NCBI GenBank assembly: GCA_017941355.1
Contig: JAGAWN010000244.1
Location: 1 to 36,980, forward strand
Length of the DNA: 36,980 nucleotides
Origin: Ruminiclostridium sp.
GTDB lineage: Bacteria > Bacillota > Clostridia > Oscillospirales > Ruminococcaceae
Direction: 5' to 3'
Shown: in pieces, positions 1 to 36,980 of the stretch
Numbering within the stretch: position 1 is the stretch's first letter
Layout of the letters: every line of letters starts with the position of its first letter
Made by a program: the position numbers and the translations under genes
The notes under the pieces: model-generated
Seen by the model: the letters and a program-made list of their open reading frames with translations, nothing else
What the model was told of the DNA's origin: nothing
Database searches by the model: none

Positions 1-36
1 ATGGTTCAGCAGCACAGAAAGAAATTCCGTCTTCAT
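1..36 (-). CDS. possible 5' end of an unidentified gene (partial)
   Basis: Only the first 12 codons of a minus-strand reading frame are inside the window (ATG at 36, reading MKTEFLSVLLNH). The same frame is open back to about 168, and another in-frame ATG lies at 63. A good promoter lies upstream (145-173) and a purine-rich GAGAGGGGG just before the ATG at 36 could be a ribosome binding site, although its spacing is short. It would follow the LytTR regulator gene on the same strand. There is too little protein to assign a function, and the start is uncertain. Confidence 0.3.
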   Translation of the reverse strand, partial: MKTEFLSVLLNH

Positions 37-144
37 CGCCCCCTCTCGCAGCCCTCTCCACATCTCATTGTGGATCTGTAACTGCTCCGGGAGCGATATA
101 ACCACCGTCCGCCGGCAGTGCGCACGCACCGCAGCTTCACACTT

Positions 145-173
145 ATTATAGCACAAAACCGCAGAAGTTGCAA
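145..173 (-). promoter_or_regulatory. sigma-A type promoter upstream of the left-edge gene
   Basis: Read on the minus strand, TTGCAA (168-173) and TATAAT (145-150) are separated by exactly 17 bp. It lies in the gap between the LytTR gene end (195) and the left edge, so it should drive a gene leaving the window leftwards. Confidence 0.6.
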
Positions 174-194
174 TACTTCCGCGGCACTTTTCGT

Positions 195-929
195 TTATCC
201 GCCAAACCTGCGATAAGCCTCCTGCACCTCAGCCACATGGCGGCGGCTGATAGGTACCTGTATGCCATTGGTCATCACCACGCTGCTGCTCTTGACAGAA
301 CGTATGTACCTTATATTTATAATGAAAGATTTGTGCGGCTGTACAAAGCGTCCGGACTGCAAAAGCGGCGAAAAAAACTCCTCAAAAGATATGTTGCGGC
401 GGGTACCGGTAAGCGTACTGCCGTCACGCAGGATATAACGCATACTGCGGACGTTGTTTTCAACATAAACCACATCGGCAGTGTTCAGAGTTCGTGATTC
501 GCCGGGCATACGCACCGTAATTGTATCGGCAGGGAGCGCCCTGTGTACAAGAAGCGCAAAGTCCAGTGCCGACAGCAGTTCGGTACGTTCCGCGGGTCTT
601 AGCAGATACCGTAGCACACGGATCTCGTAGGCTTCAAAAGCATAGGCTCGCGTCGCAGCGTTTATTATGATCGGTACGTCCGGCTGCAGCCGGCGGATAA
701 TATGCGCAAGTTCAACCGATGAAGCGCCGTGCGGAGGGACTCCGATAACATAAATGTCGGCACCGAAGCCGCCCGCAAGCTTTTCACGGGCAGTACGAAT
801 ATCGGAAAACAACTCAAGCCGCGGCTGAGCATTTCCGGCATCTTCGAGCCATTCCTTTATTATAGCTTCGACTGACGCAAGCTCTGTTTTCTGCGTGTCG
901 CATACCGCGACGGTAAAATCTCGTTTCAT
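195..929 (-). CDS. LytTR-family response regulator with degenerate receiver
   Basis: A 244-residue protein with an N-terminal CheY-like region (1-125) and a C-terminal LytTR DNA-binding domain (about 135-240), recognisable by VVYVENNVRSMRYILRDG, the FVQPHKSFIIN region and the closing ISRRHVAEV. Such proteins bind direct repeats upstream of target promoters and are usually activated by a histidine kinase. Here an acidic pocket residue (D11) remains, but the usual phospho-acceptor Asp after the third strand is a Gly (IYVIGVPPHG, about G63), the switch Thr/Ser is Ala (about 91-92) and the conserved Lys is Arg (LLRPAE, R111). It therefore probably does not work by phosphorylation. No kinase gene is visible beside it. 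A TATAAT box and a hairpin precede it. Confidence 0.88.
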   Translation of the reverse strand: MKRDFTVAVCDTQKTELASVEAIIKEWLEDAGNAQPRLELFSDIRTAREKLAGGFGADIYVIGVPPHGASSVELAHIIRRLQPDVPIIINAATRAYAFEAYEIRVLRYLLRPAERTELLSALDFALLVHRALPADTITVRMPGESRTLNTADVVYVENNVRSMRYILRDGSTLTGTRRNISFEEFFSPLLQSGRFVQPHKSFIINIRYIRSVKSSSVVMTNGIQVPISRRHVAEVQEAYRRFGG

Positions 930-948
930 ATTATCGCCTTATACAGTA

Positions 949-1005
949 ACTTCCCGAAGCTGTCGCGCCGGGAAGTAATCATTATATATCGGTAACCTAA
1001 GGTTA
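949..1005 (-). promoter_or_regulatory. promoter region, operator-like palindrome and leader hairpin of the LytTR gene
   Basis: On the minus strand a TATAAT (981-986) precedes the LytTR gene, with no good -35 box. At the -35 position sits a perfect inverted repeat TAACC-3nt-GGTTA (993-1005), a possible operator or activator site. Downstream, 949-976 forms an 8-bp hairpin (ACTTCCCG/CGGGAAGT) in the untranslated leader. The promoter call rests on the -10 box alone. Confidence 0.45.
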
Positions 1006-1080
1006 TTTGCGCGATTTAAACATTTATCACACCGATTGGTTTGAATGATCGGCAGAGAATGTGAGTTTTCTTTCAAAAAG

Positions 1081-1430
1081 ACGGGCGAATGCCCGAATGT
1101 GAACTGCTTTCCGCTTTCGGCGACCCGCCACAGCGAGGCAGTGATTAACACTTTAAGCAAAACCACCATACGGAGAAACGGGCGAATGCCCGAATGTGAA
1201 CTGCTTTCCGCTTTCGGTGACCCGCCACAGCGAGGCAGTGATTAACACTTTAAGCAAAACCACCATACGGAGAAACGGGCGAATGCCCGCGGAGAAACGG
1301 GCGAATGCCCGAATGTGAACTGCTTTCCGCTTTCAGTGACCCGCCACAGCGAGGCAGTGATTAACACTTTAAGCAAAACCACCATACGGAGAAACGGGCG
1401 AATGCCCGCGGAGAAACGGGCGAATGCCCG
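1081..1430. repeat. tandem array of 97-bp units with nested 22-bp units and six hairpins
   Basis: Three nearly identical 97-bp units start at 1081, 1178 and 1297. Two 22-bp partial units start at 1275 and 1394, and a last 15-bp piece at 1416-1430 touches the tRNA-Leu 3' end. Each unit opens with CGGGCGAATGCCCG, a 5-bp stem with a 4-nt loop, so there are six copies of that hairpin. The full units differ from one another at only one or two positions in the segment after CTTTC. The unit length is not a multiple of three, so it is not a coding repeat. Read on the minus strand the hairpin is followed by TTTCTCCG, so the copy next to the tRNA may act as a weak terminator. Confidence 0.9.
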
Positions 1431-1432
1431 TG

Positions 1433-1519
1433 TGGTGCCGGCGGCGGGGGTCGAACCCGCACGGTATTGCTACCACCGGATTTTGAGTCCGGCACGTCTG
1501 CCAATTCCATCACGCCGGC
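1433..1519 (-). tRNA. tRNA-Leu(CAA)
   Basis: The 87-nt minus-strand gene starts with GCCGGCG (5' acceptor arm) and ends with CGCCGGC, discriminator A and an encoded CCA. The anticodon stem-loop is CCGGA-CTCAAAA-TCCGG, giving anticodon CAA, which reads UUG. A long variable arm (GGTA-GCAA-TACC) makes it class II, as expected for leucine. The T arm contains GGTTCGACCCC. The promoter is immediately upstream and the 97-bp repeat array starts 2 nt after the CCA. Confidence 0.97.
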
Positions 1520-1532
1520 AAATACCGAAATA

Positions 1533-1561
1533 AGTATAGCATAATATAGATGATTCGTCAA
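1533..1561 (-). promoter_or_regulatory. promoter of tRNA-Leu
   Basis: Read on the minus strand: TTGACG (1556-1561), 17-bp spacer, TATACT (1533-1538). The start site would fall a few bases before the mature tRNA 5' end at 1519. Confidence 0.8.
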
Positions 1562-1600
1562 GCACTGTTAAAAATTTTTATAAAAATATCAAAAAACAGC

Positions 1601-1629
1601 TTGACAATTCAGTAAAAATGTATTAAAAT
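1601..1629 (+). promoter_or_regulatory. promoter of rny
   Basis: TTGACA (1601-1606), 17-bp spacer, TAAAAT (1624-1629). It diverges from the tRNA-Leu promoter (1533-1561) and would start transcription near 1636, about 350 nt before the rny start codon. Confidence 0.75.
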
Positions 1630-1635
1630 TAATAC

Positions 1636-1989
1636 TGTGAATAAGTCTGTATGCAAATACATTATGTGCAGTTCGGGTTAATCCCGCGAAAGCTGCGATA
1701 CAGCTATTTATCATTATTACCTTACCCGGTTTACATATTATAATCCGATGCAGAAATATTAATTTTTATTGCCCACCCGCCCCGGATATATTGGGACGGT
1801 TTACTGCGGATATGCCTGTTTTGTGTGAATTTTCCGTTCGCAGACAGGATTTAATAGAAGTTATATATATTTATATTGAGCAGCGGTTCGGCACAGACTG
1901 ACCATGTCCGTGTGATCTGCCCGCTTTTGTATGTTTCTGCATGGGTGAACTGTGCAGACGGGAATCATACAAAAAGGAGGGAAGGTTTC
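1636..1989 (+). ncRNA. long structured 5' leader of rny (candidate regulatory RNA)
   Basis: About 350 nt separate the predicted transcription start from the rny ATG. Visible helices include a two-part element near 1670-1700 (GCAG...CTGC enclosing CGGG-TTAAT-CCCG), a GC-rich hairpin CCGCCC...GGGACGG near 1780-1800, and a CCTGT...ACAGG pairing further down. The last in-frame stretch from a TTG at 1876 to the ATG is open but has no ribosome binding site. No known riboswitch consensus was recognised and no terminator is seen ahead of the gene, so its role is unknown. Confidence 0.4.
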
Positions 1990-3600
1990 ATGGAACTTGG
2001 ACTCGCAATTGTGCTGATAATCGCTGCTCTTGCTGTCGGTGCCGGTGTTTCGGCATTCATAGTTTATAAGATCGCCTTTAATAAGGGCGTCGAACAGCGG
2101 AAGAAAGACGCGGAAGCACAGATCGAATCCGCCGAAAAAGAAGCTGAGCGGATAGTCAAGGAAGCCCGCGAAAAAGCCGAGACTACAAAGAAGTCAAAGC
2201 TCGTTGAGGCAAAAGACGAGATCTACCGCATGAGAGGTCAGGCAGAAAAAGAGGTCCAGAAAATGAAATCGGAAGCCGAACGTGAGTTGAAGGAGCGCCG
2301 CGCAGAGGTTTCCAGATCCGAGAGAAGATTACAGCAAAAAGAAGAAAATCTCGACAAGAAGAACGACAAGATCGAAAAGCTTGAGGAAAGCCTTAACAAC
2401 AAGAACAAAAAGGCTGAAGAAAAGCTCGCCGAGGCTGAAAAGCTCAAGGCGGATCAGATGGGGATCCTCGAAAGGATATCGGGGTTCACCACAGACCAGG
2501 CAAAGGAACACCTGCTCCGTATGCTCGACGGAGAACTGGACAGAGAAAAGGCAGTCCGGATCAACAATTACGAGCAGCAGCTCAAGGACGAGTGCGACGA
2601 CAAGGCGAGAAACTGCATAGCACTCGCGATCTCAAGACTCGCCGCCGAAACGGTTTCCGAAATGACGGTATCCGTTGTATCGCTGCCGAATGACGAAATG
2701 AAAGGACGTATCATCGGACGTGAGGGACGCAATATCCGCACACTCGAAACGCTCACCGGCGTTGACCTGATAATCGACGATACTCCCGAAGCGATCACTC
2801 TTTCAAGCCACGACAAGGTTCGCCGCGAGATCGCGCGTATAGCGCTTGAACGTCTGATACAGGACGGCAGAATCCACCCGACACGCATAGAAGAGACTGT
2901 GGAGCGTGCAAAACGCGAGGTAGAACAGAAGATCAAGCACGAGGGCGAACGCGCACTGCTCGCAACAAATGTGAACAACATGAACCCCGAACTGGTAAAG
3001 CTTGTCGGACGTCTCTACTACCGCTCGTCTTACAGTCAGAATGTGCTTGACCACTCGATCGAAGTTGCGCATCTCGCAGGTATGATGGCTGATGAGCTTG
3101 GAGTCGATGCGGCTCTTGCACGGCGCGCAGGACTGCTGCACGATGTAGGTAAGGCGCTCAGCGAAGAGATCGAGGGTTCTCATGTACAGATAGGCGTTGA
3201 TGTATGCCGCAAGTACAAGGAAAGCCCGGAGGTCATTCACGCTATCGAAGCTCACCATGGCGATGTTGAGGCAAGAACGGTCATTGCGTGTCTCGTAAAG
3301 GCAGCCGACGCGATCAGCGCCGCACGTCCCGCAGCAAGAAGCGAGAACTTCGAGAACTACATAAAGCGTCTCCAGAAGCTCGAAGAGATATGTTCGTCCT
3401 ACAACGGAGTCGAAAAGACCTACGCGATCCAGGCAGGACGCGAGGTACGCGTAATGATAAAGCCCGAATCCATGGGCGACGACAAGATGACAGTCCTCGC
3501 AAGAGAGATCGCCAAAAAGATCGAAGCCGAAATGGAATACCCGGGTCAGATAAAGGTAAACCTGATCCGCGAAAGCCGCGCTGTAGAGTACGCAAAGTAA
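1990..3600 (+). CDS. rny: ribonuclease Y
   Basis: The 536-residue endoribonuclease starts mRNA decay in Bacillota and is anchored to the inner face of the membrane. Order of parts: N-terminal transmembrane helix (about 3-27), long Lys/Glu-rich coiled coil (about 33-190), KH RNA-binding domain with [10 protein letters not shown] near 239, and HD hydrolase domain with LLHDVGKA (metal-binding His-Asp near 384-385). The length is close to the usual 510-530. The ATG at 1990 is chosen because AAAAAGGAGG precedes it; an in-frame TTG at 1876 lacks such a site. It is monocistronic, with its own promoter, leader and terminator. Confidence 0.97.
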
Positions 3601-3637
3601 TCAATACCGCCGGCATTCACAGAAATACAGCAAAAGA

Positions 3638-3680
3638 AACAGCAGACTCAGAATTTGTGAGTCTGCTGTTATTATTATTC
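3638..3680 (+). terminator. intrinsic terminator after rny
   Basis: A perfect 13-bp stem (3638-3650 with 3658-3670, AACAGCAGACTCA and its complement) with a 7-nt loop, followed by TTATTATTATT. Located 37 nt after the rny stop. It may also stop transcripts arriving from the minus-strand GH5 gene. Confidence 0.9.
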
Positions 3681-3795
3681 TATTACTTCGACAATTTAAT
3701 AATTGGCTGATATATTACGTTCATTCCCCCGCCAACGGCGGAGGAAAGAACAAGGATCAAACCGTTAAACTATTACAAGCAAATATGCCGACTCC

Positions 3796-4752
3796 TCAGA
3801 TATATTTCAGCAGTTCCTCACGAACACCGTCGAGACGCTTGTCGGAAAGTCCGAAATCCATTTCCTTGTAGCTCCATGTGCAGCGACAGATGTTGTACTT
3901 CTCGAATGCCGAGTTTATAGCCTTGTACCAGTTCAGAATATCCTCGGGAGCAGCTTTGTCGATAACTCCGTATTCGCCGCAGTACAGCACAGTGTCGTTG
4001 GCTTTCGCAGTTCTTATCGCTTCCGCAAACAGTTTCTCGAAGTATTCCGCAGTCGCGCCGCTCTCCGCGTAGGTCATATCCTTGCTGACATCAAAGCGTT
4101 CCGGGTCAACCCATGCCGCGTGCTGGTGCGTGAACAGCAGCGGATCGTAGCAGTGAAAATTGTAAACGATCCTGTCATCGTAAGGCGGATCAAGATCCTT
4201 GACAGCCTCTACGCTGTTGTTCCAGTAGCTTCCCACGAGTATCACCGTTTCGGGTGCGATCGCGCGGATATGTTTTATACACTCCTTGGCTATGCGGTTC
4301 CAAACCGGGCTGTATTCCTTGTCAGTTACCTCGTTGAGCAGTTCAAACGCGATATGCACCGGATCATTCCCGAATCTGCGGGCGATCTCCTCCCACAGTC
4401 TGTAGAATCGAGCCTGTAATTCCACGCTTTCAAAAAAGCCTGTCTCACACTCGCCCTTGTCGAACGAAAAACCGGCTGTCTTATGCAGGTCTATCACAAT
4501 GTTCAGACCGTTCCTGCGGCACATATCCACCGCACCGCTGACATATCCGAAGCCGGTTTCGCTGTAGCCGCCGGCACCGTCCTCAAGTATGTTGAAGTCG
4601 ATGGGCAGACGGACATGATCCGCACCCCATGCAGCTATCGTTTCTATATCCTTTTCGGTGATAAAGCCCTCAAGGCGCTCCTTGCTGTAATCGCACTGAG
4701 ACAGCCAGCCTCCGAGATCTATACCTTTTCTGAAGCCTTTGAATTCTTTCAA
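3796..4752 (-). CDS. glycoside hydrolase family 5 (cellulase-fold) enzyme, cytoplasmic
   Basis: A 318-residue single-domain (beta/alpha)8 glycosidase of the GH5 type. Visible family residues are the acid/base Glu after Asn in ELLNEV (E141), the nucleophile Glu in YCGEYGV (E260), HxY near H200-Y202, DLH at H90 and an aromatic W293. There is no signal peptide or carbohydrate-binding module, so it probably acts inside the cell on imported beta-linked oligosaccharides; the substrate cannot be told. It appears to start at TTG (4752), because AAAGGGTGA lies 6-7 nt upstream; the ATG just upstream runs into a stop after three codons. An extended -10 box lies at 4786-4794. Confidence 0.85.
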   Translation of the reverse strand: MKEFKGFRKGIDLGGWLSQCDYSKERLEGFITEKDIETIAAWGADHVRLPIDFNILEDGAGGYSETGFGYVSGAVDMCRRNGLNIVIDLHKTAGFSFDKGECETGFFESVELQARFYRLWEEIARRFGNDPVHIAFELLNEVTDKEYSPVWNRIAKECIKHIRAIAPETVILVGSYWNNSVEAVKDLDPPYDDRIVYNFHCYDPLLFTHQHAAWVDPERFDVSKDMTYAESGATAEYFEKLFAEAIRTAKANDTVLYCGEYGVIDKAAPEDILNWYKAINSAFEKYNICRCTWSYKEMDFGLSDKRLDGVREELLKYI

Positions 4753-4785
4753 TGCAGGTCACCCTTTCATAAATTTGATATCACC

Positions 4786-4794
4786 ATTATAACA
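4786..4794 (-). promoter_or_regulatory. extended -10 promoter element for the GH5 gene
   Basis: On the minus strand TGTTATAAT forms an extended -10 box (TATAAT at 4786-4791). There is no good -35 at 17 bp; a TTGATA occurs at a 21-bp spacing. Confidence 0.45.
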
Positions 4795-4868
4795 TACGAT
4801 TTTCCGGCAATATATCAAATATTTGTCCTGCATATCGGAAAACGGTTATGAGTGAAAAGCGGAACGGA

Positions 4869-5600
4869 TCAGGTTTCTTCCCAGTTATGCCATACATTCT
4901 GCACGTCGTCATTGTCATCGAGAGCATCGAGCAGAAGTCCCATTTTCTTTATGTGATCTTCATCTGTAAGAGTGGTGTAGGTTGACGGGATCTGTGCCGG
5001 CTCTGCCGAAAGCACCTTGTAGCCCTTTGCTTCGAGAGCCTTGCCTACCTCCGTAACTGTATTCGGGTCTGTGGTGATCTCAACCACGCCGTCATCGAAC
5101 GTGAAATCGTCGCCTCCGGCTTCAAGGATATCTTCCATAGCCTTGTCCTCGTCGATATCCTCGTCCTCGTTGTCAAGAACAACGATGCCCTTGCTGCTGA
5201 ACAGGAAAGACACGCAGCCGCTGGTGCCGAGATTTCCGCCGAACTTGTCGAAGTAGTGGCGAACCTCACCCGCGGTACGGTTGCGGTTGTCGGTAAGGCA
5301 CTCAACGATCACAGCAACACCGTTGGGACCGTAGCCCTCGTAAACGCACTCCTCGTAGTTGGTCTTTTCGCCGTCGCCGCTTGCTTTCTTGATAAGACGG
5401 TCGATGTTGTCATTCGGAATATTGTTGGATTTCGCCTTCTGAACGAGCTGTGCAAGCTTCGAGTTGCTGTTCGGATCTCCGCCGCCCTCACGAACCGCTA
5501 CTATTATCTCACGGCTGATCTTTGTGAATACCTTTGCGCGCGCACCGTCCTTTTCACCTTTTTTTCTCTTGATAGTGCTCCATTTGGAATGTCCTGACAT
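4869..5600 (-). CDS. yebC: YebC/PmpR (TACO1) family protein
   Basis: A 243-residue cytoplasmic protein, full length for the family, beginning with the hallmark MSGHSKWSTIKRKKG. It also has GYGPNGVAVIVECLTDNRNRT and GGNLGTSGCVSFLF. Family members are annotated as transcription regulators and have been linked to translation of difficult sequences; which applies here cannot be seen. The start has GGAGGA upstream. It lies 23 bp after the secreted-protein gene and probably ends the obg-mrnC operon. The acidic stretch DNEDEDIDEDK (about residues 142-152) is normal for the family. Confidence 0.95.
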   Translation of the reverse strand: MSGHSKWSTIKRKKGEKDGARAKVFTKISREIIVAVREGGGDPNSNSKLAQLVQKAKSNNIPNDNIDRLIKKASGDGEKTNYEECVYEGYGPNGVAVIVECLTDNRNRTAGEVRHYFDKFGGNLGTSGCVSFLFSSKGIVVLDNEDEDIDEDKAMEDILEAGGDDFTFDDGVVEITTDPNTVTEVGKALEAKGYKVLSAEPAQIPSTYTTLTDEDHIKKMGLLLDALDDNDDVQNVWHNWEET

Positions 5601-5623
5601 AAAATATCTTCCTCCGTTTTTCG

Positions 5624-7387
5624 TTATGCCGCTTTTGAATTTGTATCAGTATCGGACAGAGATTCCTCGTAATGCCCGATAATATCGTAGTTTTTCCAGT
5701 ACAGGTAGTACCCGTCCATAAAATGCTGTATATCGTCTATGCGTATGCGGAACTTGTCCTCGCGCACCGCGAAGCTGTTCAGAACGATCTTCGGATTTCT
5801 GAAATACATCGCGTATTCCGGGAACATGAAATAATTCAGTCCGTAAGCCGCGCGCTGTCTGACTGCACCCAGCAGCATCTTCGTGTCGAACTTTTCGAGA
5901 TACGCGCAATCGTAGCCGCCTCTTACCAGTCTGTCATACATCTCGAACGCAGCGTTCAGAGTCTCGGAAGCCGAGTTCACTCCCGCCCTGACATACCGCA
6001 TATTGTAGGAATAGCTGTCGGTATCTACGTTTTTGAGTCCGAACTCAAAATACTTCTCCTCCGGCAGATACTTGGTTATCTCATTGAACGCGTATGACAT
6101 CCAGTGGCTGTGCAGCGACACAAAATCGTTCTTTACGAAGTAGTCGCAAGCTTTCTTGGCGCTGTTCAGAAATTTCGGATCACCGAGAACGCCGTAGGCT
6201 TTCAGCATTCCGTACGTTGCTTCTCCGTCGTAATAAACGATTATGTAATCCTCGGCTACCTTGTAATTGCTTTTGTGAAGCGTATGTGTGAAGCTTCCGT
6301 CGCTCTTCTGCATATACATCACTCCGGCAGCGAGCGCGCGTATCAGCGAGTTGTATTCGCCTGTTGCGAAAAGTTCCTCATAGGTGGTGTATGCCAGCAG
6401 CGCAAGCCCGTTGCCGCCTATGTTGAGCCGTGAACCGTCAGCCACAAACGCGGTTTTGCTGTCCTTGAACTGTATCTGTTTTCTCAGATATCCGAGCGCC
6501 GACTTTATCACCGGCACCAGCGCTTCATCGCGGCACATATCATACTGCATTATAAGGTTCCAGACCGTGCCGGCGTGCCGTAATATATTATACCCCTCAA
6601 TTTCCTCGTTGTCAATAGGGTAATAGCCGTAAACGAACTTACCGTCATCTCCGCAGATCGAGCTGAGATACGCGGAACTTCTGTCCGCCAGCATCTCGAC
6701 CATGCTCCTGTCGGGAGTCACCTCTCTGCGCCCGGTGTCACCGTACCTGCCGTTAATGGTCTTGTACGCGTATGCGCTGTTTTCCGCAAAATAGCCCTGT
6801 GTCTTGAAAAGGTAAAGCGTTGACGGCAGAGCGGAAAGCTTCTTCTTTCCCATTGAGCCGAGTTCGGTATTGATCCTCTGAAGATCAAGTATTCCTTTTT
6901 CGTAGTCGATCATTCCGCCGCTGTTCAGCTGTGCTTCGAGCAGTGCGGTGCCGTAGTAGGAGTTGAATGAAATGCCGCTTCTCATGCCTCCGTCTCTCAG
7001 TTCGGCAGTCTCCTTTACAAAGTCGGAGTATTTTTTCTCTTCCCCCGAAACCACAACGTCAAGCTTGAACCATTTCGGGACTATCCCGGAGTTCTTTGCC
7101 CTGCCGTAAGCCGTTGAGAGAGCTGTATCGAGACTTGCCGACTGGGCGAGACTTACAAAAGCCTTGCGTGAGCCGTCGGATACGGATATAAAGACAACGG
7201 CGCGTCCGAATTCGTCCACCGCCTGCATTGTCTCTTCATCGCCTTTCAGCATTTTCGACACCAGATTGTATTTGGCTGTGTACATATTGTTGACAACATT
7301 CGACGCCTGTGCAGGCACAGCCAGCACTCCGACAGCCGCCACGACCGCCGACAGCACGGCAGCCGCGATTCTTCTCAGTAACTTCAT
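5624..7387 (-). CDS. secreted protein, probable (alpha/alpha) barrel, unknown function
   Basis: A 587-residue protein with a clear Sec signal peptide (MKLLRR, a hydrophobic Ala/Val core, cleavage after about AQA at residue 29). An N-terminal alpha/beta segment is followed by a long helical part with repeated patterns such as GGNGLALLAYTTYEELFATG, YYDGEATYGMLKAYG and SASETLNAAFEMYDRL. These resemble the inner helices of alpha/alpha toroid enzymes (glycosidases, epimerases), but no family was firmly recognised and no catalytic pair is claimed. It sits 3 bp after mrnC and 23 bp before yebC, so it is embedded in a housekeeping operon. A role at the cell surface or in wall polysaccharide handling is inference only. 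Confidence 0.8.
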   Translation of the reverse strand: MKLLRRIAAAVLSAVVAAVGVLAVPAQASNVVNNMYTAKYNLVSKMLKGDEETMQAVDEFGRAVVFISVSDGSRKAFVSLAQSASLDTALSTAYGRAKNSGIVPKWFKLDVVVSGEEKKYSDFVKETAELRDGGMRSGISFNSYYGTALLEAQLNSGGMIDYEKGILDLQRINTELGSMGKKKLSALPSTLYLFKTQGYFAENSAYAYKTINGRYGDTGRREVTPDRSMVEMLADRSSAYLSSICGDDGKFVYGYYPIDNEEIEGYNILRHAGTVWNLIMQYDMCRDEALVPVIKSALGYLRKQIQFKDSKTAFVADGSRLNIGGNGLALLAYTTYEELFATGEYNSLIRALAAGVMYMQKSDGSFTHTLHKSNYKVAEDYIIVYYDGEATYGMLKAYGVLGDPKFLNSAKKACDYFVKNDFVSLHSHWMSYAFNEITKYLPEEKYFEFGLKNVDTDSYSYNMRYVRAGVNSASETLNAAFEMYDRLVRGGYDCAYLEKFDTKMLLGAVRQRAAYGLNYFMFPEYAMYFRNPKIVLNSFAVREDKFRIRIDDIQHFMDGYYLYWKNYDIIGHYEESLSDTDTNSKAA

Positions 7388-7390
7388 TTC

Positions 7391-7786
7391 TTATCCTTTC
7401 ATGTCTCCGGTGATGTATTCAAAGAGCTGCCCGATCCGTTCCTCAGCCCCTATAAGGGACAGGTATCCGAACAGCGCTTCCACGGCGGTTGCCTTGTGAT
7501 ATTCCGCGGAATTGCTTGATTTCGGCGCATTCAGCCCGGTGGCGTTTCGCCCGCGCCGCAGAATATCGGCTTCCTCTTCATCGAGAACAGTAAGCAGCTT
7601 TTCATAAGCTGCGGCCTGAAAAGAAGCCCGCGCCATACTCACCGACATATTGTGAAGCCCGGCGGAAGGACGATCCCCGAGACTAAGCACCCTCCGGCGC
7701 ACATAAAGCTCATACACGCTGTCGCCGTAGAACGCCAGCGCACCTGGACTCAGCCGTTTCGCTTCCGTTTTTGACAATTTATCCAT
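7391..7786 (-). CDS. mrnC: Mini-ribonuclease 3
   Basis: A 131-residue RNase III domain without a double-stranded-RNA-binding domain, as in Mini-III, which matures 23S rRNA in Bacillota. Family signs are LAFYGDSVYELYVR near residues 17-30 (acidic catalytic centre), the RRGRNA motif and YHKATAVEALFGYL with the second catalytic Glu. In many Bacillota it lies near cysS; here it lies between obg and the secreted-protein gene, 59 bp from obg and 3 bp before the next gene, so it is cotranscribed. Confidence 0.93.
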   Translation of the reverse strand: MDKLSKTEAKRLSPGALAFYGDSVYELYVRRRVLSLGDRPSAGLHNMSVSMARASFQAAAYEKLLTVLDEEEADILRRGRNATGLNAPKSSNSAEYHKATAVEALFGYLSLIGAEERIGQLFEYITGDMKG

Positions 7787-7845
7787 ATTATCCTTCTGTT
7801 ATATATAACGTTTTCCGGCACTGTTTTGTGACAGAAAATAACATC

Positions 7846-9123
7846 TCAGTTCACAAAACTGAACTCGAAATCAAAGATAGAGACTGTGTCCTCTTCCTCG
7901 ATACCGGCTTCCAGCAGCGCGTCTATAATGCCGCTGTAACGCAGCACTCTCTGAAAATACTGCAAACTCTCGTAGTCGTCCATGTTGACAGTCGAAAGTA
8001 TCGGTGCAAGCCACTCAGCGTCAACCGAGTAGAAGTGCGCGTCCTCTTTCTTCACCGTGAATGCGCGCTTTTCCGCAGCCTGCTTTTCAAGTTCCTCGAT
8101 CGTCAGAGGCTTAGGTTCGTAGCGCACTATCGGCGGCAGCTTGTCAAGTTCTCCCGCAATTGCAGCCACAAGTTCTTTCGTGCCCTGCGCGGAGGCTGCC
8201 GAAATGACAAAGAACGGGAGACCTTTCTCCGCGATAAAGCTGCGGAATCTCTCTGTCTGCTCCTCCGTCGCAAGATCGGACTTGTTCGCGGCGACGATCT
8301 GCGGGCGCTCAGCAAGTTCAGCCGAGAAGTTTGAAAGTTCACGGTTTATCTTCTCGAAATCGTCCTCCGGATCACGTCCCTCGCTTCCGGAAACATCGAC
8401 AACGTGTACGATAAGGCGGCAGCGCTCGACATGACGCAGAAACGCGTGACCGAGACCGACTCCCTCGCTCGCTCCCTCGATAAGTCCGGGGATATCCGCC
8501 ATAACAAAGGACTTCTCGTCATACTTCACAACTCCAAGTACCGGTGTTATGGTTGTGAAGTGATAGTTTGCGATCTCCGGCTTCGCGGCGCTTACAACAC
8601 TGATAAGGCTGGATTTTCCCACATTAGGGAATCCCACAAGTCCCACGTCCGCAAGAAGCTTCAGCTCCAGCGTGACATCGAAATGCTCGCCGGGATAGCC
8701 GGGCTTCGCAAAGCGCGGTATCTGCCGCGTCGGCGTTGCGAAGTTCATATTGCCCTTGCCGCCCTTGCCGCCACGCGCAACTATCACCGGCTCGTCGTCC
8801 GAGATGTCCGCGAGTATGCGCCCGGTCTCGCTGTCCTTTACGATCGTGCCGCGGGGGACTTTTATAACAGTGTCAGGCGCGGATTTGCCGGAACTGCGCT
8901 TGCCGCCGCCGGGAGCGCCGTTCTGCGCGGTATATTTCTTCTTGTAGCGGAAGTCTATCAGCGTTGAAAGGCTGTCGTCTGCCTGAAACACGACATCCCC
9001 GCCCTTGCCGCCGTTTCCGCCGTCGGGACCTCCCGCGGCGACGTACTTCTCGCGGTGAAAGGAAACAGCGCCGTTTCCGCCGTCACCTGCTTTTATCGAA
9101 ATCTTAACTATATCTACAAACAT
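7846..9123 (-). CDS. obg: GTPase Obg (CgtA), ribosome assembly and stress response
   Basis: A 425-residue protein with the full Obg layout: Gly-rich Obg fold (1-158, with GGPDGGNGGKGGD), GTPase domain with G1 GFPNVGKS (164-171), G3 DIPG (210-213) and G4 NKSD, and a C-terminal OCT domain (about 345-425), typical of Gram-positive Obg. It binds the 50S subunit and takes part in ribosome maturation and ppGpp-linked control. It lies 9 bp after the small membrane-protein gene and downstream of rplU-prp-rpmA, the classic arrangement, although a terminator separates it from rpmA. Confidence 0.98.
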   Translation of the reverse strand: MFVDIVKISIKAGDGGNGAVSFHREKYVAAGGPDGGNGGKGGDVVFQADDSLSTLIDFRYKKKYTAQNGAPGGGKRSSGKSAPDTVIKVPRGTIVKDSETGRILADISDDEPVIVARGGKGGKGNMNFATPTRQIPRFAKPGYPGEHFDVTLELKLLADVGLVGFPNVGKSSLISVVSAAKPEIANYHFTTITPVLGVVKYDEKSFVMADIPGLIEGASEGVGLGHAFLRHVERCRLIVHVVDVSGSEGRDPEDDFEKINRELSNFSAELAERPQIVAANKSDLATEEQTERFRSFIAEKGLPFFVISAASAQGTKELVAAIAGELDKLPPIVRYEPKPLTIEELEKQAAEKRAFTVKKEDAHFYSVDAEWLAPILSTVNMDDYESLQYFQRVLRYSGIIDALLEAGIEEEDTVSIFDFEFSFVN

Positions 9124-9132
9124 AAATCCTCT

Positions 9133-9843
9133 TTAAAAACTAAAAAAACCGGGTTCATTCTCATTAGCCGCGTCCCTGTCGATAAGCACGTTCTCGTCCT
9201 TGTGAGCGAGACCTATGCGTTCCCGTATGATGTTGAACGGCGTTTCGGTAATGCCGTTCGCTTTCGACATAGGCGTGTGTATGCACCTGAAAGTAAATTC
9301 TCCCTGTCTGGTGTGAACCGTCACATCGAGACACCTCGGAGAGAACAGATACCGCCATTCCTCATATGTCAGACCGGTGATATAATCATACTCTATCGTA
9401 AGTGACCCGCCTATGTTCTTCGGGTAGATCACAGTGAACTTTTCCTCGTCCGCAGAGAACTTATAAGTCTGCCCCGCTTTCAGCACAGCCGTGAATATAA
9501 TGAACACTATCACCGAGATCACAAGCAGTATTATCCCGAAAGCGAGACCGACAATGCCGAAACCGAGATCCATAAGCTGACCGCCGGCATCACCGTCTCC
9601 GACGAAGCCCCTGCCGTGGATAAGGTTGTCAAGAATGGCGCCTGTCTGCGCGGCGACAGCATTGCCAAGCCCCTGCGATTTCACCGCCACATATACGGCA
9701 CTTACGGCTATAAGCGCGGTTATCAGCAGTATCACCGCAACTCCGACGGTCATATATGTCCTTGTATTCCGGTAGGCACAGCGGAAAGTCCCGCCTGTGC
9801 TGAACCCGAAACGGTCATTTATCTTGCTGTAGGAGGTGTACAT
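9133..9843 (-). CDS. small membrane protein of unknown function
   Basis: A 236-residue protein with two predicted transmembrane segments (about 28-54 and 87-118) and a C-terminal soluble domain of about 110 residues rich in beta strands (FSADEEKFTVIYP, CLDVTVHTRQGEFTFRC). The overall plan (two helices, then a PH-like or YcxB-like beta domain) is common in uncharacterised Bacillota membrane proteins, but no family is firmly recognised. It has a strong ribosome binding site (AAAGGAGA) and ends 9 bp before obg, so it is probably the first gene of the obg-mrnC-secreted protein-yebC operon. Confidence 0.8.
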   Translation of the reverse strand: MYTSYSKINDRFGFSTGGTFRCAYRNTRTYMTVGVAVILLITALIAVSAVYVAVKSQGLGNAVAAQTGAILDNLIHGRGFVGDGDAGGQLMDLGFGIVGLAFGIILLVISVIVFIIFTAVLKAGQTYKFSADEEKFTVIYPKNIGGSLTIEYDYITGLTYEEWRYLFSPRCLDVTVHTRQGEFTFRCIHTPMSKANGITETPFNIIRERIGLAHKDENVLIDRDAANENEPGFFSF

Positions 9844-9875
9844 CGTATCTCCTTTCCCGGAAGTATGCCGCTATA

Positions 9876-9904
9876 CAAAATAAGGACGGAATCTCTCCCG
9901 TCCT
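9876..9904 (-). terminator. intrinsic terminator after rpmA
   Basis: On the minus strand AGGACGG and CCGTCCT (9898-9904 with 9883-9889) form a 7-bp stem, followed by TTATTTT (9876-9882). It lies shortly after the rpmA stop and separates the rplU-prp-rpmA unit from the obg operon, or allows partial read-through. Confidence 0.75.
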
Positions 9905-9922
9905 GTATTTTTGCATCAAAAA

Positions 9923-10204
9923 TTATTCAGCGGGGTAAACGCTTACCTGCTTGCGGTCTTTACCGAGACGCTCATATCTTACCTGACCGTCGATCTTCGC
10001 AAACAATGTATCGTCGGAGCCTCTGCCCACGTTCTTACCGGGGTGGATATGTGTGCCTCTCTGTCTGTAGAGGATATTGCCGGCGAGAACATACTGACCG
10101 TCAGCTCTCTTTGCGCCGAGACGCTGCGCGTTGGAATCACGGCCGTTCTTTGTGGAACCCATACCTTTTTTATGGGCGAAATACTGCATACTGATCTTTA
10201 ACAT
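9923..10204 (-). CDS. rpmA: 50S ribosomal protein bL27 (with cleavable N-terminus)
   Basis: A 93-residue bL27 with the conserved body [22 protein letters not shown]. The N-terminus [14 protein letters not shown] has the Bacillota-type extension, which the Prp protease removes after Phe9 so that the tail can reach the peptidyl-transferase centre. The matching protease gene is directly upstream in the same operon. Length and context are normal. Confidence 0.98.
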
Positions 10205-10223
10205 ATTGCTCTTCCTTTCATTG

Positions 10224-10562
10224 TCACTTTCGTGACCTCATTTCTCTGACACTTACCTTTATCTTGCCCTTGCTTTCCTTCGCCAACTCATGCAGGTGGT
10301 TATGGAAAGACGCTATGACCTGCTTTGCGGCTATCGACATTGCGGAATCGGGATCTTTTATGACCAGAAGTATCCTGTTGCCCTGATCCTTAACGTCCGC
10401 CTTGCAGTAGAGATAATCCGTTATCGTATTGGCTGTGAGCATGACCGCGGAAGATACCGCAGCGCACACTATGTCGCGCCCGAAAACGCCGGCATCGGCA
10501 TGACCCGAGACCGAGAATCCCACAAGACCGCCGCCGTAGCTGAGAAATTCCGCTTCGATCAT
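10224..10562 (-). CDS. prp: ribosomal-processing cysteine protease Prp
   Basis: A 112-residue protease lying between rplU and rpmA. The catalytic pair is visible as His21 in SGHAD and Cys33 in [11 protein letters not shown], at the family spacing. It cleaves the N-terminal extension of bL27. The rplU-prp-rpmA order and the short intergenic gaps indicate one operon. Confidence 0.96.
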
Positions 10563-10567
10563 AGGTT

Positions 10568-10876
10568 TTAAGCGTTGATCGAGTCGATCTTTACCTTGCT
10601 GTAGGGCTGTCTGTGACCCTTAGCGACTTTCTCGCCTTTCTTGGGCTTGTAGGTGAATACTCTTACTTTCTTACCCTTGCCGTTCTTGATGAGAGTTGCC
10701 TTTACGGAAGCGCCGGAAACATAGGGAGCGCCTGCTGTGATACCGCTGTCACTGCCGATGAGGAGTACCTTATCGAAAGTAACATCGCCCTCTTCAACAC
10801 CGAGCTTCTCTACGAAGATCTCGTCGCCCTCTTTTACCTGATACTGCTTTCCGCCTGTTTCAATAATTGCGTACAT
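10568..10876 (-). CDS. rplU: 50S ribosomal protein bL21
   Basis: A 102-residue protein beginning [14 protein letters not shown], the standard bL21 start. An upstream in-frame ATG at 10894 would add six residues, but GAGG lies 7 nt before the ATG at 10876, which also matches the family length. The C-terminus [11 protein letters not shown] is typical (GHRQPYTKVKI). It is first in the rplU-prp-rpmA operon. Confidence 0.97.
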
Positions 10877-10960
10877 TTTAATACCTCGTTTCACGATCTC
10901 GCTGTAAAGGGTGCGGTCACCCGTTGTGACAGACTTAAAAAGACCCTATACAAGCGGCTT
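10877..10960 (-). promoter_or_regulatory. structured leader of rplU (possible L21 leader)
   Basis: Between the promoter start (about 10958) and the rplU ATG lie about 80 nt. On the minus strand AGGGT and ACCCT can pair around an inner hairpin GTCAC-5nt-GTGAC. Bacillota rplU operons often carry an autoregulatory L21 leader; a match to that consensus could not be confirmed by eye. Confidence 0.45.
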
Positions 10961-10964
10961 AATT

Positions 10965-10993
10965 ATTTTACCACACCGTTCCCCGTTTGTCAA
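10965..10993 (-). promoter_or_regulatory. promoter of rplU-prp-rpmA
   Basis: On the minus strand TTGACA (10988-10993), 17-bp spacer, TAAAAT (10965-10970). Confidence 0.85.
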
Positions 10994-11051
10994 TACCTAT
11001 TTTCAACTTTTTTGCGGTTTTGCGGCATTTGAGAAAAATCCTCTGCGGATA

Positions 11052-11079
11052 TTGACAATCGTTCCGGAAGTGATATAAT
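11052..11079 (+). promoter_or_regulatory. promoter of the permease gene
   Basis: TTGACA (11052-11057), 16-bp spacer, TATAAT (11074-11079). The predicted start near 11086 excludes an upstream GTG at 11084 as translation start and supports the GTG at 11114. Confidence 0.85.
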
Positions 11080-11113
11080 ATATGTGCTTTCAGAAAACGG
11101 AGGAAGTTGTGCA

Positions 11114-12226
11114 GTGAAAAGTTTTGTGGAATTCGTCAGGGCGCAGCCGGTGCTTGTGATCTCATTTGCGGCAGCCCTGCTGACTATGATCGCCGTGCCG
11201 CCGGACATGAAATATGTGGATTACTGCAATTTCGGCGTGCTGGCGGAGCTGTTCGGGCTGATGATAGCAGTCGCCGGACTGCGCAGTGCCGGTATTTTTG
11301 AGACTCTCACCGGGTTTCTGCTGAAAAAAGCGGGGAATGTCCGCCGGCTCTCGCTTATATTTATAACGGTATGCTTTTTCACTTCTATGGTGATAACCAA
11401 CGATGTGGCGCTTATAACCTTTGTCCCGCTGACGATCCTCGCTTTCGCAAAGACCGGGGACGAGAAAAGCCGCATAATGACGATAGTCCTCGAAACCGCA
11501 GCCGCCAATCTCGGCAGCATGATGACACCGTTCGGCAATCCGCAGAACCTGTTTATTTACGACAAATACGGACTCACCGCCGGGCAGTTCATACAGACAA
11601 TGCTGCCTGTCGGCGCTGTGTGCCTTGTGATACTGCTCCTGCTGTCGCTTGCGATACCGGCTGTTCCCTGCACGGCTGAACATGAGCATCACCGGAAGAT
11701 CTCCGGCAAGCGCGTGACTGTGTATCTGCTGCTGTTCGCGGTGTGCATCATAACGGTATTCAAGCTGCTGCCGTTCTGGGTATGCGCCGCAGCAGCGATA
11801 TTGACCGCTCTCGTGTTTGACCGGGGGCTGCTGCTGAAAGCGGATTACGCTCTGCTGACCACCTTTGTCTGCTTTTTCGTTTTCGTCGGAAACATATCCC
11901 GCATAGACGCGGTGTACAGCTTCTTCTCCGGGATCCTCGCAGGCAGGGAGATCCTTGTATCCTCTCTGCTTTCGCAGGTTATCAGCAACGTTCCGGCAGC
12001 GGTCATGCTCTCCGGCTTCACCGCAAACGGCACCGCTCTGCTGGTGGGAGTGAATATCGGCGGACTCGGAACGCCTATCGCGTCAATGGCAAGTCTTATC
12101 TCTCTTCAGCTTTACCGCGTCACAGGCACAGCCGACAGCAAGCGCTACATAGCGGTTTTCTCTGCGGTGAATTTCGGTATGCTGGCTCTGCTCCTGCCGC
12201 TGTGCATACTGTTCTTCCGGCATTGA
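11114..12226 (+). CDS. ArsB/NhaD (ion transporter superfamily) permease
   Basis: A 370-residue polytopic membrane protein, about ten hydrophobic segments. Family signs are the helical hairpin MVITNDVALITFVPL and the segment NLGSMMTPFGNPQNLF, with the mirrored C-terminal motifs SNVPAAVML and GVNIGGLGTPIAS, as in the ArsB/NhaD/DASS group of anion or sodium-coupled carriers. The substrate is not evident (dicarboxylate, sodium or arsenite are all possible). The start is the GTG at 11114, 9 nt after GGAGGA. It stands alone on the plus strand, with its own promoter and a hairpin after its stop. Confidence 0.88.
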   Translation: MKSFVEFVRAQPVLVISFAAALLTMIAVPPDMKYVDYCNFGVLAELFGLMIAVAGLRSAGIFETLTGFLLKKAGNVRRLSLIFITVCFFTSMVITNDVALITFVPLTILAFAKTGDEKSRIMTIVLETAAANLGSMMTPFGNPQNLFIYDKYGLTAGQFIQTMLPVGAVCLVILLLLSLAIPAVPCTAEHEHHRKISGKRVTVYLLLFAVCIITVFKLLPFWVCAAAAILTALVFDRGLLLKADYALLTTFVCFFVFVGNISRIDAVYSFFSGILAGREILVSSLLSQVISNVPAAVMLSGFTANGTALLVGVNIGGLGTPIASMASLISLQLYRVTGTADSKRYIAVFSAVNFGMLALLLPLCILFFRH

Positions 12227-12243
12227 AGCGGAGCTTCCGGTCG

Positions 12244-12274
12244 ATCTGTCGAAAAAGGAACCTTTTCGACAGAT
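12244..12274. terminator. strong hairpin between convergent permease and mnmE genes
   Basis: A perfect 12-bp inverted repeat (ATCTGTCGAAAA and its complement) around a 7-nt loop, 18 nt after the permease stop. There is no proper T tract after the stem, so terminator function is uncertain. A second small hairpin (CCGGC-5nt-GCCGG) lies near 12292-12306. The rest of the 12227-12400 gap shows nothing else. Confidence 0.5.
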
Positions 12275-12400
12275 GTCCTACGCCACCGGATCGCACCGGC
12301 ATGATGCCGGATCCATGCCGTTCCACGGAGATTCGTGACTCTGCTAACAGAACACCCGATACAGCTTTATTGAAAGACTGACCGAAAACTGCCGGTTTCA

Positions 12401-13762
12401 CTACTTTCCTACGCAAAAGCGCCTGAACACGCTGTCAACCACCGCTTCTCCCGCCTGCTCGCCGGAAAGCTCATACAGCCTGTCCAGCGCGTTTTCGCAC
12501 ATTATCCCCACTGCGTCGAGAGTCATGCCGCTCTCAAGCGCCTCAAGAGCCTGCACCGTGAAGTCTCTGGCTTCTTCCGCGCATTTGCGCTGACGCTCGT
12601 TTGCGATAAAACCGGCAGTGAGATCGAGTTTACCTATCCCCGCAGTTTCCGCGACTGCACGCGCCACTGTCTCCGCACATTCCGGATCTTTGGCGCTGAT
12701 CCGTATAGCTTTGCCGAAACGCCGTTCAAGCTCCGCAACGTCTGCCTGCACATCAAGATCGTTCTTGTTGGCAATGCAGACGACTTTTTTATCCGAAAGC
12801 AGTTCCATGAGCCGGCTGTCGTCGTCGGAAAGCGGTCTGCTGAGATCGAACACAGCCAGCACAACGGACGATTCGCCAAGCTTTTTTATCATGCGCTCAA
12901 CACCTATGCTTTCCACAACATCGTCCGTCTCGCGTATTCCCGCACAGTCAGCAAGACGCAGCATAACTCCGCCCAGCGTCACCGTTTCCTCAACGATGTC
13001 GCGGGTAGTTCCCTCTATGTCGGTGACAATGCTGCGCTCGGTGCCGGTCAGCAGGTTCATAAGCGTGGATTTGCCCACATTCGGTCTGCCGACTATCGCG
13101 CACGGGATACCGTCCCGTATCAGCTGCCCCTCACCGTGGCTCTCTATGAGCGAGCCAAGATGTCCGGCGATCCCGCGCAGCCTGTCGGCTTCGAGGTTTC
13201 CGTCGAATTCGTCCTCCATTTCGTCAGGGTAGTCTATCCATGCCTGTATCAGCGTTATTATCGAAAGCAGCTCGTCAGCCTCCGCGCGGATCCTGCGGTA
13301 CAGCGCGCCCTCCCGCTGCGAACGCGCACACAGCAGGAACTGTTCGTTCTGTGCGCTTATCACGTCCGCGACAGCCTCCGCCTGCGTGAGCGAAAGCTTT
13401 CCGTTCAGCAGCGCCCGCTTGGTGAACTCCCCTGCCTGCGCGGGGACTGCCCCTGCACTGTAACAGGCGGCAAGCACACGCTTTGCCGCATACATCCCGC
13501 CGTGGCAGGATATCTCCGCCGTGTCCTCGCCGGTGTAGCTGTGGGGAGCGCGGAACATCAACAGAACACCGTCGTCCAGCCGCTTTTCACCGTCATGTAT
13601 CTCGCCGTAGCAGGCGGTATAACCTTTCATCTCCGCAGCGCTTTTCCCGCTTACGGGAGCAAAGACACGTCCGGCGATATCCGCCGCGCCGCTGCCGGAA
13701 ATGCGTATCACCGCTATCCCGCCCTCGCCGTGGGGCGTTGCTATCGCGGCTATCGTTTTCAT
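12401..13762 (-). CDS. mnmE: tRNA uridine-5-carboxymethylaminomethyl modification GTPase MnmE
   Basis: A 453-residue protein that, with MnmG, modifies the wobble uridine of several tRNAs. It starts MKTIAAIATPHGEGG, the typical beginning, at 13762; a longer open frame upstream lies inside the SecA2-like gene and is not used. The GTPase domain has G1 GRPNVGKS, G3 DCAG and G4 NKND. The C-terminus ends FCVGK, matching the essential Cys-x-Gly-Lys motif. It starts 4 bp after the SecA2-like stop, so the two genes are translationally close. Confidence 0.97.
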   Translation of the reverse strand: MKTIAAIATPHGEGGIAVIRISGSGAADIAGRVFAPVSGKSAAEMKGYTACYGEIHDGEKRLDDGVLLMFRAPHSYTGEDTAEISCHGGMYAAKRVLAACYSAGAVPAQAGEFTKRALLNGKLSLTQAEAVADVISAQNEQFLLCARSQREGALYRRIRAEADELLSIITLIQAWIDYPDEMEDEFDGNLEADRLRGIAGHLGSLIESHGEGQLIRDGIPCAIVGRPNVGKSTLMNLLTGTERSIVTDIEGTTRDIVEETVTLGGVMLRLADCAGIRETDDVVESIGVERMIKKLGESSVVLAVFDLSRPLSDDDSRLMELLSDKKVVCIANKNDLDVQADVAELERRFGKAIRISAKDPECAETVARAVAETAGIGKLDLTAGFIANERQRKCAEEARDFTVQALEALESGMTLDAVGIMCENALDRLYELSGEQAGEAVVDSVFRRFCVGK

Positions 13763-13766
13763 GTAA

Positions 13767-16130
13767 TCAGCCTTTCTTCCCAAACAGCTTCGCAAAGAAG
13801 CCCTTTTTTTCTTTCCCGGACTGCCCGTCATCGGTCTTGCGGGGCTTTTCCTCGTATGACGGACGGTATTCGTCATAATACTCACCGTATTCATCATAGT
13901 CGATATCCCCCGACAGCGCTTCCGCGAGCGAACGGCGTTCAAGCTCGTCGCCGGTATCCTCCAGCAGATATGTGTAGATGCGCTTGGGCTTCGGAACTTT
14001 AAGCGCGTCAATGCCGTCGTTCACAAGGATCTCAAGCCCCTTGCCCATGTCGGAGATAAGATCATCGCTCATGACCTCATAGAAACTCTCGCAGCGGATA
14101 TTGTATTCCTCAGCGGGATTCTCGCCGCCGATAGCCGCAAGATGTATGCTTTCTCTCAGCCATGCCGCAAATTCGAGATAACCGCTCCAGCGGGTATTTA
14201 TCATCGCCGCGGCGTATTCAAGCTGTCTTGCCTCAACCGCTTCTTCCCCGTACTTGCTCACCGCCTCGCCGTACAGCAGCGGGAAGTTGTCCTGCCAGAT
14301 CGTCGGTTTCTTCTCACCGGTGATGTACTTGCGGCGTGTGGAGAAGATAAGGTCACGGTGCTTCTCACCGATCATGGTGAATTTAAGCAGGCGCACGCGC
14401 TCGTCAAGAGTCTTGCCCTGCGAGATCTTCTGGATACGCGCCACTTCCTTTACCACAGTTTTGTCCGTGATCTCGTCTGCGGTTTGTTCCGGGTATTTGT
14501 GAGAGGGTATCAGCCGTTTCAGATGATGTATAGTCATTATCTTCTCGTCCAGAGACACGAACAGACGGCTCTGTCCGGGATCACCCTGTCTCGCGGCGCG
14601 TCCGCGCAGCTGATCGTTTATACGGGCGCTTTCCGCAAGGAATGTTCCTATCGCGTACAGTCCGCCCGCTTTCACGGCTTCGTCACGGCGCTTCTCGTCC
14701 GCGCCGCCCAGCTTTATGTCAACTCCGCGCCCCGCCATGTTTGTTGAAACCGTGACCGCGCCGGGCATTCCCGCACTCTTGACGATCTCGGCTTCCGCTT
14801 CGTCATTCTTGGCGTTCAGCACGTTATGCGCGATCCCCGCTTCGTTCAGCAGAGCGGAAAGCTTCTCGCTCTGCGCGATATCGGCGGTTCCGATAAGAAC
14901 CGGCTGATCCTTTTCGTGCGCCGCCTTCACTTCACGGACTACTGCCGCAAGCTTGCTGTCCTCGTCATAGTACACTGCCATAGGCAGGTCCTTGCGCTGC
15001 GACGGCGTATTCGGCTCAACGTGCTTCACCACAAGTCCGTACAGCTCGTCAAACTCGTCCGCGGCACTTACGGCTGTTCCCGTCATTCCGGAAACACGTC
15101 CGTACTGCCGCAGGAAGAACTGTATCGGTATGCTGCCCATTATCACGCCACGCTCGGAAACGTTCAGCCCGTGTTTCAGCTCTACCGCCGATTGCAGCAG
15201 CCCGGGGAAGCAGCGGTTCTCCGCCGTTCTGCCGGTAAAAGTGTCTATTATGCAGATCTGCCCGTCACAGACGATGTAGTCCTTGTCCTCCGTGAGAACG
15301 TGCAGAGCGCTAAGCGAATCATTCAGCCTTGCGAGCAGTCCGTTGTTTTCCTCGTCATAGATATTTTCGATACCGAAGTGCTTCTCCGCTTTCTCCTCTC
15401 CGTCATGGGTCAGATAGGCGGAGTTTGTCCCCTCGTCAGTCTCGTAATCACCCTCGGCAAGGGTTTTCGCAAACTCAAACACCTCCGGCAGTTCCCCGTC
15501 GCTCTCCACGTCCATTACTCCCGCAGCGATAAGCGGTATGCGCGCCTCGTCGATGAGCAGAGAGTCCGCCTCGTCAACGATAGCATGGGTATCCGAAAGT
15601 CCGCGTCCCACCGCGTCATCGGGCGAGAATACAAGGAAGTCCCGCAGAAAGTCGAATCCGCTCTCCCTGACAGTGGTATAAACAACGTCAGCGCGGTATG
15701 CCGCCTTGCGCTCGTCATGCGATGACTTCCCGGTTATGCAGGCGGTTGACAGTCCCAGCAGGTCATAAGCAGGCTTCATCCATTCCCTGTCACGGTTTGC
15801 AAGATAGTCGTTGAAAGTCAGGACGTGAACGTGTTCGCCCTTGCAGACGACCGAGTAAAACGCCGCAAACACGGCCGCGATCGTCTTTCCCTCGCCTGTC
15901 GCAAGCTCCACCGCGTTCTCGTCCTCAAGAAAAGCACCGGCTGTCACCTGCGAATCAAACGGCGTAAGTCCGAGCCCCTGCTCAACTGCGAGAAACACTG
16001 CCGCAAACGCGCTTACAGCGTCATTCCCGGTTCTTGCCTTTTCAACGAGTCCGGCAATATCACCGCCGTCCGCTGCGGCTTTCACCTGCGAAACGAACTC
16101 GGCGGGCTTTTTTTCAAATCCCTTTATCAT
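13767..16130 (-). CDS. SecA-like ATPase (accessory SecA2 type)
   Basis: A 787-residue SecA-family motor. Visible: Walker A ATGEGKT (77-83), Walker B IVDEAD followed by SLLIDEAR (184-197), the MTGTA loop, NMAGRGVDIKLG and QLRGRAARQGDPG of the second ATPase half, and a diverged helical-scaffold segment (RWSGYLEFAAWLRESIHL). The C-terminal Cys-rich SecB/ribosome-binding motif of housekeeping SecA is missing; the tail is acidic/Tyr-rich, then Lys-rich (KKGFFAKLFGKKG). This fits an accessory SecA2 exporting a subset of proteins. No SecY2 or adhesin gene is nearby. The start is the ATG at 16130, preceded by AAAAAGGA; the ATG at 16154 is almost at the transcription start. Confidence 0.88.
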   Translation of the reverse strand: MIKGFEKKPAEFVSQVKAAADGGDIAGLVEKARTGNDAVSAFAAVFLAVEQGLGLTPFDSQVTAGAFLEDENAVELATGEGKTIAAVFAAFYSVVCKGEHVHVLTFNDYLANRDREWMKPAYDLLGLSTACITGKSSHDERKAAYRADVVYTTVRESGFDFLRDFLVFSPDDAVGRGLSDTHAIVDEADSLLIDEARIPLIAAGVMDVESDGELPEVFEFAKTLAEGDYETDEGTNSAYLTHDGEEKAEKHFGIENIYDEENNGLLARLNDSLSALHVLTEDKDYIVCDGQICIIDTFTGRTAENRCFPGLLQSAVELKHGLNVSERGVIMGSIPIQFFLRQYGRVSGMTGTAVSAADEFDELYGLVVKHVEPNTPSQRKDLPMAVYYDEDSKLAAVVREVKAAHEKDQPVLIGTADIAQSEKLSALLNEAGIAHNVLNAKNDEAEAEIVKSAGMPGAVTVSTNMAGRGVDIKLGGADEKRRDEAVKAGGLYAIGTFLAESARINDQLRGRAARQGDPGQSRLFVSLDEKIMTIHHLKRLIPSHKYPEQTADEITDKTVVKEVARIQKISQGKTLDERVRLLKFTMIGEKHRDLIFSTRRKYITGEKKPTIWQDNFPLLYGEAVSKYGEEAVEARQLEYAAAMINTRWSGYLEFAAWLRESIHLAAIGGENPAEEYNIRCESFYEVMSDDLISDMGKGLEILVNDGIDALKVPKPKRIYTYLLEDTGDELERRSLAEALSGDIDYDEYGEYYDEYRPSYEEKPRKTDDGQSGKEKKGFFAKLFGKKG

Positions 16131-16163
16131 TAATATCAGTCCTTTTTGCGTCATATATTTAAA

Positions 16164-16192
16164 AGTATATCACAAATCGTAAATAAAATCAA
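16164..16192 (-). promoter_or_regulatory. promoter of secA2-mnmE
   Basis: On the minus strand TTGATT (16187-16192), 17-bp spacer, TATACT (16164-16169). Its -35 lies back to back with that of the glmU promoter, 9 bp apart. Confidence 0.7.
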
Positions 16193-16201
16193 CAAAACCT
16201 A

Positions 16202-16230
16202 TTGATTATTTTTGAAAAATGTGCGATAAT
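16202..16230 (+). promoter_or_regulatory. promoter of glmU operon
   Basis: TTGATT (16202-16207), 17-bp spacer, GATAAT (16225-16230). Divergent from the secA2 promoter. Confidence 0.65.
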
Positions 16231-16277
16231 ATACTTTACGATGTTTTATGGAAAACCTTATCAATGCGGAGGATATT

Positions 16278-17663
16278 ATGAACTACAGTGCAATCGTACT
16301 TGCCGCGGGCGACGGCAAAAGAATGAGATCATCAAAGCCGAAAGTAATGTGTGAAGTCCTCGGAGATCCCATGATCGACTGGGTGCTTGACAGCATAGAC
16401 GGAGCCGGGATACCGGCGGAAAACACCGGCGTGGTAGTCGGGAACGGCGCGGATACGGTAAAAGCTTTCCTTGCAAAGAAAGGCAGCTACCGCACTTTCA
16501 TGCAGACCGAGCGCAAGGGAACGGGACACGCGGTCATGCAGGCGGCGGAAATGCTGAAAGCAGGCGAGAATGTCCTCATACTCTGCGGAGATGCTCCCTT
16601 CGTTGACAGCGGAACCATCACCGCCGCCCTCACGGAACACGTCCACGGCGGCAATGATGTAACGGTGGTGACAGCCGATATGCCGGATCCCGCAAGCTAC
16701 GGAAGGATCCGGCGCGACGAGGACGGCGCGTTCATCGGCATAGTCGAGAAGAAAGACTGCACGCTCAGTCAGCTCGGCATCACCGAGGTGAACTCCGGAG
16801 TTTACTGGTTCAGGGCGGAGGCACTTGCCGATGCGCTGCCGAAGCTTACCGACGACAACGCCGCCGGTGAATTCTACCTCACCGACACAGTCGGCATTAT
16901 CCGCGCAAACGGCGGAAAGCTCGGCACATATACCGCCGGAGACACCAACATAGTAATGGGGGCGAACAGCCGCGCGGAGCTTATGCAGCTCAACATAATC
17001 GCAAAAATGCAGGTGATAGCCAAGCATCTGGACGAGGGCGTGGAGTTCGTCTCCACCGACGGGATCATAATCGGCAGAAACGTTGAGATCGGGCAGGACA
17101 CACTGATACTGCCGGGAACGATACTCCGCGGAAATACGGTCATAGGCGAGAACTGCACCATAGGCCCGAACTCGCTTATCGAGAACTGCAGGATCGGAAA
17201 CGGCGTAACGCTGAACAATGTGCAGGCTTATGATTCCCGCGTCTGCGATCGTGTAAAGGCGGGACCGTTCGTGCAGCTGCGTCCGGGGACGATACTGCAT
17301 GACGGCGTGAAGATCGGTGACTTTGTGGAGGTAAAGAACTCCGAGATCGGCGTGAATACCGCAATTTCTCACCTTACATACGTCGGGGACAGCGATGTGG
17401 GCAAGGGCGTGAACTTCGGCTGCGGCTGCGTTACCGCAAACTACGACGGCATCAACAAGTACCGCACAAAGATAGGCGACTACGCATTCATAGGCTGCAA
17501 CACAAACCTTATCGCCCCCGTGGAGATAGGCGAGAACGCCACCACCGCCGCCGGCTCCACGATCACCAGAACCGTTCCCGCCGACAGCCTCGCTGTCGAG
17601 CGTTCACAGACAAAGATAATCGAGAACTGGGAAAAGAATTTCCGGAGAATAAGGAAAGCGTGA
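16278..17663 (+). CDS. glmU: bifunctional UDP-GlcNAc pyrophosphorylase / glucosamine-1-phosphate acetyltransferase
   Basis: A 461-residue cytoplasmic enzyme making UDP-N-acetylglucosamine for cell wall synthesis. The N-terminal uridylyltransferase domain has LAAGDGKRMRS (8-18), followed by KPKVM. The C-terminal left-handed beta-helix shows repeated hexapeptides (IGRNVEIGQDTLILPG) and the acetyltransferase site region (HLTYVGDSDVG, NFGCGCVTANYDG). Both domains are complete. The ATG at 16278 is chosen because GGAGG lies 5 nt upstream; an earlier ATG at 16248 lacks a site. First gene of a glmU-CPBP-CPBP operon. Confidence 0.97.
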   Translation: MNYSAIVLAAGDGKRMRSSKPKVMCEVLGDPMIDWVLDSIDGAGIPAENTGVVVGNGADTVKAFLAKKGSYRTFMQTERKGTGHAVMQAAEMLKAGENVLILCGDAPFVDSGTITAALTEHVHGGNDVTVVTADMPDPASYGRIRRDEDGAFIGIVEKKDCTLSQLGITEVNSGVYWFRAEALADALPKLTDDNAAGEFYLTDTVGIIRANGGKLGTYTAGDTNIVMGANSRAELMQLNIIAKMQVIAKHLDEGVEFVSTDGIIIGRNVEIGQDTLILPGTILRGNTVIGENCTIGPNSLIENCRIGNGVTLNNVQAYDSRVCDRVKAGPFVQLRPGTILHDGVKIGDFVEVKNSEIGVNTAISHLTYVGDSDVGKGVNFGCGCVTANYDGINKYRTKIGDYAFIGCNTNLIAPVEIGENATTAAGSTITRTVPADSLAVERSQTKIIENWEKNFRRIRKA

Positions 17664-17684
17664 TCCCCTGCGACGGAGGTAAAA

Positions 17685-18761
17685 ATGTCGGAAGAAATGA
17701 CAGTCCGGAATGACGCAGTTCCGGAAATGCTGCCGCAATACAAGAAAACTGCGCTGCTGATCGGCACATACGTCATGGTCATGTTTGTGCTGAGATACAT
17801 CGCCGTTGTTGTCATAAACCTCACCGATGCCGCATTGACGGACAAGGTGAGCTATGAAACGGGATACATAATCAAGCTTTCGCTGTCGGGACTGTTTCTG
17901 CAGATACTTCCGTCGGTGATCGGAGCGTTCATGTTCGGTTATCTCGGCAAAAACGGCAGAGGGCTGAAATGCCTGTACACGATCCCCAGAAGCAGCACCC
18001 GCGCGATCGGAAATTTCAGCGCGGTTTACGGCTTCGCACAGATGTTCAACCTGCTGACGATCATAATAACTTACATTTTCACAAGCAACGCGGATCTTTC
18101 AAGAAAGCTGAACACCGTCACCAAAAGCGCAGGCGCGGGAATGACGGGTGCATGGTTCATGTTCTTCATGCTGGTCGTGATAGCGCCGGTATTTGAGGAA
18201 TTCATTTTCCGCGGTGTGATACTGAACGCGCTGAAGCCTTACGGAAACGGGCTTTCGATATTCGTGAGCGGCATACTTTTCGGTATCTACCACGGGAACT
18301 TCCAGCAGTGCTTCTACACTGCCGCGGCGGGTATCGCGCTTTCGTATATTGCGAATGTCACCGGCTCGATATTCCCGACTACGGTGATACACGCGATAAT
18401 GAACTCCCTCGGCGGGATAATGCTGCTGTTCATGAACACCGACGCAGTTCAGACTTATGTGCTGAACGGAAACGAGGAAGCGATACCGGACAGCGAAATG
18501 ATCTGGGTAGCGCTGTACGGCATTTTCATGGTGAGCCTGCTTATATTCATACTTGTGGGATTCATCGCGGCGATAATGAAAATACGCCGCATGAAGCGTT
18601 TCAGGACTCCGAAAGTATGGGGTGAAGTAACCAACGGAAAAAAAGTAAGTATGCTTGTGCTGACTGTTCCGGCTGTTATATCCGCGCTGATGATAATAGA
18701 TATCTACGGCGGTTTTTCCGAAACGTGGTTTGCAAATATGCTCAGAGGTACTGTCCAATGA
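17685..18761 (+). CDS. CPBP family intramembrane glutamic endopeptidase
   Basis: A 358-residue protein with about eight transmembrane helices. The abortive-infection/CAAX-protease motifs are present: EEFIFRG, FGIYHGNFQQ and HAIMNS, which carry the Glu-Glu...Arg, His and His/Asn active-site residues of the fold. Bacterial members are involved in bacteriocin maturation or immunity and membrane protein processing; no bacteriocin gene is seen. It has GGAGG before the ATG, starts 21 bp after glmU, and overlaps the next gene by four bases. Confidence 0.9.
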   Translation: MSEEMTVRNDAVPEMLPQYKKTALLIGTYVMVMFVLRYIAVVVINLTDAALTDKVSYETGYIIKLSLSGLFLQILPSVIGAFMFGYLGKNGRGLKCLYTIPRSSTRAIGNFSAVYGFAQMFNLLTIIITYIFTSNADLSRKLNTVTKSAGAGMTGAWFMFFMLVVIAPVFEEFIFRGVILNALKPYGNGLSIFVSGILFGIYHGNFQQCFYTAAAGIALSYIANVTGSIFPTTVIHAIMNSLGGIMLLFMNTDAVQTYVLNGNEEAIPDSEMIWVALYGIFMVSLLIFILVGFIAAIMKIRRMKRFRTPKVWGEVTNGKKVSMLVLTVPAVISALMIIDIYGGFSETWFANMLRGTVQ

Positions 18762-19786
18762 ATTACACTGTTCTCGGTGCCGGCGGCGCGGAATACGGCA
18801 TGAAGAATCTTGCGCTGAAATACGGCGCGTCGGCTGCCCTGATCTTTGTGAACACAAACATTCTGATCTATGCGTTCGTGTTTATAGTATATGGGGTTGT
18901 GGGTGCATTGCCGGACTCCTCGGAACTCCTCGATACGGCTTCCGACAGCGGTTATCTGCTGATAATGGCTCTGAACGAGTTCGCCTCGTATCTTGTACCG
19001 ATGATCGTGCTTCCGCTTATATTCCGCAGTGAGCTTACCGACAGGCGGAGAATACCGGCTTTTGCGGAAAACAGCGGCTACAAGCGGATATTCGGATCCG
19101 CTGCGATACTTTTCCTTGCCGGAATAACCTGTGCAATGTCGATGAGCACGGTCACATCGTACATTTCCGAAATACTGAACACGCTGCTCGGAGTCCCGGA
19201 AACCCGGACGGCATTCTCGGAAACAATGCCGACGAACGTATTCAAGTACGCGGTATTCGAGATATGCACCTGTATAATAGCGCCGGTCTGCGAGGAACTG
19301 ATATACCGTCATTACCTGCTCAAACCGCTCAGGATCTACGGCGACATAACGGCAGCGGTGGTTCCGTCGCTGCTGTTCGGGCTGTCACACTTCAACTTCG
19401 ATCAGTTCCTGTACACATTCACATTCGGACTGTTTCTTTCGATAATTGCGATACGCACAGGTTCCGTACTGCCCTCAATTATATGTCATATTCTAAACAA
19501 CGTAATGGTCGGGCTGAACGTTTATATGCCCGAAACTTTCGGCAGCGATGCCGTTGACGCGTTTTTCGGCGCTGCGGCAGATGTCTGCGCTCTCGCGACG
19601 GGGCTTAGCTATATCGCAGGCTGGATAGCACTCATACTGGTTGTGGTACTGAGACTGTACAAGCTGAGAGGAAGCACCGGCGAACTGCCGGCGAAACGGC
19701 AGTTCTTCCTGATATTCACAAATCCGCTGATGACAGTCTCGATAGTTCTCATGCTGGCTGTTACGTTTATGAAACTGTATCGATAA
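18758..19786 (+). CDS. CPBP family intramembrane glutamic endopeptidase (second copy)
   Basis: A 342-residue relative of the preceding gene, same topology and motifs: EELIYRH, FGLSHFNFDQ and HILNN. The ATG at 18758 overlaps the previous stop (ATGA), giving translational coupling; an upstream GTG at 18725 is less likely. The two proteins differ clearly in sequence, so this is an old duplication or two separate recruitments. A strong terminator follows. Confidence 0.9.
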   Translation: MNYTVLGAGGAEYGMKNLALKYGASAALIFVNTNILIYAFVFIVYGVVGALPDSSELLDTASDSGYLLIMALNEFASYLVPMIVLPLIFRSELTDRRRIPAFAENSGYKRIFGSAAILFLAGITCAMSMSTVTSYISEILNTLLGVPETRTAFSETMPTNVFKYAVFEICTCIIAPVCEELIYRHYLLKPLRIYGDITAAVVPSLLFGLSHFNFDQFLYTFTFGLFLSIIAIRTGSVLPSIICHILNNVMVGLNVYMPETFGSDAVDAFFGAAADVCALATGLSYIAGWIALILVVVLRLYKLRGSTGELPAKRQFFLIFTNPLMTVSIVLMLAVTFMKLYR

Positions 19787-19787
19787 A

Positions 19788-19825
19788 AAAACAGGCTCGC
19801 AATGCTGTGCGAGCCTGTTTTCATT
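19788..19825. terminator. bidirectional intrinsic terminator
   Basis: A 14-bp stem (AAAACAGGCTCGCA and its complement, 19788-19801 with 19808-19821) with a 6-nt loop. A-rich before and T-rich after, so it can end both the glmU-CPBP operon and the convergent minus-strand operon ending at 19844. Confidence 0.9.
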
Positions 19826-19843
19826 ATGTTCGTTACAGTGAGG

Positions 19844-20803
19844 TCAGTACGACACCACGTCTCCGTCCGTCAGTCCGCTGAGAATAACGGTAAGATCGTT
19901 TATCTCCCTGCCTGCTTCAACGGGGACTCTCACCCGCTCGCCGCCGTCCTCGATGTAGCAGTACGATTCCCCGGAATACTGCATGACCGCCTTTGACGGA
20001 ACGCAAAGCACGTTGTAATCGCGGTAGTCCGTCACTATCACGCTTCCCCAGCCGGCGGAGGCTATGCTGCCGGCTTCAGCATCCGCGCGTTCAAGTTCAC
20101 CGTCGTCAAGCCGTATCACTACCGCGCTCCTGCCGTCGGATTCCATTGCAACTCGACCTGTGAAAGTGCCGCTTGTGCCGAATTTCAGCGCCACAGGCAT
20201 ACCGAACGCAAACAAATCCTTGCTTTCATTGACGGTAACATACACCTCGTCCTTTTTGGCAACCGAACAGATCTTCTGCCCGGCGGTGACCGTCTCTCCC
20301 GCTTTCATTCGCTCAACTTCGCTTACCACGCAGTCATACGGAGCTTTCACCGTGCATTGGTCTATACGGTATTGTATCAGTTCAAGACGCTTGGCTTCCT
20401 GCTCATATTCAAGCCGCGCGATCTCGCTGCCCGACGACTGCCAGCGGGAATAGGCATTGTCTGCCAGAATAGCCTGATTGCGGTATTCGTAGTCATAGGC
20501 GGAAGAATCGAAAACCGCGATCACGTCCCCCGCGCTCAGCTTATCGCCCTTTTTCACGTTGTATTCCAGTACATTCGTATCGCCGGGTACAGTCAGCGTT
20601 TCCGCGTAGATGTAACCCACCGACGCTCCGACAGTCGTGTAATTCTCAACGTCATATCTCTCGGCTTTGGCGGTAGTAAAGCTGCCGCCCGCTTTCGCGT
20701 CGAGTATCGGGATCTTTATGTCTGCGTCCGGCGCACTGCCGCCGCAGCCGCCGGCAAGCAACAATGCCGCAGCCAGCGTAAATGTTGTAGTGATCTTTTT
20801 CAT
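19844..20803 (-). CDS. HlyD-family/RND-type periplasmic adaptor lipoprotein
   Basis: A 319-residue exported lipoprotein: signal peptide MKKITTTFTLAAALLLAGGC with a lipobox (LAGGC, Cys20). It then has a barrel-sandwich (biotinyl-lipoyl-like) domain with VKKGDKLSAGDVIAVFD, a helical hairpin (about 110-150) shortened compared with long adaptors, the returning half CTVKAPYDCVVSEV, and a beta-barrel end with VPSKAV. Such proteins couple a transporter to extracellular export, often MacB-type ABC systems. No ABC transporter is nearby, so the partner is unknown. Last gene of the 23727-19844 unit. Confidence 0.85.
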   Translation of the reverse strand: MKKITTTFTLAAALLLAGGCGGSAPDADIKIPILDAKAGGSFTTAKAERYDVENYTTVGASVGYIYAETLTVPGDTNVLEYNVKKGDKLSAGDVIAVFDSSAYDYEYRNQAILADNAYSRWQSSGSEIARLEYEQEAKRLELIQYRIDQCTVKAPYDCVVSEVERMKAGETVTAGQKICSVAKKDEVYVTVNESKDLFAFGMPVALKFGTSGTFTGRVAMESDGRSAVVIRLDDGELERADAEAGSIASAGWGSVIVTDYRDYNVLCVPSKAVMQYSGESYCYIEDGGERVRVPVEAGREINDLTVILSGLTDGDVVSY

Positions 20804-20816
20804 AGGTTCGTTCCTG

Positions 20817-21641
20817 CTATCTGTGTCGGCCGCCGCCCCCGTGTCTGCCGCCGCTGCTTGAATGGTGAGTTGAACTGCGATGACTTACGCTGCTTCGCCG
20901 TCCTCCGTGAGAGGAAGAGCTGCTGCGCGGAGTGTAAATGCGCTTGACATTATTACCGACAAATGTATCGGTATTCACGTCAAATGCCAGCGAGTTTTCG
21001 AGAATATAGTTGCGCGTACCGGGTTTTTCGATCCTGAACTGTCTGCTGTTGACAGCGTAGATTATTATTCCGAAAAAAATACCGCCAACTATCGCAATAC
21101 CGGGGTTGAACAGACCGACATCCACCTCAGCGCCGAGTATCTCGGTCTGATGATTTGCTTTTCCCTGATCGTAGAACTGCTCCACGCGGTAAACGAACGT
21201 GTATGCCGCCTGCGCATAGTTCTCGTCCTTTAGATCGTCCCAGATGTCATCAAATATCATGTCTATGCGGTAATCGCTGAAATAGTTTATGCAGACGCCG
21301 CTTGTGGATATGTAGTCATACTTCGTATCGCAGTTTATAAGAAAGAGTATGCCGTCGGTATTTATGCCGCACAGCTCCTCATATTTGTCGTCCGCGTATT
21401 CCACAACGTGCGCGTCGGTTTTAGGGTATCCGATATCGTCCTCGGCAACGATAACTATGTTGAATCCGGTTTTCTCGGCGACCTGCACCGCTTTTTCGTA
21501 TATCTGCTTCTCGTTAGCTTCGGCTATGGCTCCGATATTGTCTAAGATGAATACCTTGCTGCCGGAAGCCGCCGCGCTTACGCAGAAGAAAACCGCGCAT
21601 AGCATGAATACCGCTGACAGTAAAAACAGCCGTTTTCTCAT
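20817..21641 (-). CDS. TPM-domain membrane protein with Ser/His/Gly-rich tail
   Basis: A 274-residue protein. A signal peptide (MRKRLFLLSAVF...) is followed by a TPM (YgcG-like) extracellular domain of about 130 residues (DNIGAIAEANEKQIYEKAV, GFNIVIVAEDDIGY, TDGILFLINCD). A transmembrane helix follows (about 185-205, GIAIVGGIFFGIIIYAV). The C-terminus is a low-complexity run of Ser, His, Arg and Gly ending GGRHGGGGRHR. TPM proteins often end in Gly/Ser-rich tails, but the density of His is notable and could bind metal (inference). The ATG overlaps the upstream stop by one base; a longer frame into the upstream gene is not used. Confidence 0.87.
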   Translation of the reverse strand: MRKRLFLLSAVFMLCAVFFCVSAAASGSKVFILDNIGAIAEANEKQIYEKAVQVAEKTGFNIVIVAEDDIGYPKTDAHVVEYADDKYEELCGINTDGILFLINCDTKYDYISTSGVCINYFSDYRIDMIFDDIWDDLKDENYAQAAYTFVYRVEQFYDQGKANHQTEILGAEVDVGLFNPGIAIVGGIFFGIIIYAVNSRQFRIEKPGTRNYILENSLAFDVNTDTFVGNNVKRIYTPRSSSSSHGGRRSSVSHRSSTHHSSSGGRHGGGGRHR

Positions 21642-22744
21642 TAAAGCCCTCCAAACAGCATCAGAAACACTTGCATCAGAAGCAGCACACCGGTCGGTAT
21701 GCCAAAGGAAACGAGCGCGAGTTTCAGCTTGTTCAGGGGCAGCAGTCCGCCGAACTTTCCCGTCTGCCCGTTCATTGCGAAATAGTAAAGCTTGTCCTTG
21801 TAGAAGAATGTAAGGAACCACATAGGCAGCATCGCCTGCTTATAGTTGATATTGGTTATACCGAACTGCTTTCCCGTAATTTCGGTGCGTGAGTATCCTC
21901 TGATGCTCTTGCGGAACACTTCTTCGGAAGCCTCGGTAACACGCGAATCCACGCGATGAAACACCTGCTCACGCGGGACATCGTATCTCTGCGCGCTGTG
22001 ACCGGAAAGATACGACATGTCAAAATCCCGCAGATCCTTGTAATCAAACGGCTCTATGCTGTCCATGAGAGCATCGTCCGCTCTTGAGGAAGCGTCCGCG
22101 GGAACGTGCCTGAACACAAGGCTCCCCTCTCTTACGACTTTGTGCTTTGATTCCGTAACGTATGTATAGTCGCCTTTGCGGACAGAAGATATGTTTTTGT
22201 AGCAGTCCGCGGTGATCTTCCCCTCAACACAGCAGTCCACCAGCCAGAACGGGATATATATCCCCTGTATCCTGCGCATGGACTCCTCGCTTCCGAAGCC
22301 TTTCGCAAGGAAGAATTTTCTTTTTGCGATCCATTTGCTGAACTGCATTATCGCATAATCGCGGTCAAGGCTGAACGGAATAATGAGATCCGGACGGTAT
22401 TCTCCCGACAGCCTGCCGGAAAGCACCACCGGGCTGTGGCAGTAGTAGCACTCCGCCGACGCGTCAAGCTCTGAATCGGTTATCACCGAAGCGCCGCAGG
22501 ACGGACACATATACAGCCGGTTCTCGTCACCGAAGCGGCGGCGCTGATCCCGCATCTCCGGGCTTTCACCGTCCGAGTCCTGCCCCGGCAGCTTCTGTTC
22601 GGTGCTGCCCTCCATCGGTGCGTCAAGCTGTTCCTGCGTGAAATGCGAACCGCAGTATTCACAGCAGAAATCCCCGCTTTGCGCCGAATACGGTATGCTC
22701 GCCCCGCAGGCGGGACACTTATAGGCGATGATCCCGTTATCCAT
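21641..22744 (-). CDS. zinc-ribbon membrane-anchored protein
   Basis: A 367-residue protein with two rubredoxin-like zinc knuckles: CPACG...CCEYCG (10-35) and CPSCG...CYYCH (about 80-105). A long middle domain with GIYIPFWLVDCCVEG and MLPMWFLTFFYKDKLYYFAMNGQTG is typical of uncharacterised TFIIB-type zinc-ribbon proteins of Bacillota, and one C-terminal transmembrane helix follows. These genes are commonly found beside TPM-domain genes, as here, where stop and start overlap by one base. The function is unknown; the pair may act together at the membrane. Confidence 0.85.
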   Translation of the reverse strand: MDNGIIAYKCPACGASIPYSAQSGDFCCEYCGSHFTQEQLDAPMEGSTEQKLPGQDSDGESPEMRDQRRRFGDENRLYMCPSCGASVITDSELDASAECYYCHSPVVLSGRLSGEYRPDLIIPFSLDRDYAIMQFSKWIAKRKFFLAKGFGSEESMRRIQGIYIPFWLVDCCVEGKITADCYKNISSVRKGDYTYVTESKHKVVREGSLVFRHVPADASSRADDALMDSIEPFDYKDLRDFDMSYLSGHSAQRYDVPREQVFHRVDSRVTEASEEVFRKSIRGYSRTEITGKQFGITNINYKQAMLPMWFLTFFYKDKLYYFAMNGQTGKFGGLLPLNKLKLALVSFGIPTGVLLLMQVFLMLFGGL

Positions 22745-22782
22745 TATGCTATCCTCTCCGTCGGTACATACCGCATCTGTTT

Positions 22783-23727
22783 TCAGTCGATGATCCTGCG
22801 TTTGGTGATGTCCTTGTAAAAGCTGAAATTGACTTTTTTCAGCATATCTATGATCGCCGTTTCGATCTCATGCTCAAGCCCTATGCTTTTGATCTTGCGG
22901 TCTATCAGGCTTTCCTGCGGTGTCAGACGGCGGCTGCGTCCAACCCGGTAGGGTTTGTACATCGTTCCCGTTTCCGTGTCATAGACCGCCGCGGATATCT
23001 CGCCGTCGGTATCCAGCATACGGGCAAGCCCCGAGGGCAGCGCGCAGAAAATGTCGGTAAACACGAAGCTTGCGATACAGATAGCCTTTACCACATCGTT
23101 ATGCAGCGCAGTCCTTCTCGTTATATGCAGGCTGATTATGTACTGCTCAAGCGAGGTATAGTAGTACCCGCGCCCGAATGACAGCGTTATCATGGAAGCC
23201 CCCGCAGCCTGCGCCGTGATAGCATCGGAAGCCCCGGACATCATAGTGTTCAGCGGGCAGATATCCACAGGCAGGAACAGATTGTTTCTGCACCATTTCA
23301 CAAGTGTGTCTATGCTGTCACCGAAAAGTCCGGTAAGCCGTATCGCGGATATCCTGCGGATAAAGCTGAATCTGTGAAGATACAGTATTATCGCCTGCGC
23401 ACTGTACTCGTCCGCGTTCACTTCGAGTATCACAGGCTGCTCCTCCGGCAGACGGTCTATAAGATGCACCTGTTCAAGCTGCACACACGCGTACGCAAAC
23501 GGTACCATGCTGCAATACCCGCAGTCAAAGGCGTTCCCGACACGCAGTATGTATTTATCCTCAAAGCTTTCGAGCGCCATTTTCTCGGCAGTCTCGGAGG
23601 TTATTTCGATATAGTCCGCGCCGCAGGCAAAAACTGCCTTTGCGTAGGCTGTAAGCGCTTCCGGCGTTGTGCGGTCGGTGTTGTATTTTACATAAGAAAG
23701 CGTTCTGTCTGTAATGACGGTTTTCAA
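22783..23727 (-). CDS. degenerate HMGL/DRE-TIM metallolyase-like protein
   Basis: A 314-residue protein resembling homocitrate/isopropylmalate-synthase-type TIM barrels. The N-terminal KTVITDRTL lines up with the usual first strand (DTTLRDGEQ), GADYIEI with the second, and CPLNTMM...AITAQAAGASMITLSFG with the region that normally carries the metal-binding His-x-His. The Arg-Asp-Gly-Glu catalytic part and the two His are absent, so it is unlikely to be a working aldol-type synthase. The TTG at 23727 is chosen because AAAAGGGGAT lies 8 nt upstream; the ATG at 23748 has no site. First gene of the minus-strand unit. Confidence 0.55.
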   Translation of the reverse strand: MKTVITDRTLSYVKYNTDRTTPEALTAYAKAVFACGADYIEITSETAEKMALESFEDKYILRVGNAFDCGYCSMVPFAYACVQLEQVHLIDRLPEEQPVILEVNADEYSAQAIILYLHRFSFIRRISAIRLTGLFGDSIDTLVKWCRNNLFLPVDICPLNTMMSGASDAITAQAAGASMITLSFGRGYYYTSLEQYIISLHITRRTALHNDVVKAICIASFVFTDIFCALPSGLARMLDTDGEISAAVYDTETGTMYKPYRVGRSRRLTPQESLIDRKIKSIGLEHEIETAIIDMLKKVNFSFYKDITKRRIID

Positions 23728-23843
23728 AATACCAGATCCCCTTTTCATTGATACCGGGTAATATTGCTCCGGGGCTTACCATGCTGAGTCTTTTAACAGA
23801 TCTCCCATTCCCGGCTGTGTCCCGGCACACTCCGACAGGATAT

Positions 23844-23872
23844 ATTATATCACAGCGAACAGGATATTTCAA
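23844..23872 (-). promoter_or_regulatory. promoter of the 23727-19844 operon
   Basis: On the minus strand TTGAAA (23867-23872), 17-bp spacer, TATAAT (23844-23849). Confidence 0.8.
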
Positions 23873-23893
23873 GTTATTTTGCAAAGAAAAATA

Positions 23894-23922
23894 TTGACAA
23901 AAAGACTGAATTGTGTTATAAT
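23894..23922 (+). promoter_or_regulatory. consensus promoter of the polyamine operon
   Basis: A perfect TTGACA (23894-23899) and TATAAT (23917-23922) at 17 bp. Transcription should begin near 23929, 250 nt before speA. Confidence 0.9.
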
Positions 23923-23928
23923 TCAAAT

Positions 23929-24168
23929 TGACCCGATTGGATATGCCTACGGACGGGCGGGTCGTATGCCGGGAGCAGCGGACAGCTGCATTATTGATTG
24001 AGTTAAAAGCTCAAATTTTATAAGATGATGACTTTATAATCAAACGCGAATCACTTGTGAAACGGTCAATAAGAAGCGGCAGCGTCCGAAAAATACCCGG
24101 GGATAATTGTATTCCGAGGGGATAGACTACTATGAGTGATGCGGTTCGTATCACTCTTTTTGATTTTG
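23929..24168 (+). ncRNA. candidate attenuator/riboswitch leader of speA
   Basis: The leader folds by eye into several helices: GACCCG...CGGGTC (about 23929-23960), GCAGC-GGACA-GCTGC, TTGAG...CTCAA (about 23998-24014), a TTATAAG/CTTTATAA hairpin and a GGGATA-ATTG-TATTCC hairpin flanked by CCC/GGG. It ends in an intrinsic terminator (24134-24168). The segment CGC-GA-ATCACT (24045-24055) can pair with AGTGATGCG (24135-24143), the 5' arm of that terminator, through 9 bp with a 2-nt bulge. The two pairings are mutually exclusive, which is the usual layout of a transcriptional switch. No known class was recognised; the ligand is unknown. Confidence 0.6.
24134..24168 (+). terminator. intrinsic terminator inside the speA leader
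   Basis: GAGTGAT...ATCACTC (24134-24140 with 24150-24156), extended inwards by three pairs (one G-U), followed by TTTTTGATTTT. It ends only 10 nt before the speA ATG at 24179, so it must be bypassed for expression. Confidence 0.85.
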
Positions 24169-24178
24169 GAAGTAAACT

Positions 24179-25627
24179 ATGGATATTGAAAGACAAAAAT
24201 CGGCGCCGGTATATGAGGCGCTTGAAAGATTCAGAAAACAGCGCGTCGTGCCTTTCGACGTTCCCGGTCATAAGCGCGGACGCGGAAACCCCGAGCTTGT
24301 AAAGCTTCTCGGCGAGCAGTGCGTCAGCCTCGATGTGAACTCAATGAAGCCGCTGGACAACCTCTGCCACCCGGTTTCCGTCATATACGACGCGGAACAG
24401 CTGGCGGCAGACGCGTTCGGGGCTGCACACGCGTACTTCATGGTGGGGGGTACAACTTCCGCGGTACAGAGCATGGTGCTTACCACCTGCAAGGCAGGAG
24501 ACAAGATAATCCTGCCGCGCAACGTCCATAAAAGCGTCATAAACGCCCTTGTGCTGTGCGGAGCGATACCGGTCTATGTGAACCCGGACGTTGACACCCA
24601 TATCGGGATCGCTCTCGGCATGGAGACTGCGCAGGTGCAGAAAGCAATGGACGAAAACCCCGACGCGGTGGCGGTGTTTGTGAACAATCCAACATACTAC
24701 GGTATATGCTCGGATCTGCGCTCGATAGTAAAGCTCGCGCATGAGCGGAATATGCTTGTGCTTGTGGACGAAGCCCACGGAACACACCTGTACTTCCATG
24801 AAAACCTGCCTGTCTCGGCAATGGAAGCGGGAGCTGATATGGCAGCGATCTCGATGCACAAATCCGGCGGAAGCCTTACGCAGAGTTCTCTGCTGCTGCT
24901 CGGAAGTACCGTGAACACACGTTATGTCGAGCAGATAATCAATCTTACGCAGACAACCAGCGCGTCATACCTGCTGCTGTCAAGTCTTGACATTTCGCGC
25001 CGCAACCTCGCTCTTCGCGGGCGGGAGTCCTTTGAAAAGGTCACGTCGATGGCGGAATACGCCCGCAGCGAGATAAACTCCATAGGCGGCTACTACGCTT
25101 ACGGCAGAGAGCTTGTAAACGGCGGCAGCATATATGACTTCGATGTCACGAAGCTGTCTGTATATACCCGCGACATGGGGCTTACCGGTATCGAAGTCTA
25201 TGATCTGCTGCGTGATGAATACGACATACAGATAGAATTCGGAGATATCGGCAACATTCTCGCTTACATCTCTATCGGTGACCGCATACAGGACATAGAG
25301 CGCCTTGTGGGAGCGCTGGAGGACATAAAGCGTCTGTATTCCCGCAAAAGCTCGATGCTGCACAACGCCGAGTACATCACACCGATAGTTGCCGCAACAC
25401 CGCAGAAAGCGTTCTACTCCGAAAAGAAGCTCGTCCCGATACGCGAGACGGCGGGAATGGTCTGCGGGGAGTTCGTTATGTGCTATCCTCCGGGGATACC
25501 GATACTCGCCCCCGGCGAGCAGATAACCTCAGAGATCATCAGCTATATCCTCTACGCAAAGGAGAAAGGCTGCTCGATGCAGGGACCGGAGGACCCGGAT
25601 CTTGAAAAGCTGAATGTGCTTATCTGA
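24179..25627 (+). CDS. speA: arginine decarboxylase (PLP fold-type I, Orn/Lys/Arg family)
   Basis: A 482-residue PLP enzyme of the Bacillus SpeA type. It has the N-terminal DVPGHKRGRG, a cofactor region VDEAHGTH (196-203) and the Schiff-base lysine in SMHKSGG (K228), and a C-terminal domain with YPPGIPILAPGE. It is read as an arginine decarboxylase because agmatine deiminase and N-carbamoylputrescine amidase lie downstream; by sequence alone lysine or ornithine decarboxylase cannot be excluded. Its start has GGAAG upstream. It is the first gene of the polyamine operon, behind the candidate switch. Confidence 0.9.
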   Translation: MDIERQKSAPVYEALERFRKQRVVPFDVPGHKRGRGNPELVKLLGEQCVSLDVNSMKPLDNLCHPVSVIYDAEQLAADAFGAAHAYFMVGGTTSAVQSMVLTTCKAGDKIILPRNVHKSVINALVLCGAIPVYVNPDVDTHIGIALGMETAQVQKAMDENPDAVAVFVNNPTYYGICSDLRSIVKLAHERNMLVLVDEAHGTHLYFHENLPVSAMEAGADMAAISMHKSGGSLTQSSLLLLGSTVNTRYVEQIINLTQTTSASYLLLSSLDISRRNLALRGRESFEKVTSMAEYARSEINSIGGYYAYGRELVNGGSIYDFDVTKLSVYTRDMGLTGIEVYDLLRDEYDIQIEFGDIGNILAYISIGDRIQDIERLVGALEDIKRLYSRKSSMLHNAEYITPIVAATPQKAFYSEKKLVPIRETAGMVCGEFVMCYPPGIPILAPGEQITSEIISYILYAKEKGCSMQGPEDPDLEKLNVLI

Positions 25628-25685
25628 CGGGAACAAGGCTTAATGACAACTATTCACGGCTTATAGCCGATCAAAGGGTAATGAT

Positions 25686-26552
25686 ATGGATTTTTGGTTT
25701 TCCGAAATGCACACGAATAACGTGAAAATGTCGATTCGTGTGGAAAAACAGCTTTTCAGCGGAACAAGTGACTTCCAGCGCATTGACGTGTTTGAGTCGG
25801 AGGAATTCGGGCGTTTTCTGACTTCCGACGGAAGTGTGATATTCTCCGAGAAGGACGAGTTCACCTACGACGAGATGATAGTGCACGTTCCAATGGCGGT
25901 ACACCCGAATGTGCGCAAGGTGCTTGTCATCGGCGGCGGCGACGGCGGAGTGGCGCGTGAGCTGTCCTACTACGAGGAGATAGAGCATATAGATGTTGTA
26001 GAGCCGGACGAGATGTTCGTCAACGTGTGCAGAGAGTTCTTTCCGGACAACGCGCGCGGTCTCGACGATCCGAGAGTTGTGGTCTCCAACCGTGACGGAC
26101 TGCGTTTCCTGCGCGGTATGCAGGACGAGTATGACCTCATCATAAACGACAGCACGGATCCCCTCGGACATACCGCCGGACTGTTCACAAAGGAGTTCTA
26201 CGGGAGCTGCTACAAGGCGCTCCGTGAGGACGGGATAATGGTGTATCAGCACGGAAGCCCGTTTTTTGACGAGGACGAGGAGACCTGCCGCGCCATGCAC
26301 CGCAAGGCGTACAAGTCGTTCCCCATAAGCCGCGTATATCAGGCGCATATTCCCACCTGTCCGTCCGGTTACTGGCTGTTCGGGTTCGCATCGAAAAAAT
26401 ATCACCCGCTCAAAGACCTTGACGCTAAACGCTGGAACGCCCGCGGGATAAAAACGTGGTATTACACGACTAATCTGCATACAGGCTCGTTCATGCTCCC
26501 AAAATATGTGGAGGATATGCTGGAAGAGGAAGAAGGGGCGGAGAAGAAGTGA
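25686..26552 (+). CDS. speE: spermidine synthase family aminopropyltransferase
   Basis: A 288-residue Rossmann methyltransferase-fold protein close in layout to Bacillus SpeE: N-terminal FWFSEMHTNNVKMSIRV, nucleotide-binding VIGGGDGGVARE (GGGDGG 83-88), DSTDPLG with the catalytic-type Asp155, and IPTCPSGYWLFGFASKKY. The segment that is Gln-x-(Glu/Asp)-x-Pro in many members is QHGSPFF here (188-194), without the acidic residue. No SpeD, the source of decarboxylated SAM, is in the window, although a full carboxyspermidine route is. The physiological reaction is therefore open. AAAGG precedes the ATG. Confidence 0.88.
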   Translation: MDFWFSEMHTNNVKMSIRVEKQLFSGTSDFQRIDVFESEEFGRFLTSDGSVIFSEKDEFTYDEMIVHVPMAVHPNVRKVLVIGGGDGGVARELSYYEEIEHIDVVEPDEMFVNVCREFFPDNARGLDDPRVVVSNRDGLRFLRGMQDEYDLIINDSTDPLGHTAGLFTKEFYGSCYKALREDGIMVYQHGSPFFDEDEETCRAMHRKAYKSFPISRVYQAHIPTCPSGYWLFGFASKKYHPLKDLDAKRWNARGIKTWYYTTNLHTGSFMLPKYVEDMLEEEEGAEKK

Positions 26553-27187
26553 TGAACGTTAAATTCGGCACACCTGCACCGATACCGTACAGGCTTCCGG
26601 AATTCGGCGGTCTTAGGATCTTTTTGAGGTCGCTCGGAAGTATCACTGCCGACACCGATGAGGAGAGAATGAAGGATATCATAAGGAACGATGCCCTTTT
26701 GATGCTTTCGCAGCACCTCACGGAGCACAGCGAAAAGACTGGATATGATGACTTCCCGTCTCTCTGCGAAGAACTGGGAGACCGGATATCCGGTGAGCTT
26801 ACCGCAAAGCACGGATTCAACTGCGCCGTGAGTATAGACAGCATTACTCCCGATGAAGATTCGCAGAGGAAGATAGACGCTTTAAGTATGACAGATTTTT
26901 CCGCTATCGGCGGTTCAATATGTGTAGATGTGAGTTACAAGCCTGACTGCGTTCCTCCTTGGGGTACCGGAATGGGCAACATGATGCTTACGGGATTTCC
27001 GGGAGCGCTCGGAAAACCGGATACCGGCAGCAGTGAACCGGAACTTATGCCGCAGGTCACACGCCCGGACATTGTTTCTTCCGGTACGCCTGCACCGCAT
27101 TATCAGCCGAAATTCTGTCCCGAGTGCGGGAACAAACTGCCGGAGTTCAGAGTGAACTTCTGCCCGGAATGCGGTAACAAGTTATAA
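26552..27187 (+). CDS. SPFH-like protein with two C-terminal zinc ribbons
   Basis: A 211-residue protein. Residues about 15-115 resemble the SPFH (band-7-like) region of bacterial virion-core-type proteins: FLRSLGSITADTDEERMKDIIR, then LTAKHGFNCAVSIDSITPDED. There is a Pro/Gly-rich linker, then two zinc half-knuckles CPECGNKLPEF and CPECGNKL that together can form one site. The usual family is about 300 or more residues, so this is a short form lacking part of the first SPFH strands. The ATG overlaps the speE stop (TGATG). Its function in a polyamine operon is unknown. Confidence 0.7.
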   Translation: MNVKFGTPAPIPYRLPEFGGLRIFLRSLGSITADTDEERMKDIIRNDALLMLSQHLTEHSEKTGYDDFPSLCEELGDRISGELTAKHGFNCAVSIDSITPDEDSQRKIDALSMTDFSAIGGSICVDVSYKPDCVPPWGTGMGNMMLTGFPGALGKPDTGSSEPELMPQVTRPDIVSSGTPAPHYQPKFCPECGNKLPEFRVNFCPECGNKL

Positions 27188-27220
27188 TAACAAAATGTTC
27201 AGATAAACGGAGGAAAAAAG

Positions 27221-28474
27221 ATGAAACTTATGGTAATAGGCTGCGGCGGCGTGGCGACCGTCGCAATACACAAGTGCTGCGAGAACCCTATTTTTACGGA
27301 AATACTCATTGCAAGCCGCACAAAGAGCAAGTGCGATGCCCTCGCGGACAAGCTGAGAGACAAGACAAAGGCAGTGCTGACGACGGCGACCGTTGACGCG
27401 GACAGTTTCGATTCCCTCTGTGCGCTCATGAAGGAGTTCAAGCCCCATACCGTACTGAATGTGGCGCTGCCCTATCAGGATCTTACGATCATGGACGCGT
27501 GCCTCGAATGCGGCGCGAACTACGTCGATACCGCAAACTACGAAGCCGAGGACACCGACGACCCTGAGTGGCGCGCGATATATGAGAAGCGCTGCAAGGA
27601 AAAGGGATTCACCGCTTACTTCGACTATTCGTGGCAGTGGGCATATCAGGACAAGTTCAAAGCCGCGGGACTCACCGCGCTGCTCGGAACCGGCTTTGAC
27701 CCCGGCGTTACCGGCGTTTACACCGCCTACGCACTCAAACACTACTTCGATGAGATCCACTATATCGACATTCTCGACTGCAACGGCGGCGACCACGGCT
27801 ACCCGTTCGCAACCAACTTCAACCCCGAGATAAATCTGCGTGAGGTCTCCGCCAACGGCTCCTACTGGGAGGACGGTCACTGGGTGGAAACAAAGCCCAT
27901 GGAGATAAAGCGCGAATATAACTTCGACGGTGTGGGAATGAAGGATATGTACCTGCTGCACCACGAGGAGATAGAATCGCTCGCAAAGAATATCCCCAAT
28001 GTCAAGCGCATACGCTTCTTCATGACCTTCGGACAGTCCTACCTGACACACATGAACTGCCTTCAGAACGTCGGTATGCTCGGTACCACCCCCGTTATGT
28101 TCGAGGGACGCGAGATAGTTCCGATCAAGTTCCTGAAAGCACTGCTGCCCGACCCGGCTTCTCTCGGTCCCCGCACTGTCGGCAAGACCAATATAGGCTG
28201 CATCTACCGCGGTATCAAGGACGGCAAGGAGCGCAATATCTATATCTACAACGTCTGCGATCATCAGGAATGCTACAAGGAGACAGGCGCGCAGGCTGTG
28301 TCCTACACCACCGGAGTTCCCGCTATGATCGGTACGGCTATGGTAGCAAGCGGTACATGGAGCGGTGCGGGCGTGTTCAATGTCGAGGAGTTCGACCCCG
28401 ACCCGTATATGGACGCGCTGAACAAGTACGGTCTGCCGTGGCAGGTGGACGAGAACCCCGTACCGGTGGACTGA
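27221..28474 (+). CDS. carboxy(nor)spermidine dehydrogenase (CASDH/CANSDH)
   Basis: A 417-residue NAD(P)H-dependent enzyme of the saccharopine-dehydrogenase family that joins putrescine (or diaminopropane) to aspartate semialdehyde to give carboxyspermidine (or carboxynorspermidine). It has a Rossmann start MKLMVIGCGGVATVAIHKC, VLNVALPYQDLTIMDACLE, the substrate domain LLGTGFDPGVTGVYTAYA, and a late YTTGVPAMIGT. Length and motifs agree with the family. It has a strong site (GGAGG) and lies one base before nspC, its pathway partner. Confidence 0.95.
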   Translation: MKLMVIGCGGVATVAIHKCCENPIFTEILIASRTKSKCDALADKLRDKTKAVLTTATVDADSFDSLCALMKEFKPHTVLNVALPYQDLTIMDACLECGANYVDTANYEAEDTDDPEWRAIYEKRCKEKGFTAYFDYSWQWAYQDKFKAAGLTALLGTGFDPGVTGVYTAYALKHYFDEIHYIDILDCNGGDHGYPFATNFNPEINLREVSANGSYWEDGHWVETKPMEIKREYNFDGVGMKDMYLLHHEEIESLAKNIPNVKRIRFFMTFGQSYLTHMNCLQNVGMLGTTPVMFEGREIVPIKFLKALLPDPASLGPRTVGKTNIGCIYRGIKDGKERNIYIYNVCDHQECYKETGAQAVSYTTGVPAMIGTAMVASGTWSGAGVFNVEEFDPDPYMDALNKYGLPWQVDENPVPVD

Positions 28475-28475
28475 G

Positions 28476-29618
28476 ATGATGAACCAAAGACTGCTGCCGA
28501 GAACAGAGCTGGGCGAGATGATGACACCCGCCTATGTGCTGGACGAGAGCGCACTGCGCCGCAATCTGAAGATACTCCTTGATGTTCAGCAGCGCTCCGG
28601 CTGTAAGATATTGCTTGCGCAGAAAGCGTTTTCTATGTTCGCGGTGTATCCGATGATCTCGGAATACCTCGCGGGAACCACCGCAAGCGGGCTGTATGAA
28701 GCAAGGCTCGGACATGAAGAGTTCGGCGCAGGGGACGTTCACGTTTTCAGCCCCGCGTACAAGGAAAACGAGATATGTGACATAGCAAAGTATGCCGACC
28801 ATATCGTGTTCAATTCATTTGCGCAGCTGCGGAAGCTGCGCGGGTACTGCAAAGGCAAAAGTCTCGGCATACGCATAAACCCGGAGTGTTCGACACAGGA
28901 TGAGCCTATATATGACCCCTGCGCGCCGGACTCACGGCTCGGCGTTACGCTTGCGAACTTCGATGAAGCGGAGTTCGAGGGAGTTGACGGCATACACTTC
29001 CATACCCTCTGCGAACAGGGCTTTGAGCCGCTTGCAAAAACCGTGGAAGCTGTGGAGCAGAAGTTCGGCAAGTATCTGCACAAATGCAAATGGGTGAATT
29101 TCGGCGGCGGGCATCATATCACGAAGACCGGTTACGACATCGAGGGGCTTTTATCGCTGATAAAGCGGTTCTCCGAGAAGTACGGGGTACAGGTATATCT
29201 GGAACCCGGAGAAGCCGTGGTGCTGAACGCGGGGTGGCTCGTTGCCGAAGTCATGGAGATCGTGCATAACGGAATTGAGATAGCTATACTCGATACCTCC
29301 GCAGCGTGCCACATGCCGGACGTGCTGGAGATGCCGTACCGCCCGCCGCTTTTTAACAGCGGACATCCCGGCGAAAAAAGATACACATACCGCCTGTCCT
29401 CACGGACCTGCCTTGCGGGCGACATCATCGGCGATTACAGCTTTGATGAACCGCTCAAAGAGGGCGACAGGCTTTGCTTCGAGGACATGGCGCTATATAC
29501 AATGGTCAAGAACAACACATTCAACGGTATGCCGCTGCCCGACATCGGGATACTCCGCAGCTCTTATGAGCTTGTGAAGCGTTTCGGGTATGAGGATTTC
29601 AAGGGGAGACTGTCATGA
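28476..29618 (+). CDS. nspC: carboxy(nor)spermidine decarboxylase
   Basis: A 380-residue PLP enzyme of fold type III (alanine-racemase-like). It has the Schiff-base lysine in ILLAQKAFSMF (K50), the HTLCEQGF segment, WVNFGGGHHITKTGYD, LEPGEAVVL and the C-terminal CLAGDIIGDYSF with its Cys-Asp pair. It decarboxylates carboxyspermidine to spermidine. It starts one base after the dehydrogenase stop, and its stop overlaps the aguA start (ATGA), so the three genes are coupled. Confidence 0.96.
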   Translation: MMNQRLLPRTELGEMMTPAYVLDESALRRNLKILLDVQQRSGCKILLAQKAFSMFAVYPMISEYLAGTTASGLYEARLGHEEFGAGDVHVFSPAYKENEICDIAKYADHIVFNSFAQLRKLRGYCKGKSLGIRINPECSTQDEPIYDPCAPDSRLGVTLANFDEAEFEGVDGIHFHTLCEQGFEPLAKTVEAVEQKFGKYLHKCKWVNFGGGHHITKTGYDIEGLLSLIKRFSEKYGVQVYLEPGEAVVLNAGWLVAEVMEIVHNGIEIAILDTSAACHMPDVLEMPYRPPLFNSGHPGEKRYTYRLSSRTCLAGDIIGDYSFDEPLKEGDRLCFEDMALYTMVKNNTFNGMPLPDIGILRSSYELVKRFGYEDFKGRLS

Positions 29619-30697
29619 GCTTTTATATGCCCGGCGAGTTTGAACGCCAGCAAGCCGCGATACTGATATTCCCCGAACGCCCCGGCTCATGGGGTTACGG
29701 CGCGGTCCCGGCACAGCGGGCGTTCGCTCAGATAATAAATACCGTCGCAAAGCATGAGACTGTGTATGTTATAGTCAGCGAAAACAGCCGTGCCGCTGCG
29801 GAAAAGCTGCTTGACAGGTCGGAGAATATACGGCTGCTCGAAATCCCCACGAACGACGCGTGGGCGAGAGATACCGCGCCGACATTCGTGAAAGACACCG
29901 TGACCGGCGAGGTGCGCGGTATAAGCTGGCGCTTCAACGCGTGGGGCGGGGATTACGACGGTCTGTACGCGCATTGGGAGCTTGACGACGCACTTGCTGA
30001 GGAGTTCTGCAAACAGACGGGGTTCGGCTGCATAAGCGCGGGGGACTTCGTGCTTGAGGGCGGCTCGATACATTCCGACGGCGAGGGGACGCTGCTCACC
30101 ACGGAAAGCTGCCTGCTCAGCGGCGGGCGTAATCCCGCAATGTCAAAGACTGAGATCGGGCGGACGCTGTGCGGATATCTCGGCGGTGAAAAGATGATAT
30201 GGCTGCCCCGCGGCATTTACAACGACGAAACGAACGAGCACGTTGACAACGTGTGCGCGTTCATACGTCCCGGCGAAGTCGTGCTTGCGTGGACTGACGA
30301 CACGAATGATCCGCAGTATGAACTGTCGGCGGCGTGTCTGCAAACGCTTGAAAGCTGCACCGACGCGCGGGGCAGAAAGATAACCGTCCACAAGCTTCCG
30401 ATACCGGACATTCCCGTGCGCGTTACGGAGCACGATCTTGCGGGGTTCATCTTTGAAGAGGGCGAGGACGTCCGGGAAGCCGGAGAACGGCTTGCCGCCT
30501 CATACGTCAATTTCTTCTTCGCGAACGATATAGTGCTGCTGCCGCAGTTCGGCGGCGAGAACGCGGAGAGCGACAAACGCGCGCTTGACATCATGCGCGG
30601 ACTGCTGCCGGAGCGGGAAATAATACCGATAGACGCGATCGAGATCATCAAGGGCGGCGGGAATATACACTGCATAACGCAGCAGATACCGCTGTGA
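29615..30697 (+). CDS. aguA: agmatine deiminase
   Basis: A 360-residue penta-domain deiminase converting agmatine to N-carbamoylputrescine and ammonia. It has WARDTAPTFV near the start, NAWGG(D), VLEGGSIHSDGEGT and the C-terminal GGGNIHCITQQIPL with the nucleophile Cys353. The full length is present. It overlaps nspC by four bases. Its last ten codons or so are repeated 1,035 bp downstream (31700-31732). Confidence 0.97.
   Translation: MSFYMPGEFERQQAAILIFPERPGSWGYGAVPAQRAFAQIINTVAKHETVYVIVSENSRAAAEKLLDRSENIRLLEIPTNDAWARDTAPTFVKDTVTGEVRGISWRFNAWGGDYDGLYAHWELDDALAEEFCKQTGFGCISAGDFVLEGGSIHSDGEGTLLTTESCLLSGGRNPAMSKTEIGRTLCGYLGGEKMIWLPRGIYNDETNEHVDNVCAFIRPGEVVLAWTDDTNDPQYELSAACLQTLESCTDARGRKITVHKLPIPDIPVRVTEHDLAGFIFEEGEDVREAGERLAASYVNFFFANDIVLLPQFGGENAESDKRALDIMRGLLPEREIIPIDAIEIIKGGGNIHCITQQIPL
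30665..30691 (+). repeat. 27-bp direct repeat, first copy (3' end of aguA)
   Basis: Codons 351-359 of aguA (IHCITQQIP), including catalytic Cys353. Identical to 31700-31726. Confidence 0.95.
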
Positions 30698-30727
30698 AAA
30701 CCGCCTTTACAAATGGAGACGATGCTG

Positions 30728-31300
30728 ATGAAAAAAGCATTTGCGGTTATACTTGCTGCCGTTTTACTGATGGTGGCGGGAGCCTGCTCACGGAATGAGG
30801 AACCGACAGTCTCCGACAGTGCGGCTCAGCCTGCCGCCGCACTTCCGCAAACCGAAAATGTAAAGCGAAACGCAGCAGATGCACTGCGCGCGGCATATAC
30901 GCCGGGAAACAAAAGGAGCAGAGAGAACAATATGGAATACGGATTTGACAGCATCATCGGGCTGGATAAGCTTGATCTAAGCTATGAAGCGCATCTTGAG
31001 GGTATAGACGGTGAGAACTTCACCTACAGCGTTTACTTTGAGAACGGCGTGACAGATGAATCATTCGGCGCAGTGGAAAAAGCTGTGATCGACTTTGTTC
31101 AGCCTTACGAGACGGGCGGAGTCTTTCTCGGGTATATCGATGTATCGAAAGCCGACGATAACATCTGCGTTTACCTCGATCTCGGAAACACCGATGAGGG
31201 GCAGGAGAACACCGCGATACATGGGATCCTTACGGCTCTGAACGGCGTTGCGGGCATAAAGTCTGTTATCATCAACGAGGGAATGGGATTTGATTTTTAG
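30728..31300 (+). CDS. putative lipoprotein of unknown function
   Basis: A 190-residue protein beginning MKKAFAVILAAVLLMVAGACS, a lipoprotein-like signal with Cys at about residue 21 (the -3 position is Ala, not ideal). A Pro/Ala-rich linker precedes a soluble domain of about 120 residues (YEAHLEGIDGENFTYSVYF, GGVFLGYIDVSKADDNICVYLDLG). The ATG at 30728 is 9 nt after GGAG. No family was recognised. With the next gene it lies between the two copies of the aguA tail, suggesting it was added to the operon later. There is no visible link to polyamines. Confidence 0.75.
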   Translation: MKKAFAVILAAVLLMVAGACSRNEEPTVSDSAAQPAAALPQTENVKRNAADALRAAYTPGNKRSRENNMEYGFDSIIGLDKLDLSYEAHLEGIDGENFTYSVYFENGVTDESFGAVEKAVIDFVQPYETGGVFLGYIDVSKADDNICVYLDLGNTDEGQENTAIHGILTALNGVAGIKSVIINEGMGFDF

Positions 31301-31699
31301 GTGAAAACTCTTTATCTGCTGATAATTACAGATATCGGACTGTCAGACCCGGAAGATTTTCTCATTGGTGTGTTCACGTCAGAAAATCAGGCTGCCGATA
31401 TCGCGGAGTATTATATTCGTGAAGTTCCGGGCTTCTGCGAATATCCGTGCGAGTATCGTGTTACCCCGAAATACGCTGACAGCGATTCCGGTACAGTCTG
31501 GCTCGTACAGGGCTGGGACGAGAATGAGCGCTTCGATGAGATAAACGCTGTCGAAAGTGAGCTGTTTGCTTCAGAAACGCAGGCGCAGAAAGCGCTGTCG
31601 GAAATGCAGGAGCGTTACGCAAGACAGGAATGGTCGGTAAACTGTTATAAAGTATGTGAAAGGCTCTGGAGCGAGGGATTTTGCAGGGTCAAGAAGTGA
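31301..31699 (+). CDS. small DUF7336-like protein
   Basis: A 132-residue cytoplasmic protein starting at a GTG immediately after the upstream stop, with no strong ribosome binding site, so translation is probably coupled. The first part (LIGVFTSENQAADIAEYYIREVPGF) and a late WSEGF look like the small DUF7336 family, in which a ..GVYSS..KA......GF pattern precedes W.EGF. The protein appears to have two related halves (GVFTSENQA and LFASETQAQKA). The function is unknown. It ends exactly where the second aguA-tail copy begins. Confidence 0.65.
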   Translation: MKTLYLLIITDIGLSDPEDFLIGVFTSENQAADIAEYYIREVPGFCEYPCEYRVTPKYADSDSGTVWLVQGWDENERFDEINAVESELFASETQAQKALSEMQERYARQEWSVNCYKVCERLWSEGFCRVKK

Positions 31700-31732
31700 A
31701 TACACTGCATAACGCAGCAGATACCGGAATAA
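31700..31732 (+). pseudogene. remnant of a second aguA 3' end (27-bp repeat plus stop)
   Basis: 31700-31726 is identical to 30665-30691. Read in the aguA frame it gives IHCITQQIP, then Glu and TAA (31730-31732). It starts at the base after the DUF7336-like stop. This is a scar showing that the two genes in between were inserted after aguA with duplication, or that an aguA duplicate was mostly deleted. Confidence 0.85.
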
Positions 31733-31750
31733 CAGGAAAGGAATGGTAAC

Positions 31751-32269
31751 GTGACGGACAAAACAGCGCTGATAGTTATTGATATGCAGAACGACTATCT
31801 GTACGAGAAGCGCAAACCGAGGTTTGCGTACGACACGCCGGCTTTGGTATCGGCAGTGAACGGACTGATACACAAGTACAGTAACAGCGGCTGCGATGTT
31901 ATCTACATCAGACACCTGATACAGAACCTGCCGACGAACCGGCTGGTTTTCGGCTACTCTATCGCAGGCACAGAGGGAGCGGAACTGTACAGCGGACTGG
32001 ATATCGTTTCCGGTCTGGTATTCGACAAGCTGTTCGGTGACGCGCTGACCAACAAGGAATTGCTGGAGCGCGTCCGGAACAAGAAATATGACGAGATACA
32101 CCTTTGCGGACTCGACAAATACGGCTGCGTCACGGCGACAGCTCTCGGAGCTGCAAAACGCGGCATAAAAGCCGCTGTTATCACAGACGGCGCGGCTACC
32201 GTCTTCACCGGAAAAAAAGCGGAAAAGAAACACGCAATGCTTGTGAAAGCCAATATATCATTTATCTGA
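31751..32269 (+). CDS. isochorismatase-family cysteine hydrolase
   Basis: A 172-residue alpha/beta hydrolase with the family triad visible: Asp11 in VIDMQNDYL, Lys93 in VFDKLFGDAL and Cys126 in LCGLDKYGCVTATALGA, preceded by the usual cis-peptide position. Members hydrolyse amides such as nicotinamide, N-carbamoylsarcosine or ureidoacrylate. The place between aguA and aguB suggests a carbamoyl or amide substrate related to the pathway, which is inference. It starts at GTG with AAGGAA 7 nt upstream. Confidence 0.9.
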   Translation: MTDKTALIVIDMQNDYLYEKRKPRFAYDTPALVSAVNGLIHKYSNSGCDVIYIRHLIQNLPTNRLVFGYSIAGTEGAELYSGLDIVSGLVFDKLFGDALTNKELLERVRNKKYDEIHLCGLDKYGCVTATALGAAKRGIKAAVITDGAATVFTGKKAEKKHAMLVKANISFI

Positions 32270-32285
32270 TCTCTACGGAGGAACA

Positions 32286-33164
32286 ATGCGAAAAGTAACC
32301 ACGGCGGCGGTGCAGATGCACTGCACTGCCGATATAAACGAAAACATCGCCCTTGCGGATAAGCTTGTCCGCGAGGCGGCAAAGAACGGCGCGCAGGTCA
32401 TACTGCTGCCGGAGCTGTTCGAGCGGCAGTATTTCTGTCAGGAGCGCAGATACGAATACTATGCCTTTGCGAAGCCGCTTGCCGAAAACGACGCGGTGAA
32501 GCATTTCTCGGCAGTCGCGGCGGAACTGGGTGTCGTGCTGCCAATAAGCTTCTACGAGCGGGACGTGAACAGGCTGTTCAACTCCTGCGCGGTCATTGAC
32601 GCGGACGGGGAAGTTCTCGGCGTTTACCGAAAGACCCACATTCCGGACGATCACTACTATCAGGAGAAGTTCTATTTCGTTCCCGGCGACACGGGATTCA
32701 GGGTGTGGAACACCCGCTATGCGCGTATCGGCGTTGGCATCTGCTGGGATCAGTGGTTCCCGGAGTCGGCGCGGTGCATGGCGATCGAGGGCGCGGAGCT
32801 GCTGTTCTATCCTACCGCTATCGGCAGCGAGCCTGTGCTTGACACCGACAGTATGCCGCATTGGCGGCGTGCCATACAGGGTCACGCTGCGGCGAACGTA
32901 ATGCCTGTGATCGCGGCTAACCGTTTCGGCACCGAGACGGTGGAGCCGTGTGACGAAAACGGCGGGCAGAAGTCCGCGCTGACGTTCTACGGCTCGTCGT
33001 TCATTACCGACTGCACCGGCGAAATAACAGCCGACGGCGGGCGTGAGGGTGACAAGGTTATATGCGCGGAGCATGACCTTGACGCGATAGACGAAATGCG
33101 GCTGAGCTGGGGGATATTCCGCGACCGGCGCCCGGACAAATACGGTATCATCACCGAAAGGTGA
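32286..33164 (+). CDS. aguB: N-carbamoylputrescine amidase
   Basis: A 292-residue nitrilase-superfamily enzyme with the Glu-Lys-Cys triad: E43 in LPELFERQYFC, K116 in YRKTHIPDD and C153 in GVGICWDQWFPE. It converts N-carbamoylputrescine to putrescine, CO2 and ammonia. The length is normal. A strong GGAGG site precedes the ATG. It completes the arginine-to-putrescine branch within the operon. Confidence 0.96.
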   Translation: MRKVTTAAVQMHCTADINENIALADKLVREAAKNGAQVILLPELFERQYFCQERRYEYYAFAKPLAENDAVKHFSAVAAELGVVLPISFYERDVNRLFNSCAVIDADGEVLGVYRKTHIPDDHYYQEKFYFVPGDTGFRVWNTRYARIGVGICWDQWFPESARCMAIEGAELLFYPTAIGSEPVLDTDSMPHWRRAIQGHAAANVMPVIAANRFGTETVEPCDENGGQKSALTFYGSSFITDCTGEITADGGREGDKVICAEHDLDAIDEMRLSWGIFRDRRPDKYGIITER

Positions 33165-33197
33165 CACGGATATGACATCAACGAAAGGAGAATGCAC

Positions 33198-33356
33198 ATG
33201 AAGTACGTTTGCGATCTTTGCGGCTGGGAGTACGACGAGACTGTCGGAGACCCGGAAAACGGAATTGCACCCGGCACAAAGTTTGAAGATCTTCCCGATG
33301 ATTTTGAATGTCCGCTCTGCGGCGCGGGAAAGGACAGCTTTTCCAAAGCTGAATGA
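33198..33356 (+). CDS. rubredoxin
   Basis: A 52-residue protein starting [20 protein letters not shown] and ending with [11 protein letters not shown]. The two CxxCG knuckles (Cys5, Cys8, Cys38, Cys41 approximately) bind one iron. It serves as a small electron carrier for oxygen or superoxide detoxification or other redox reactions in anaerobes. A good site (AAAGGAG) lies before the ATG, 33 bp after aguB, and it is followed by the operon terminator. A link to polyamine synthesis is not evident. Confidence 0.97.
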
Positions 33357-33362
33357 AAACTG

Positions 33363-33396
33363 ACAGCTCTCCCTTTTACGGGAGAGCTGTTTTTTA
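33363..33396 (+). terminator. intrinsic terminator of the polyamine operon
   Basis: An 11-bp stem ACAGCTCTCCC (33363-33373) with its complement (33380-33390), a 6-nt loop and TTTTTT after. Also suited to end the convergent minus-strand gene at 33394. Confidence 0.93.
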
Positions 33397-33822
33397 CGCG
33401 ATATCTTCTTTGTCGGGATACAGTGCCTCAAGCTTTGTGATCGCCTTTCTCAGGATCCGGGTAACGTGCCGGGAGCTGTAACCCAGCTTTTCGCCGATCT
33501 CCTCAGCGCTTTCGTGCATTATGTAACGGCGCTCGATTATCAGACGCTCTGTGCTGTCTCCGAGAGCCGACACTACATTCATAATACGCTCACGAAGTTC
33601 CACCAGACCGTCTATCTCACGGTCTATGCGCAGTTCGAGATCAGCTATCTTTACTGCGTAGTTTCCGACTCTGTCGGAATTGCCGCTTCCCGTGCTGCCC
33701 AGAAATGTAAAGCGCTGAGTTACACGCTCGGCAAGCGCTCTGAGCTGCGCTATCTCCTCAAGACCGAGATTTATTCGATCGTCTATTTCTTTATGTGATT
33801 CAAGCAATTTTCTGATATTCAT
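33394..33822 (-). CDS. DUF1492-type sigma-region-4-like protein
   Basis: A 142-residue protein of the phage-associated DUF1492 group. It has an N-terminal helical, charged region and a C-terminal helix-turn-helix (ESAEEIGEKLGYSSRHVTRILRKAITKLEALYP) like region 4 of sigma factors. Such proteins often act as late or control-region transcription factors in prophages. No -10-binding sigma region 2 is present. It follows the small zinc-ribbon gene by 12 bp, in the same unit, which is divergent from the repressor. Confidence 0.8.
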   Translation of the reverse strand: MNIRKLLESHKEIDDRINLGLEEIAQLRALAERVTQRFTFLGSTGSGNSDRVGNYAVKIADLELRIDREIDGLVELRERIMNVVSALGDSTERLIIERRYIMHESAEEIGEKLGYSSRHVTRILRKAITKLEALYPDKEDIA

Positions 33823-33834
33823 GCCTCTCTCCTT

Positions 33835-34059
33835 TCATACCAGCACTTCGGTCAGGCAGTCGCCGCAGAACAGCAGTTCTCCCGCTTCATAGGCGCTTTC
33901 TCCGTCGAAAAGCGGTTTTCCGCAAACCCCGCATACATACCGTGATCCGATGATGTTTTCACTTCCGCAGTACGCGCACTCAGCGTATCTGCTCCCGTCA
34001 GTGTCATAGGGTCTGTCGGGCGTATCGCCCGTTTTTCCGCAGTTATTACATTTGTACAA
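33835..34059 (-). CDS. small zinc-ribbon protein
   Basis: A 74-residue protein with four CxxC pairs (CNNC 4-7, CAYC 28-31, CGVC 43-46, CGDC 65-68), probably binding two zinc ions. It appears to start at TTG (34059), preceded by AAAGGAGG; a longer frame continues upstream through the promoter and is not used. No specific family is recognised; such proteins occur in phage-related regions. First gene of the minus-strand side of the divergent switch. Confidence 0.7.
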   Translation of the reverse strand: MYKCNNCGKTGDTPDRPYDTDGSRYAECAYCGSENIIGSRYVCGVCGKPLFDGESAYEAGELLFCGDCLTEVLV

Positions 34060-34072
34060 TGCTCCTCCTTTT

Positions 34073-34204
34073 GTTGCAAATCGGGGAAGTTGCTCCTTTC
34101 GTTGCATATTTGGGACAAGTCTATAATACCACAACTTTTTACAATTGTCAACCCATTTGTGCAACTTTTTTCAAAATTTTCGCAAAGCTGTTGCAATTTT
34201 GGGA
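34073..34204. promoter_or_regulatory. operator array of the divergent switch
   Basis: Three direct 15-bp sites with consensus GTTGCAnnTnnGGGA lie at 34073-34087, 34101-34115 and 34190-34204. A fourth related site in reverse orientation lies at 34151-34165 (12 of 15 positions). They cover the leader and start of the leftward transcript, the edge of its -35, and the -35 of the rightward promoter. They are probable binding sites for the S24 repressor (inference). Confidence 0.65.
34123..34151 (-). promoter_or_regulatory. leftward promoter of the zinc-ribbon/DUF1492 unit
   Basis: On the minus strand TTGACA (34146-34151), 17-bp spacer, TATTAT (34123-34128). Confidence 0.8.
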
Positions 34205-34219
34205 ATTATGTGTTATAAT
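34191..34219 (+). promoter_or_regulatory. rightward promoter of the S24 repressor
   Basis: TTGCAA (34191-34196), 17-bp spacer, TATAAT (34214-34219). The -35 lies inside an operator-like repeat, which allows autoregulation. Confidence 0.8.
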
Positions 34220-34277
34220 GCAGTATAAGGAAAGTTTATGTGCCAACCTGTCATAAAAACACGAAGGAGAGAATATC

Positions 34278-34904
34278 ATGGAAAATACATCTACCGCCGA
34301 GAGGCTCGGACTCCGAAGAAAAGAACTCGGAATGTCGTATCAGGAACTTGCGGACTGTACAGGGATCAGCAAGTCAACGCTGCAGCGCTACGAAACAGGC
34401 AGTATCAAAAATATCCCGCTGGACAAGCTTGATGTGCTTGCTCAGGGACTAAAGACCACCGCACTTTATATTCTCGGGAAAAGCGAACCCAATAATGCCG
34501 AGATCATCGACAACAGCATTTACCGCATACCGGTGTTCGACAGCGTAAGCGCAGGCTTCGGCGCATACGCCGACAGCAACGCGGTCTGCTATATACCGAC
34601 ATTCATAGAGCATCCCGGCGAGCGCCAGGATTTCCTGTGGATCAACGTCAAGGGCGACAGCATGGCTCCCACTATCGAGGACGGTGACAGGATCCTCGTC
34701 CGGAGACGCGACAGCGTTGACAGCGGCAGCGTAGCCGTCGTTATGATAGGCGATGAGGCATTTGTCAAAAAGATCAAGTACGGAAGGAACTGGGTGGAGC
34801 TTCATTCGATAAATCCCTACTACCCTGTCCGCCGGTTTGAAAACGAATCCGCGGCAGATGTACGCGTCGTTGGTGCGGTGATCGAGGTCAGCAAGAAGCT
34901 GTGA
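34278..34904 (+). CDS. XRE-family repressor with S24 (LexA/CI-like) autocleavage domain
   Basis: A 208-residue regulator. The N-terminal helix-turn-helix (about 8-62; LADCTGISKSTLQRYETG) is followed by a LexA-like peptidase domain. The cleavage site is likely Ala92-Gly93 in SVSAGFGA, the nucleophile Ser128 in KGDSMAPTIEDGD, and the general-base Lys164 or 165 in FVKKIKY. In phages and mobile elements such proteins hold promoters shut until DNA damage triggers self-cleavage. AAGGAGAG precedes the ATG. It has its own terminator and faces the zinc-ribbon/DUF1492 pair. Confidence 0.92.
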   Translation: MENTSTAERLGLRRKELGMSYQELADCTGISKSTLQRYETGSIKNIPLDKLDVLAQGLKTTALYILGKSEPNNAEIIDNSIYRIPVFDSVSAGFGAYADSNAVCYIPTFIEHPGERQDFLWINVKGDSMAPTIEDGDRILVRRRDSVDSGSVAVVMIGDEAFVKKIKYGRNWVELHSINPYYPVRRFENESAADVRVVGAVIEVSKKL

Positions 34905-34914
34905 CAAACTGATA

Positions 34915-34957
34915 TCCCGTCCCGGAAGTCTTTTTCCGGAACGGGATATTTTTACTG
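34915..34957 (+). terminator. intrinsic terminator after the S24 repressor
   Basis: ATATCCCGT and its complement (34915-34923 with 34944-34952), extended by CCGG/CCGG pairing in the middle, followed by TTTT. It can also serve the convergent minus-strand gene ending at 34959. Confidence 0.85.
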
Positions 34958-34958
34958 T

Positions 34959-36413
34959 TCAGTTGTCATTACCGCTGCGGCGGTCAAGCCCCGCGAGAAT
35001 ATCGTCGATATTGTACGGAGCGCCGTTGTCGCTGTCCTCACGGAGCAATGAGTCAAGGCGCGGAATAGATGTTGTGGTGTTGGTATTGCGGCTTGTGGGC
35101 GTGTACTGACGGACGGGCTGCTGAAGTGACGGTGTTGTACGGGTCTGTGTGTCACGGAGCTGTCCGGTACGGGAAGGATCCTGAAGCTGCTGCGTGCGGT
35201 CCTCGGGCTGATTCAGCCGGAGCGCGGGACGCTGTATGCGGCGCTGCTGATTCTGCTGGCGGTTTTGCAGCCTGCTCTGTTCCTCGCGGATAGCGGCAGC
35301 CTGACGGGCATTCTGTGTAAGCTCCGCTGTCTGCTGCCTGGTGAGATTGCTGATGACCGCGGTCTTGGCGAGATTTGCGGTAGAACGGGCGGCTTTTCCT
35401 ATCTCCTTTTCGCGGTTCTCAAATTCCTTTTCCGCCGCAATTGCGGCACCGCGGGTCTTGCGGATATCGTTGACTACCTGCGCACGGACTTTATTCATAT
35501 CCTCGCGCTCATGCTCGGCTTTTGTGGCTTCGATAGCTTCGTTGAGCTTCGCGGAGGACAGCGGCATGGTAACACGCTGCTGTGAATGCTGCGGACGGCG
35601 CGTGGGAGTCGTGAACAGCGGATTCTGCTGAGACGCCTGCTGCTGTCTCGCGGCAATATTCGCATAATCGCTGCGCGTCCTCTGCGCGGGTCGGCGGCTC
35701 TGTACCTGCTCGCTTATACCGGTATCATAGATGCCGATACTGTTGTCAAGCGAGGCGTTCCGGTATGCACGGGCAGCTTCTGCGGTACCTCTGCGCTCTC
35801 TCGTCTGACGTTCGGGACCCGGCGCGTAGGTGGGAACCTCGTACTGCTTCTTGACAGTCTCGATCTCAGGCTGCGGCATTATCTTCCCGGCGAACTTTAC
35901 GATCTCGAGTATGATTATGATAATGCTCGGTACAATAGCGATCATCAGCATACCGACAGGCGAAGTTGCGAAAGTGATAAGCCCGCCGAGGAAATCCCAG
36001 TAACTCATGCCTTTTGCAAGCACCTGACTCTGCGAAAGTGTGATCTCCGCGTTGTTCTCTGTCAGTACGCTGAAACTGTAAACCCCGTCATACAGATTGC
36101 TGCTCAGCACCTGCGCCAATGCGGGTTTGCCGTTTTCGAGTGTGAATATCACTATGTTCGGCGGCTGGATCTCAGACGGCGGCACCTTGCTTGCTATCAG
36201 TGCCGTCCCCTCGTTCAGTAAATACGCTCCGTTCTCCGTCGGGAAAGCATTGGTTTTTACAAGATATATGTTTGAACCGAAGATGTTCGGCGTTCCGTCA
36301 CTGACGGAGTACACCACCGCCGTGACACTCAGGAAAATAGCTATAACGAAGAACAAACCGCACAGAATACGCAGTATGACTTCAAATGCTCTGTTTTTAA
36401 GGCTCATTCTCAA
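34959..36413 (-). CDS. signal-peptidase-like (S26/SipW fold) membrane protein without catalytic residues, Gln/Arg-rich tail
   Basis: A 484-residue protein. Residues 1-175 follow the plan of SipW-type signal peptidases: first membrane helix 11-35, an extracellular beta domain with a LIASKVPPSEIQPPNIVIFTLENG pattern split across 72-95, and a C-terminal helix about 152-172 after the YWDFLGG segment. The expected Ser-Met-x-Pro site is TNAFPT (54-59), and the later Lys/His site reads ALAQVL (98-103), so no catalytic dyad is visible. Residues 173-484 form a Gln/Arg/Thr-rich, mostly disordered, presumably cytoplasmic tail with a helical Lys/Glu/Ala part near 300-350. Function unknown; a scaffold role is conceivable. 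Confidence 0.7.
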   Translation of the reverse strand: MRMSLKNRAFEVILRILCGLFFVIAIFLSVTAVVYSVSDGTPNIFGSNIYLVKTNAFPTENGAYLLNEGTALIASKVPPSEIQPPNIVIFTLENGKPALAQVLSSNLYDGVYSFSVLTENNAEITLSQSQVLAKGMSYWDFLGGLITFATSPVGMLMIAIVPSIIIIILEIVKFAGKIMPQPEIETVKKQYEVPTYAPGPERQTRERRGTAEAARAYRNASLDNSIGIYDTGISEQVQSRRPAQRTRSDYANIAARQQQASQQNPLFTTPTRRPQHSQQRVTMPLSSAKLNEAIEATKAEHEREDMNKVRAQVVNDIRKTRGAAIAAEKEFENREKEIGKAARSTANLAKTAVISNLTRQQTAELTQNARQAAAIREEQSRLQNRQQNQQRRIQRPALRLNQPEDRTQQLQDPSRTGQLRDTQTRTTPSLQQPVRQYTPTSRNTNTTTSIPRLDSLLREDSDNGAPYNIDDILAGLDRRSGNDN

Positions 36414-36479
36414 ACCTCTCTCTATATAGTAAATGTTGTTACGAATGTAATTCCGGGGCGCAATGACCCAATCATATAC

Positions 36480-36508
36480 ATTTTAGCACATATTTCTGCA
36501 TTTTGCAA
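36480..36508 (-). promoter_or_regulatory. promoter of the S26-like gene
   Basis: On the minus strand TTGCAA (36503-36508), 17-bp spacer, TAAAAT (36480-36485). Confidence 0.7.
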
Positions 36509-36597
36509 TACCTTTTTACAATATTTATGGTCTTACGGCAAGAAAATATACAATTTGTGGGAATCCGACAGCTTGCGTTTCTGACCGGAAAAACAGA

Positions 36598-36640
36598 AAC
36601 AGCAGAACCACGGTCGTCGGTTCTGCTGTTATTGTTATTT
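36598..36640. terminator. intrinsic terminator, orphan on the plus strand
   Basis: A 12-bp stem AACAGCAGAACC (36598-36609) and complement (36619-36630) with a 9-nt loop, then TTATTGTTATTT. On the minus strand it is followed by TTTCTGTTTTT, so it probably ends transcripts of the gene entering from the right edge. Confidence 0.8.
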
Positions 36641-36672
36641 ACTTGTGTTTTACATACTTAATGTCTGCTCAT

Positions 36673-36915
36673 CAACCGTGAAAAGTCTTCATAGCACAGC
36701 TTGAAGGCTTTTCACGGTTGCAAAAGTGCAAGGAAAATTCCCCATTTTTAAAATTTTCCTTGCACTTTTGTTCGTCCGAAGGACGAAATGAGCTTGACAT
36801 CAAGGAATGTGTCCGTTGTTCCAATGCGCTGCAGGTGCATTGGAACAACATCTGAAAGTCTGTTTTACAGACTTTCAGGCAATACCTGCCAAAAGGCAGT
36901 TATTGAGGACACATT
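36673..36915. repeat. cluster of perfect hairpins, partly enclosed by an outer stem
   Basis: No gene is seen between 36414 and 36920. Hairpins: 36673-36720 (13 bp), 36721-36770 (19 bp, 12-nt loop), 36771-36787 (7 bp, 3-nt loop), 36816-36848 (12 bp), 36852-36878 (11 bp), 36880-36905 (10 bp with one mismatch). The last three are enclosed by AATGTGTCC (36806-36814) and GGACACATT (36907-36915). This could be a structured RNA or a palindromic mobile element; terminator-like T tracts are lacking. Confidence 0.85.
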
Positions 36916-36920
36916 AATTA

Positions 36921-36980
36921 TTAAACATTCTCCAGCCTGCGTCCGATGTAACCCGCTACCTCTTTCTCGTCGATGCCGAG
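36921..36980 (-). CDS. 3' end of an unidentified gene (partial)
   Basis: The last 19 codons and a TAA stop (36921-36923) of a minus-strand frame open to the right edge: LGIDEKEVAGYIGRRLENV. Too short to assign. The hairpin cluster starts 5 nt beyond its stop. Confidence 0.5.
   Translation of the reverse strand, partial: LGIDEKEVAGYIGRRLENV

Follow-up and report, generated by a model that had tools for sequence, protein, structure and literature searches.

A divergent full-length member of the RF02440 RNA family before a polyamine operon of Ruminiclostridium sp., most likely a polyamine-sensing transcriptional OFF switch

We analyzed the leader of a polyamine operon in a 36,980-nt stretch of Ruminiclostridium sp. 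DNA (GCA_017941355.1, contig JAGAWN010000244.1; the whole stretch is called the window below). Comparison with its homologues shows that the leader is a divergent but full-length representative of an RNA family that Rfam records by its 5' part (RF02440; SpF59_sRNA / ldcC RNA), the conserved RNA as a whole being larger than RF02440. We consider it most likely that this divergent RF02440-family leader acts as a polyamine-sensing transcriptional OFF switch. That it turns polyamine genes off in cis is very probable, and that it is a spermidine riboswitch is probable; this ligand is suggested by the gene contexts of the family together with general knowledge of the pathways.

Results

The speA leader and its operon

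The operon reads speA, speE, a gene for a zinc-ribbon protein, CASDH, nspC and aguA (Table 1). CASDH matched NF043000 with an E-value of 4.3e-116 but with 388 bits, under the cut-off of 800; the zinc-ribbon protein (26549-27187) had no NCBIfam match at 1e-5, and no family with a function was found for it among Pfam and NCBIfam. The leader (about 250 nt) lies within 23894-24178, between the promoter and speA. A consensus promoter, a multi-helix leader and a strong terminator just before speA had been proposed in a preliminary description of this DNA, and all three were borne out: TTGACA-17-TATAAT scores 12/12, the leader exceeds shuffled versions of itself in folding stability (z -3.1; 1 of 200 shuffles equally stable) and contains conserved helices, and the terminator has a stem of 10 bp (24134-24156) followed by TTTTTGATTTT at 24157-24167, ending about 10 nt 5' of the speA ATG (24179). 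A GAGGGG that had been placed at 24112-24118 is actually at 24116-24121; its distance from the ATG is too great for a ribosome site, for which GGAAG is the better candidate, and because GGAAG lies outside the terminator hairpin, transcriptional rather than translational control would be favoured. Next to the speA promoter and pointing away from it, there is a near-consensus promoter on the reverse strand (11/12, 23844-23872), which probably serves the gene at 22783-23748 of the same strand; the 321-aa protein of this gene, divergent from speA, had no Pfam match at E 1e-5.

Table 1. Features of the speA leader and operon (window positions; A2 and A4 are alignments of the RNA, R1 is a model of its core)
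Feature	Position	Strand	Evidence
Sigma-70-type promoter, TTGACA-17-TATAAT, TG preceding -10	23894..23922	+	12/12 consensus positions
Conserved RNA core	23926..24084	+	model R1, 119.9 bits (window leader among the 40 training rows of R1)
Part matching RF02440 (SpF59_sRNA / ldcC RNA)	23929..23972	+	29.8 bits, gathering 37.2, E 0.0019
Helix P2, GACC 23930-23933 / GGUC 23960-23963	23930..23963	+	A2 alignment
Hairpin P4, GCC/GGC around CGGAC loop	23945..23958	+	A2; 3 pairs of the window standard
Helix P5 (genus type), UGCCG 23967-23971 / CGGCA 24077-24081	23967..24081	+	standard pairs; by eye in genus leaders
Hairpin P6, GCAGC/GCUGC	23975..23989	+	compensatory changes
Long-range helix P7, UUAUUGAU 23991-23998 / GUCAAUAA 24065-24072	23991..24072	+	A2, minimum-energy fold
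Hairpin P8	23999..24013	+	A2: 99.6% of cells paired, both-side changes at 4 pairs
Switch helix P11 (predicted), UUUUAUAAG 24016-24024 / CUUGUGAAA 24054-24062	24016..24062	+	A2, A4, minimum-energy fold
Predicted antiterminator strand (CGC + AUCACUU)	24045..24056	+	pairs with 24134-24143; own-vs-permuted test
Conserved AGACU	24124..24128	+	by eye in genus leaders; AUAGACUC in family-type leaders
Intrinsic terminator; 5' arm doubles as predicted antiterminator partner	24134..24167	+	sequence
GGAAG, probable ribosome binding site, outside terminator hairpin	24168..24172	+	sequence; position
speA-type decarboxylase (Orn/Lys/Arg decarboxylase family)	24179..25627	+	PF01276 1.1e-67
speE, polyamine aminopropyltransferase	25686..26552	+	NF002010, TIGR00417 above cut-off
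212-aa protein, C-terminal zinc ribbon, between speE and CASDH	26549..27187	+	PF13248
Carboxy(nor)spermidine synthase-like dehydrogenase (CASDH)	27221..28474	+	NF043000, PF16653, PF03435
Carboxy(nor)spermidine decarboxylase, nspC type	28476..29618	+	TIGR01047 above cut-off
Agmatine deiminase aguA	29615..30697	+	TIGR03380 above cut-off

A larger RNA around RF02440

The match to RF02440 (44 nt at the 5' end of the leader) spans the whole model of 54 positions and carries the GACC...GGGUC helix, the UACGGAC loop and the AUGCCG motif. The window leader stays under the gathering cut-off (29.8 vs 37.2 bits), whereas homologues from the genus and family exceed it (e.g., the same-genus relative L005 with 50.9 bits), which marks the window leader as a divergent RF02440 homologue. 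Homology by descent is supported by full-length relatives from the genus and family that can be aligned with it and by a model of a second architecture (R2, see below), which was built without the window leader and matches the window at 23945-24081 (21.1 bits, E 0.0039). The leader is therefore not wholly undescribed, as had been thought, because its 5' end falls in RF02440 and L005 scores above the cut-off; the related statement that it belongs to no known class holds at curated Rfam cut-offs and gives way below them (RF02440 at 29.8 bits, E 0.0019). At curated thresholds, a tRNA was the only Rfam match in the whole window, with no gathering-level match to a known riboswitch, T-box or ykkC class, and at E up to 10 nothing beyond RF02440 was matched in 23750-24300. 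A phage origin of the leader was rejected after no match appeared in 50,697 phage records at E 1e-5.

In the family loci that were fetched, conservation extends about 100-150 nt past the RF02440 part, giving a core that is mostly 150-200 nt long; the structure drawn on 40 sequences (alignment A2) was turned into a model of 176 positions (R1). RF02440 was matched in 59 of 197 family genomes at E<=0.1 (in 47 above the cut-off), and in a sample of 398 genomes of the phylum R1 was found in 21 and RF02440 in 17, all 17 within the 21. Searching named genomes for an 18-base pattern taken from within RF02440 (CATACGGACAGSCSGGTC) yielded at least 118 stretches, 80 of which are listed as named loci; among the matches listed, 78 of these 80 loci match R1 (75 with the whole model, 3 ended by the locus edge), and the two that do not are titled Brevibacterium and Actinomycetes. 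The titles of matching records include Paenibacillus, Bacillus, Neobacillus, Blautia, Faecalibacterium, Acidaminococcus, Phascolarctobacterium and one Spirochaetes MAG.

Within the genus, the leader was recovered by BLASTN from 20 of 71 genomes including its own, speA is present in 61 of the 71, and R1 matched in 28 (own genome included; the search filters may lose weak matches). With the filters off, 9 of 20 upstream regions matched R1 at E<0.1 (6 had matched beforehand), and 11 of the 14 previously unmatched regions gave no R1 match at this threshold.

Conserved structure

In A2 (n=40), 92.5% of cells pair compared with 86.7% in shuffles, and both-side changes occur at 18 pairs compared with 13.7 (as many in 1 of 500 shuffles). 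Because the structure had been drawn from the rows of A2, the count was repeated on sequences outside it, using a MAFFT alignment (A4) of 71 sequences, 70 of them not in A2. In this alignment 92.7% of cells pair (87.8% in shuffles, 0/500), and both-side changes, the covariation to which the preliminary description had looked in homologous leaders, were found at 22 pairs (12.8 in shuffles, sd 1.8, 0/500) with a covariation score of 0.185 (0.104, 0/500), figures to which, as in our permutation tests, kinship among the rows may still contribute; when partners are slid by one column, pairing drops below 47%. The 70 rows come from 78 named elements (L072, L074, L106, L112, L114, L138, L146 and L151 were left out because of a cut at the locus end, identity to an A2 row or our own choice), and 14 of the 70 are at least 90% identical to A2 rows, 2 of them (L095, L134) at least 95% (identity x coverage). 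Since the 18-base pattern by which the rows were found covers the 3' strands of P2 and P4, no variation can appear in that stretch; these two helices supply 2 of the 22 both-side pairs. We take the comparison to indicate an aptamer-like, conserved structured domain with covariation.

The pair adjoining P2 (A2 columns 4/65) is UA in 21 rows, GC in 7, CG in 6, UG in 4 and unpaired in 2 (n=40), and P2 itself does not form when the window leader is folded to minimum energy without constraints. At the middle pair of P4, 30 A2 rows have G-C and 8 have C-G (n=40); the window row is misaligned at P4 by a shift of two columns in this alignment. P5 varies little, so that support for it is weak; a hand-derived version for family-type leaders (ACUGC/GUAGU) was dropped because several sequences break it. 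P7 and P11 are both part of the minimum-energy fold of the window and nearly invariant in A2 (97.8% of cells paired and both-side changes in no pair for P7; 100% paired and one-sided changes only for P11), so they rest on pairing plus few changes. In alignment A4, P11 is paired in 96.7% of cells with both-side changes at two pairs, and a weak covariation check of its variants, with related rows, gave 6/11 vs 11/93 (Fisher p 0.002). In the window, P11 is extended by UGAU (24026-24029) pairing with AUCA (24050-24053). For helix P10 the alignment is poor (A2: 51.7% of cells paired; MAFFT alignment: 74.2%, n=71). A pseudoknot of the CGGAC loop with GUCCG or GCCG is possible; the relevant columns hardly vary.

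In family-type leaders, an outer helix (GCAA.../...UUGC) is supported by an own-vs-permuted comparison of its strands, with -7.37 kcal/mol for own vs -5.00 kcal/mol for permuted partners (0/20,000; 102 of 145 elements used, 64 leaders after redundancy). By eye, the 5' outer strand of these leaders is missing from the window's genus; in the antiterminator fold of the window, GACU (24125-24128) of the conserved AGACU pairs with GGUC (24064-24067). The second architecture, to which several of the 20 upstream regions of the genus belong, was seen in the same genus (L215, L217, L224-L229), mostly before speD (before another gene in L224 and L225). By eye, the interior of its P7 differs in sequence, its outer-helix strand GCAAGAAAUA lies between GACC and P4, which would create a pseudoknot, and L226 has a strand in its leader, CGCUUUGAG, that matches its terminator arm, CUCAAAGC. 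R2, built from 7 sequences of this architecture, was found in 43 of 194 family genomes; RF02440 had earlier picked up 40 of these 43.

Terminator and antiterminator

The preliminary description had reported a 9-bp pairing (2-nt bulge) of an upstream segment with the 5' arm of the terminator as mutually exclusive with the terminator, and this pairing is exact (24045-24047 and 24050-24055 with 24135-24143). It shares bases with P11, with the extension of P11 and with the terminator 5' arm and thus excludes them, and it would also cross P7; the P11 3' strand (CUUGUGAAA) and its neighbours have a partner either in the core or in the terminator 5' arm. Taken alone, the complementarity in the window does not exceed chance (a partner as good exists for 65 of 400 shuffled arms), so the significance of the antiterminator comes from comparison across leaders and not from the window sequence alone.

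In this comparison, the antiterminator duplex with the leader's own terminator averages -13.73 kcal/mol vs -11.38 kcal/mol (sd 0.25) with permuted terminators (0/20,000; 83 non-redundant leaders), and without window-type leaders the values are -13.82 vs -11.81 (n=74, 0/20,000). Of the 145 elements, 27 were dropped since they had no P11 string or no hairpin, and 108 of the other 118 were used, from which the 83 were obtained. The own terminator rarely ranks first among the partners (median rank 22 of 83; in the top tenth for 17 of 83), and its duplex lies below z -2 relative to shuffled arms in 64 of 83 leaders. A terminator-like hairpin between core and gene is present in 97 of 136 leaders vs 3.2% in shuffles (18/18 before potA, 45/55 before speA, 31/46 before speD and 3/17 before CASDH); by the rule used, there is no terminator in 39 of 136, including 14 of the 17 before CASDH. 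Mutually exclusive folds of the expression platform are thus supported by the comparison of predicted pairings across leaders.

For a window transcript ending at 24143, the minimum is -59.4 kcal/mol with P7, P11 and its extension and without P2, vs -56.8 kcal/mol with the antiterminator forced; this gap is small, so that a ligand could decide between the folds. The whole leader favours the terminator fold over the antiterminator (-71.9 kcal/mol unconstrained, -70.3 with the conserved core and terminator, -58.2 with the antiterminator). As the core fold leaves the terminator free, binding of a ligand to the core should mean OFF. In the mechanism that we propose, spermidine (or a near relative) would bind the core and stabilise P11 and P7, which would hold the antiterminator strand and let the terminator form, shutting off speA-speE-CASDH-nspC-aguA; with the ligand absent, the strand would capture the terminator 5' arm and transcription would go on.

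Genes downstream of the element

None of the 145 elements had been picked by gene context; 136 of them are distinct with at least 250 nt downstream (5 duplicates and 4 with less than 250 nt were set aside). The first downstream gene was called by tblastn with six polyamine proteins (E 1e-8), and a polyamine gene was found in 136 of 136 cases: speA in 55, speD in 46, potA in 18 and CASDH in 17, with 59-496 nt (median 176, n=136) from the core end to the inferred start codon. The one speD representative tested is above the cut-off of TIGR03331 and the one potA representative above those of NF043075 and TIGR01187; the CASDH representative is under the NF043000 cut-off, and the speA representative was identified by Pfam. 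The remaining potA calls are by similarity alone (53% identity in L140), and PotB/C/D-like genes were seen by eye after potA in L107 and L088. In named records of Paenibacillus, Bacillus and Neobacillus the element stands before CASDH, not speA (CASDH-led named loci: L132, L078, L086, L091, L097, L119, L123, L145, L147, L149), with the exception of L129, Bacillus testis.

Both the SpeD/SpeE route and the CASDH/nspC route lead to spermidine, which Pot systems also import. As it fits all four contexts, it is the ligand for which they argue. The preliminary description had proposed a polyamine, agmatine, arginine or a related compound as the ligand; a polyamine end product, in the simplest case spermidine, fits speA, speD, potA and CASDH, while arginine and agmatine were rejected as a misfit with the speD, CASDH and potABCD contexts. 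SAM, among the compounds it listed for assay, was rejected as a misfit with the CASDH and pot contexts, and nothing in the gene contexts points to guanidine.

Discussion

What had been put forward as an undescribed riboswitch or attenuator of a polyamine operon is, in its regulatory part, upheld by a conserved cis RNA, by covariation and by pairing with the leader's own terminator; the label 'undescribed' gives way to RF02440. Weighing against the switch are the leaders that lack a terminator, the modest rank of the own terminator as a partner, the chance-level pairing and terminator-favouring fold of the window leader, and the genus genomes that have speA but give no R1 match. The wider reading, to which we incline somewhat, is that the RF02440/ldcC 'sRNA' represents one fragment of an independent and widespread class of spermidine riboswitches. 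In Bacillota this class would be a main feedback regulator both of PotABCD import and of polyamine synthesis by either route (SpeD/SpeE, CASDH/nspC). Across at least three architectures, the conserved 3' strand AUAGACU would be partnered 5' of the core, inside P2 (as a pseudoknot) or, as may be so in the window's genus, directly 3' of P7.

It is rather unlikely, albeit the strongest competitor, that the same switch responds to another ligand, such as putrescine, agmatine, SAM or decarboxylated SAM, methylthioadenosine or some other small molecule. The products of speA and speD are agmatine and decarboxylated SAM, respectively, which would suit such a ligand, and pneumococcal PotABCD import is, in the text of two studies, not confined to spermidine (PMC7990898, PMC7531197). 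However, none of these ligands fits all four contexts. As the pathways are generally understood, neither SAM nor agmatine takes part in CASDH-led operons, and an OFF switch that responded to putrescine would turn off the very enzyme that consumes it.

Control by a bound protein (attenuation by an RNA-binding regulator instead of a direct riboswitch) seems improbable to us. Protein control is common among terminator/antiterminator leaders, but the core is large (mostly 150-200 nt), and CGGAC in the P4 loop and GCCG are invariant in 40 of 40 A2 rows, which would suit an aptamer better than a protein site.

A trans-acting small RNA, as which RF02440 and F59/srn235 are catalogued, is very improbable. 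Rfam types RF02440 as 'Gene; sRNA', whereas the RNA described here is a cis leader, mostly with a terminator, and is about 100-150 nt longer than the 54 positions of RF02440. The Rfam name SpF59 points to F59 of Streptococcus pneumoniae, known here from published tables, in which it appears as an sRNA (PMC3395615, PMC4387999; in the latter under 'Lung', in the table of the section 'sRNAs Control Virulence'). Its tabulated position, between SP0915 and SP0916 (PMC3395615), is likewise upstream of an arginine decarboxylase, as SP_0916 is named in PMC7531197 and PMC7990898; F59/srn235/Spd_sr49 is listed just upstream of SP0916 with 82 nt or, in PMC12323649, 327 nt, and the word riboswitch is absent from the main text of PMC7531197 and PMC7990898. 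Against action in trans, all 136 elements precede polyamine genes and are in line with them, with a median distance of 176 nt to the start, and F59 itself has such a place. Least probable of all is a constitutive attenuator or a chance structure without a switch, which would agree with the chance-level complementarity of the window alone but not with the conservation and covariation seen over many leaders, nor with the matching of these leaders to their own terminators.

A leader in which terminator and antiterminator exclude one another is the general logic also of the ykkC-type, T-box and SAM classes, and the name ldcC motif is reportedly, in all likelihood, owed to Weinberg in 2017. The published spermidine riboswitch is a four-stem variant of SAM-I that acts as an OFF switch on polyamine genes and that has, according to its authors, a narrow distribution (Cell Rep 2023, PMC10853860). 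The window leader would share with it the terminator/antiterminator OFF logic on polyamine genes, yet it is a different RNA: it has no match to a SAM-I-like four-stem aptamer, and SAM families were matched neither in 23750-24300 at E up to 10 nor in the six related loci scanned. In the accessible text of a 2022 riboswitch review, spermidine is mentioned solely for a fungal claim. The titles and abstract openings listed from the open-licence literature yielded no description of this RNA as a riboswitch, and no binding or termination assay of it was found in that literature as far as it was searched.

The analysis provides a candidate RNA that occurs in many genera and for which boundaries, structure, regulon and predicted switch strands are defined. 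On this reading, the pneumococcal 'sRNA' F59 would be recast as the probable leader of an arginine decarboxylase operon.
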